Source of the DNA: a virus
Virus record (IMG/VR): IMGVR_UViG_3300030580_000022
Coordinates: 1-42,392 of that record
Reading direction: 5' to 3' (one strand)
DNA length: 42,392 nt
Below the pieces are notes generated by a model. That model saw only the letters and a list, made by a program, of their open reading frames with translations, did not search any database and had not been told where the DNA came from. Positions within the stretch are counted from its first letter, which is position 1; each line of letters starts with the position of its first letter. The position numbers were made by a program, and so were the translations under genes. This document shows positions 1-42,392 of this stretch, piece by piece.

Positions 1-32
1 ATCGAACAACCGTTTCGGAACACCAGCGTCTT

Positions 33-124
33 TGTTCGACTTCAACCGAAACGCGCGTTCATCTTCCAGCGAAAACCCTGTTCGACATCAACTGAAATCT
101 CTGTTCGGCTTCGCCGAAATACGC
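33..124 (+). repeat. Four tandem degenerate 23-bp repeats
   Basis: Units begin at 33, 56, 79 and 102, an exact 23-bp period. The shared pattern is TGTTCG-C-TC-A-C-GAAA (second unit CGTTCATCTTCCAGCGAAAA). A weaker partial unit may lie at 10-32. The array sits about 100 bp upstream of the gene at 222, so it could be a multi-site regulator-binding array or iterons of the older element. No replication gene is visible in the window to support the iteron reading. Confidence 0.6.
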
Positions 125-221
125 AATAATCGTCACGAACCGCACCGAGCCCGACGGGGCGAAAGCAGGGTTCCCTTACCCTGTTGGTGCGGTTCACTAC
201 TAAGGGTGCGTGAGGGCGCAT

Positions 222-1298
222 ATGGATAACATCGACGACAAAGTCTCATCTATGGATCAAGAAAATGCCGACCTGAAGCGTGAGCTGCAGGAGTTGAGAG
301 AGCAGGGGATGGTGCAGATCAAGGCGTTTGCGAATGAGCAGCCCAAGGAATTCATCAAGATGATGTGCGAGGCAGCTCTCGGGATCGAAGATGGGTACGA
401 AAATCCCTTCAAAAGAAGCAGCGAGCATTTCAACGGAGGGGCTGGGCGCTACCTGGCGTACGTAAGCGGCTTGGCGAAAATTGTCTTGGATAAAGTCATG
501 AAAGTTGAGCCGGTCGTTAGCAAAGACGGGTACACAACTTTCTTGAGCGTCATAGCTGACTACTTTCATTTCTCGCCCTATCTGAGGGCGGATGAAGTCG
601 TCAAGAGCTACGACTTAATGGCGATTCAGCACGATTTTTTTGCGGAATATGCTGATCCTCTGGCCTCTGCCATTGACACTGCCTGTCACTTCGTTTTCGA
701 GGGTTTGCCTTTGTACCGCAAGCTGGATGAAGAGCAAGTTTTTCAGCGGCTTGCATTCGATGATCCGCTTTTCATGTACGTTTATAAAAAAGGCGAGTAC
801 TTCGAATCAGGGCCGACGACAAACGTCCCAGACTGGGTAGGCGGTCTGTACTTCAAGGATAGCGACTGGGAGGTTCATCAGGCTTTTTTCTCGGGAAGCG
901 GAGAGCTTCTGAAAAGTGAACTGGATCTACGCAGGAACGCGCTGCGTAGTCAATTAGGGTTGCCGAACGACGTCGACACATCCTCGCAAAGGTCGATCGG
1001 CACGATGGATCTCACAAGCGAGGTCGATCGTCTCAAAGCGGAGTTGGACACAGCGAACGCCAAAATTACATCACTGCAGTCTGAAGTCCTCAAAGGGTAT
1101 GCCCGAACGAGCGCGCTAAAGGTGATTGGTGGACTGGCGATGGTCGGTGCGGAACTGGATATTCACAGCGGCAAGATCGAAGGTATTACGGATGTCGTGC
1201 GCGATCTCGCGCTCAAAGGCGTCGACGTCACTGATGACACGCTGCGCAAATACCTCAAAGATGCTTCCAACATCATCGGCAAGCCGCGTGCCAAGTAA
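222..1298 (+). CDS. Protein of unknown function with N-terminal coiled coil
   Basis: Encodes about 358 residues from the ATG at 222, which has AGGG five bases upstream; an in-frame GTG at 210 would add four residues. The first 30 residues are charged and heptad-like (coiled coil). A second coiled-coil stretch lies near residues 270-290. The last 60 residues (ALKVIGGLAMVGAEL to TLRKYLKDAS) resemble a short C-terminal module found in many bacterial proteins of unknown function, where a K-I-I-G-hydrophobic segment is followed by D-D-T-[LV]-R-K-Y-L. No enzyme motif was recognised. It is monocistronic, flanked by copies of a 23-bp element and followed by an inverted repeat, so it looks like cargo of the older element at the tRNA. 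Confidence 0.7.
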   Translation: MDNIDDKVSSMDQENADLKRELQELREQGMVQIKAFANEQPKEFIKMMCEAALGIEDGYENPFKRSSEHFNGGAGRYLAYVSGLAKIVLDKVMKVEPVVSKDGYTTFLSVIADYFHFSPYLRADEVVKSYDLMAIQHDFFAEYADPLASAIDTACHFVFEGLPLYRKLDEEQVFQRLAFDDPLFMYVYKKGEYFESGPTTNVPDWVGGLYFKDSDWEVHQAFFSGSGELLKSELDLRRNALRSQLGLPNDVDTSSQRSIGTMDLTSEVDRLKAELDTANAKITSLQSEVLKGYARTSALKVIGGLAMVGAELDIHSGKIEGITDVVRDLALKGVDVTDDTLRKYLKDASNIIGKPRAK

Positions 1299-1324
1299 TA
1301 TCACACCGAAAATGGTTTAACGAA

Positions 1325-1356
1325 CCCGATTTCGGGTATCTCAATCCGAAATCGGG
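1325..1356. terminator. Perfect 11-bp inverted repeat after the 222-1298 gene
   Basis: CCCGATTTCGG at 1325-1335 pairs exactly with CCGAAATCGGG at 1346-1356 across a 10-base loop, 27 bases after the stop codon. There is no long T run, so it may be a weak or bidirectional terminator, or a protein-binding palindrome. Confidence 0.45.
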
Positions 1357-1366
1357 CAGGTAATTT

Positions 1367-1389
1367 CAAATTCGGCTTCGTGTCGAACA
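1367..1389 (-). repeat. Inverted solo copy of the 23-bp element
   Basis: Read on the minus strand, this begins TGTTCGAC and continues to a CCGAA core, matching the start and the CCGAA block of the array at 33-124 with a one-base offset. The 222-1298 gene is therefore bracketed by related sequences in opposite orientation. Confidence 0.4.
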
Positions 1390-1441
1390 GTCCCCAATAT
1401 CATCCCGCCATCGCACAACGTTTCCCAAAAGGGCGAACAGC

Positions 1442-2185
1442 ATGGCTACCAAGCAACCGGACGATACGCCTGCAGGCATTTCAGGCTCAACAGGCTCAGC
1501 AGCGTCAGCAACAGGCCGCGATGGCCGCCGCCGGCAACGCGCTGCCGCAACTGTTCGGAGGCCAGCAGCAGCCTCAAGGGCTGCCGATGCAGGTACCGCA
1601 GCCACCACAACCCGGTCAATCGTCGGCACCTCCGCAGCAGCAAGGCCAACCGCAGGGACAGCCCGGTGGTGGAGTGCCGTTGCCACAAGGTCCGGTTCCC
1701 GGTCAGGTACAACGGCCGCCGCTGCCCCCGGGTGGCGTGCAGGGCGCAATGCCGCAGAGAGGGGTTCCGCCGTTCAAACCGTTGCCTACATCTGCGTCTC
1801 CTGCGCAGGCGTCGCCAGGCGCCATTCCGCCGCCGCCCGCTGCGTCTCCTCAGCAACAGCAGCCCTCGGGCCCGCTCTCACTCGAGAGTGCCGTGAAGGT
1901 ATTGCAGGACCAAGGATTGAGTGGTGCTGACCTGATGGCGGGATTGCAGCAGCTCACGCCTATTCTCGACTCGCAGGCTAAGGCACAGGCCGCGCAGTTG
2001 CAGCAGCAGTTCCAGCGCGAGTTGCAAATGGCGAATCTGCAGGAGCGCTACGACGCGCTTCGCCAGCGCGCTGAGGACAGCTCGGCAAACCGTGCTGATC
2101 GTGAACAGGCGCACGCCGACTCGGTGTCGCTGCGTGAGCAGATGATCGGAATGCAGCGGCAATCGCTCAATGCACGCCTGTTCGG
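1442..2185 (+). pseudogene. Fragment of a Pro/Gln-rich, probably phage virion, protein
   Basis: From about 1470 to 2185 the frame open from 1380 encodes a Gln/Pro/Gly-rich stretch (FQAQQAQQRQQQAAM onward), then an alpha-helical charged region (SLESAVKVLQDQGLSG through LREQMIGMQRQSLNARL). The nearest plausible start, ATG 1442 (MATKQPDDTPAG), is in another frame, so a frameshift near 1470 is likely. Past about 2185 the frame simply reads antisense through the integrase gene. Composition suggests a structural or ejection protein of a podovirus-like phage, but no family was recognised. It looks broken at both ends. Confidence 0.45.
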
Positions 2186-3311
2186 CATGCGCGTAGGCTG
2201 CCGTGACCTGATTCCGCTCAGCGTGCGCGAGTTGCCTGTCGACAACGTCACGGCTATAGCCGAGCTCGCGCAAGACCGTCGCGGCCAGGCCGCGGAAGCC
2301 GTGACCGGTCATGCGTGACTTGTAGCCCATGCGATACAGCGCAAAGAGCATGGTGTTGTTCGAGATCGGTTTGCGCCCCTGCACGCTGTAGAAAACGTAA
2401 CGCTCATGGCCGTTCAGCTTACGGAGTTCCGCAAGCACCTCGAGAGCCTGGCTGGAGAGCGGAACGATGTGCGGGTCGCGCATCTTCATCCGTTCGGCGG
2501 GCACCCGCCACTCCGCGGCCTTCTCGTCGAACTCCGACCATTCGGCGTTAATCATTTCCTTCGTGCGGGCGAAGGTCAGCGCCATGAACTGCAGCGCGAG
2601 CCGCGTGACGATCTCACCCTCATATGCCGCGATATCGCGCATCAACTGCGGGATATCGAGCGTCTTGACACGAGCCATGTGCTGAACTCCCGGCCCTTTC
2701 TTGAGCACAGTCTCTGCATCGATGTCGGCGGCCGGGTTGCGAGTGCACCGTCCGGTCATAATGCCGTACTGGAAAACCGCGCGGGATCGTTGCAGGATGC
2801 GTTTGGCGGTCTCGCGCACACCGCGCGATTCGACCGTTCGCAGGATCTCAAGCATCTGCGGCGCGTCGATGTCCCTGATTGGCTTGCTGCCAATGCGAGG
2901 GAACACGTCTACCTCGAGCGAGTTAATGACCTTCCCGGCATAGACCTCGCTCCATCCGTCTTTCTGGTTCTCGAACCACTCGCGGGCGACTATTTCGAAC
3001 GACGACGCCGCTTCGATTGCCTTTTCCCGCTTGACCTGCTGTTTCTGGACGGACGGATCGATGCCGGCCGAGATCTGTTTGCGCGCGGCAATGCAGGCAT
3101 CGCGCGCTTCAGCCAGCGACACTTCGGGATAGACCCCGAAAGAGGCGGTTTTTTCCTTTCCGTCGATCCGGTATTTCATCCGCCAGTATCGCGAGCCATT
3201 CGGCATGATCTGCAGGTACAGGCCCTTGCCGTCAGCCAGTCGATAGGGCTGATCGGCAGGCTTGGCCTTCTTGACCTGCAGCTCGCTCAGCGGGGGAATC
3301 AGTTTAGGCAT
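1878..3311 (-). CDS. P4-type tyrosine integrase with replaced C-terminus
   Basis: Site-specific recombinase for the element left of the tRNA. The start is taken at MPKLIPP (3311); the open frame extends further upstream but is not family-like. Residues 1-90 match the Arm-binding DUF4102 module (LADGKGLYLQI, YPEVSLAEAR). The catalytic set is visible: R249 (FARTKE), H337-x-x-R340 (HGFRG), H363 (LAHAERN) and Y373 (AAYAHAE). Directly after the tyrosine the family pattern stops at about 2180. The remaining 100 codons are antisense to the Pro/Gln-rich gene and are not integrase sequence. The active site survives, but the trans-packing C-terminal helix is probably lost, so activity is doubtful. It reads away from the 3' end of the tRNA, the usual layout for a P4-type island. 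Confidence 0.85.
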   Translation of the reverse strand: MPKLIPPLSELQVKKAKPADQPYRLADGKGLYLQIMPNGSRYWRMKYRIDGKEKTASFGVYPEVSLAEARDACIAARKQISAGIDPSVQKQQVKREKAIEAASSFEIVAREWFENQKDGWSEVYAGKVINSLEVDVFPRIGSKPIRDIDAPQMLEILRTVESRGVRETAKRILQRSRAVFQYGIMTGRCTRNPAADIDAETVLKKGPGVQHMARVKTLDIPQLMRDIAAYEGEIVTRLALQFMALTFARTKEMINAEWSEFDEKAAEWRVPAERMKMRDPHIVPLSSQALEVLAELRKLNGHERYVFYSVQGRKPISNNTMLFALYRMGYKSRMTGHGFRGLAATVLRELGYSRDVVDRQLAHAERNQVTAAYAHAEQACIERLPLHSDHLLTQRHRVGVRLFTISTVCRAVLSALAKRVVALLQIRHLQLALELLLQLRGLCLSLRVENRRELLQSRHQVSTTQSLVLQYLHGTLE

Positions 3312-3372
3312 GGTTTTGGGGGTATCGCGTTTGGGGGTATTTGGCGATAGTCCCACCTGTACCCCCAAAACC
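3312..3372. promoter_or_regulatory. Inverted repeats at the P4-type integrase promoter
   Basis: GGTTTTGGGGGTA (3312-3324) is exactly complementary to TACCCCCAAAACC (3360-3372), with a third direct copy TTTGGGGGTAT at 3330-3340. This lies over and just upstream of the integrase start. P4-type integrases are known to bind arm sites next to their own promoter and repress it; that role here is inferred. Confidence 0.5.
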
Positions 3373-3491
3373 AACTGGTAGTAGTTGGTCATCTGTGGGC
3401 AATGATGGCAGCTAGAAACCCCGCCACGCAAGGCTGTGCGCGGTTATGGAATTTCTATTTTGGAGGTATTGGGAGAAGATGGGAAGGTCTT

Positions 3492-3566
3492 TGGTCCCCC
3501 CGACAGGAATCGAACCTGTATCTAGCGCTTAGGAGGCACTTGTTCTATCCATTGAACTACGGGGAG
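3492..3566 (-). tRNA. tRNA-Arg (anticodon CCT)
   Basis: On the minus strand the acceptor CTCCCCG pairs with CGGGGGG, the anticodon stem AGTGC/GCGCT encloses loop CTCCTAA (anticodon CCT, reading AGG), and the T arm ACAGG-TTCGATT-CCTGT is intact. CCA is encoded at 3494-3492. This tRNA is a common integration target. Its 3' end faces the P4-type integrase, consistent with that element having inserted here. Confidence 0.95.
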
Positions 3567-3703
3567 AGGATAGTTTTAACGGGGTGGATCGGAGCCCTGA
3601 TGCTATTGGGTTCCGCCTTGTCCCGTGGGTGTTTCCGGCTTTTTTTGCTTCGTCCTAAGTGAAGCGCCGTGACACCTTGTGAACCCTTATTTATACCCGT
3701 CTC
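3567..3703. other. Non-coding spacer between tRNA-Arg and prophage integrase
   Basis: No gene is seen. The left prophage boundary should lie here, but no sequence in this stretch was found repeated near 41.1 kb, so no attachment core can be named. Confidence 0.4.
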
Positions 3704-3764
3704 TGCTACACTTTTGCTACAAATCGACCCTGTAGCAGTGAAAAGTGATCTGGCACTGCTACAG
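3704..3764. promoter_or_regulatory. TGCTACA repeats and 11-bp inverted repeat before integrase
   Basis: TGCTACA occurs at 3704, 3715 and 3757, and in inverted form at 3731. The last two lie in a perfect inverted repeat, CTGTAGCAGTG (3730-3740) and CACTGCTACAG (3754-3764). The cluster ends 20 bp before the integrase ATG. Arm-type integrase or excisionase sites, or an autoregulatory operator, are the likely roles. Confidence 0.55.
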
Positions 3765-3784
3765 TTTCTGAGACGGGGAAAACC

Positions 3785-4885
3785 ATGGCTTCAATCCTGC
3801 CAGTAGGCAGTCGCTGGCGTGCCCAGGTGCGCAAGCGAGGGCAGAGTATAGCAAAAACGTTCAAAACCAAAGCAGCGGCAGAAGCGTGGGCGCGGGAGAA
3901 GGAAGTAGAGATCGACAAGGGTCAGAACGCCGTCGACGCGGCGACTGTGACGGTCGGCGATCTCGTCAAAAGGTATCGCGAGGCGCGTGCCGAATCAGAC
4001 CGGGCAGTCAAACCAAAATCGAATGAAGACTACATCCTGCAGCGGTTGCAGGATGCGTTCGAAAGTCACTTTGCGTCGCGGCTGACGACGCAGCAGATCG
4101 TCAAGTTTGCGCAGGATCGCAGGAAGGCCGGCGCGGGCGGATACACGGTCGATATGGATATCTCGAAGCTGGGTACGATGCTACGCCATACGGCGTCGCT
4201 ACTCGGCCTGACGTTGCCGGATGCGGTTGGTGCCGCGCGGCCGACGCTGCACCATCTGCGCCTGATCGAGGCTGGCAACAAACGCGACCGCCGGCCGACA
4301 GCGGACGAAATCGAAAAGATCTTCGAGTGGTTCGCCGAACATCCGGAACGTGAGCAGGCCATGCCGGACCTGTTGCGCGTGGCCATACAGTGCGCGTTCC
4401 GCCGTGGCGAGCTGTTCAATCTGCGTTGGGATGACATAGACGCTGAAAACCATATTGCTCTTGTGCGTGACCGCAAGCATCCGCGTCAAAAGGTCGGTAA
4501 CAACGAGTGGATTCCGCTGATTGGGGATTCCTTTGAGGTCATCATGCGGCAGCCGCGTTACCCCGTGCCTGACGCCTATGCGGCGCAGCGTCAGCAGGAT
4601 CCGACCACGCCGCCACACAAGAACGAATTTATTTTCCGGTTCGACAAGGGGACAGCGAGCAAGTATTTCAAGCAGGCATGCGATGAGAAGGGCATAACGA
4701 ACCTGCACTTGCATGATCTGCGACATGAGGCGACCAGTGCGCTGTTCGAGGCCGGCTGGCAGATCCCAGAAGTTGCGGCCGTAACGGGTCACAAGGACTG
4801 GCGCAACCTGAAGCGGTATACGAACCTCGATCCAGCACAGGTTGCGAAGAAAGGTCGTTTAAAGCTCGCTGTCGTCAATGACTAG
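3785..4885 (+). CDS. int: Prophage tyrosine recombinase (integrase)
   Basis: Catalyses integration and excision of the prophage. It has 366 residues, typical for phage integrases. Residues 1-50 form an Arm-binding-like module, about 55-150 the core-binding domain, and 170-360 the catalytic domain with R206 (FRRGE), H310-x-x-R313 (HDLRH), H336 (TGHKDW) and Y345 (LKRYTNL), so the active site is complete. The ATG follows the TGCTACA repeat cluster. It carries one copy of the prophage-wide palindrome at 4062-4072 (codons for ESHF). It is the leftmost gene of the main prophage and is transcribed convergently with the membrane protein at 4891. Confidence 0.95.
   Translation: MASILPVGSRWRAQVRKRGQSIAKTFKTKAAAEAWAREKEVEIDKGQNAVDAATVTVGDLVKRYREARAESDRAVKPKSNEDYILQRLQDAFESHFASRLTTQQIVKFAQDRRKAGAGGYTVDMDISKLGTMLRHTASLLGLTLPDAVGAARPTLHHLRLIEAGNKRDRRPTADEIEKIFEWFAEHPEREQAMPDLLRVAIQCAFRRGELFNLRWDDIDAENHIALVRDRKHPRQKVGNNEWIPLIGDSFEVIMRQPRYPVPDAYAAQRQQDPTTPPHKNEFIFRFDKGTASKYFKQACDEKGITNLHLHDLRHEATSALFEAGWQIPEVAAVTGHKDWRNLKRYTNLDPAQVAKKGRLKLAVVND
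4062..4072. repeat. Palindrome AAAGTCACTTT (site 1)
   Basis: First of seven exact copies of AAAGTNACTTT spread over the prophage; here inside the integrase gene. See the finding on this repeat. Confidence 0.7.
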
Positions 4886-4890
4886 CGAGG

Positions 4891-5898
4891 TCAACCTTTA
4901 TCCTTCTTGCCGGCGAGAGCACTTAGTGCGCTGATTAGCGAGCTAGTCAGATCCTTTGTCCTATCGAATTCGATACTGGCCCGTGCTAGCTCCATTGTTG
5001 TTTGTCCCTTCGATAGTATCCCGTTCCTCTCCGTCGTGAGGAGTGAACGCACTACATCTCCGTAGAGCTCGGGCGTGCCAGAGATGTGGACAATCGTCAT
5101 AGCGGTGAAGCGTGCGTCGGCGTTCGTGATCTCGTTATGGTAGTAGCGAGTTTCCGCCAGATTTGCGCGGTAGAGATTCAAGAAAAAATAGGAGAAAAGT
5201 TCAACAACCAATACAAGTGCGATTCGTGGCGCGTAATGCGATAGGAACGTCCATGATGTGGCATCGTCCACTTGGTTCGAAAGTGTGTATCCCAAAATGG
5301 ATATTCCGGTCACGCTCATCACTATCCCGAAGACCAGATTGACGTTTGCGCGCGCACGAAGAGAGTCAATTGCACCCATCAGTCGGTGGATTGCGCGTAA
5401 CCGTTCCGTTTGGATCAGATCGTATTCGCGGTTGGACTTGCGCGATGTTTCGATAGAGGCGGTGATGTCGGCCAACATCTCTTCGGTTGCTTCATCAAAC
5501 AACCTTTGCTTCAAGTCATCGACGATCTGTTGGCGGGATGTATCGTCGACGATCTGATTGACTGGCTTTAACTCCACCTCTTTGAGTCGAGTCCTGAGCT
5601 CCTTTTCGAGGCTCTCTAGATCTGAGTTGAACCTGTATTCTGCCGGAGCTCGATCAAGGTATCGCAATAGATAACCTGCGACGGCGGTCAAGGCTGCGGC
5701 AGGCGGAGACCACACTAACAGGTTATCCATGATTGCATCGAGAGGCGCAATGCCGGACGGAGTAAAATGTTTGCGGAGGAAATAGCAGGCAGCGAAAATC
5801 ATTGCGACTGCTAGGGTCGTGGTCCCCGCCGCGAGCTGAAAGCGGGATGGTCCCTTTTGTATCAGCCGTAAAGTGGAACTATCATTATTCTGATCCAT
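4891..5898 (-). CDS. Four-helix membrane protein, probable lysogenic cargo
   Basis: Encodes 335 residues. Predicted membrane helices lie near residues 22-41, 59-78, 186-206 and 224-243. A long charged helical region (about 92-180) between helices 2 and 3 looks like a cytoplasmic coiled coil, and the soluble C-terminus is about 90 residues. No enzymatic motif or named family was recognised. It sits next to int with its own promoter-like sequence and slightly lower GC than the late genes, the position where prophages carry genes expressed in the lysogen. Superinfection exclusion or another defence role is possible but is only inferred from position. Confidence 0.75.
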   Translation of the reverse strand: MDQNNDSSTLRLIQKGPSRFQLAAGTTTLAVAMIFAACYFLRKHFTPSGIAPLDAIMDNLLVWSPPAAALTAVAGYLLRYLDRAPAEYRFNSDLESLEKELRTRLKEVELKPVNQIVDDTSRQQIVDDLKQRLFDEATEEMLADITASIETSRKSNREYDLIQTERLRAIHRLMGAIDSLRARANVNLVFGIVMSVTGISILGYTLSNQVDDATSWTFLSHYAPRIALVLVVELFSYFFLNLYRANLAETRYYHNEITNADARFTAMTIVHISGTPELYGDVVRSLLTTERNGILSKGQTTMELARASIEFDRTKDLTSSLISALSALAGKKDKG

Positions 5899-5921
5899 CG
5901 CGTCCGTTCACCCCGTTTCTT

Positions 5922-5951
5922 TTATTGTTCATCGGTATAGCTATATGTCAA
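5922..5951 (-). promoter_or_regulatory. Promoter candidate for the 4891-5898 gene
   Basis: On the minus strand, TTGACA (5951-5946) is followed after 18 bases by CAATAA (5927-5922). The spacer contains the palindrome TATAGCTATA (5936-5945). The -35 is perfect and the -10 weak. It lies about 25 bp upstream of the ATG. Confidence 0.4.
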
Positions 5952-6098
5952 AGAATACACGATCCGCCTTCATGTCTCGGGCCAAGCTAGGTTGAATGGG
6001 GAGCGGGCGCGCAGCAGAGATCGTTCTGCAGTGCCACCTCCAGTATTATTTCTGACCGATGTACGGCAGTCTCAAGCCACTTACATGTCCTTCGTTCG

Positions 6099-6332
6099 CT
6101 ACGCGGTTGCACGCAGTCTTGCCTCCTCTGACATTTTGTCCAGGTATTCCGCCACGGCATCGTACGACGCATAGCGCGACGCGCCTTCCTTGTATGTTGG
6201 AATGGGGAATGTCTCGGCGCTGACTTGGTTGCGGATTGTTCCCTCCGACATTGCAAGCAGATTGGCGAGTTGGCCCATCGTTAGTCGAACGCCGAAGCGT
6301 TCGAGGATGAATGCGCGAGTGAGAAGTGTCAT
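6099..6332 (-). CDS. Small helix-turn-helix protein, excisionase/AlpA-like candidate
   Basis: Encodes 77 residues. Residues about 17-45 (RLTMGQLANLLAMSEGTIRN) form an HTH, followed by a beta-wing-like stretch (TFPIPTYKEGASRYASYDAV) and a C-terminal helix. This is the MerR-like fold used by excisionases and AlpA/PrtN-type activators. Its closeness to int suggests excisionase or directional control. The ATG overlaps the stop of a 16-codon mini-ORF (ATGA), so translation may be coupled to upstream reading. Confidence 0.65.
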   Translation of the reverse strand: MTLLTRAFILERFGVRLTMGQLANLLAMSEGTIRNQVSAETFPIPTYKEGASRYASYDAVAEYLDKMSEEARLRATA

Positions 6333-6419
6333 TGTTGTTGCTCCATCTGCTTCGTACGCATAGCGCGACCAAGCATCATTGATCCTGTTTCATCTTGAAT
6401 GCGTGTTGTGCCGGCCCAT
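6329..6419 (-). other. Chain of three coupled mini-ORFs
   Basis: On the minus strand a good ribosome binding site (AAGGAG) precedes ATG 6419 of a 9-codon ORF ending at 6390. Its TGA overlaps the ATG of a 5-codon ORF (6393-6376). That stop overlaps a 16-codon ORF (6379-6329), whose TGA overlaps the ATG of the HTH gene at 6332. The rest of the 6333-6492 gap shows nothing else. Confidence 0.3.
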
Positions 6420-6492
6420 GTGCGTGCTCCTTGCAACGCCTGTCCCGGCATGCGCGGCAGCAGATGTGGGGTAGAGGCGGCCGGGCGAACCG

Positions 6493-7761
6493 TCATTTAG
6501 CCGCCTCTGCTGCCAATAGTTCTGTCCAGTCTGGATCCAGTGCGGTCCAGAGTTTGTCAAGCCACGCGCGCACGGCTGGCGCTTCCTTGGTTTCGCCGAG
6601 CCTCGGGTCTTCGAGTCTGCGGGTGAAGACGGACACCGCAGCGCGAATGGCCTGTCCTCGGGTCGGGTAGGTTGGTTCGCCTTCCCGCCACGAGCAAGGG
6701 CTGGATCCGGAGCCGGTTCCCATCGAGTAGGAAATCGACGATATCCATTCTCCCTCCGCTATCTGGGCGAGGTGAATCTGTGCCTGCGTGCGACCAGTGC
6801 GCTTGGCGATCGGGGCGCTGATGGTCTCATGATCCGTGTATACGCCGTGAGAGTTCGCTTTCGATATCGGATACCTTGGACGGTGCACCGAAACGGCGTT
6901 AAGCAGATCGGCATGAGGCGTAAGGGCAGCATGCACGCCCACGATCGTTCCCGGCGAGAGCCTGCCAAAAACGGGATCATGAAGCACCGACTGCAGCGCT
7001 TGCAAAAGTTGCTTTGCCTGTACCTCGGTGATCTTATGTCTCGTCGGTTGGCCGAGCGCCTTCTTTGTAACTTTCGCCTTGCCGCTGGTTTGCGCCTTCA
7101 TGGCCGCGTTGGCGAGGCGCTCCAGTGCCTTCTCATTGCCGTGCGCACGGATCTCCTCAATGGCTAGCGTCGACGAGACAACCTTGTTGCGAACCAGCTT
7201 ATGAAGCTCGGACGGCGCGTTCGCGAGTAATAGCACGTCGCGAATGGTCTGATCCGTGACGTTAAGACGCTCGCAGATGATCGCGTTCGGCTCGCCGAGG
7301 TCTTGCAGCTCAACGACCTTCTCTGCGAGCTGTAACGGCGTAAGTTTTTCGCCGTCGTTGTTGGTAATGCCGGCATAAATCAGGTTCACGCGGCTAACCG
7401 ATTTGGCCTCGTCAATCACGATCGGGAGTCGTTCGATCTGAGCGCCTTCCTTGATCGCGAGTAACGCCGCATGGTAACGGTGCTGCCCCTCGTATACAAA
7501 AATCAGGTCGTTGCCTGCGACTTTCCGCACGAAGCAGCCGAGCGGCTTTTTACGGTCGTAGCCGTTGGCCTTGATGAGGTTTGCGACGTGGCGGACGCGC
7601 TCCGGATCAAGCGGGCGCACGTTGTCGCGCGCGTCGTAGTGGATCTGGTCGGGTGGCACGGTCCAGAGATCCGACGAGCCGCCGCCTGCGGCTTTAACCG
7701 CGGCCTTCGTGTTGCCGGTGACAATCACTTCAGCTTGCAGGAGCGCGTGCGCGTTAGTCAT
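6493..7761 (-). CDS. ParB-like nuclease-fold DNA-binding protein
   Basis: Encodes 422 residues from the ATG at 7761. Residues about 34-115 carry a ParB/Srx N-terminal domain with the EGQHRYHAA box (91-99) and a preceding DNVRPLDPERVRHVANLI segment. Residues 140-180 contain the HTH region (LTPLQLAEKVVEL to LNVTDQTIRDVLLLA). The C-terminal 200 residues are not recognised. ParB-fold proteins bind DNA sites and can use CTP; no ParA partner is visible here, so partition is not implied. The start overlaps the next upstream gene by 8 bp, so it is part of the leftward early operon. It is one candidate binder of the dispersed palindrome. Confidence 0.8.
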   Translation of the reverse strand: MTNAHALLQAEVIVTGNTKAAVKAAGGGSSDLWTVPPDQIHYDARDNVRPLDPERVRHVANLIKANGYDRKKPLGCFVRKVAGNDLIFVYEGQHRYHAALLAIKEGAQIERLPIVIDEAKSVSRVNLIYAGITNNDGEKLTPLQLAEKVVELQDLGEPNAIICERLNVTDQTIRDVLLLANAPSELHKLVRNKVVSSTLAIEEIRAHGNEKALERLANAAMKAQTSGKAKVTKKALGQPTRHKITEVQAKQLLQALQSVLHDPVFGRLSPGTIVGVHAALTPHADLLNAVSVHRPRYPISKANSHGVYTDHETISAPIAKRTGRTQAQIHLAQIAEGEWISSISYSMGTGSGSSPCSWREGEPTYPTRGQAIRAAVSVFTRRLEDPRLGETKEAPAVRAWLDKLWTALDPDWTELLAAEAAK

Positions 7762-8089
7762 TGTTCGCCCCTTGCGTGAATGAGATTCCACCGACGTCGG
7801 CGAATGTTGCATCGGGTGCGTAGTGAAACAATGTGCCGTCGAACGGAGCGATCGCGGTGCCTGCGAGCCAATAGACGAGACGCTCGTCGGCTCGGCGGAT
7901 GGCCTGTCGAACGACCGTAGCGCACACAAGCATGTGGAGGTCCGCGCGGAGCGTCTGCCTGTCTGCATGAGGCAGCGCAGCCTCAACCTCGTCAATCGTG
8001 AGTGGATCACTAGTGCCCGCGAATAGCGCGATTAACGCTTTGCAGATAGGCGAGAAATTGATGGACATATTGTCTGCGTTGGCGGGCAT
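7754..8089 (-). CDS. Small phage protein, winged-helix-like
   Basis: Encodes 111 residues. The ATG at 8089 is chosen because GGGAGG lies about 7 bases upstream and it overlaps the preceding stop as TAATG. The pattern LTIDEVEAALPHADRQTLRADLHMLV followed by basic residues and a short beta-like strand resembles a small winged helix. Function is unknown. It is in the middle of the leftward operon, coupled to both neighbours. Confidence 0.65.
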   Translation of the reverse strand: MPANADNMSINFSPICKALIALFAGTSDPLTIDEVEAALPHADRQTLRADLHMLVCATVVRQAIRRADERLVYWLAGTAIAPFDGTLFHYAPDATFADVGGISFTQGANND

Positions 8090-8436
8090 TATGCGACCTC
8101 CCGGACTAGGATTGCACGCGGCTTACGCTTCTTTGCTTTGGCGATCGCTTTGTCGACGAGCGAAGCGGCGCTTTCGCGTCGATACCTGTTGATCGCCGCA
8201 GCGCAATCGTGCTCGTTCGGAACTGTTATAGATGTGCTGACTACCGTCGCACCGTCCATAATCATGTACAGGGTGTGGACGCTCCCTTGGAGCGGTCGAC
8301 GAGCGACGACGGTTTTGCTGACGAGTATCGGCGTCGTCGGCCGGAGAGCCATTGGGTCGTATTTGATATACGTGCGTAGGCTGATCGTGTCTCGACGAGC
8401 CGGTTCTTGTGGAACCTGAAGTTGAAGTGTTTGCAT
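8089..8436 (-). CDS. Hypothetical phage protein
   Basis: Encodes 115 residues. The N-terminal half is Arg/Thr-rich and looks like a beta-strand domain (TLYMIMDGATVVSTSITV). The C-terminal half is a Lys/Arg-rich helix (VDKAIAKAKKRKPRAILV) suggesting nucleic acid contact. No family was recognised. Its stop overlaps the start of the next gene (TAATG), so the two are translationally coupled. Confidence 0.6.
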   Translation of the reverse strand: MQTLQLQVPQEPARRDTISLRTYIKYDPMALRPTTPILVSKTVVARRPLQGSVHTLYMIMDGATVVSTSITVPNEHDCAAAINRYRRESAASLVDKAIAKAKKRKPRAILVREVA

Positions 8437-8442
8437 ATGGCT

Positions 8443-8640
8443 TCAGTCAATATCGCCGGCAGCAAGACGTTTGCCATCCTGCGCCAGTGGGTTGTTATGA
8501 GCTCGCTTCTTCCGCAGCGCGGCACAATTCGCGAGGCAGATCCGCAGAGCGGGCAACACGTTGATTGGAGAACCGGGTAGGCGGCGGATCCGGTGTTCGC
8601 GCACGATGTCGATGTCGGTGACCGCAATCCGCTCTGTCAT
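8443..8640 (-). CDS. Small hypothetical protein
   Basis: Encodes 65 residues starting MTERIAVTDIDIVREH, basic, with two Cys (LRICLANCAALRKK) spaced as CLANC. It sits 6 bp upstream of the next leftward gene and 9 bp downstream of the 52-residue membrane peptide gene, within the same operon. No function can be assigned. Confidence 0.5.
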   Translation of the reverse strand: MTERIAVTDIDIVREHRIRRLPGSPINVLPALRICLANCAALRKKRAHNNPLAQDGKRLAAGDID

Positions 8641-8649
8641 GACCGGTTC

Positions 8650-8808
8650 CTACACCGTGTGAACGTATGGCGGGTTTCCGGCGAAGCGGTGCGCCGAGCC
8701 GGATCCGGCTTTCGCGAAAGCGATGACTACGGCGATCACAAGAAACACGGCGACGATGCCGGCGGGCACCTCAAGCGGTCGTGTGGAGTTGCGGTTGTGC
8801 TTTGCCAT
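8650..8808 (-). CDS. 52-residue single-pass membrane peptide
   Basis: On the minus strand ATG 8808 is preceded by GAGGTGG at a good distance. The ORF encodes MAKHNRNSTRPLEV, a hydrophobic helix (PAGIVAVFLVIAVVIAFA) and a short polar tail ending PPYVHTV before a TAG at 8652-8650. It fits the operon exactly: 9 bp both before and after. The basic N-terminus predicts N-in topology. Function is unknown; superinfection exclusion or early membrane peptides are possibilities. Confidence 0.6.
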   Translation of the reverse strand: MAKHNRNSTRPLEVPAGIVAVFLVIAVVIAFAKAGSGSAHRFAGNPPYVHTV

Positions 8809-8817
8809 GTCGCCACC

Positions 8818-9021
8818 TCACACCGAAGCGTGAAATGTCGACGGCGTCGCGACCGGCGCCGATGCAAGCACGTTGATGCTGATTACAACGACAGCGGCGA
8901 GGAACACCAGGCGGAAGGCAAGGGACTTTTCAAAGTCACTTTGCAGGGGCATATAGCTGTCCTGCGTCTCGCGGAGCCAGGTTCGACGGGCTTCGCCCGC
9001 TGAGTCAGGGATTGATTTCAT
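8818..9021 (-). CDS. 67-residue single-pass membrane peptide
   Basis: A soluble charged N-terminus (about 33 residues) is followed by a membrane helix (FRLVFLAAVVVISINVLASA, residues 36-55) and a short tail. GGAG lies 8 bases before the ATG. It is the first gene of the leftward operon 6099-9021 and contains one copy of the dispersed palindrome (8932-8942). Confidence 0.6.
   Translation of the reverse strand: MKSIPDSAGEARRTWLRETQDSYMPLQSDFEKSLAFRLVFLAAVVVISINVLASAPVATPSTFHASV
8931..8943. repeat. Palindrome CAAAGTCACTTTG (site 2)
   Basis: Perfect 13-bp form of the dispersed palindrome, inside the 67-residue membrane peptide gene. Confidence 0.7.
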
Positions 9022-9058
9022 GGCGATCTCCGGTAGTGACGCACATGCGTCAGACCGA

Positions 9059-9088
9059 AAGATAGTCTTTTATGGCTTATTCAGTCAA
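9059..9088 (-). promoter_or_regulatory. Leftward operon promoter with operator-like spacer
   Basis: Minus strand TTGACT (9088-9083), 18-base spacer, TATCTT (9064-9059). The spacer holds AGCCATAAAAGACT, the same 14-mer found in the rightward promoter at 10173-10201. It drives the 9021-6099 genes, about 40 bp upstream of the first ATG. Confidence 0.6.
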
Positions 9089-9115
9089 GACACAAATGAC
9101 TAAAATTGACCGATT

Positions 9116-9147
9116 CTTCGGATGTGCAACCAACGGCGCATCCGAAG
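9116..9147 (-). terminator. Hairpin after the 9155-9658 gene
   Basis: CTTCGGATG (9116-9124) and CATCCGAAG (9139-9147) form a perfect 9-bp stem 8 bases past the stop of the minus-strand gene. A short T-rich stretch follows on the minus strand. It separates the repressor operon from the next leftward promoter. Confidence 0.5.
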
Positions 9148-9154
9148 AGCGGTC

Positions 9155-9658
9155 TTAGGTGTCTAGTTGCCGTCTTTGTTGGGTGAGGCTGAGCGCATAT
9201 CCGACTGTGATCTGCGCCGCGAAGGAGAGTGCGGCGTCAACCCATGCGACCTCGTTGAGATAGGTCGCTGCCATAAAGGCAATAGAAATGACGGGCATAA
9301 GGTTGGCGAAGCCACCATAGCCGCGAGGGCGTGGGCGGTGGCTCGCCGCGTGCGAATTGATCCGATCGCGCAGGGCTAACAGCGCCGAGCCAATGGCCGG
9401 TGCAAACTCGGGTTCGACTCCGCTGGCTGAAAGCGTGATTGAGCCGTCTCGTGAAAGCAGAACTGATGCGTATGCGATTGCGGGGGAGTGGAGTGCATCG
9501 AACTGCGCAACGGCGTCGCGCCGGGCATCCTCGATCCGCTGGTTTCCCACAGCGAAACTGGGTTTGGCTCTCTCAGTCGCCGTGAACTTATGTGCTCGGT
9601 ATGCGGTAATGTCAGCGACGTCCGCGCGACCCGCCTTTTGGTCTAGTTTGGTCTTCAT
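9155..9658 (-). CDS. Membrane protein co-transcribed with the repressor
   Basis: About 167 residues, starting at ATG 9658 (a TTG at 9661 is also possible). The N-terminal 110 residues are soluble. Two C-terminal hydrophobic segments (LMPVISIAFMAATYL and AALSFAAQITVGYALSL) predict a hairpin in the membrane. The start lies 47 bases inside the 3' end of the repressor gene, in another frame, so it would be made with the repressor in the lysogen. An immunity or exclusion role is an inference from that placement. No family was recognised. Confidence 0.55.
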   Translation of the reverse strand: MKTKLDQKAGRADVADITAYRAHKFTATERAKPSFAVGNQRIEDARRDAVAQFDALHSPAIAYASVLLSRDGSITLSASGVEPEFAPAIGSALLALRDRINSHAASHRPRPRGYGGFANLMPVISIAFMAATYLNEVAWVDAALSFAAQITVGYALSLTQQRRQLDT

Positions 9659-10112
9659 CAATGCTCAACGTTTTGTTTGAAGGTCTGCGTTGAGCGACGC
9701 GTTTCACCATGTCCCGCTGTGCGGGCGTGGGTGAAATCGTCTCGGAAATCCTAAACGTAGCGTCGCCCGGACTCGAACCTACATCCTGCGACGCCAAAAC
9801 AAACTCTATAAATGCCTGAATTTTTCCGCGATCTTCGGCGCTCAGTTTCGCCACGCGCTGTCGGTCATAGCGTAGATCCGGCTCTAGGCTCTGATCCTTA
9901 AGAAGATCCGTAACGGCTACCCCCAAGGCCTCCGCGACCGCTTCGACGTGGCCGAGTTGCGGATCGACCGCGCCGCTGAGCATGCGGCCGACCGTCCGCT
10001 GGGCGATCCCCGATCTCATGGCGAGTCGCATCTGCGTATTCAAGGTTTGGTGATCGTCCATAGCGCGCCGGAGATTCGCGGCAAGGACGTCACGGATAGG
10101 CGTCTTTTTCAT
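9612..10112 (-). CDS. XRE-family prophage repressor (CI-like)
   Basis: About 166 residues from ATG 10112; a GTG at 10142 would add 10 residues but falls on operator sequence. Residues about 10-65 hold an HTH_3 domain (LAMRSGIAQRTVGRMLSGAVDPQLGHVEAVAEALGV). The rest is helical, with no recognisable LexA/S24 Ser-Lys peptidase region. It is therefore unlike lambda CI in induction mode, and RecA-stimulated self-cleavage is not supported by the sequence. It lies divergent from the Cro-like gene, as expected for the lysogeny switch. Confidence 0.8.
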   Translation of the reverse strand: MKKTPIRDVLAANLRRAMDDHQTLNTQMRLAMRSGIAQRTVGRMLSGAVDPQLGHVEAVAEALGVAVTDLLKDQSLEPDLRYDRQRVAKLSAEDRGKIQAFIEFVLASQDVGSSPGDATFRISETISPTPAQRDMVKRVAQRRPSNKTLSIDEDQTRPKGGSRGRR

Positions 10113-10126
10113 AAAGCGATATTGCC

Positions 10127-10201
10127 TAATATGGCTAGTCACTTGTGTCCACTATCCGCTAAATATCTGGCGTTGAAAAATAGCCATAAAAGACTTATCA
10201 T
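10127..10201. promoter_or_regulatory. Lysogeny switch: operators and rightward promoter
   Basis: Rightward promoter TTGAAA (10173-10178), 17-base spacer, TATCAT (10196-10201). The spacer contains AGCCATAAAAGACT (10182-10195), identical to the leftward promoter spacer near 9064-9077. A third related site, AGCCATATTA, lies on the minus strand at 10136-10127, at the repressor start. The three sites are probable binding sites of the repressor or the Cro-like protein. Confidence 0.6.
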
Positions 10202-10230
10202 CGAAGCCCAGCAGAGTGTGAGGGCACGTA

Positions 10231-10464
10231 ATGGAACATCAGCACGAATCCTGGTTGGAAACCGTCGTTCGCTCCCTGCAAGAGGCAAAGGGCAAATGGC
10301 GAGCAATCTCCGTTGATACAGGCATCCCTTACGACACGCTCACCAAGATCGCACTCGGACGAGTCGCCGATCCCCGCGTTTCGAACGTCCAGGCCCTGTT
10401 TGACTATTTCGCGCGTCGGCCGGATCAAGCGACGCCGGCCAATTGCGCTCATCCGGCGCACTGA
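10231..10464 (+). CDS. Cro-like helix-turn-helix regulator
   Basis: Encodes 77 residues with GTGAGGG about 10 bases before the ATG. Residues 22-55 (KWRAISVDTGIPYDTLTKIALGRVADPRVSNVQAL) match a compact HTH in which the recognition helix reads PYDTLTKIALG. It is the first gene of the rightward early operon, divergent from the repressor. A Cro-type role (shutting off lysogenic transcription) follows from position and fold. Confidence 0.7.
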   Translation: MEHQHESWLETVVRSLQEAKGKWRAISVDTGIPYDTLTKIALGRVADPRVSNVQALFDYFARRPDQATPANCAHPAH

Positions 10465-10576
10465 ATTTCTCTTGAACATGGTGTTAGCGGTGGTCGTGTG
10501 AGTTTGCATGGTACTGACCAGCGCAGCCGGTAAACAGAATGAAACACGGTGTCTACAAAGACAACTCGAGGTGTAA

Positions 10577-11086
10577 ATGACCTGCAGATATAGCGGCACA
10601 GACTGGCTCGACGTTCTCTACACGTCAGTTCGTAAGACGCCTGGTGGCGTTGCCGACGCGGCTGCTTTTCTGACCAATCGTCGAGGCAAGAACATAGGCA
10701 CTGAATCGCTTCGCCTACGCCTGCGTGGGGAGGGCGAAAACCGTCTCTCGATGGAGATGTTCGAACTGTTGATCGAGTGGATGGAAGAAAAGCGTCAGCC
10801 ACAATACGTGGACGCTATTCATGCTCTCAACGAACGATTCGGCTTGCATGCGGTCCCGATCGAGGGCGATGACGGCGACAGCAGTGTTGATGCGGTAGCG
10901 CTTGATGCGCTGGAGCTAACCCGTCAAACGGGCGTCGTAGCCGGCGAAGTTCGTGCGGCGATCGCGGACGGCAGGATCACAGAGCCAGAGGCGGAAGCGA
11001 TCGTCGTCGCCGCACGTATGCATCAGCGGGTGATCGATCGTCTCGTCGGCGCTGTCCTGCGTATCAGCAGATCGGGGCGGCGATAA
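10577..11086 (+). CDS. CII-like regulatory protein
   Basis: Encodes 169 residues, with GAGGTG before the ATG. The first 70 residues (LDVLYTSVRKTPGGVADAAAFL to LSMEMFELLIEWMEEKRQ) resemble the phage regulatory CII / CP76-type family: an HTH-like domain with a conserved R-L-R-G-E/N-L-S turn. The C-terminal half is helical and acidic. In lambdoid phages such proteins follow cro and influence lysogeny; that role is inferred. Confidence 0.65.
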   Translation: MTCRYSGTDWLDVLYTSVRKTPGGVADAAAFLTNRRGKNIGTESLRLRLRGEGENRLSMEMFELLIEWMEEKRQPQYVDAIHALNERFGLHAVPIEGDDGDSSVDAVALDALELTRQTGVVAGEVRAAIADGRITEPEAEAIVVAARMHQRVIDRLVGAVLRISRSGRR

Positions 11087-11089
11087 ACG

Positions 11090-11470
11090 ATGCGCTGTAA
11101 ACCGGGCATGTCGTGCTGTAACCCGTACCGCGAACAGGTGGGGCTTTCCTGCAAGTACGGATGGCAGCTCCTATGCGGCACAAACGAGCTCGGTCGCCTC
11201 GCGACGCACGCGCCCGCGAGCGTGCCGCAGTTCCTGACGACGCTGCTGCAGACTTTTCCTCTTTCGGCCGGCTTTATCGCAAGTCACGCGGTAAGCCTCG
11301 GCCATGTCCACAGTTTCGTAGTACGCGCAGCACTCTACTGCGCAGCCCTTCAAACCAAGACTGAACGCAACGCATACAGAACCCAGATCGCGGGTTATCT
11401 GAATGCCGAAAAGCTGGCTCAGTTTGACCAATTGATGTCGGCGGAATGGTCTCGTCTTCGCTGCAAATAA
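11090..11470 (+). CDS. Cys-rich hypothetical early protein
   Basis: Encodes 126 residues, three bases after the CII-like gene stop. The N-terminus contains six Cys in 28 residues (CKPGMSCCNPYREQ, then SCKYGWQLLCG), possibly metal-binding. The middle is hydrophobic and the C-terminus is a charged helix (TQIAGYLNAEKLAQFDQLM). No family was recognised. It lies in the early operon just before the primase gene. Confidence 0.55.
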   Translation: MRCKPGMSCCNPYREQVGLSCKYGWQLLCGTNELGRLATHAPASVPQFLTTLLQTFPLSAGFIASHAVSLGHVHSFVVRAALYCAALQTKTERNAYRTQIAGYLNAEKLAQFDQLMSAEWSRLRCK

Positions 11471-11628
11471 TCCAGGGATCCAAAGTGACTTTGTCAAATA
11501 CTGCTTCAGCACTTCGTGCGCGGCATCCGGTCGTGCGCAAACTTGTCACCAGCGCAGGCAGGTACGTTGCGGGCCGCGCGAAATGGCGGCGCCTGTTCGA
11601 CCGCGAGTCCGTCCTGATCGCGGGTTGA
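11446..11628 (+). CDS. Possible 60-residue basic protein
   Basis: Overlaps the end of the previous gene by 25 bp and ends 3 bp before the primase ATG, so it would fill the gap neatly. The product is basic and Ser/Arg-rich with no motif. The dispersed palindrome at 11481-11493 encodes part of it (SKVTLS), so the reading frame may be incidental. Confidence 0.35.
   Translation: MVSSSLQIIQGSKVTLSNTASALRARHPVVRKLVTSAGRYVAGRAKWRRLFDRESVLIAG
11481..11493. repeat. Palindrome CAAAGTGACTTTG (site 3)
   Basis: Perfect 13-bp copy between the Cys-rich gene and the primase gene. Confidence 0.75.
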
Positions 11629-11631
11629 TAC

Positions 11632-14373
11632 ATGGCGACACTTGATCAGATTGCATCCCAGCTCGCTGCAGCGGGCCACCCCAAACTTCCGGAAGGTCAT
11701 CCGCGCGTATCCGATACCGGCAAACCTCATCGATACGGTCCGGGGAAAAAATTCTGGTATTCAATCCACCAGGTCGTGCGCGGCGGTCAGGTACTCGGCT
11801 ACATCGGCGCATTCGGACGCTGGATGGGTGACGACAACGGTGCGCAGTCTTTCGAATGGCAGGGCTCGGTTGCGACGCCTGAAGATCTGGCTGTCACGCG
11901 CGCTCGACAGGAGGAGGTCGAACGGGAGGACGAGCGTAAGCGCGTGCATGCGGCGAAGATGGCTGCCAATCGCGCCTGTCAGCAATGGCAGCATGCGTTC
12001 GTCGATGGCGAGTCCGCATATTTCGCGCGTAAGCAGATCACGCCAGAGGGCGTGCGCTTTGACGTCGACGGTACCGTGCTGGTCCCAATGTACCAGTACG
12101 GCGTTGGTGAGCCTCGCATGGTCGGCTTGCAGAAGATCACGCCCGATGGTGCGAAGCGGTTTAACAAGGGCATGGAAAAGAAGGGCGCCGAGTTTCGCAT
12201 TGGCGAACTCGGCGCTAACGAGAAGATCGCCTTGCTTGGCGAGGGCTATGCGACAGGCCGATCGATCCGCATGGCGACGGACGGCAACATTCCTCTGTCG
12301 GTGTGTTTCGACGCCGGGGGCATCCTGCCGGCCGCACGTGCCCTGCGCGCAGCGTATCCCGACGCCCATCTGCTGATCTGCGCCGACGACGACTGGAAGA
12401 TCGAGCAGCGCATGCGCGAGCATCTGGTGTCCGACTTCGATTATGAAGGCGAGCTCGCCATCGGCGCAGATGCCATCCAGATCGAAGCGAAGAACACCTC
12501 GTACATGCTGCACGCGCAATACAAACAGATCAACGGCGGCGTCGAGTTCATCGAGCTCACGGTCTGGAACGACGTGATGCCGCAACGCGTTTGGCGTTTT
12601 GAAAACACCGGCCGCAAGCGTGCCGAAGAGGCGGCAGCGGACGTCGGTAACGCGAGTGTGGTCTATCCCCGTTTCACCGATCGAGGCGATCGCAAGCTGA
12701 CCGACTTCAACGACCTGCACTGCGAGGAAGGGCTCCACGTCGTCAAGGCGCAGATCGAAGCGGCTCTGCTCGCGGTGCTTGCTCCGGCCGCCGACGAGAT
12801 CCTGCCGTTTCCACGCCTTCAGCCAGTCGCTCGCATTGCTGATCCGCTCTACGGCGACGCGGTTGCGCTGGTTCGTCAGGGCAAGCGTGCGACGGTCTCC
12901 GGTGTCCAGCGCGGGTTGCGTATTGGCTACAGCCGTGCAGCGGCACTGATCGACGACATGCAGCAGGCCGGCGTTATCTCCGCGCCGGGTGCGAACGACA
13001 TCCGTGCCGTAATCTCGCCGCATTCCGATCGTCGCGCGACGCCTGCTGACGCGGACGACAGTAACGTCGACGCCGAAAACGGCGCATTCACGTGGCGTCA
13101 GCAGTTGCGACGCGCCGAGAAATCGGCAGCGATCCTCCCGACGCTCGACAACATTTTCACGATCCTGTCGAACGACGAAAAGTGGCAGGGCGTGTTCGGC
13201 TTCGAGCAGTTCTCGCTGCGTGTCATGAAACTCAAGCCGCCGCCGTTCGAAGGTGGTGAGGTTGGCGAGTGGACGGATCGCGACGATGCACGGTGCGTGC
13301 TTTGGCTCGGTCAGACGTATTCATTCAGCCCGCGTAGTGACGTGGTGATGGACGCAGTGTTCCTGGTCGCCGATCGCAACCGGTATCACGAAGTACGCGA
13401 CTACCTCGACGGCCTGCAATGGGATGGTGTGCCGAGATTGCGCACGTGGCTCACACGCTACCTGCTTGTGCCTTACAGCGAATACGTCCAGTTGGCCGGA
13501 TTCAAGTGGCTACTCGGCGCAGTCGGCCGGGTGATGCGTCCAGGTTGCAAGATGGACAACGTGCTGATTCTGGAAGGCGTGCAGGACGCGGGCAAGTCGG
13601 CTGCGTTCCGCACGCTGTTCGGTCAGCAGTGGTTCACGGACGCAAACATCGTCATTGGAGACAAGGATGCTTTCGCGGTGATGGCCGGCAAGTGGGTGAT
13701 CGAGCTCGCCGAACTGGACGCGCTTAGCAAGAGCGACTCGTCGAACGCAAAACGCTTTTTCACTACGGCAGTGGACACTTATCGGCCTCCTTATGCGAAG
13801 CGTGCGATCGACGTGCCGCGCCAGAGCGTCTTTGCCGGCACAGTCAACTTTGACACGTACCTGAAAGACGAATCCGGCAACCGTCGTTACTGGCCGGTGA
13901 AAACAGGCGCTCCGCTGGATCTGAAGGCGCTTGCAGCCGATCGCGACCAGATCTGGGCAGAGGCATACAGGACCTATTGCGAGTGGGACGTCGCCAACGC
14001 AGAGGCGGGTGGCATGCTGCCCACGCCCTGGCAGGTTCTGCCGGCTGAAAAACCGTTGTTCTCCACTGAACAGGAAGCGCGGTACGAGGGCGACATCTAC
14101 GAAACGATGATTGCCCGCCATATCACCATGCTCGCCAAGGTGACGATGGGAGACATCCTCGGCGACTGCCTGAAGCTGGAGATCGCGAAGTGGTCGCCTG
14201 CAGAGCAGCGCCGTGTCGGCAAGGCCATGAAGTCTCTCGGTTGGGTGCGCAAGCGCGCATCTACCGGCAATCGGGAGTGGTATTACACGCCTCCCGACCC
14301 GGTCGACGTGACGGCACCTGCAACTCCCACCACTTTCAAGCAAGGGGAACAAGACGACGATGCGCCGCTTTGA
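11632..14373 (+). CDS. Toprim primase / VirE-type helicase fusion
   Basis: Phage replication protein of 913 residues. The N-terminal part has a Toprim-like core with E204 (LLGEGYATG) and the acidic triplet D252-D254 (ICADDDWK), as in phage primases. A linker with a winged-helix-like DNA-binding segment follows (about 420-460). The C-terminal part from about residue 590 is a virulence-associated E (VirE) ATPase domain with Walker A GVQDAGKS (649-656, K655) and a Walker B-like strand WVIELAELDAL. It probably primes and unwinds at the phage origin. It is the largest early gene, directly upstream of the candidate origin region. Confidence 0.85.
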   Translation: MATLDQIASQLAAAGHPKLPEGHPRVSDTGKPHRYGPGKKFWYSIHQVVRGGQVLGYIGAFGRWMGDDNGAQSFEWQGSVATPEDLAVTRARQEEVEREDERKRVHAAKMAANRACQQWQHAFVDGESAYFARKQITPEGVRFDVDGTVLVPMYQYGVGEPRMVGLQKITPDGAKRFNKGMEKKGAEFRIGELGANEKIALLGEGYATGRSIRMATDGNIPLSVCFDAGGILPAARALRAAYPDAHLLICADDDWKIEQRMREHLVSDFDYEGELAIGADAIQIEAKNTSYMLHAQYKQINGGVEFIELTVWNDVMPQRVWRFENTGRKRAEEAAADVGNASVVYPRFTDRGDRKLTDFNDLHCEEGLHVVKAQIEAALLAVLAPAADEILPFPRLQPVARIADPLYGDAVALVRQGKRATVSGVQRGLRIGYSRAAALIDDMQQAGVISAPGANDIRAVISPHSDRRATPADADDSNVDAENGAFTWRQQLRRAEKSAAILPTLDNIFTILSNDEKWQGVFGFEQFSLRVMKLKPPPFEGGEVGEWTDRDDARCVLWLGQTYSFSPRSDVVMDAVFLVADRNRYHEVRDYLDGLQWDGVPRLRTWLTRYLLVPYSEYVQLAGFKWLLGAVGRVMRPGCKMDNVLILEGVQDAGKSAAFRTLFGQQWFTDANIVIGDKDAFAVMAGKWVIELAELDALSKSDSSNAKRFFTTAVDTYRPPYAKRAIDVPRQSVFAGTVNFDTYLKDESGNRRYWPVKTGAPLDLKALAADRDQIWAEAYRTYCEWDVANAEAGGMLPTPWQVLPAEKPLFSTEQEARYEGDIYETMIARHITMLAKVTMGDILGDCLKLEIAKWSPAEQRRVGKAMKSLGWVRKRASTGNREWYYTPPDPVDVTAPATPTTFKQGEQDDDAPL

Positions 14374-14640
14374 TATCAATTTTGCCGCACCTCTTTGCTC
14401 GCCCGCCGCAGGCTTTGGCGCGCGCGATAGCGTATGTCGGCGCGCTAATGGCTGCATTTCGGCGCGCTGCGCAATGTCCCATGTCCCGACGTCCCAAGCG
14501 CATCGCCTCGCATGTGTGCGCGTCATGCGTGCGACGTTCGCGACGTGCAGGCGAGGGTGCGCACGTCGCAGGCGCCCGCACGCATCCGCAACCTTTTTTC
14601 TTTGGGACATTGGGACAATGGGACGGAATGGGGGTGAACA
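14374..14640. other. Non-coding region with inverted GTCCC/GGGAC clusters, origin candidate
   Basis: Left cluster: ATGTCCC at 14474 and 14481, CGTCCC at 14490. Right cluster: GGGACAT at 14604, GGGACA at 14612, GGGAC at 14620. The two triplets are in opposite orientation about 110 bp apart, with GC-rich dyads between them. A 94-codon ORF spans it but has an Arg/Cys-rich, non-protein-like composition. The place, after the primase-helicase, suggests a replication origin or a folded late-leader element. Confidence 0.4.
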
Positions 14641-15411
14641 ATGATCGACCTTAAAGAGCAAGCCGGTGTTGCGATGAACGTGCGTAGTCAGCTTGGTAAA
14701 TCGCTTGGTGATCCGAAAGTAACTTTGGGTGCACTCGCATTCGCTGACGAACTGGGCAATCTGTTGTGGCGAATGAAATACGGGCAGGACATTCGCCGGG
14801 CAGGCGTGCACCGCGCAACACTGTTGCTCGCGAACCGCATCCGGTCATCCGGGAAATTCAATCGCTCGAAATTCAATGGTCGCGATGCAAGTACGAATCG
14901 TGATCGAAAGGCCGGTAAAGAAGTCGAGCGCGCGCTGACCGACATCATTGAGCGATTCTCCCGACGACTGATCGTCGAATGGGTCGCCGATGTGTGTGTC
15001 GCTTGCGGCGGTCGAGGCATCGCTTTCGGTCACGTCATGGCTCCGTCTGCACAAACCGGGACGTGCGATACGTGCAGCGGCTCGGGACGTGTCCTTGAGC
15101 TCGAAGAGTACATACCATTTCTGGCCGGCCGTCATGGTCCGCTGCCAATCCGGCACTATGTGCGATGCGAGCATTGCATTGGACGCGGCGTCATCCAGAT
15201 CAGGCAGCGCGTGTCACATACGCATGTCTGCACTGTTTGCAACGGATTGCGTCGTGCACCTGTGGACGAAGCGGCACGCGCACTGGCTCTAGGTGTTTCG
15301 CTGCCTGTGTATCGTCGCCATTGGGCTGGATATTTTCACGGCATGCTGGCTATTCTGGACCGTATCGATGGATCCGCTGCAGACGTCGTACGTCGTCGCA
15401 CGCGCGCTTGA
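14641..15411 (+). CDS. Lambdoid antitermination protein Q (zinc-motif type)
   Basis: Encodes 256 residues, with GGGGGTGA before the ATG. Four CxxC motifs are visible: C119/C122 (CVACGGRG), C142/C145 (CDTCSGSG), C176/C179 (CEHCIGRG), C197/C200 (CTVCNGLR). They are followed by a helical tail around YRRHWAGYFHGMLAILDRI. This order and tail match the Q antiterminators of phage 82 / Qin / DLP12 type, not DnaJ. Q loads on RNA polymerase at the late promoter and lets it pass terminators. It is the last early gene, just before the late genes, as expected. It also contains a dispersed palindrome at 14716 (codons PKVTLG). Confidence 0.75.
   Translation: MIDLKEQAGVAMNVRSQLGKSLGDPKVTLGALAFADELGNLLWRMKYGQDIRRAGVHRATLLLANRIRSSGKFNRSKFNGRDASTNRDRKAGKEVERALTDIIERFSRRLIVEWVADVCVACGGRGIAFGHVMAPSAQTGTCDTCSGSGRVLELEEYIPFLAGRHGPLPIRHYVRCEHCIGRGVIQIRQRVSHTHVCTVCNGLRRAPVDEAARALALGVSLPVYRRHWAGYFHGMLAILDRIDGSAADVVRRRTRA
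14716..14726. repeat. Palindrome AAAGTAACTTT (site 4)
   Basis: Exact 11-bp core inside the Q-like gene. Confidence 0.7.
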
Positions 15412-15520
15412 AGTGTTGCAAGTTGTTACGGCTTACTATATATTTCTAGCCGTCCTTTACGGCGTCACTGGACATACGCTGGCACCGCGCGTTAGTCGTG
15501 CAAACCTCTCGGCGACATAA
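15293..15520 (+). CDS. Possible two-helix membrane protein overlapping Q
   Basis: A GTG-started frame inside the 3' end of Q continues 109 bases past it. The product (75 residues) has two hydrophobic stretches, near residues 4-25 (CLCIVAIGLDIFTACWLFW) and 40-59 (LEVLQVVTAYYIFLAVLYGV), like a small holin. A shorter version could start at ATG 15368. No clear ribosome binding site is seen, and the hydrophobicity could be a by-product of frame, so this is uncertain. Confidence 0.35.
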   Translation: MFRCLCIVAIGLDIFTACWLFWTVSMDPLQTSYVVARALEVLQVVTAYYIFLAVLYGVTGHTLAPRVSRANLSAT

Positions 15521-15677
15521 AAATAATCATTGGAGCCCGTTAGGTCGTGTGGAGGCGTGCGCCTTGATAAAAGACCCAAATGCCGATGCGGTGACCTAGT
15601 CGCTAGGGTGCCCGCGACCTCAGGCCGCCGCAGATTTGTCACCGACTAAGAAGCCCGCAAATTTCGTTTTCTCTGTC
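15521..15677. promoter_or_regulatory. Spacer between Q and RelA/SpoT cargo; expected late promoter
   Basis: Lower GC than the surroundings. In lambdoid phages the late promoter and Q-utilisation site lie directly after Q, and no gene is visible here. A short dyad CCTAG-TCG-CTAGG lies near 15595-15607. No convincing -35/-10 pair was fixed by eye. Confidence 0.3.
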
Positions 15678-16694
15678 ATGAGATCGACAACAATGCCTGA
15701 TTCAGACTTCCGACACGATTATTTGGACTGCGCTCCCGATGCCGAGCGGATGACCCAAGTATTGTTGCAACAGTTTGATCGTCTCTTAGTCGAGAATGAC
15801 ATTTCCACTGGTGTTCCGATGGAGTCACGTGTTAAACAGTGGTCATCAATCGAAGAGAAGATCGAGCGCAAGGCACTGAATTTGGCTGCCATCACAGATC
15901 TAGATGATCTCGTAGGGATACGCATCATCCTTCTGTTCGTGCGCGACTTGGATCGTGTGGATAAGGCGATTCACGATACGTTCGAGGTACTCAGTGCAGA
16001 AGACACTGGTGAGCGCCTTTCTGATACACAGTTTGGATACCACTCACGACACTACATCATCCGTATTCCAGATGCTTGGAAGGATGTCCCTGTCTTTCGG
16101 AGACTCCGGGCTCTTAAGGCAGAGGTCCAGGTTCGCACTCTGGCTCAGCATATCTGGGCGGCAGCGTCTCATAAGCTGCAGTACAAGCAAGAAGATAGCA
16201 TCCCACTCCCAGTGCGGCGAACGATACATCGGGTATCAGCTTTGCTCGAAACGGTTGACTTGGAATTCGAGCGTGTCCTTGTCGCACGTGAAGCTTATAT
16301 TGAGACTAACGCCCAAGATGCCGGGACGGACGAACCGCTTAACGTCGATCTTCTCGCTGCAATCCTGAGCGACGTGTTCCCTGCCGAAAACCACGGTCCA
16401 AATGAGGACTATGACGGCCTAATGATGGAGCTGTCATTCTTCAAGTTTGATACGGTTGGGAAACTTAGAAAATTGCTGGCAAAGCATCTGACCGCTGTAA
16501 TGAACAAAGACCGCGAGAAAGTCGTCGAGTTTGCTGAGCGTGACGAACTTCATTCCGTATTGGTTGAAAGGACGAAGCAGGGCGTTTTCTACTTGCATTG
16601 TGGCCTCGCTCGGATGGCCCTTATACAGGAATTTGGCAAGAAACAGTACGATTTAGATGTCGAAAGATTCTGGAACGAAAGACTTGGTAAATAG
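15678..16694 (+). CDS. RelA/SpoT-domain nucleotide pyrophosphokinase, prophage cargo
   Basis: Encodes about 338 residues from ATG 15678 (alternatives ATG 15693, TTG 15636). Residues 45-170 hold a RelA/SpoT synthetase domain: ESRVKQWSSIEEK (R51, K53, S57, K61), DLVGIRII (D77-R82), FGYHSRH (119-125), EVQVRTLAQHIWAAASHKL (E149, R153, W160, H165). There is no HD hydrolase. The helical C-terminal half (170-338) is unrecognised. Such proteins either make (p)ppGpp or, as toxSAS/CapRel toxins, pyrophosphorylate tRNA to stop translation during phage attack. No antitoxin gene lies next to it, so any neutralising domain would have to be the C-terminus. Low GC and a private terminator mark it as acquired cargo. 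Confidence 0.8.
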   Translation: MRSTTMPDSDFRHDYLDCAPDAERMTQVLLQQFDRLLVENDISTGVPMESRVKQWSSIEEKIERKALNLAAITDLDDLVGIRIILLFVRDLDRVDKAIHDTFEVLSAEDTGERLSDTQFGYHSRHYIIRIPDAWKDVPVFRRLRALKAEVQVRTLAQHIWAAASHKLQYKQEDSIPLPVRRTIHRVSALLETVDLEFERVLVAREAYIETNAQDAGTDEPLNVDLLAAILSDVFPAENHGPNEDYDGLMMELSFFKFDTVGKLRKLLAKHLTAVMNKDREKVVEFAERDELHSVLVERTKQGVFYLHCGLARMALIQEFGKKQYDLDVERFWNERLGK

Positions 16695-16722
16695 AACGAT
16701 CGCGGGAAAACGCTTTCGAATG

Positions 16723-16756
16723 AAGCCCTGAACTCATAAGTTTCAGGGCTTTTTTA
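16723..16756 (+). terminator. Intrinsic terminator of the RelA/SpoT gene
   Basis: AAGCCCTGAA (16723-16732) and TTCAGGGCTT (16742-16751) form a 10-bp stem with a 9-base loop, followed by TTTTATT. It closes the cargo unit 14 bp before the HNH start. Confidence 0.85.
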
Positions 16757-16769
16757 TTGACCACAACGT

Positions 16770-17138
16770 ATGCCGAAGAAAGCACCGACACCATGTCGCC
16801 ACCACGGATGTTCCCAACTGCTTGACGTGCCTGGCTACTGCGATGAACACAAGCGCGAGTCGATAGGCTGGACGCCGGACGCACAGCGCGGCACACGCCA
16901 GCAGCGCGGCTACGGTGCGATGTGGCAGAAGAAGCGCAAGCGCATCCTGCAACGCGATAACGGTATGTGTCAGCCGTGCCGCCGCGCTGGTCGCGTGAAG
17001 GCTGCCAGTCACGTCGACCACATCGTCAACAAGGCGAGCGGTGGCACTGACGACGATTCGAACCTCGAGGCGATCTGCCTCGAATGCCACAAGCTCAAGA
17101 CGGGCCGCGAATCGCATCGGCGAACCGACACGCTGTGA
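16770..17138 (+). CDS. HNH endonuclease of the packaging module
   Basis: Encodes 122 residues. The HNH core is SHVDHIVNKASGG-T-DSNLEAICLECHKLKT with upstream zinc-type Cys (CQPCRRAG), preceded by an N-terminal Cys/His pair region (CRHHGCSQLL, GYCDEH). In HK97-like phages an HNH protein next to the terminase is needed for cos cleavage and packaging. The gene starts immediately after a terminator with no promoter room, so it must be read by late transcription passing that terminator. Confidence 0.85.
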   Translation: MPKKAPTPCRHHGCSQLLDVPGYCDEHKRESIGWTPDAQRGTRQQRGYGAMWQKKRKRILQRDNGMCQPCRRAGRVKAASHVDHIVNKASGGTDDDSNLEAICLECHKLKTGRESHRRTDTL

Positions 17139-17407
17139 CGGGCCGCGCACACGTGGTCCGCGTCACGCCGAAGCACTCGCGCGAGCGCCGCTGAGGCGAT
17201 TCCACGCGCCGCCAGAGCGGCGTTTGAATGGCACCGACCGACAGGGGGGTATCAAAACCCTGGCCCCTCCCAGGCAGAACCGCCCGTTCAGGGCCATTTT
17301 TTCGGCGAGCAATTTTCAGAGAGGGGGGGGCTAAATTCCCTGCCTTGCAGAGGGGCTGAAAACGGCAAGACGAGTTTTTAGTCATCTCAATCAACGGGAG
17401 CCGCTCC
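17139..17407. other. Non-coding gap before terminase, possible cos region
   Basis: This gap of 269 bp carries a G-rich run (GGGGGGG near 17322) and short dyads such as CCTGG-CCCCTC-CCAGG near 17260. No gene is seen. In HNH-TerS-TerL phages the cos site usually lies here, but no cleavage site can be named from sequence alone. Confidence 0.35.
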
Positions 17408-17911
17408 ATGGGTCCAAACGATACGAATACGGCGGTAGACGCAGGCGCAGTTGCGCGACCGACGTCCGACCGCGTTGGAAAGCGGATCGAATCTCCGCCG
17501 CCACCGCCCGGTGTGCACTTCACATCGCAGCACCGGAAAGTGTGGGACTACCTCTGCCTGATGCTGCGCGAAGAGGGCGTACCGCATAAGGTCGGCGGCG
17601 TGGTGCTTGCGATCGCTGCGGTCGACTTCGTGCGCTGGGTCAAGGCCGAGCTGCAGTTGCGTGATTACGAGACGATGAACAACGGGTCGTTCATGGTGAC
17701 TACGCCGAACGGCCACGTGCAACCGCACCAGTTGTACTTCGTCGCGAAGGGTCTGAAGGAAGGGTTACTCAAATGTCTGCCGGATGCCTGCCTGACAGTG
17801 CCATCAATGCTGATTGCGAAGTCGAAGATCGAGCCGGAGGATCCGCAGGACGATCTGTTCGATCAGATGCTGGATCACGCTCACTCGCACCCGAGCGCCT
17901 TGCCGGCCTGA
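17408..17911 (+). CDS. terS: Terminase small subunit (P27-like)
   Basis: Encodes 167 residues, with GGGAG before the ATG. A Pro-rich N-terminus is followed by a helical region (HFTSQHRKVWDYLCLMLREEGV) and a conserved hydrophobic helix (AIAAVDFVRWVKAELQL). The C-terminal segment (LTVPSMLIAKSKI, then acidic EPEDPQDDLFDQ) fits P27-type small terminases. It recognises the packaging start and delivers DNA to TerL. The order HNH-TerS-TerL supports the call. Confidence 0.7.
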   Translation: MGPNDTNTAVDAGAVARPTSDRVGKRIESPPPPPGVHFTSQHRKVWDYLCLMLREEGVPHKVGGVVLAIAAVDFVRWVKAELQLRDYETMNNGSFMVTTPNGHVQPHQLYFVAKGLKEGLLKCLPDACLTVPSMLIAKSKIEPEDPQDDLFDQMLDHAHSHPSALPA

Positions 17912-17919
17912 CGCCGGCA

Positions 17920-19596
17920 GTGCTTCAGCCGTGGGACGTCCGTTACGGACTCCCTGTGCTGCGCGGTGAAATTCTCGTTGGCGAATTCGTCTTTCTCGCG
18001 GTGCTGCGGCACTACGAAGACCTGATCGCGGGGCCGTCGCGTGGGCTGGTCTTCAGCCCTGCGCACGCCTGGCACTGCATCGACTGGATACAGACGCAGT
18101 TCACGCACATCAAGGGCGAGCAGGCGCGCAAGCCGCTGACGCTCGATCCCTGGCAACTGTTCTGGACCGCCATCTTCTTCGGCTGGCGCCGCGAAGCGAC
18201 GATGCGGCGGCGATTCAGAACCGGCTATGAAGAGGTCGCACGAAAGAACGGCAAGTCGACATGGAAAGCGGGGATTGCCGACTACCTGTTCCTGATGGAT
18301 CGTGAGATCGGCGCCGAGGTTTACACGATTGCGACGACGCGTGAACAGGCAATGAGCGTGTTCAAGCCGGCGCTTGAGAACTACAAGCGCCGGGCGAGGC
18401 GATCGAAACGTTTTGCCAAGGCTGTGCGCATCTATGACGGCACGAACCAGGAGCGTGTGACCGCTGGCGGCGGGGTGTTCAAACCGCTGCCGGCGAATGC
18501 CGAATCGCTCGACGGTCTGAATCCGTCAGCCATTATCGTCGACGAGCTGCACGCGCATCGTACGCGCGAGGTGTGGGACGTGATGGAGTCGGCACTGGGT
18601 GCCCGCGTGCAGCCAGTGATCTCCGCGATCACGACGGCCGGCTACATTCTCGATGGCATCTGCACCGAGATTCGCGGTTACCTCGCGCTGATCCTGCAGG
18701 GCAAGAAACTGGACGACAGTTTCTTTGGCTACATCTACACGCTCGACGACGGTGACGATCCGTTCGACCCCCTGGTGTGGCCGAAGGCAAACCCGAGTCT
18801 GGGCAGTGCGAAGACGCACGACTACATGGTCTCGCAGGCAACGAAGGCCGCCGAGCTGCCGAGCTCGAAAGCCAACTTCCTCACCAAAGACCTGAACATC
18901 TGGGTCAACGGCGCACTGAGCTGGTTCGATATTCAGGTGTGGGATGCGGGGCAAAGTGCCTTTGATCCGCGAGGGCTCGCGGGACGGGAATGTTTTGGCG
19001 GCCTCGACCTGTCGAGTACCCGCGACCTGACCGCATTCGTGCTGGTATTCCCGCCCGACGAAGAGGACGGCGAATGGCATGTGCTGGCGTGGATCTTCTG
19101 TCCGCAATCGAAGGTCGACGAGCAGTCGAAGAGCGACGCGGCGCCGTACGAAAAGTGGCAGAAGCAGGGATGGCTGACGGTCACAGAGGGCGACGTGCTC
19201 GACTACAAGATCGTCCGGTCGACCGTGCTGGCAGCGTGCGATGTGTACGACGTGAAGGAAGTCGCATTCGACGTCTGGAACGCGACGCACCTGGCTAACG
19301 AACTGCTCGAAGAGGATGTGCCGATGGTGCAGTTGCCGCAAAACTTTGGTGGGCTGTCGCCGGGTTCGAAGATGCTTGAGCGGCTTGTCTACAGCAAACG
19401 CCTGCGACACAACGGTAACCCGGTGCTGCGCTGGTGTGCCAGCAACGTCTCGCTGCTCCTCGACACCAACGAAAACATCCGTCCAAACAAGAAAACGTCC
19501 GAGGGCCGCATCGATCCGATCGTCGCCACTTGCATGTCAATGACCCGGGCGCTGGTGCATCAGCCAGCACCGACACCGGAAATCATCGCCTTATGA
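17920..19596 (+). CDS. terL: Terminase large subunit
   Basis: Packaging ATPase and nuclease. GTG 17920, 8 bp after TerS, is the only usual start codon that avoids a long TerS overlap; the open frame itself begins at 17773. It has about 558 residues. Walker A ARKNGKST (K112), Walker B AIIVDELH (D208, E209) and the RNase H-like nuclease with D363 (GLDLSSTRD) and a late acidic region (EGRIDPIVA) are all present. This is the HK97/P27-associated Terminase_1 type. The stop overlaps the portal ATG as ATGA. Confidence 0.93.
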   Translation: MLQPWDVRYGLPVLRGEILVGEFVFLAVLRHYEDLIAGPSRGLVFSPAHAWHCIDWIQTQFTHIKGEQARKPLTLDPWQLFWTAIFFGWRREATMRRRFRTGYEEVARKNGKSTWKAGIADYLFLMDREIGAEVYTIATTREQAMSVFKPALENYKRRARRSKRFAKAVRIYDGTNQERVTAGGGVFKPLPANAESLDGLNPSAIIVDELHAHRTREVWDVMESALGARVQPVISAITTAGYILDGICTEIRGYLALILQGKKLDDSFFGYIYTLDDGDDPFDPLVWPKANPSLGSAKTHDYMVSQATKAAELPSSKANFLTKDLNIWVNGALSWFDIQVWDAGQSAFDPRGLAGRECFGGLDLSSTRDLTAFVLVFPPDEEDGEWHVLAWIFCPQSKVDEQSKSDAAPYEKWQKQGWLTVTEGDVLDYKIVRSTVLAACDVYDVKEVAFDVWNATHLANELLEEDVPMVQLPQNFGGLSPGSKMLERLVYSKRLRHNGNPVLRWCASNVSLLLDTNENIRPNKKTSEGRIDPIVATCMSMTRALVHQPAPTPEIIAL

Positions 19597-20864
19597 CGAC
19601 ACCAAACAACTCAGGGTCTTCGATCCTGAATGCCTGGCGAGCCGGGCGCGAGGCGCAACGCGCCGTATCGGCGGCAACCGGGCGAACCATCCCGATCTCC
19701 GAAGCTGTGCCCGGATCGGAAGCTTTTTCGTGGCTGACAGGGAATGCACCCGGTCGCAGGGCCGTGAGCGAGCGGAACGCGCTCGCAGTCGGCGCCGTCT
19801 ATGCGTGCGTCTCGCTGATCGGCGGTGCGCTCGGCCAGCTCACGCTGCAGACCTACACCGTGTCGGGCGAGGAGATCGCACCGGTGAAGTCGGACATCTG
19901 GTACATGCTCAACGAGCAGATGCATCCGCGATGGACCGCTGCGATGGGATGGGAGTTTGGTGGGCAGTCGCTCCTGCTGCACGGCGATCTGTTCTCCCGC
20001 ATTCATCGGCCCACACCGTTCTCGGCAAATGTCGAGTCAATCGAGCCGCTGCATCCGACGAGCGTCAGTCCGATGCTGTACGACGACCGGCTGATTTACA
20101 CGATCGTCAATCTCGACGGTACGGTGGAGACGGTGGATCAGGACGACATGCTGCATGTCCCGGGGCCAGGGTTCGATGGACTGCGCGGCATGTCGCAGCT
20201 CAGGCATGTGCTACGGCAACCGGTCAGCACGGCGTTGGCCGCCGGCGACGTTGGCGAAAACATGCTGACCGATGGCCTGCGACCGGACATCGTTCTCTCG
20301 ACCGACGCCAAGCTCGATCGGGAGCAGATCAAGCTGCTTCGCGAGCAGTGGGTCGAGCGCTACGGTGGTCTGAAAAATTCCAACGCGCCGGTGGCACTCG
20401 GCGGCGGCCTGACGGTGCAGAAAATCAGCATGACGGCTGCTGACGCGCAACTGATCGACCGCGAGAAGCTGACCGTCGAGGACGTCGCGCGCATTTTCGG
20501 TGTGCCGCCGTATATGGTCGGCCAGATCGAGAAGCAGACGAGCTTCGGCAGCGGCATCGAGCAGATGAGTACCGGTTTTGTCCGGTACACGCTCGGGCGG
20601 CACATGACGAAGATCGAGCAGGAGATGCAGCGCAAGCTCGGCCGGCGCGGCAAGACCAGCATTGCGTATGACGCGTCGGCGCTTCTGCGCGGTGATACGA
20701 AGTCGCGTTACGACGCCTACCGGAGTGCTCTCGGTCGCGCTGGCGAGCCGGGATGGATCCGGCAGAACGAGGTGCGCAAGCTGGAGAACCTGCCGCCGGT
20801 GCCAGGCGGCGACACACTATTTAATGGACAGGTTGATGCCCAATCGAATCCTCAAACTGATTAA
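19593..20864 (+). CDS. Portal protein (HK97 family)
   Basis: Dodecameric head vertex through which DNA passes. 423 residues from the ATG at 19593, coupled to TerL by ATGA. Family-typical stretches: VGAVYACVSLIGGALGQLTL near the N-terminus, a central VPGPGFDGLRGMSQL loop, and the FGVPPYMVGQIEKQTSFGSGIEQM segment typical of HK97 portals. It ends with a flexible polar tail. It overlaps the protease gene by 29 bp. Confidence 0.92.
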   Translation: MTTPNNSGSSILNAWRAGREAQRAVSAATGRTIPISEAVPGSEAFSWLTGNAPGRRAVSERNALAVGAVYACVSLIGGALGQLTLQTYTVSGEEIAPVKSDIWYMLNEQMHPRWTAAMGWEFGGQSLLLHGDLFSRIHRPTPFSANVESIEPLHPTSVSPMLYDDRLIYTIVNLDGTVETVDQDDMLHVPGPGFDGLRGMSQLRHVLRQPVSTALAAGDVGENMLTDGLRPDIVLSTDAKLDREQIKLLREQWVERYGGLKNSNAPVALGGGLTVQKISMTAADAQLIDREKLTVEDVARIFGVPPYMVGQIEKQTSFGSGIEQMSTGFVRYTLGRHMTKIEQEMQRKLGRRGKTSIAYDASALLRGDTKSRYDAYRSALGRAGEPGWIRQNEVRKLENLPPVPGGDTLFNGQVDAQSNPQTD

Positions 20865-21615
20865 CGACAATCGCCAGTCGCCGCGACGATTCGAGGTACA
20901 GGCGAGTGCGGACGGCGACGCGACGATCTACCTGTACGACGTGATCGTGTCCGACGACTGGTACGGTGGCGTCTCCGCGCAGACGTTCGTGCAGCAGCTT
21001 GCCCAGATCAGTGCGCCGAACATCCACCTGCGCATCAATTCGCCGGGTGGCGACGTATTCGCAGCGCGTGCGATGGAGGCGGCGATCCGGGAACACCCGT
21101 CCAACGTCATCGCGCACGTCGACGGCGTGGCGGCAAGCGCAGCCAGCTTTATCGCGATTGCCTGTGACGACGTCGTGATGGCCGAAGGGGCGTTCTTCAT
21201 GATCCACCGCGGATCGTGTCTCGCCTGGGGGACCGGCGGCGATCTGCGCGAGACGGCCGCGCTGCTCGACAAGGTGGATGCTTCTCTGGTGACTTCCTAT
21301 GCAAACAAAACTGGCAAGTCTGCGGACGATATTGCCGCATGGATGGATGCCGAAACGTGGTTCTCCTCGGCTGAAGCGGTCGAACTGGGTTTTGCCAACT
21401 CGGTGGCATCAGCGGCAAGCGGCGCGGCACCTACCAATGCGGGGCGCTGGAACCTGTCGGCCTATTCCAATGCGCCGGTTCTGGCACCCGGCGAACCGGC
21501 GCCGCCTCAGTCGTCGGCGAAGCCACCGCCCTCAGCAGGCGCCCCACCTCCGCCGAAACCGGTAACCGACATTGCCGCGCTCAGGCGTCGGCTGCAGCTA
21601 ACCGCATCTCTCTGA
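20836..21615 (+). CDS. ClpP-like prohead maturation protease
   Basis: Serine protease that trims the capsid protein and scaffold in procapsids. Start at ATG 20836 (alternative 20824), about 259 residues. Catalytic S101 lies in GVAASAAS and H124 in FMIHRGS; the RINSPGGDVFAA strand is the ClpP oxyanion region. After residue 195 a Pro/Ala-rich tail (PAPPQSSAKPPPSAG) ends in a short basic helix, probably a scaffold-like or targeting extension. It lies between portal and capsid, as usual. Confidence 0.9.
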   Translation: MPNRILKLINDNRQSPRRFEVQASADGDATIYLYDVIVSDDWYGGVSAQTFVQQLAQISAPNIHLRINSPGGDVFAARAMEAAIREHPSNVIAHVDGVAASAASFIAIACDDVVMAEGAFFMIHRGSCLAWGTGGDLRETAALLDKVDASLVTSYANKTGKSADDIAAWMDAETWFSSAEAVELGFANSVASAASGAAPTNAGRWNLSAYSNAPVLAPGEPAPPQSSAKPPPSAGAPPPPKPVTDIAALRRRLQLTASL

Positions 21616-21634
21616 CGCCTCCCGCGTCGCAACG

Positions 21635-21660
21635 AAGCCGCCCATGGGCGGCTTTATTTA
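21635..21660 (+). terminator. Terminator-like hairpin before the capsid gene
   Basis: AAGCCGCC (21635-21642) and GGCGGCTT (21647-21654) with a CATG loop, followed by TATTTATTT. It sits inside the late operon 17 bp before the capsid start, so it could tune the protease-to-capsid ratio or be read through by Q-modified polymerase. Confidence 0.55.
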
Positions 21661-21676
21661 TTTGTGAAGGAGCAAT

Positions 21677-22954
21677 ATGCCCATCAGCATCCAGCAACTG
21701 CGGGAGCGTCGTGACGCCACCGCGAAGAACCTCAACGCACTGCTCGAAAACAACCCGGGCGACAAGTGGGGCGCCGACCAGCAACGCGTCTATGACGAAG
21801 GCATGGGCGACATCGAGCGCGTGACCGCCGAGATCAAGCGACACGAAAACCTCATGCAGCAGGTCGCGGCCAATGCGCTGAACGGCGACACGACCGACCT
21901 GGTGAACCAGCACGTACGTGCCGGCGGCCAGTCGGATGAAACCCGCGCGCTGCGTGCCTATCTCGGTGGCGGCGTCGCGGCGCTCGCTCCGGAGGACGTG
22001 CAGCGCATGCGTGCCCGGGTCAATCCGGACATCAGCAATGCGATGCGCACGACGCCGCAGGCCGCGATGTCGACGACGGTTCCGACCGAGGGCGGCTATA
22101 CGGTCGCAACCGAGTACTACACGCAGCTCACGCAGGCGATGCGCGCGTATGGCGGCATTCTGAATGTCGCGACCGAAATCGCATCGAGTACCGGCGCAGA
22201 CATGAATTTCCCGGCGGCCGACGCGACGGCTGAAATCGGCGAAATCGTCGGGCAGAACGCGCCGGTATCCGCAAGCGACACGCAATTCCAGAACCTGTCG
22301 CTGAGCGTCTTCAAGTACTCGTCGAAGAAGATCGCCGTACCGTTCGAACTGCTGCAGGACAGCATGTTCGATATCGAGGGCTACATCAACGCACTGCTCG
22401 CCGTGCGTATCGGCCGGATCACCAGCCTGCATTTCACGAAGGGCACGGGCAACGGCCAGCCGAACGGCATCGTGACCGCGTCGGGTGCCGGCAAGGTCGG
22501 CGCTGCCGGATCGGTGGCAACCGTCGCTTATGACGATCTGGTCGATCTCGAACACAGCATTGATCCCTCATACCGTAACGGCGCAAAGGTCGGCTTCATG
22601 ATGCATGACGATTCGATCAAGGTCGTGCGCAAGATCAAGGACGCACAGGGCCGTCCGGTCTTCGTGCCGGGTTACGAGCAGGGCAACCCGGGTGGCGCAC
22701 CTGACCGGCTGCTGAACCGTCCCATTTACGTGTCGCAGGAAATGGACAAGATGGCGGCGAATTCGAAGTCGATCCTGTTCGGCGACCTCAGCCGCTATTT
22801 CGTGCGTCGCGTGATGGACCTGACGCTGTTCCGCATGGCCGATTCGAATTTCATCCTGAACGGCCAGATCGGCTTCGTGGCGTTCAACCGCCAGGGCGGC
22901 AACCTGATCGACGTCGGCGGCGCTGTCAAGTACTACCAGAACGCTGCAGCCTGA
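21677..22954 (+). CDS. Major capsid protein (HK97 fold)
   Basis: Encodes 425 residues, with GAAGGAG before the ATG. An N-terminal coiled-coil delta domain (IQQLRERRDATAKNLNALLE through about residue 90) is presumably removed by the protease. The mature part begins around the TTVPTEGGYTVATEYYTQL segment and contains the classical HK97 features: the E-loop and the P-domain helix near FELLQDSMFDIEGYINALLA, and the GRPVFVPGYEQG loop. It forms the icosahedral shell. Confidence 0.95.
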   Translation: MPISIQQLRERRDATAKNLNALLENNPGDKWGADQQRVYDEGMGDIERVTAEIKRHENLMQQVAANALNGDTTDLVNQHVRAGGQSDETRALRAYLGGGVAALAPEDVQRMRARVNPDISNAMRTTPQAAMSTTVPTEGGYTVATEYYTQLTQAMRAYGGILNVATEIASSTGADMNFPAADATAEIGEIVGQNAPVSASDTQFQNLSLSVFKYSSKKIAVPFELLQDSMFDIEGYINALLAVRIGRITSLHFTKGTGNGQPNGIVTASGAGKVGAAGSVATVAYDDLVDLEHSIDPSYRNGAKVGFMMHDDSIKVVRKIKDAQGRPVFVPGYEQGNPGGAPDRLLNRPIYVSQEMDKMAANSKSILFGDLSRYFVRRVMDLTLFRMADSNFILNGQIGFVAFNRQGGNLIDVGGAVKYYQNAAA

Positions 22955-23016
22955 CCGTTGACCCGTTCGTGCATGGCGGCGTTGCCGCCGTGCTGTCGGC
23001 ATTTGAAGGAGTTTTG

Positions 23017-23283
23017 ATGGAACCGAATCAGGAAGGGCTCGCCAACGGCGAGGGGCAGGAGCCGGGCGATGAAGCGCAGCCGCCGATCGACGAAGCACAG
23101 CCGCCCAAAGCGACTTTGCGCTCGCGTCAGTCTGTAGCCGCTCGCGTACTGGTGGCGTGTGAACACGGCGAGCCGAACGATGTAGTGACCTTGCCTTATG
23201 GCGCTGCACGGGCGGCGGTTAGTGCGGGGCGGGTTGATCCCGATTCGGACGCGGTGGCTTATGCGTTGAGCCTGAAACAGTAG
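23017..23283 (+). CDS. Small head-module protein, unrecognised
   Basis: 88 residues from ATG 23017, preceded by GAAGGAG. The N-terminus is acidic and Pro/Gln-rich with a short repeat (DEAQPPIDEAQPPK). The C-terminus (VAARVLVACEHGEPNDVVTL to VAYALSL) is a compact domain seen as a small protein between capsid and connector in Burkholderia-type phages; head decoration is a guess. It contains a one-mismatch copy of the palindrome at 23107. Confidence 0.6.
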   Translation: MEPNQEGLANGEGQEPGDEAQPPIDEAQPPKATLRSRQSVAARVLVACEHGEPNDVVTLPYGAARAAVSAGRVDPDSDAVAYALSLKQ

Positions 23284-23295
23284 CGGGGAGCGAGC

Positions 23296-23838
23296 ATGGG
23301 ACGCAAGGTGACGAAGCCACCGGCAGAGGAAGCGATCACGCTGGAAGCCGCGCAGCAGCACGTTAAGGCTGATCCGGACGACGATAACGACGTGATCCTC
23401 CGGCGTGCGATCGTCGCGGCCCGTGAGCGTGTCGAACATGAGCTCGGGCGTCCGCTACTACCGCAGACCTGTGAGGCCCGTTTCGACGGGTTTTCACGCA
23501 GGCTCGCCTTGTGGCAGGACGTCGGGCGTGTTGTCTCGGTGAGCTATGTGGACGATACCGGCGCAACCGTTGTGGTCGATCCCGGGCGCTATTACCTGAC
23601 CGGCGCGGCATGGCTAAACGTGACGGGGAGCTTGCCTGCCGCCCGGGAAGTGATTGCGGTGTTCGAATGCGGCGCATTCGAGCCCGACTCAGTACCGGAA
23701 TCGATCGTTGAGTGGATGCTCCTGCAGGTAGGTGCCATTCACGAAAGCCGGTCCAGCGTCGACACCATGCAGACGTACGAACTGCCCGGCCACTTCGTCG
23801 ACGGGTTGATCGACCGTTACCGCTTTTACTCGATCTAG
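23296..23838 (+). CDS. Head-tail connector (gp6-like)
   Basis: Encodes 180 residues with an RBS (GGGAGCGAGC) before the ATG. The pattern ITLEAAQQHVKADPDDDNDVILRRAIVAARERVEHELGRPL is the N-terminal helix region of phage gp6-like connectors. The beta-rich middle and the PESIVEWMLLQVGAIHESRSS helix match too. The ring binds beneath the portal. Confidence 0.85.
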   Translation: MGRKVTKPPAEEAITLEAAQQHVKADPDDDNDVILRRAIVAARERVEHELGRPLLPQTCEARFDGFSRRLALWQDVGRVVSVSYVDDTGATVVVDPGRYYLTGAAWLNVTGSLPAAREVIAVFECGAFEPDSVPESIVEWMLLQVGAIHESRSSVDTMQTYELPGHFVDGLIDRYRFYSI

Positions 23839-23840
23839 CC

Positions 23841-24170
23841 ATGAATATCGGAAAACTGAATCGCCGGGTGTCGCTGCAGGCCTTGAAGCCGACGCAGGAT
23901 CCGGCAACCGGCGAACCCGGACATGAATGGACGGAGATCGCGCGACCATGGGCAAATATCAGGTTCCTCAATGGGCGCGAATTCGCATCTGCCGGCGCCG
24001 AGGTATCGAAAGCGACGGTGAGCGTGCGGATTCGCTATCGGGAAGACGTCGCGGCCAGCATGCGCGTCGTGTTCCGCGAGCAGATCTACGACATCGTCGC
24101 TCCACTTCCTGACGAAACCGGCCGTGCCTTTGTCGACCTGGCCTGCACGACAGGTGCCTCGCAGGGGTAG
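23841..24170 (+). CDS. Head closure / head-tail joining protein
   Basis: 109 residues from ATG 23841, two bases after the connector stop. MNIGKLNRRVSLQALK, the HEWTEIARPWANIRFLNGREF strand and RIRYREDVAASMRVVF are typical of the phage head-tail joining (SPP1 gp16-like) family. It plugs the connector after packaging. Confidence 0.88.
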   Translation: MNIGKLNRRVSLQALKPTQDPATGEPGHEWTEIARPWANIRFLNGREFASAGAEVSKATVSVRIRYREDVAASMRVVFREQIYDIVAPLPDETGRAFVDLACTTGASQG

Positions 24171-24175
24171 TTGCC

Positions 24176-24616
24176 ATGATGACCTATCGGATGTCGGGTT
24201 TCACTGAGATCGAAGGCTGGTTGCAGGCACTGCCCGAGAAGGTTGGCGAGCGTGCCCTGCGCAGTGCCGCGAATGCCGGCGCAACGGTTATCAAGGACGA
24301 AGTGGTCCTGCGTGCACCGCAGAGTTCGGGACGGTTGAAGCGGGCGGTTTATCAGAAGCATATTGATGAGCGCTCGGGTGAGACCAATCAAACGTACTTT
24401 GTCGGGGTACGTCAGGGAACAAAAACCGCTGCAGGCAGGAAGGATCTCGCGAACGACGCCTTTTACTGGCGCTTCGTTGAATACGGCACCTCGAAGAAGC
24501 CGGCGGAACCGTTCATCCGGCCGGCATGGGAGTCGCGCAGCCTCGATGCCGTTGAGGCGATGCGTGAGCGGCTGCGAGAGAAGGTCACGGAGGCTATCGC
24601 GGAGATGATTCGATGA
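24176..24616 (+). CDS. HK97 gp10-like morphogenesis protein
   Basis: Encodes 146 residues. IKDEVVLRAPQSSGRLKRAVY and FYWRFVEYGTSKKPAEPFIRPAWE are the hallmark segments of the HK97-gp10 / tail-terminator-associated family. It acts at the head-tail interface during tail completion. Its end overlaps the next start (GATGATTG). Confidence 0.88.
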   Translation: MMTYRMSGFTEIEGWLQALPEKVGERALRSAANAGATVIKDEVVLRAPQSSGRLKRAVYQKHIDERSGETNQTYFVGVRQGTKTAAGRKDLANDAFYWRFVEYGTSKKPAEPFIRPAWESRSLDAVEAMRERLREKVTEAIAEMIR

Positions 24617-24975
24617 TTGACGATCTTGTATTCGGTGCGCTGCGCACATTGGTTGCGAACGGCGACGGCACGTCTCGGGTCTTTCCGGACATTGCGCCGC
24701 AGAACACAGCGCGTCCCTACATTACGTATCAGTCGGTCGGTGGTCGTCCCACGGCGACACTTGATGGTGTCGATGCGACGCGCAATAGCCGCATGCAGAT
24801 CAACGTATGGGCCGACAGGCGAAAAGACGTGTCGGTCACGATGGAAGCTGTGATCGGTGCGTTGTGTGGCGACACGATCGGCGCGGTCCCCTTGGGTGAG
24901 CCCGTCAGCCTCTTTGAAGAGGATACGAAGCTGCGCGGCTCGACGCTTGATTTTTCCATCTGGTACCGACCCTGA
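24613..24975 (+). CDS. Tail completion protein (DUF3168-like)
   Basis: Encodes 120 residues. The pattern VFPDIAPQNTARPYITYQSVGG, then NSRMQINVWADRRKDVSVTMEAV and a final STLDFSIWYRP strand fit the DUF3168 tail-terminator family (lambda gpU-like position). It caps the tail tube. It overlaps the previous gene by 4 bp. Confidence 0.82.
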   Translation: MIDDLVFGALRTLVANGDGTSRVFPDIAPQNTARPYITYQSVGGRPTATLDGVDATRNSRMQINVWADRRKDVSVTMEAVIGALCGDTIGAVPLGEPVSLFEEDTKLRGSTLDFSIWYRP

Positions 24976-24998
24976 TCACACGTCGGCTTTTAGTCACT

Positions 24999-25024
24999 GG
25001 CTACCTTCGGGTGGCCTTCTTTAT
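24999..25024 (+). terminator. Terminator-like hairpin before the tail tube gene
   Basis: GGCTACC (24999-25005) and GGTGGCC (25010-25016) with a TTCG loop and one G-T pair, followed by TTCTTTAT. Another intrinsic-terminator-like hairpin inside the late operon. Confidence 0.45.
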
Positions 25025-25036
25025 CTGGAGAGTTGT

Positions 25037-25462
25037 ATGGGCATCGCAATCTCGGCTCAAAAATCGAAGCTGGAGGTCGGCACGACCGACGCCGTCCCGG
25101 TCTGGACGAAGATCGGCGGATTCAAGTCGTATAACGGTATGGACGGCAGTGCATCGGATATCGACACGACCGATCTCGACAGCGAGGCAAAGGAGTTCAT
25201 GCCGGGCCTGCAGGACTTTGGTGCGTTCAACTTCGAGGTGAACGCCAATCGCACGGACGCCGGCCAATTGGCCCTTGAGGCGGCTCGTACCGCGCAGCAG
25301 GTGATCCCGTTCCGTTTGACGCTTCCCGATGGCAGCGTGGGCGCATGGAAGGGCTACGTCAAGACTACGCCGCTGCAGGGCGGTGTCGATGCCGTGCTGA
25401 CCAGCAGCGTGACGACGAAGATCTCGGGCAAAGTGACCTGGACCAGGGGAGGTGCCGCGTGA
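25037..25462 (+). CDS. Major tail tube protein
   Basis: 141 residues from ATG 25037, with GGAGAG upstream. Pattern: a beta-rich fold with IGGFKSYNGMDGSASDIDTTDLDSEAKEF, typical of the lambda gpV / HK97 tail tube family; the DTTDLDSEAKEFMPGLQD motif is especially characteristic. Hexamers stack to build the tail tube. Its stop overlaps the next GTG start (GTGA). Confidence 0.88.
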   Translation: MGIAISAQKSKLEVGTTDAVPVWTKIGGFKSYNGMDGSASDIDTTDLDSEAKEFMPGLQDFGAFNFEVNANRTDAGQLALEAARTAQQVIPFRLTLPDGSVGAWKGYVKTTPLQGGVDAVLTSSVTTKISGKVTWTRGGAA

Positions 25463-25860
25463 GCAACGGAATCCTGAGCGCTGCCGCGATCCTCGCAGCG
25501 GCCGACCTGAAGTTCGAAGATGTCGCTGTGCCGGAATGGGGCGGTGCGGTTCGTATCGCGGTGATGTCCGGTCTCGCCCGGGATGACTTCATGACCCGCA
25601 GCGATGACGGATACAGCAATTTCCAGGCGCGTCTGCTGATGGCAACGGCGGTCGACGAAAACGGCGTCCGTCTGTTCAGTGCGGACCAGCTCATCGCACT
25701 GCAGGGCAAGAACAAGGATGTGCTCGACCGCCTCACTGAGGCTGCAATGCGCGTCAATGGCATGGGGCAGGCCGCGCAGGAGAGCATCGCAAAAAACTCC
25801 GAAGCCGTGGCGAACGGCGCTTCTGGTTCCGGCTCGCCGGGCACCTCGGCAAGTCAGTAA
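25459..25860 (+). CDS. Tail assembly chaperone (gpG-like)
   Basis: 133 residues from GTG 25459, coupled to the tube gene by GTGA. The helical chaperone domain (VRIAVMSGLARDDFMTRSDD to LQGKNKDVLDRLTEAAMRVNGM) is followed by a Ser/Gly-rich tail. As in lambda, most ribosomes finish here; a minority shift -1 at 25791-25797 to make the longer G-T product. The chaperone binds the tape measure during tail assembly. Confidence 0.85.
   Translation: MSNGILSAAAILAAADLKFEDVAVPEWGGAVRIAVMSGLARDDFMTRSDDGYSNFQARLLMATAVDENGVRLFSADQLIALQGKNKDVLDRLTEAAMRVNGMGQAAQESIAKNSEAVANGASGSGSPGTSASQ
25791..25797 (+). promoter_or_regulatory. -1 ribosomal frameshift site A AAA AAC
   Basis: The heptamer lies in register with the G frame (GC-A AAA AAC), the canonical slippery arrangement. 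Slipping -1 leads into the T frame that runs to 26150 without a stop. Position near the end of G is as in lambdoid phages. Confidence 0.88.
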
Positions 25861-26150
25861 GGCAGGCGCAGGCAGAGATCGATTCGTATGAGTTCGCCGA
25901 ATGGCTTGAGTTCTCCGAACTGGAGCCATTCGGCGGCCCGTATGACGATCTGCGCGCGGGCACGATCGCCTCGGCTATCTACAACGTCAACCGTAATACC
26001 CAGAAGCGCTCCGAGCCATTCGGGCCGCTTGAGTTCATGCCGTGGGCGCGCGAGCGTGTTGCGGCCAATGACGATCCCGTCGAGCTCGACGACGACAAGG
26101 CGCAGTCAGACCTGATCCGCGCTGTAATCTTTGGAGTGACACCACAATGA
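25797..26150 (+). CDS. T extension of G-T tail chaperone (frameshift product)
   Basis: Read only as a fusion: G from 25459 to the slippery site, then this frame. The extension reads LRSRGERRFWFRLAGHLGK, then EIDSYEFAEWLEF, DDLRAGTIASAIYNVNR and ends GVTPQ. The RLAGxLGK and EFAEW pattern and DDLRAG/IYN match phage tail assembly T-type (DUF4035-like) domains. The T part bridges the tape measure to tube subunits. It has no start of its own with an RBS, and its stop overlaps the tape measure ATG (ATGA). Confidence 0.85.
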   Translation, partial: LRSRGERRFWFRLAGHLGKSVRQAQAEIDSYEFAEWLEFSELEPFGGPYDDLRAGTIASAIYNVNRNTQKRSEPFGPLEFMPWARERVAANDDPVELDDDKAQSDLIRAVIFGVTPQ

Positions 26151-28963
26151 GCGATGTAATTGGTCGCGGCGTCATCGAGGTTCAGGCCGACGCCTCGAAG
26201 CTCAAATCGGGGATGAGCGATGCGGAAGGCGCGGTCAGGAAATTCGAGGCCACCGCCACGCAGTCGTCGCAGAAGTCGGCTGCGGCACTTGGCGCAATCG
26301 CCGAGGCAGCGTCGTCCGGATCGAAGACGAGCGAGCAGGCGATCCGCAATTTCATGTCGTCGCTTGAGCGGCAGACGGTTCAGGTGACGCAGGGCAAGGC
26401 GGCCTGGATGGAGATGCGTGCGGCGCAGCTCGGCGTGTCGCAGAGCGCGGCGCCGTTCATCGACCAGATGAAGAAGGCCGGCGAGTCGACGCATGAATTC
26501 GGCCTGCAGACGGCCGGGGCGCGTCGTGAGTTGCTTGTGCTTGCGCACGAAGCCGCGCAGGGCAACTGGAAGAATTTCGGTGGCTCGCTGATGGTGATGG
26601 GCGAGAAGGTCGATGTGCTTTCAAAGGTACTTTCTCCGGCGGGCATCGGTGTCGGTCTGCTGTCGGCTGCCGTTGCCGCCTTTGCTTTTGCCGCCTACAA
26701 GGGTTCGCAGGAGTCGGCACGCCTTGATGCTGCGCTGTTCAATACCGGAGGATACGCGGGCCGCACGGCCGGGCAGATCGACCAGGTGGCGGTTTCGCTT
26801 GGCAGCATGTATGGCGGTGTCACGAAGGCGCAGAAAGTGCTGGCTTCGCTGATCGAGACGGGCAGGTTTAGCGGCGACACGCTGAATGCGGTTGCGGCAT
26901 CTGTTTTGTCGATGTCGCAGGCGACCGGCGAGGATACCGACAAGGTAGTCGAACAGTACGCGCGTATGGCGGACGGCGTTGCGAAATGGGCCGAGCAGCA
27001 GAACCAGCAATATCACTTCCTGACGCTCGCGACCTATGACCACATCAAGGCGCTGGAGGAAATGGGGGAGAAGGGCGCGGCGGAGAAGGTGGTTGCCGAT
27101 TCCCTGACCGATGCCCTTGGCAGGCAGCATCAGCAGCTCGGCTGGTTGCCGGCCGCGTGGCATGCAGTCGGCGACGCTGCTGCGTCGGCCTGGCGTCAGA
27201 TGATGAATTTCGGCAAACCGGACACGCCCGAGGGCCAGCTTGTCCAGTTGAACGCGGATCTGGAAGAGCAGCGGCGCATCCTCGCCAATGGCGGCACCGT
27301 CTCGATGAACGGCCAGGATGTGAACCTTGGCACGGATGTCGTGAAGAAGAACATTGCGGATCTGGAAGCGAAGATCCGCAACCAGCAGGCTTTCAACGAC
27401 AACGAACGGAGGTTCGCCGCGCAGCAGGCCGAGCGGGACAAGGTGCATCAGGCCGCAATCGACGCGAGCAACGAGCTCGACAAAAGCCTGGAGTTGCTCG
27501 ACAAGGATTACGCCAAGAGCGCCGCGCTGCGCAAGCTCTATCAGCAGTTTGCAGCGCTGAAACACGAGTACGAAGCGACGGGCGAAATGTCGTCGAAGTA
27601 TCGGGGCGTTTCGTTCAATGCGCACACCGGCGAGTTCAGCGGTGGTCTCTATGACAAGGCGGTCGCCGATATCAACGACCGGTACAAGGCGCGGGAGCCG
27701 AAGCATCAGAAGGCGTACACCGACGATGCCGCGACCCGCATGCTGCAGTCGCTGCGCGAAGAGGACGCCGCCATGCGCGCGCAGCTCGCGACCACCGACA
27801 AGCTGACGAATGCCCAGCGCGAACTGGAGAAATTCAATCAGCAGATCGCTGATCTGAAGGGTAAGGACCAGCTCACTGCTGACCAGAAGAGCCTGCTCGC
27901 GAGCCAGGACGCAATCAAGGCGCAGCTCCAGAAGAATGTCGCAACCGAGCGCGAACTGCAGCAGAAGCAGGCGTTGGCGAAGCTCGACGAGCGCTCGGCT
28001 GAAGTAATGCGTCAGATTGCGCAGTATCGCGCCGACCAGGCAGACGGCTACCAGCGATCGCTGGGCGTGGTAGGTATGGGCACGCAGGCGCAGCAGCAGG
28101 CGCAGGCGCTGAACCAGATCCAGAAGGAATACCAGCGCTACCTCGACCGGCTGACGAAGGAGACGCCGAAAGACCTGCTCGGCTCGGCGACGTTCAAGGC
28201 CGACGCCGCGAAGATCGGGGCCGCCATGCAGGATTCGCTGAAGGCGGCGAACGACTACTACGACGCGTTGCGCGCGAAGCAGGCGGACTGGCGAAACGGT
28301 GCAACGGAGGCATTCGCGGACTATCGCGACAGCGCTGCGAACATGCTGGAACAGACGAAGGGGCTTTTTAACGACGTATTCAAGGGCATGGAAGACGCGA
28401 TCGTCAACTTCGCGATGACGGGCAAGCTGAACGTGAAAGATATGGTTAACAGCATCATCGCCGATTACGTGCGCATGCAGGCACGTACCGCGATCTCGGC
28501 GGGCCTCGGCTGGTTGCAGTCGACGGCATCGGGTTTCTTCACTGCCGGCCATGCGGACGGCGGCCTTATCACGGGGCCGGGTACCGGGCGCAGCGACAGC
28601 ATCAATGCGCGGCTCTCGAATGGTGAATTCGTCGTCAACGCCGCAGCGGTGGCGCAACCTGGTATGCGGGCGATGCTTGAGCATATCAACGGTGGGTCGC
28701 GCGCAGACGGATGGCAGCGTTTCGCAGATGGCGGCTATGTCGGGGCGAGTGTTGCGTCGACGGCGGCAGCGTCGCGCGGTGGCGACACGCTCAATGTCCA
28801 GTTGCAGGGCAACGCGCAGACGTCGACCGGCGGTGGGTTTTCGCCGGCGGATATCGCGTCGCTCAAGCAGTTGCTCGGCGGATGGATGGACAAGCGCCTG
28901 GCTGAGCGGATGGGCGGACAGGGCGGCTACGCGTACCAGATGCGAAATGGGCAGATCCGATAA
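26147..28963 (+). CDS. Tape measure protein
   Basis: Encodes 938 residues and sets tail length. The N-terminus (VIGRGVIEVQADASKLKSGMSDA) and long helical, Gln/Ala/Lys-rich body are typical. A hydrophobic segment (LSPAGIGVGLLSAAVAAFAFAAYK, about residues 164-187) is the usual tape-measure membrane stretch. The C-terminal part (AFADYRDSAANMLEQTKGLFNDVFKG and MVNSIIADYVRMQAR) matches the lambda-tail C-terminal family, and a Gly-rich GGLITGPGTGRSDSINARLS loop follows. A one-mismatch palindrome lies at 26623. Confidence 0.92.
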   Translation: MSDVIGRGVIEVQADASKLKSGMSDAEGAVRKFEATATQSSQKSAAALGAIAEAASSGSKTSEQAIRNFMSSLERQTVQVTQGKAAWMEMRAAQLGVSQSAAPFIDQMKKAGESTHEFGLQTAGARRELLVLAHEAAQGNWKNFGGSLMVMGEKVDVLSKVLSPAGIGVGLLSAAVAAFAFAAYKGSQESARLDAALFNTGGYAGRTAGQIDQVAVSLGSMYGGVTKAQKVLASLIETGRFSGDTLNAVAASVLSMSQATGEDTDKVVEQYARMADGVAKWAEQQNQQYHFLTLATYDHIKALEEMGEKGAAEKVVADSLTDALGRQHQQLGWLPAAWHAVGDAAASAWRQMMNFGKPDTPEGQLVQLNADLEEQRRILANGGTVSMNGQDVNLGTDVVKKNIADLEAKIRNQQAFNDNERRFAAQQAERDKVHQAAIDASNELDKSLELLDKDYAKSAALRKLYQQFAALKHEYEATGEMSSKYRGVSFNAHTGEFSGGLYDKAVADINDRYKAREPKHQKAYTDDAATRMLQSLREEDAAMRAQLATTDKLTNAQRELEKFNQQIADLKGKDQLTADQKSLLASQDAIKAQLQKNVATERELQQKQALAKLDERSAEVMRQIAQYRADQADGYQRSLGVVGMGTQAQQQAQALNQIQKEYQRYLDRLTKETPKDLLGSATFKADAAKIGAAMQDSLKAANDYYDALRAKQADWRNGATEAFADYRDSAANMLEQTKGLFNDVFKGMEDAIVNFAMTGKLNVKDMVNSIIADYVRMQARTAISAGLGWLQSTASGFFTAGHADGGLITGPGTGRSDSINARLSNGEFVVNAAAVAQPGMRAMLEHINGGSRADGWQRFADGGYVGASVASTAAASRGGDTLNVQLQGNAQTSTGGGFSPADIASLKQLLGGWMDKRLAERMGGQGGYAYQMRNGQIR

Positions 28964-29307
28964 TGCAGACACCCGCGCAGACATTTGCATGGGCGCCCGC
29001 GCCCGAAGCGCAGGGCGACACGACGTTCGCCGTGCGCAAAGCAGCTTTTGGCGACGGCTATACGCAGTCCGTTGCCGATGGCATCAACAACCGGTCTGAG
29101 TCGTGGCCTCTCACGTTCGTGGGCGACTACACGAAGATCTCGGCGATCAAGGCGTTTCTCGACGGCATGCAGGGTTACAGGGCGTTCTACTGGACGCCGC
29201 CCATGGGCGCGCAGGCGCTCTTCAGGTGCGAGAAATATAGCCGCGTGGTGCACACCGGAACGGTGTACACGCTGACCGCGACGTTTGAACAATCCTTTGC
29301 TCCCTGA
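28963..29307 (+). CDS. Minor tail protein (gpM-like)
   Basis: Encodes 114 residues. It overlaps the tape measure stop (TAATG). Typical pattern: KAAFGDGYTQSVADGINNRSESWPL, then FLDGMQGYRAFYWTPPMGAQ and a final strand TLTATFEQSF. In lambda, M sits at the tail tip baseplate together with L. Confidence 0.88.
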   Translation: MQTPAQTFAWAPAPEAQGDTTFAVRKAAFGDGYTQSVADGINNRSESWPLTFVGDYTKISAIKAFLDGMQGYRAFYWTPPMGAQALFRCEKYSRVVHTGTVYTLTATFEQSFAP

Positions 29308-29308
29308 T

Positions 29309-30613
29309 ATGGCTAATCTCCAGAAAACCAGTCTCGGCGTCGCTCCGGATGGCGCGGGCGGCGACGACGCACGCACGGCCTTTTCGAAGGGCAATGCAAA
29401 CGTCGATGTGATCAGTACCCAGGTGGCACTGACCAGCAGCGCGACGGTCACGAATGCCCAGGCGCTGACCAGCGCGCATACCGGCAAGCGCGTGAACATC
29501 GCACTGTCGGACGATGGTGTCATCACCATGCCGGTAGTGTCGACGTGTGCGGCGGACCAGGTGATCCTTCTGCGCAATCTCGGCCCGGCCGTCGCGACGT
29601 TGGCACCGACTGACAGGTCAGGCGATACGGTTGCACTATCCCAGCTCAACCCCGGCGAGTCTGTCCTTATGGATTGTGACGGCGTGCACGCGTGGGGCGT
29701 GCTGATGCGCGGCCGGGTGAATGGCGACAACGAAGTGGTCACCGGGATGCTCTCTGTCGGTGCGTCACTAAGCGTTGGTAGCGTCGTGTCCGGGACGTCG
29801 CGAGTTGCAGCTGCGACCATCTCGGAGACCGGCGTGTACTCGGGTCCGGGCGCGGGTTACTCGGGCGATGTGACGGTCGGTGGAACGCTTGGCGTGACGG
29901 GGGCTGTGACACTCGCGGGGGCGCTTGGCGTTACGGGTGCGGCGACGTTCGCCGCCAGGCCGACCTTCGGTGGCAACACGCCATGGGATACCGGCAACCT
30001 TCCGGCGTCGGTTGCAGGTGGCGTACTCACTTTTACCAATCGGCCCAAGTTTGGAACCGCAACGCCCTGGGATAGCGCGAACTTTAACCCTGGCGCGTAC
30101 GCGACCATAGGTGGGGCTTCTTTCACTGGGGCGGTCTATGCACCGGTCGTGACGACGCGCGGTGGGGCGATGAACGCCAGTACCTACAACATTGGGAACG
30201 GTGGTGTTCTCATCATGTACGAAGCCAGTCCGGGGACCGGGACAATCGGATTCCGTACGGGCGGCGACGGCAGATACTTTTCGCTCGATTCAGGCGGTAA
30301 CGGAAACGCGCTCAATGGCTCCTGGATCAACGGTTCCGACGCGAGCCTCAAGCAGAACATCGCGACTATCGAGGGCGCTCTTGAGATGGTCAATCGCCTG
30401 CGTGGTGTGTATTACGAGAAGAAGGGCGATCCGGAAAAGCGGCAGATCGGCGTTATCGCGCAGGAGGTGCGGGAGGTGTTCCCCGAGGCTGTTCACGAAG
30501 TGAACCAGGACGGTCTGTTGGGTGTGGCGTACGGCAACCTGGTGGGGCCGCTGATCGAAGCGATCAAGGAACTCACGGTGCGCGTGTGGGCGCTTGAGGG
30601 GAAGCACGAATGA
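29309..30613 (+). CDS. Tail fibre with S74 self-cleaving chaperone domain
   Basis: 434 residues from ATG 29309. The middle is Gly/Thr/Val-rich with repeating LGVTGAVTLAGALGVTGAA-type beta-helix motifs, followed by FGGNTPWD / FGTATPWD repeats (NTPWDTGNL, ATPWDSANF) as in trimeric fibres. The C-terminal domain from about residue 340 is a peptidase S74 intramolecular chaperone, with the S343/K348 pair in SDASLK and the VIAQEVREVFPEAV helix. It folds the trimer and cuts itself off. Its site between M and L is unusual, since lambdoid fibres normally lie after J. Confidence 0.85.
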   Translation: MANLQKTSLGVAPDGAGGDDARTAFSKGNANVDVISTQVALTSSATVTNAQALTSAHTGKRVNIALSDDGVITMPVVSTCAADQVILLRNLGPAVATLAPTDRSGDTVALSQLNPGESVLMDCDGVHAWGVLMRGRVNGDNEVVTGMLSVGASLSVGSVVSGTSRVAAATISETGVYSGPGAGYSGDVTVGGTLGVTGAVTLAGALGVTGAATFAARPTFGGNTPWDTGNLPASVAGGVLTFTNRPKFGTATPWDSANFNPGAYATIGGASFTGAVYAPVVTTRGGAMNASTYNIGNGGVLIMYEASPGTGTIGFRTGGDGRYFSLDSGGNGNALNGSWINGSDASLKQNIATIEGALEMVNRLRGVYYEKKGDPEKRQIGVIAQEVREVFPEAVHEVNQDGLLGVAYGNLVGPLIEAIKELTVRVWALEGKHE

Positions 30614-31305
30614 CTATCACCTCCGATATCCAGCAACTGGAGCCGGGCGCACTCGTCGAACTGTTCGAAGTGGACTGCACGGCCATTGGCGGCGACCTGC
30701 TGCGCTTTCATGGACACCTGCAGCAGGGCTCCATCTGGTGGCAGGGCAATGAGTTCAAGCCATGGCCGATCACGGCGAGCGGGTTCGAGAAAACCGGCAC
30801 CGCGCAGCAGCCGTCGCCGACGCTTGCGGTCGGCAACGTCGACGGCGCGATCTCGGCGCTTTGCATCTACCTGAAGGATCTTGTCGGCGCGAAGGTGATG
30901 CGCCGTCGCACGCTCGGTCAATACCTCGATGCGGTCAATTTCGCCGCCGGTAACCCGACTGCGGATCCGGCCGAGGAAATGCCGCCCGAGCTCTGGTACA
31001 TCGAGCAGAAGAGCAGCGAGACCAGCGTCGAGGTCGAATTCACGCTGTCATCGGCGCTTGATCTCAACGGCCAGCAGTTGCCCGGCCGGCAGATCGTCGC
31101 GAACGTGTGCCAGTGGCTCGCGAAGGGCGGGTATCGCGGACCTTACTGCGGCTATACGCGCGTGAGCGCTCCATTGTCCTGCCCGACTTCGCACGTAGTG
31201 ACGACTGGTGGGTGGGCGGCGGTGACCTGTACATGCAGCATTACGCTGAGGCGAGCTTCGTGCCTGTTGCAGGTGGCGTTGCAGACATCCGGGTCGGAGA
31301 CGTGA
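30610..31305 (+). CDS. Minor tail protein L-like, C-terminus lost by fusion
   Basis: 231 residues, of which about 182 are L-like (MTITSDIQQLEPGALVELFEVD through VANVCQWLAKGGYRGPYCGY). In the family, the Cys of YCGY is followed by about 50 more residues with further Cys that bind an iron-sulfur cluster. Here the frame runs from codon 183 into the K coding sequence read in another frame (RVSAPLSCPTSHVV). The frame is open but the product lacks the cluster domain, so it is probably not functional. It overlaps the fibre gene by 4 bp. Confidence 0.75.
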   Translation: MTITSDIQQLEPGALVELFEVDCTAIGGDLLRFHGHLQQGSIWWQGNEFKPWPITASGFEKTGTAQQPSPTLAVGNVDGAISALCIYLKDLVGAKVMRRRTLGQYLDAVNFAAGNPTADPAEEMPPELWYIEQKSSETSVEVEFTLSSALDLNGQQLPGRQIVANVCQWLAKGGYRGPYCGYTRVSAPLSCPTSHVVTTGGWAAVTCTCSITLRRASCLLQVALQTSGSET

Positions 31306-31463
31306 TTGTGATGCAGGTGCGCGCGCCCGTGCCGAATCACGCGGGTGTGTACATCGGCGATGGCCTGATGCTGCATCACCTTTACAACCGTCTTTCGAGT
31401 CGCGACGTCTACGGCGGCTACTGGCAGGAATGCACGCGCATTGTGCTGCGTCATCCCGGTTGA
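31155..31463 (+). pseudogene. C-terminal remnant of tail tip protein K (NlpC/P60)
   Basis: The frame reads YARERSIVLPDFARSDDWW, then VPNHAGVYIGDGLMLHHL and RLSSRDVYGGYWQECTRIVLRH, the back half of lambda gpK-like tail hydrolases. The Mov34/MPN N-terminal domain and the catalytic Cys (family pattern NCY-x-LVRDWY) are missing; the His of NHAGVY is present. The 5' end joins L at about 31153-31160. Confidence 0.8.
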
Positions 31464-31560
31464 TTGAATCAAAAGTCTGTTGATCAAAAATAAGGGTGCA
31501 TAGTGCCGCGACCGGTTGCGTAGGATCCAGCCCGCAACTGCGCTTGCTGCTTCGCGGAAG

Positions 31561-32322
31561 CTAGTAGATGTTCAAGTTGCGGAGCCTCGAATTGCAAGGA
31601 CCGCAGGCCGGGCGGAGGTTGAGATAGTGGTGCATACAGGCTTGTTGCAAAAGGTCCAAGGCTGCCGCTTCCTTAAATACCGAGTAATAGATGGTGCCGA
31701 CGTTGTTCAACGTGTAGCGTCCCTGTCGGTTGGTTGTCGGGGGCGGTCCGTCGCCTTGCGCATTGGTGGCGGTGCCGCCGACGCTTTGGGCGTATGTTTC
31801 GAGCGCGAGGCTATTCTTGCGTCCTTTCGGTGGGCCGTTGGTCAGCCCGAGGCCTCGGAAGACACGAGCAATGGCAGCGTCACCGCCCCCATCCTGGGCC
31901 TTCTGGTGGTCAATCGTCAGGGTCCGCAAGGGCATTATCAATCCGCATTGCCGACAACTGGTGGAGTCTAGCTGCTGCCACATCGATCCATGCGTTTTGT
32001 GATTGATCTCGAACAGACGTTCCTTGACATCGTATGCCGCCTGCCAGTGGGGCGATTGCTTTACATTGCTGTATGTCGATGCGGTATATCCCCGGTTGTT
32101 ACCGAAGAAGTTGAAGAACGCCTGAATATGTGTGGTCGTAATGCTTGCCAGAACCTGTGAAGAGCTTACCTTGAACAGGTCTAGCTGCAGTATGGCGTTA
32201 CGGATGCTGTTGGTCGTTACTTTGACTACGTGGCCATTCAACTGTTTCGGGACGCCATCCTCGAGAAAATGGGCCTTGATGTACGGATTGGCTACTGCCG
32301 CGTTGATGAACTGTTGCAGCAT
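31561..32322 (-). CDS. HNH-like zinc nuclease, reverse-oriented cargo
   Basis: 253 residues from ATG 32322, chosen because GGAGG lies 5 bases upstream. The C-terminal half has CRQCGLIMPLRTLTIDHQKAQDGG and, about 90 residues later, LNLRPACGPCNSRLRN: two Cys pairs, an IDH and an N/C region that look like an HNH/treble-clef nuclease with a long insertion. The N-terminal 120 residues are helical and unrecognised. It is inserted against the direction of the late operon, between K and I, with lower GC, so it is probably acquired cargo. The exact enzyme class is uncertain. Confidence 0.65.
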   Translation of the reverse strand: MLQQFINAAVANPYIKAHFLEDGVPKQLNGHVVKVTTNSIRNAILQLDLFKVSSSQVLASITTTHIQAFFNFFGNNRGYTASTYSNVKQSPHWQAAYDVKERLFEINHKTHGSMWQQLDSTSCRQCGLIMPLRTLTIDHQKAQDGGGDAAIARVFRGLGLTNGPPKGRKNSLALETYAQSVGGTATNAQGDGPPPTTNRQGRYTLNNVGTIYYSVFKEAAALDLLQQACMHHYLNLRPACGPCNSRLRNLNIY

Positions 32323-32593
32323 AAGTCCTCCGCTTTCTCGCGCGTGACGAATCTGTGTAATCGGACCAAGGATAACGTGCGCCAAGGGCAGTTGGAATGC
32401 CCGCGAAACGCGACTTCAAGTGGAATCTAGAACGCCTTTTTACCAAATCATACAACAGCGTAAATGTTCATTCAGGCATGGTGAGGCGTGCGGCAATCTC
32501 CCCCTCGAATGTGGCACGGGCTTTGCGCGTTCACGCGCACGGAGGGTGCCGGCTTCCTATGCAACTTTATCGCTACTCAACAAAGTCACTTTG
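32323..32593. other. Non-coding insertion flank between cargo and tail gene I
   Basis: About 270 bp of lower GC. It should hold the promoter of the leftward HNH-like gene; no convincing -35/-10 pair was fixed. Short open frames here have no RBS. The palindrome site at 32581 is at its right end. Confidence 0.4.
32581..32593. repeat. Palindrome CAAAGTCACTTTG (site 5)
   Basis: Perfect 13-bp copy in intergenic DNA, abutting the terminator stem at 32594. Confidence 0.75.
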
Positions 32594-32617
32594 AACCCGC
32601 TGCGTGCGGGTTTTTTT
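32594..32617 (+). terminator. Intrinsic terminator upstream of tail gene I
   Basis: AACCCGC (32594-32600), TGCGT loop, GCGGGTT (32606-32612), then five more T. It lies 12 bp before the tail assembly gene, so tail genes I and J depend on read-through. Confidence 0.85.
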
Positions 32618-32628
32618 ACGTCCGGACC

Positions 32629-33222
32629 ATGACAGAAAAACTTCGAACCATCCGGCTGTACGGAAAACTGGGTGCGCGGTTCGGGCGCGTGCATCGGCTT
32701 GCGGTATCCAGTGTCGCCGAGGCGGTACGTGCGCTGCGCGTGTTGCTGCCCGGCTTCGAGCTCGAACTGATGTCGTCCCGGGATCGTGGCATTGCGTATG
32801 CCGTGTTTGCCGGCAAGCGCAATCTGAATGCCGACCAGTTGGGCCAGCCGGTCGGCGACGACGACATCCGCATCGCTCCAGTCCTGCAGGGTGCGAAGAG
32901 TGGCGGACTCTTCACGTCGATCCTTGGCGCCGTGGTGATTGCCGTGTCGGCCGTGGGGAGCTATTTCGCACCGGGTAATCCCATCAGCGCGTACGGCTTC
33001 CAGTTCGGCGCCGCGCTGATGCTTGGCGGTGTCGCACAGATGCTCTCGCCTCAACAACGGGGCCTGTCGACGAAGGACAGCCCCAACAACGGCGCCTCGT
33101 ACAACTTCAATGGGCCGGTTAACACCACCGCGCAGGGCAATCCGGTGCCGTTGTTGTACGGTCGGATGGTGGTGGGGTCGGCGGTCATTTCCGCAGGCAT
33201 TTACGCGAGCGATCAGGTATGA
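32629..33222 (+). CDS. Tail assembly protein I-like
   Basis: 197 residues from ATG 32629. MTEKLRTIRLYGKLGARFGRVHRLAV begins a ubiquitin-like N-terminal fold. AVVIAVSAVGSYF and the Ala/Gly-rich segment GFQFGAALMLGGVAQML form the hydrophobic middle, and NFNGPVNTTAQGNPVPLLYGRM is the family signature. It assists J assembly in lambda-like tails. It overlaps J by 4 bp. Confidence 0.88.
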   Translation: MTEKLRTIRLYGKLGARFGRVHRLAVSSVAEAVRALRVLLPGFELELMSSRDRGIAYAVFAGKRNLNADQLGQPVGDDDIRIAPVLQGAKSGGLFTSILGAVVIAVSAVGSYFAPGNPISAYGFQFGAALMLGGVAQMLSPQQRGLSTKDSPNNGASYNFNGPVNTTAQGNPVPLLYGRMVVGSAVISAGIYASDQV

Positions 33223-36200
33223 GAGACATCGTCGGGGCGAAGGGCGGCGGGAGCAGCAGCTCGGGCAGTGAATCGCCCGACAGCCTGCATAGCACTGCCT
33301 ATGCAAAGGTACTCGATCTGGTCTCGGAGGGCGAGATCCGCGGCCTCGTCAACGGCCTGCAATCGGTCTACCTCGATAACACACCCATTCTCAACCCGGA
33401 CGGGTCGAGCAACTTCAGCGGCTACACAGTCGACTATCGCTGGGGCACGCAGGATCAGGATTACCTGCCGGGCTTTCCGTCTGTGGAAAGCGAGCATGCG
33501 GTCGGCGTCGAGTTGAAGTCGACGGCGCCGTGGGTACGTGCCATCGCAGATTTGCAGCTCTCAGCCGTACGGATCCGGCTGGCCGTGCCGCAACTGCAGA
33601 AGACCGACACGGCGACGGGCGACATCAAGGGCTATCGCATTGAATACGCAATTGACCTGTCGACGGACGGTGGAGGATTCCAGCAGGTTTTGACCGGCGC
33701 GTTCGACGGCAAGACCACGTCGCTCTATGAGCGCAGCATCCGCATCGAACTGCCGAGGGCAACGGCGGGCTGGTCTATCCGTGTACGGCGTCTCACGCCG
33801 AACGCAAACAGCACGGTCATTGCCGACACGACGAACATCGAGGCGATCACCGAGATCATCGACGCGAAGCTGCGTTACCCGATGAGCGCGATCGTCGGCC
33901 TGAAGGTCGACGCCTCGCAGTTCCAGTCGGTGCCGACACGGTCATTCGACCTGTACGGTCGTGTCATTCGCGTGCCGGCGAACTATGACGCCACCTCGCG
34001 CAACTATTCGGGTGTGTGGGACGGTACGTTCAAGCTCGCCTGGACAGACAATCCCGCATGGGTCTTTTATGACCTGGTGCTGAACGACCGGTACGGTCTG
34101 GGCGCCGTCGTCAACGCATCGCAGATCGACAAGTGGTCGCTGTACCAGATCGCGCAATATTGCGACGTGCTGGTGTCGGACGGCAAGGGCGGTCTGGAGC
34201 CGCGCTTTGCGTGCAACGTCTACATCCAGTCGCAGACGGACGCTTACAAGGTGCCGCAGGATCTTGCGGGCATCTTTCGCGGCATAGCTTACTGGGTGGC
34301 CGGCAATGTCGTTGCGGTGGCCGATATGCCGCGCGATCCGGCCTATGTGTACACGGCGGCGAACGTGGTTGGCGGTAGCTTCAAATATGTCGGCAGCACG
34401 CGCAAGACCCGTTACACCGTTGCGCTGGTGTCCTGGAACGATCCATCGGACCTGTACAAACAGAAGGTCGAGTATGTCGAGGACGCGGATGGGATCTCGC
34501 GATACGGGGTTCAGAAGACCGATATCTCGGCGTTTGGCTGCACGTCGCAGGGACAGGCGCAGCGTGTCGGCCAGTGGGCGCTGCTGACGTCCCGGCTGGA
34601 GACTGAGACGGTGACGTTTCAGGTCGGGCTTGACGGCACCATTGCGGCGCCCGGCCAGATCGTGGCGATCGCGGATCCAGCCCGCGCGGGTCGCCGAACG
34701 GGCGGGCGGATCCGTGCCGTGGACGGGCGCAAAGTGACTTTGGACCAGGCGTCGGTCATGGTTGCCGGCGACACGCTAACCGTCATCCTTCCTAGCGGCC
34801 TTGCTGAGAAACGCTCCATCAAGACCGTTAGCGGTAACGAGGTGACGGTCAGCGCCGACTGGTCGGTGGCGCCGTCGCCCGAAGCGATCTGGATGGTGGA
34901 GGGCGCCGACGTTGTCGCGCAGTTGTTCCGGGTCGCGTCAGTAAGCGAGCAGGATGGTCTGATCTTCGAGATCTCGGCCACGCAGCATGAACCGGGCAAG
35001 TTCGACGCGATCGACAATGGCACGCGGATCGACGCGCGGCCCGTGACCGTTATCCCTCCGTCCGTGCAGCCGCCGCCGTCAAATGTGCGCCTGTCGACCT
35101 ACAACGTGATCGATCAGGGTATCGCCAAAACGGTAATGACGATCGCGTGGGACGCGGCTGACAAGGCAATCGCGTACCTGCCCGAATGGCGTAAGGACAA
35201 CGGCGAGTGGGTGAGCGTGCCGCGCACCGGCTCGCTCAGTGTCGAGGTGTCCGGCATCTATCAGGGCGCCTACGTCGCGCGGGTGCGCGCGGTCAATGCG
35301 CTCGACGTGACCTCGATCCCGGCCTGGTCGGTCGAGACGCAACTGCAGGGCAAGACCAGCCCGCCTCCGGCTGTAACTTTCCTGCGCACGCAGCCGCTTG
35401 TGTTTGCGATCCGGATCGATTGGGGTTTCCCTGCTGGCGCGGACGATACGCAGCGCACCGAGGTCTGGTACAGCAGGACGCCTGACCGGGCAGATGCGAA
35501 CAAGCTGTCGGACTACGCGTATCCGCAGGCGACGACGACGTACCAGGGGCTTGCTGCTGGGCAGTCGTTCTTCTTCTGGGCGCGGCTTGTCGACCGCTCC
35601 GGAAACATCGGCCCGTGGTATCCGGCCGGTGCCGGCGTGAACGGACAGAGTAGCTCGGACGAAAGCGATTATGAGAGGTACTTCGCCGGCACGATCACGA
35701 AGAGCGCGCTCGGCACGGATCTGCTCGGTGCGATCGAGAGTGTCGAAAACGTGGGTGACCAGCTCACGCACCTGGCCGACCAGATGGATGCTGTGCAGCA
35801 GGATGTAGCGCGCGTCGATGGGATAGTGGCGCGGTTCAATCCGCCGATGGCCGGATCAACCGCGGATCTCGCGGGCAACTCGGCACGGATGGCAGGCGTC
35901 TGGTCCGAGCAGGCCGCGCGTGCAGAGGCCGACATGGCGGTCGCGCAGCGTGTCGATAACGTCGCGGCGGTGGCCGGCAATGCGTCGGCACTGGTGAAGC
36001 AGGAGACCAATGCTCGCGTAACAGCCGATAAGGCGATGGCGTCGCAGATCACGACTGTACAGGCCAAGGTCGCGGATAACGAGGCGGCGGTCCAGACGGT
36101 TGCACAGTCCTACGCCGACCTGAACGGCCGCGTGAGTGCGTCATACAGCATCAAGACGCAGATCACGGCCAACGGCAAGACCTACATCGCCGGTATCGGC

Positions 36201-36560
36201 ATCGGTGTCGATAACAGCAGCGGGGTAGTCGAGTCTCAGGTGCTGGTCGCGGCGAGCCGCTTTGCCGTGCTCGATCCGAACGGCACCACGGTGACAGCGC
36301 CTTTCGTGATCCAGGGCGGGCAGGTGTTCATCTCGCAGGCGCTGATCGGTACTGGCTGGATCCAGAACGCGATGATCGGTGACGTGATCCAGTCGACGTC
36401 GGTGGGTGCAAACGGACAGCCCCGCTGGCGGCTCGACAAGAATGGCACGCTCACGATGAACGGCGCGAATGGCGGCAACGGCTATCTCACGCTGAACGAC
36501 TCGACGCTGCTGGTCTTCGATGGCAATGGCACCTTACGTGTCCGTTTGGGGCTCTGGTGA
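33219..36560 (+). CDS. Host specificity / tail tip protein J-like
   Basis: Encodes 1113 residues. The N-terminal LHSTAYAKVLDLVSEGEIRGLVNGLQSVYLDNTPI is the J family signature, followed by hub domains (NYSGVWDGTFKLAWTDNPAWVFYDLVLNDRYGLG), fibronectin-III-like regions (about 600-790) and a coiled-coil plus variable beta C-terminus (from about 860), which in lambda contacts the receptor. It contains a palindrome copy at 34730 (codons RKVTLD). It ends at the TGATG junction with the next gene. Confidence 0.93.
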   Translation: MRDIVGAKGGGSSSSGSESPDSLHSTAYAKVLDLVSEGEIRGLVNGLQSVYLDNTPILNPDGSSNFSGYTVDYRWGTQDQDYLPGFPSVESEHAVGVELKSTAPWVRAIADLQLSAVRIRLAVPQLQKTDTATGDIKGYRIEYAIDLSTDGGGFQQVLTGAFDGKTTSLYERSIRIELPRATAGWSIRVRRLTPNANSTVIADTTNIEAITEIIDAKLRYPMSAIVGLKVDASQFQSVPTRSFDLYGRVIRVPANYDATSRNYSGVWDGTFKLAWTDNPAWVFYDLVLNDRYGLGAVVNASQIDKWSLYQIAQYCDVLVSDGKGGLEPRFACNVYIQSQTDAYKVPQDLAGIFRGIAYWVAGNVVAVADMPRDPAYVYTAANVVGGSFKYVGSTRKTRYTVALVSWNDPSDLYKQKVEYVEDADGISRYGVQKTDISAFGCTSQGQAQRVGQWALLTSRLETETVTFQVGLDGTIAAPGQIVAIADPARAGRRTGGRIRAVDGRKVTLDQASVMVAGDTLTVILPSGLAEKRSIKTVSGNEVTVSADWSVAPSPEAIWMVEGADVVAQLFRVASVSEQDGLIFEISATQHEPGKFDAIDNGTRIDARPVTVIPPSVQPPPSNVRLSTYNVIDQGIAKTVMTIAWDAADKAIAYLPEWRKDNGEWVSVPRTGSLSVEVSGIYQGAYVARVRAVNALDVTSIPAWSVETQLQGKTSPPPAVTFLRTQPLVFAIRIDWGFPAGADDTQRTEVWYSRTPDRADANKLSDYAYPQATTTYQGLAAGQSFFFWARLVDRSGNIGPWYPAGAGVNGQSSSDESDYERYFAGTITKSALGTDLLGAIESVENVGDQLTHLADQMDAVQQDVARVDGIVARFNPPMAGSTADLAGNSARMAGVWSEQAARAEADMAVAQRVDNVAAVAGNASALVKQETNARVTADKAMASQITTVQAKVADNEAAVQTVAQSYADLNGRVSASYSIKTQITANGKTYIAGIGIGVDNSSGVVESQVLVAASRFAVLDPNGTTVTAPFVIQGGQVFISQALIGTGWIQNAMIGDVIQSTSVGANGQPRWRLDKNGTLTMNGANGGNGYLTLNDSTLLVFDGNGTLRVRLGLW
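34730..34742. repeat. Palindrome CAAAGTGACTTTG (site 6)
   Basis: Perfect 13-bp copy inside gene J. Confidence 0.75.
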
Positions 36561-36868
36561 TGACGGCGGGTCTGCAGATTTTCGATGCGCGCGGAAACGT
36601 CGTGTTCGACGCGACATACCGTGTGTTGCGTATCGCCGGAAGCGTCTACATCAACGGGGGCGGCGGCAGTCTTGTCGACGGTCGCCTCGCGCAGGGTGGT
36701 TTTGTGTCGTTCCAGCCTGACGTGACGTGTGGCGACGGGTATTTGTCCGGAGGCGTGATCACGCCGCGTTTTTCGATCTCGGGCAGCACGCTGACGTGGT
36801 CGTATGCCGACAGGCACAACAACTACGACATTGTTCAGTCCGGTTTTGTTTTTTATGGAGGGAGCTAA
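36560..36868 (+). CDS. Small tail-tip-associated protein (MTAG paralogue 1)
   Basis: 102 residues from ATG 36560, overlapping the J stop. Beta-rich: MTAGLQIFDARGNVVFDATYRVLRI, then a Gly-rich loop and SGSTLTWSYAD near the C-terminus. The same FDA-G-x-x-x-x-D start and x-W-Y/SY-strand are found in the next gene, so they share a domain. Probably a receptor-binding or tip accessory protein. Confidence 0.65.
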   Translation: MTAGLQIFDARGNVVFDATYRVLRIAGSVYINGGGGSLVDGRLAQGGFVSFQPDVTCGDGYLSGGVITPRFSISGSTLTWSYADRHNNYDIVQSGFVFYGGS

Positions 36869-37614
36869 TGACGGCGGGGTTTCAGGCATGGACCGATTCC
36901 GGTCTGGTGCAGATCGACGGAACCACGCCGAACTATGCACTGCGTCAGAGCTTCAATGTGGGGACCAATGGCGGCGATATGCCTGCGGGCAAGTCGAACA
37001 GCGGCAACCAGTACACGCTCAGGGCGAACATCGTGGACTTTACGGTCTACGCCGCGACACCGCTGATCGTGCTGTACAGCCCCAACGCGTACGCGACGAT
37101 CCTGCGATGTATCCGGCAGGAAGCGAACACATGGGCCGTTCGGTTGTGGTCGAACAACTCGGCAACGATCGGCGTGTACGTCTTCGACCAGGCATCCGCT
37201 GCCGTGCCTTCTGGACCCGGTTTCGGGCTGCAGGTCTTCGACGCAAATGGGACGCTCATCGCGGATGCGCGTCAGCGACTTGCCAGGGTGATCGACACGC
37301 GGGCGGGCAACATCAACAACGCAGGAGCGGGTTTCGGTCAGTGGGGGCAGGTCGATCAGCGTTCGTACTCCTGGTCATATCCGGGTGTGAGCAAGATTGG
37401 TGTCGCGGCGATCGGCACGGCGTTCGTATCCAGTCCGACCGGCGGTAGCAACAGCGGCTGGTACAACATGAGTGGACTCCAGACGACCGGCAACACGATT
37501 AACCTGAACTATGCGTACTACCAGCAGGGCAACACGTCCCACCCTGGCAACAACAACTGCTTTGGTTCTCAGTACGACTGGCGATTCATGGCCGTTGACC
37601 TGAGCAATATCTGA
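36868..37614 (+). CDS. Tail-tip-associated protein (MTAG paralogue 2)
   Basis: 248 residues, coupled to the previous gene by TAATG and also starting MTAG. Residues about 110-190 (FGLQVFDANGTLIADARQRLARVIDTRAGNI to RSYSWSYPG) repeat the whole plan of paralogue 1. The C-terminus is Asn/Tyr/Gly-rich (NYAYYQQGNTSHPGNNN). A virion receptor-binding role is inferred from position after J. Confidence 0.65.
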   Translation: MTAGFQAWTDSGLVQIDGTTPNYALRQSFNVGTNGGDMPAGKSNSGNQYTLRANIVDFTVYAATPLIVLYSPNAYATILRCIRQEANTWAVRLWSNNSATIGVYVFDQASAAVPSGPGFGLQVFDANGTLIADARQRLARVIDTRAGNINNAGAGFGQWGQVDQRSYSWSYPGVSKIGVAAIGTAFVSSPTGGSNSGWYNMSGLQTTGNTINLNYAYYQQGNTSHPGNNNCFGSQYDWRFMAVDLSNI

Positions 37615-37627
37615 TCTGGAGAACACC

Positions 37628-37942
37628 ATGCCTTTAAAGAAGGATTACGTAACGCCGGCGACCGGCGCAACGGCGAACTATCACGTCGCGCAGATCGTCA
37701 CGCTCGATGCGATCGGCAAAAACACCTCTGTGTCGGTGGCCTCGTTTCTGAATGACGCAACGTATGCAGCCGGCAAGGCGCCGCTCTACACACAACTGAT
37801 TGTCGTCACCGGTCTGCCGGTCGACGGCAAAGACGCCTTCGCGTTCTCCGAGCAGCAACTCGCCGCAGAGCAACCGGAGAGCGACCCGACGCCGATGTTC
37901 GCAAACCGGTACACGTTCGCGGATGCCGAGATCGTCGAATAA
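37628..37942 (+). CDS. Small late protein, unrecognised
   Basis: Encodes 104 residues with GGAG before the ATG. Beta-rich and acidic at the C-terminus (QLAAEQPESDPTPMFANRYTFADAEIVE). Last gene before a strong terminator; probably the last tail gene of the late operon. Confidence 0.6.
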   Translation: MPLKKDYVTPATGATANYHVAQIVTLDAIGKNTSVSVASFLNDATYAAGKAPLYTQLIVVTGLPVDGKDAFAFSEQQLAAEQPESDPTPMFANRYTFADAEIVE

Positions 37943-37965
37943 CAGGATATACGCGTACATCGCGG

Positions 37966-37988
37966 GCCGCCTTCGGGCGGCTTTTTTT
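37966..37988 (+). terminator. Intrinsic terminator at the end of the tail genes
   Basis: GCCGCC (37966-37971), TTCG loop, GGCGGC (37976-37981), then seven T. Confidence 0.88.
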
Positions 37989-38025
37989 ATGGCTGCTTTC
38001 AAAGCGGCTTTTTATCGGGGATCCC

Positions 38026-38370
38026 ATGTCTGCAGTGCATCACCCTCCTGACTCCCGTCGTACCTGGTTCGACGGAACCATCAACATCCCGACCGTGATC
38101 TCGGTCATCGGAGCGGCGGTCGGCGCGACCGTGTTCTGTGTCGGGCTCTACAACAACGTCGCCGAGCGCGTGCTGATTCTTGAGGAGCACGACCGTCAGC
38201 AGGAAATTCACTTCCAGGGCATCGAGCGGGACCAGGCCGCGCTGCGCAGCGACGTGAAGGACCAGTTGAAGGGCATCAGCTCTGACATCAAGGACACCAA
38301 CCTGAAGCTCGACCAGCTCCTCTATAACCGCGCCGGTCCCCGACCCGAGCCCAAAGGATGGATCCGATGA
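38026..38370 (+). CDS. Holin-like single-pass membrane protein
   Basis: Encodes 114 residues. A soluble N-terminus is followed by one membrane helix (VISVIGAAVGATVFCVGLYNNVA, about residues 24-46) and a charged coiled coil (LEEHDRQQEIHFQGIERDQAAL). Located directly upstream of the next holin-like gene, with ATGA overlap. It may be a holin, antiholin or lysis accessory. Confidence 0.6.
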   Translation: MSAVHHPPDSRRTWFDGTINIPTVISVIGAAVGATVFCVGLYNNVAERVLILEEHDRQQEIHFQGIERDQAALRSDVKDQLKGISSDIKDTNLKLDQLLYNRAGPRPEPKGWIR

Positions 38371-38636
38371 AACTGAAACTTACGCTGGCCGATGGCTGGC
38401 AACGCCTGCACATGCGCGGCAGCGTGATCCTGTCGACTGCACTTGCGGCCGTCTCCGCCTTTGGTCCGGTCATTCGTGACGCGTGGCGCAACGTTCCAGA
38501 CGATCTGAAGGCCATCATTCCGGCCCACGCACAGCAGGCGATCGCGTACGCGATCCTGTTCGCGTCGATCGTCGCGGTGCGGTACACGGCAATCCGCCGC
38601 GTGCCGAAGGAGGGCGTCGATGACGGTCATCAGTAG
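38367..38636 (+). CDS. Holin candidate
   Basis: 89 residues from ATG 38367 (AAAGGATGG upstream; ATG 38358 also possible). Two hydrophobic segments, SVILSTALAAVSAFGPVI (about 19-36) and QQAIAYAILFASIVAVRYTAI (about 56-76), and a charged C-terminus are holin-like. It overlaps the endolysin start by 17 bp. Confidence 0.65.
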   Translation: MKLKLTLADGWQRLHMRGSVILSTALAAVSAFGPVIRDAWRNVPDDLKAIIPAHAQQAIAYAILFASIVAVRYTAIRRVPKEGVDDGHQ

Positions 38637-39126
38637 TGGCGCCGCTGGCGGGACGCAGGTCGTCGCATTCATGGACATGCTTGCGGTGGCCGAGGGAACG
38701 GGCACAAGCCCGATCACGCGATGCGACGGCTACGACGTCATTGTCACCGGCGTCGACGGCCGACACCGTTTCGACGATTTCTCAACGCACCCATTCGCGA
38801 ACGGGAGGTCGTCGATCGTCGTGAACAGCAAGGGGCTCACGTCGAATGCATCCGGCCGGTACCAGCACATGCTGAAGGACTGGCCGCACTACCGCGATCT
38901 GCTGCGCCTGCGTGACTTCGGCCCCCTGTCGCAGGATCGGTGGTGCATCCAGTTGCTGAAGGAACGACGCGCAATCCAGCCGCTGCTCGACGGCGATCTC
39001 GCCACCGCGATAGCGCGATGCACAAACATCTGGGCCTCTCTGCCCGGCAACAACTATGGGCAGCCTCAACACACGTTCGACATGTTGCGTGCTGCCTTCA
39101 TTCTCAACGGAGGAAATCCATGCTGA
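38620..39126 (+). CDS. Endolysin, lambda R-like transglycosylase (GH104)
   Basis: Encodes 168 residues with GAAGGAGGG upstream. Cleaves peptidoglycan. The segment AFMDMLAVAEGTGTSP carries the catalytic E25, matching lambda R; GYDVIVTG, SNASGRYQHM, DFGPLSQDRWCIQLLKERRA and RCTNIWASLPGNNYGQ are all shared. No signal sequence, so release depends on the holin. Confidence 0.93.
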   Translation: MTVISSGAAGGTQVVAFMDMLAVAEGTGTSPITRCDGYDVIVTGVDGRHRFDDFSTHPFANGRSSIVVNSKGLTSNASGRYQHMLKDWPHYRDLLRLRDFGPLSQDRWCIQLLKERRAIQPLLDGDLATAIARCTNIWASLPGNNYGQPQHTFDMLRAAFILNGGNPC

Positions 39127-39497
39127 CCGCTGTTTTCAATTCCGCGTGGCCCGTGATCGTTGCAGCTGTTGTCGCTGTGGGTGGCGTGATCTACGCATTC
39201 GTGAAAGGCCGGGTGGCCGATACACAGGCCGCGCGATCTGCGCAGCAGGTTGCAGAAGCCCAGACCGTCGCCGCTCAGGCGAAGACTGAAACCGCTGAGG
39301 TGCGCGATGCCGAGGCACAGGCGAACACGGCGGCCGCGCAAGCGGCTGCGCAGGCCGTAAAGGAGAGAACCGATGTGGAAAACGTCATTAGCGCTTTGCC
39401 TGCTGGTGGCGCTCAGCAGCGGCTGCTCGACCAGTGGTCGCGTGGCGACGGCGCCGAGCGCGCAGCCGGAGGTGCAGGTCAGAACCCGGATCATTGA
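39120..39497 (+). CDS. Rz: Inner membrane spanin Rz-like
   Basis: 125 residues from ATG 39120, overlapping the endolysin end. An N-terminal membrane anchor (about 10-28, VIVAAVVAVGGVIYAFV) is followed by an Ala/Gln-rich periplasmic coiled coil (AARSAQQVAEAQTVAAQ). Pairs with the Rz1 lipoprotein to fuse the membranes at lysis. Confidence 0.88.
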   Translation: MLTAVFNSAWPVIVAAVVAVGGVIYAFVKGRVADTQAARSAQQVAEAQTVAAQAKTETAEVRDAEAQANTAAAQAAAQAVKERTDVENVISALPAGGAQQRLLDQWSRGDGAERAAGGAGQNPDH

Positions 39498-39630
39498 CAC
39501 CGGATGCGACTGGACGCGGCCGATCTACGTAAGCGCACTGGACGTGCTGACCGATGCCACCGCGCAGGCGATTCTGGCGCATGACGAAGCCGGCGCCGCG
39601 CATTGCGGTTGGGCGCGCAGATCGAAATAA
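39373..39630 (+). CDS. Rz1: Outer membrane spanin lipoprotein Rz1-like
   Basis: 85 residues embedded for half its length in the Rz gene in another frame, as in lambda. Signal peptide MWKTSLALCLLVALSSGC with lipobox LSSGC (C18 is the lipidated residue). It has additional Cys (C45, C78). Confidence 0.88.
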   Translation: MWKTSLALCLLVALSSGCSTSGRVATAPSAQPEVQVRTRIIDTGCDWTRPIYVSALDVLTDATAQAILAHDEAGAAHCGWARRSK

Positions 39631-39657
39631 AAAGACGCCCGCTCGAAAGAGCGGGCG
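39626..39657 (-). terminator. Terminator of the leftward 39745 gene
   Basis: CGCCCGCTC (39636-39644), GAAA loop, GAGCGGGCG (39649-39657). Read leftward it is followed by T-T-T-T-T-A-T-T-T. It may also end the lysis operon, but the rightward T run is missing. Confidence 0.7.
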
Positions 39658-39744
39658 CAAGCGTTCGGGGATCCAGTCTGAACGCGAACGCCATGGTAGG
39701 GCGGTGGCGCACGCTCGGACAGCATGAAATCGTCCGGCGTCCAT

Positions 39745-40086
39745 TCATCTCTCGTCGCGTTCATTTTTCTTGCCGCGATATCGCACTGACGGCAAATGAC
39801 CACCCGCCTCACTCGCGCGGATGGTCTCCTGGACCAGCTTGACCTGAAGCGCGATCAGCGGCGAGGCGTGGTCGACCGGCACCTGAGAAATCGATCGCAC
39901 TTCCTTGACGCTGGCGTCGACGAGGGAGCGCATCCGCATCAGCATCTGGCGTTGATGCTGGATCTCAAGGATCAGACGTTCGATGTCTTCGTTGCTTCGA
40001 TGCTCATGCCAGAGCACACGCAACTCGGTCAGCGAAGGGGGAACGAAGGCGGGCAGGTTCACGGCATTGGCAGCAAAAAATATCAC
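39745..40086 (-). CDS. Small leftward phage protein, unrecognised
   Basis: The open frame begins at 40257 (TTG), but family-like sequence begins near GTG 40086 or GTG 40062. The helical core is DIERLILEIQHQRQMLMRMRSLVDASV, followed by a polar C-terminus. The inverted repeat CACTGT/ACAGTG (40084-40103) over the start could be its operator. It is the only leftward gene after the lysis genes. Confidence 0.5.
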   Translation of the reverse strand: MIFFAANAVNLPAFVPPSLTELRVLWHEHRSNEDIERLILEIQHQRQMLMRMRSLVDASVKEVRSISQVPVDHASPLIALQVKLVQETIRASEAGGHLPSVRYRGKKNERDER

Positions 40087-40146
40087 TGTGTAAACAGACA
40101 GTGTTTTGCTGTGACGTGGTACGTCCCTCAAATTGCAGTTCAGCAC

Positions 40147-40159
40147 CAAAGTTACTTTG
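40147..40159. repeat. Palindrome CAAAGTTACTTTG (site 7)
   Basis: Perfect 13-bp copy in the intergenic region between the leftward small gene and the methylase. Confidence 0.75.
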
Positions 40160-40267
40160 ATCGCGTTTTGTGACGCGGGAGAAGACAGGGCGGCCGGGTT
40201 GATGTTAGAGCATCTTCCCGGCCGCCTTTCCACTGAAGCAGCCAGTGAATTAGCCAAGGCCCTGACA

Positions 40268-40279
40268 CCTACCGGTAGG
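40268..40279. promoter_or_regulatory. 12-bp palindrome before the methylase
   Basis: CCTACCGGTAGG is a perfect palindrome 42 bp before the methylase ATG. Possible operator. Confidence 0.35.
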
Positions 40280-40320
40280 CGGGGCGAATTCTAACAAATT
40301 CCCAACAAGGCAATCCACAT

Positions 40321-41112
40321 ATGGCAACACCCATCATTCCATGGATCGGCGGCAAGCGCCGCCTCGCGGATCACATCATCCCGCGCTTTCCGGCACATGA
40401 GTGCTACGTCGAGGTGTTCGCTGGCGGGGCCGCGCTTTACTTCATGCGCCCGCCGGCAAAGGTTGAAGTGATCAACGACATCAACGGCGAGCTGGTGAAC
40501 CTGTACCGCGTCGTGCAGCACCACCTCGAGGAGTTCGTGCGCCAGTTTAAATGGGCGCTGTCGAGCCGGCAGGTGTTCAAGTGGCTGCAGGACACGGTCC
40601 CGGAAACGCTCACCGATATCCAGCGCGCGGCACGGTTCTACTACCTGCAGCAGAACTGCTTTGGCGGGAAGCTGGAGGGGCAATCATTCGGCACGGCGAC
40701 GACGACGCCACCAGGCCTGAATCTGTTACGGCTCGAAGAGACCCTGTCGGCCGCGCACCTACGGCTGTCCAGCACGTTCGTTGAGCGGCTCGACTGGAAG
40801 ACCTGCATCGACAAGTATGACCGGCCGCACACGCTGTTCTATCTCGATCCGCCATATTGGGAGACGGAAGGTTACGGCGTGCCGTTTCCTTACGCCGAAT
40901 ACGTCGAGATGGCGTCGCGACTTCGGTCGCTGAAGGGCCGGGCGATCGTCAGCCTGAATGACCATCCGGATATCCGGCGGGCATTCGAGGGCTTTCACAT
41001 TGAGGCATTGGACGTCAAATACACCGTTGGCGGTGGTGGCCGTGAGGCTGCTCGGAAGGAGGTGATTATTTTCAGTTGGAACGATGCTGCACAACCGGCG
41101 GGTCTTTTCTAG
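40321..41112 (+). CDS. Orphan DNA adenine methylase (D12 class, Dam-like)
   Basis: Encodes 263 residues. AdoMet motifs: WIGGKRRL (8-15), EVFAGGAAL (31-39), and the catalytic DPPYW (176-180). Transfers methyl from AdoMet to adenine N6. No restriction partner is adjacent, so it is an orphan. It may protect phage DNA or alter regulation. It has no obvious strong RBS but is close to an upstream palindrome. Last clear prophage gene. Confidence 0.9.
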   Translation: MATPIIPWIGGKRRLADHIIPRFPAHECYVEVFAGGAALYFMRPPAKVEVINDINGELVNLYRVVQHHLEEFVRQFKWALSSRQVFKWLQDTVPETLTDIQRAARFYYLQQNCFGGKLEGQSFGTATTTPPGLNLLRLEETLSAAHLRLSSTFVERLDWKTCIDKYDRPHTLFYLDPPYWETEGYGVPFPYAEYVEMASRLRSLKGRAIVSLNDHPDIRRAFEGFHIEALDVKYTVGGGGREAARKEVIIFSWNDAAQPAGLF

Positions 41113-41345
41113 TCGCTAATCGGTCCATGTGATCGTAAATGACACGCGCAATGCAAATTGGGTAGACGCACTGGACTAAAACGGTAAATATCTTGGTTGC
41201 ATGCTGATTGAATAATCTGAATATGCATAATGAATTATATACTTACATAAATATTTTGTAACAATTACATTAACATTATTATTAATTGATCAGTTACTCT
41301 CATCAGGCACCTATTCGTGGTGCTTTCAATCTTGGAGCATAAAAA
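41113..41345. promoter_or_regulatory. AT-rich promoter region of the peptide-MFS unit
   Basis: The base composition falls sharply after the methylase. A TTGTAA (about 41258) with TATTAT/TTATTA at 15-17 bases and a TATACT near 41237 are candidate promoter elements. GCACC/GGTGC (41307-41323) forms a small hairpin. GGAG at 41334-41337 is the RBS of the peptide ORF. No gene is seen. No copy of the left boundary sequence was found, so the right attachment site is not located. Confidence 0.45.
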
Positions 41346-41420
41346 ATGCAAAGCCCGAAAGTTATCCTGATCAAGAAAAAGCGTACGTTCATTCTGGCTC
41401 AAGCAAAGCCGTATCTTTGA
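41346..41420 (+). CDS. 24-residue basic peptide upstream of an MFS transporter
   Basis: Strong RBS GGAG 8 bases before the ATG. The product begins MQSPKVILIKKKR and ends AKPYL: six Lys/Arg, no acidic residues, no Cys. It has no recognised family. The ORF is followed by several hairpins and an MFS transporter gene in the same direction. Two readings are possible: a leader peptide regulating the transporter by ribosome stalling, or a precursor/peptide product exported by the transporter. The second is not supported by any visible modification gene in this window. Confidence 0.55.
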   Translation: MQSPKVILIKKKRTFILAQAKPYL

Positions 41421-41436
41421 TTAGGTACATGCTCAA

Positions 41437-41619
41437 CGACTAAAGTCTTTGATTAGTCGGGGGACGCTGGAGCGTAAGAATTAGTGCTCCAGCGTGTCTC
41501 TACAAAACAGAGAGACGTCTGTAATACATTTTCCTAAGAATCGAGTAATATATTTCTCAAAAGCACCTGTGACCTTCTGCCGAACACCATGAGGCGAAAT
41601 CGAGAGGATTGGGTGCTTT
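41437..41619 (+). promoter_or_regulatory. Run of hairpins between peptide and transporter
   Basis: CGACTAA/TTAGTCG (41437-41443, 41453-41459); ACGCTGGAGC/GCTCCAGCGT (41464-41473, 41486-41495); GTCTCT/AGAGAC (41496-41501, 41511-41516); AAAGCACC/GGTGCTTT (41560-41567, 41612-41619). TCTTTGATTAG is also directly repeated at 41414 and 41447. The 225-nt leader with alternative stems is what an attenuation mechanism would look like; a partial terminator after the peptide gene is the alternative. Confidence 0.5.
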
Positions 41620-41644
41620 AAAACCGTGAAATGCGGGGTCCAAA

Positions 41645-42392
41645 GTGAAGTTTTCAAAAATACTATTCACGGTAAATAGTTCGGGGATGCTTGTATGTAT
41701 ATTCGAGTCTATCATCGGATTTTCGTTTATCGCATTTGCAAGTGAATCTCTGAATAGCTCAAATGGTAGCAATCTGCTGCTGATTTTCTTCTGGGCATCA
41801 TTGTTCCTATTTGAGCTTCCCACCGGTTATATCGTCGATCGATTGGGTGCCAAACTTTCAATCTTGCTTTCCCTTGCTCTGCGGGCAATTTCTTTTCTGA
41901 TCTATTATAAGAGCGACGGTGGTTTGGTTTATTTGATAATTGCAAGTGTATTATCTGGTTTCGCGGTTACAGTAATGAGCGGATTGTTCTCCGCGCAGGT
42001 TATCAATTGGGCAAAGGATGAGCGCGCGGAAGTTGATGGGAAGGGAATGACAAAGTCGGGTATGCTGGTAAGAGGATCTTCTGCAATATTAGGTTCTCTG
42101 ATTGGCTTCGAGATTGTTAAAAAGTTTAATATAAATTTCGTCTGGCCCATATCCATAGCTATCGTCGTTATTGCAATGGTTCACATACTGTTCCTATGGA
42201 AAAATGTAAAATCAAAAGAGACGACTGATATAAAAAGCCATTATAAGTCTAGCCTTAAACATATCCGTACTCAGCGGATATGGGGGAGCGTGACAAAAAT
42301 CTCGACGATGAGGGGAATCCAGGTCGCAGTAGTAACCAACAGTACGGTCTACCTAGTTCCCGGATTAGCCAAAACACCCGATAAACTCCTGT
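41645..42392 (+). CDS. MFS transporter, partial at window end
   Basis: Open to the window end, 249 residues seen. GTG 41645 is the first start after an in-frame stop and has GGGG 7 bases upstream. At least six membrane helices: about 12-33, 43-58, 74-90, 95-118, 142-162, 167-188. The A-motif-like loop ELPTGYIVDRLGAKLSI (58-74) identifies a major facilitator. Low GC unlike the phage genes; recent acquisition or a different source is likely. The exported substrate cannot be inferred. Confidence 0.8.
   Translation, partial: MKFSKILFTVNSSGMLVCIFESIIGFSFIAFASESLNSSNGSNLLLIFFWASLFLFELPTGYIVDRLGAKLSILLSLALRAISFLIYYKSDGGLVYLIIASVLSGFAVTVMSGLFSAQVINWAKDERAEVDGKGMTKSGMLVRGSSAILGSLIGFEIVKKFNINFVWPISIAIVVIAMVHILFLWKNVKSKETTDIKSHYKSSLKHIRTQRIWGSVTKISTMRGIQVAVVTNSTVYLVPGLAKTPDKLL

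Follow-up and report, generated by a model that had tools for sequence, protein, structure and literature searches.

The right end of the window, by which we mean the whole 42,392-nucleotide stretch analysed, appears to carry moron-type prophage cargo: a gene for an efflux-type MFS permease, preceded by a structured leader that holds a probably real small ORF. We assign this reading a probability of about 0.4. Should the small ORF prove genuine and act together with the permease, the phage would carry either an inducible pump, conferring a regulated tolerance on its lysogens, or a minimal exported-peptide cassette. Otherwise the segment would be just a further foreign transporter gene, in a cargo slot of a known type. 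The record holds a soil prophage, comprises 42392 bases and has an open right end. The features discussed are listed in Table 1.

Table 1. Positions of the prophage, permease and leader features in the window
Feature	Position	Strand	Basis and remarks
Prophage tyrosine integrase gene	3785..4885	+	Pfam Phage_integrase; adjoins tRNA-Arg(CCT); left boundary
Phage Dam-type DNA adenine methyltransferase gene	40321..41112	+	PHROG 56, E 5e-96; the cargo slot follows this last of the conserved phage genes
AT-rich cargo segment, in the slot between Dam and attR and open on the right	41113..42392	.	GC profile; no DNA match; no att core
Hairpin AGGCACC-TATTCGT-GGTGCTT, just 5′ of the Shine-Dalgarno sequence of the small ORF	41306..41326	+	Fold z -4.2; 0/200 shuffles as stable
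Shine-Dalgarno sequence (GGAG) that precedes the ATG of the small ORF by 8 nt	41334..41337	+	Sequence
Small ORF MQSPKVILIKKKRTFILAQAKPYL, 24 codons, net charge +6	41346..41420	+	ORF list; phage-like synonymous codons
Strong GC-rich hairpin ACGCTGGAGC-loop-GCTCCAGCGT	41464..41495	+	z -4.4; 43 nt past the stop of the small ORF; no U-tract
Long-looped stem AAAGCACC/GGTGCTTT, 5′ of the MFS start	41560..41619	+	z -2.3
Arms ACCGTGAA/TTCACGGT around the MFS start	41623..41673	+	z -0.6; fold not significant
MFS permease gene, GTG start	41645..42392	+	MFS_1 domain; 249 codons up to the contig end, incomplete

The cargo segment and its permease gene

On the left, the prophage integrase gene adjoins a tRNA-Arg(CCT) gene (3492-3566, minus strand). 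Replication, terminase and capsid genes follow to the right of the integrase, and the Dam gene is the last recognisable phage gene. Dam relatives with 84-97% identity were found in prophages of Paraburkholderia, Caballeronia and Burkholderia. The segment beyond Dam has a GC content of 0.40, against about 0.60 for the surrounding phage genes, and each of 60 comparable Dam-downstream segments exceeds it (minimum 0.476). The DNA to the right of Dam had no match in Dam-related viral and genome loci or in 145 Paraburkholderia genomes. The ORFs in this slot differ among the related prophages inspected, every one of which had a different content, and the AT-rich segment is therefore regarded as ordinary moron-type cargo in a variable slot. 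It has both the atypical base composition of such cargo and a varying slot within the att boundaries, attR itself lying outside the window.

Several Paraburkholderia genomes have the same junction of integrase and tRNA-Arg. In the viral contig L006 the att core lies about 475 bp beyond Dam, with a tRNA 5′ fragment and then the integrase after it, a layout like that of an attP or of a tandem junction. No copy of the core was found in the cargo segment, and a search for attR through direct repeats of the left end was also negative. From the conserved junction, the layout of L006 and the absence of a core in the segment, it is most likely that the cargo lies inside the prophage, with attR beyond the contig end. 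The sequence-only reading had placed these genes at the edge of a prophage, and this was borne out, the segment occupying the cargo slot that runs from Dam to the attR missing from the window. A search with the phage DNA for a host gave no useful match.

Morons of Burkholderia phages occupy insertion hotspots, and phi1026b has an expressed moron described as a 'major facilitator permease' (PMC2920897). Like the Burkholderia prophage morons, the cassette described here is a gene of atypical GC content at a hotspot, with conserved phage genes on one side and the att end on the other, and it shares with phi1026b an MFS permease as the moron. Unlike them, it includes a long structured leader in which a small ORF lies, and no sequence relative of it was found. 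More generally, this phage group has a variable cargo slot in the Dam-to-att segment, a good hunting ground for new lysogenic functions.

The permease matched the MFS_1 model over residues 13-236 with 57.3 bits (gathering score cut-off 33.4, E 1.6e-15). A low-GC MFS gene had been proposed from the letters alone; the gene and the low GC content (0.40 for the cargo segment) were confirmed, with the qualification that the gene is incomplete at the contig end. The best curated models were those of the TetA(P) and Tet(40) efflux transporters, both for the permease and for L264, the genome protein nearest to it (26% identity across 168 residues). For the permease, whose protein is truncated by the contig end, the scores were 26.1 bits for TetA(P) (E 3.5e-6, curated cut-off 750) and 19.3 bits for Tet(40) (curated cut-off 800). 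Unlike TetA(P) and Tet(40) it thus falls far below the curated cut-offs, and its gene is incomplete. The scores of L264 to Tet(40), TetA(P) and H+ antiporter models suggest that the permease is of the efflux type; its substrate and direction of transport are guessed from these distant models.

No relatives of the MFS protein were found in plasmids, in phage records or in 146 Paraburkholderia species, and three pattern sets run against viral contigs returned one identical contig only. Matches in genomes of Burkholderiaceae (398), of Pseudomonadota (398) and of the order (399) were all weak, with identities of roughly 20-35%. A separate scan of genome contigs for the MFS protein, which used exact motifs of 8 residues and would overlook remote relatives, found none. 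The identical contig, IMGVR_UViG_3300028795_000053 (L098), has the same sequence as positions 34402-42392 of the window and stops at the same base within the MFS gene, which suggests a branch in the assembly graph or an assembly common to both. It adds neither sequence past 42392 nor divergence. This contig aside, the pair of peptide and transporter had no relative as a unit in the collections searched. A defence-system scan of the MFS protein and a few window ORFs gave no match, and a single-sequence structure prediction of the incomplete MFS protein was unusable (pLDDT 48).

The small ORF and the structured leader

The 24-codon ORF and its ribosome-binding site, previously pointed out from the sequence, were both confirmed. 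Taken alone, the ORF and its Shine-Dalgarno sequence do not exceed chance: when the 532-nt intergenic region was shuffled with dinucleotides preserved, 17% of the shuffles contained an ORF with an ATG start, a Shine-Dalgarno sequence and 24 or more codons, which is not significant. In its choice of synonymous codons the ORF resembles the genes of the phage itself (P 0.002-0.005 with three local-composition backgrounds); the codon-choice P of about 0.003 is from a single post hoc test and is uncorrected. Of about 95 windows compared, whether in-frame, out-of-frame, intergenic or antisense, this one had the lowest value, and in-frame windows of the MFS gene mostly did not reach that value. As its synonymous codons match those of the phage, the small ORF is probably translated. 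The further claim that it is not a shadow ORF gains moderate support from this codon choice.

Relatives of the peptide were found neither in viral contigs, searched with exact-motif patterns, nor in 146 plus 249 genomes; as a positive control, the same genome search recovered the peptide in the window. Matches to 8-residue motifs of the peptide elsewhere were in unrelated frames and were discarded. An exact 11-nt direct repeat, TCTTTGATTAG, lies over the stop codon of the small ORF (41414-41424, plus strand) and again at 41446-41456; 3.8% of shuffles contained a repeat of 11 nt.

All four inverted repeats attributed to the leader are present (41437-41443/41453-41459, 41464-41473/41486-41495, 41560-41567/41612-41619 and 41623-41630/41666-41673), except that the last of them spans the MFS start and so does not lie wholly in the leader. 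Nine perfect 7-nt inverted-repeat seeds were observed in 41421-41680, against 0.9 expected (P about 0.001). The main hairpin, formed by the second of the four repeats, is well past chance, and together with its surroundings (41432-41525) it gave a fold z of -5.2. The hairpin on the other side of the small ORF may act as a weak terminator of upstream transcription or as a 5′-UTR stem. An Rfam search of the leader gave no match, and no relatives of the leader DNA were found in 145 Paraburkholderia genomes. The stem of the main hairpin also occurs in 21 other viral contigs, most of them in a recurrent coding-like context; none resembles the leader described here, and these occurrences were not taken as relatives. 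A 5-codon ORF, ATGCGGGGTCCAAAGTGA, at about 41631-41648 overlaps the MFS start and was considered for translational coupling; it has no Shine-Dalgarno sequence and was set aside.

The small ORF could also have arisen by chance in non-coding DNA that is AT-rich, in which case the cassette would consist of the MFS gene with an incidental upstream region. The shuffling result, the failure to find relatives of the peptide and the non-significant hairpin over the MFS start are all consistent with this explanation, which is opposed by the phage-like synonymous codons, with a value the lowest of about 95 windows, and by the strong hairpins on both sides of the ORF. We consider it rather unlikely.

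The motif GGTGCTTT(C/A)AA is found twice, at 41319-41329 before the small ORF and at 41612-41622 before the MFS gene. As AAAGCACC at 41560-41567 could pair with either copy of GGTGCTTT, a switch is possible.

Attenuation, peptide export or a leader of the permease mRNA as possible functions

Two functions had been suggested for the small ORF and its leader, translational attenuation of an efflux pump and a small exported-peptide system. In a more detailed form of the first, a drug or metabolite would stall ribosomes on the 24-codon leader peptide, the leader would refold and the efflux permease would be turned on, as in mef(E)/mel, erm and cmlA. The mef(E) leader, of 327 nt, encodes a leader peptide and contains four pairs of repeats (PMC4335068). 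The layout of the locus is akin to it, with a short ORF led by a Shine-Dalgarno sequence, several inverted repeats and a gene for an efflux-type MFS protein; the excess of inverted repeats over chance and the direct repeat over the stop codon of the small ORF also agree with attenuation. The short ORF and the several inverted repeats before the gene are common to this locus and to mef(E)/mel, erm and cmlA. In contrast to those systems, the locus lacks an intrinsic terminator, none being found in silico between the small ORF and the MFS gene, and translation of the ORF is not predicted to affect the permease start. A simulated ribosome placed anywhere on the ORF gave an accessibility of the MFS start of 0.27-0.28 versus 0.27, in what is a thermodynamic model only. 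The peptide is unlike the known leaders quoted and has 24 codons as against 8-20, and the Shine-Dalgarno sequence of the small ORF is itself predicted to be about 85% paired (accessibility 0.15). Given the lack of a terminator and the unchanged predicted access to the MFS start, attenuation lacks support in this modelling, and we judge it distinctly unlikely.

In a similarly detailed form of the second suggestion, the basic 24-residue peptide would itself be the product, bacteriocin-like or modified. An abundant short mRNA would end at the hairpin, the MFS protein would export the peptide, and a modification or immunity gene would lie past the contig end. This is consistent with the probable coding function of the ORF, with its phage-like codons, and with the strong hairpin 43 nt past its stop codon, which is free of a U-tract and resembles the mccA-mccB hairpin of E. 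coli; in the microcin C operon of that species a hairpin follows mccA (PMC6495379). Minimal mcc clusters offer a precedent, in that only mccA, mccB and an exporter are needed, as does the MccA of Nocardia vaccinii, which is basic and has 21 residues (PMC9239234).

The locus shares with microcin C clusters a short basic peptide ORF, a strong hairpin soon after it and an MFS gene nearby. Unlike them, it has no C-terminal Asn, no visible ThiF/MccB gene and no MFS protein like MccC of E. coli. The C-terminal Asn is strictly conserved in microcin C precursors (PMC9239234), whereas the peptide ends in Leu, in agreement with the original remark that it does not end in Asn. No ThiF-type (MccB) gene is present between the peptide and the MFS gene, inside which the contig ends. 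A BLASTP comparison of the permease with MccC, using the E. coli protein only, gave an E value of 8.5 over 11 residues, and the similarity of the peptide to MccA of N. vaccinii was not significant (P 0.10). The only other short plus-strand ORF ending in N was a TTG ORF at 41449, which has no clear Shine-Dalgarno sequence. A microcin C cluster was rejected on this evidence, namely the C-terminal Leu, the lack of a visible ThiF gene and a permease unlike MccC of E. coli. The cassette could nevertheless work in a microcin C-like manner.

Export of the peptide is on the whole improbable. One specific form of it would be an undescribed prophage peptide cassette made up of the +6 24-mer, a short hairpin-ended mRNA and a dedicated MFS exporter, microcin C-like in layout and different in C-terminus and exporter family. 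We regard that form as very doubtful; if true, it would provide lysogens with a competitive or signalling trait. Neither attenuation nor an exported peptide has positive evidence here; of the two kinds of function, cis-regulation is somewhat more likely than peptide export.

Moron-type cargo is the preferred reading. Base composition, position in the slot, protein domain, hairpin strength and codon bias were observed; the transcript, its regulation and the substrate we infer. The cassette would occupy the variable Dam-attR slot of a lambda-like Paraburkholderia/Caballeronia prophage, and its TetA(P)/Tet(40)-like permease would pump a small molecule out of the lysogen. The AT-rich 5′ region would most likely be the permease mRNA's own leader, on one transcript starting from a promoter 5′ of the small ORF. 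The small ORF and the hairpin would then set how much of this transcript is retained or extends by read-through into the permease gene. Against this reading, the peptide and the permease were not seen together in any relative, no sigma-70-like promoter was found on the plus strand, no link between the ORF and the permease start was seen in silico, and the permease gene is incomplete.

The left end of the window

An Rfam int-alpA RNA (RF02996, 56 bits) is located at 139-206 on the plus strand, just 5′ of a 362-aa ORF (210-1298) that had no Pfam, PHROG or PADLOC match. A second tyrosine integrase (1878-3431, minus strand), with Arm-DNA-bind_3, Phage_int_M and Phage_integrase domains, lies across tRNA-Arg(CCT) from the first, so that two integrases flank one tRNA gene. 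Each half of this arrangement recurs in Paraburkholderia genomes, and both sides are found together in one viral contig (L034). In the interval 1380-2320, the homology of relatives to the left integrase begins at ~2181, and the ORF runs on into an unrelated Q/P-rich stretch. The left integrase sequence thus suggests that a recombination junction lies here and that the left element is damaged.
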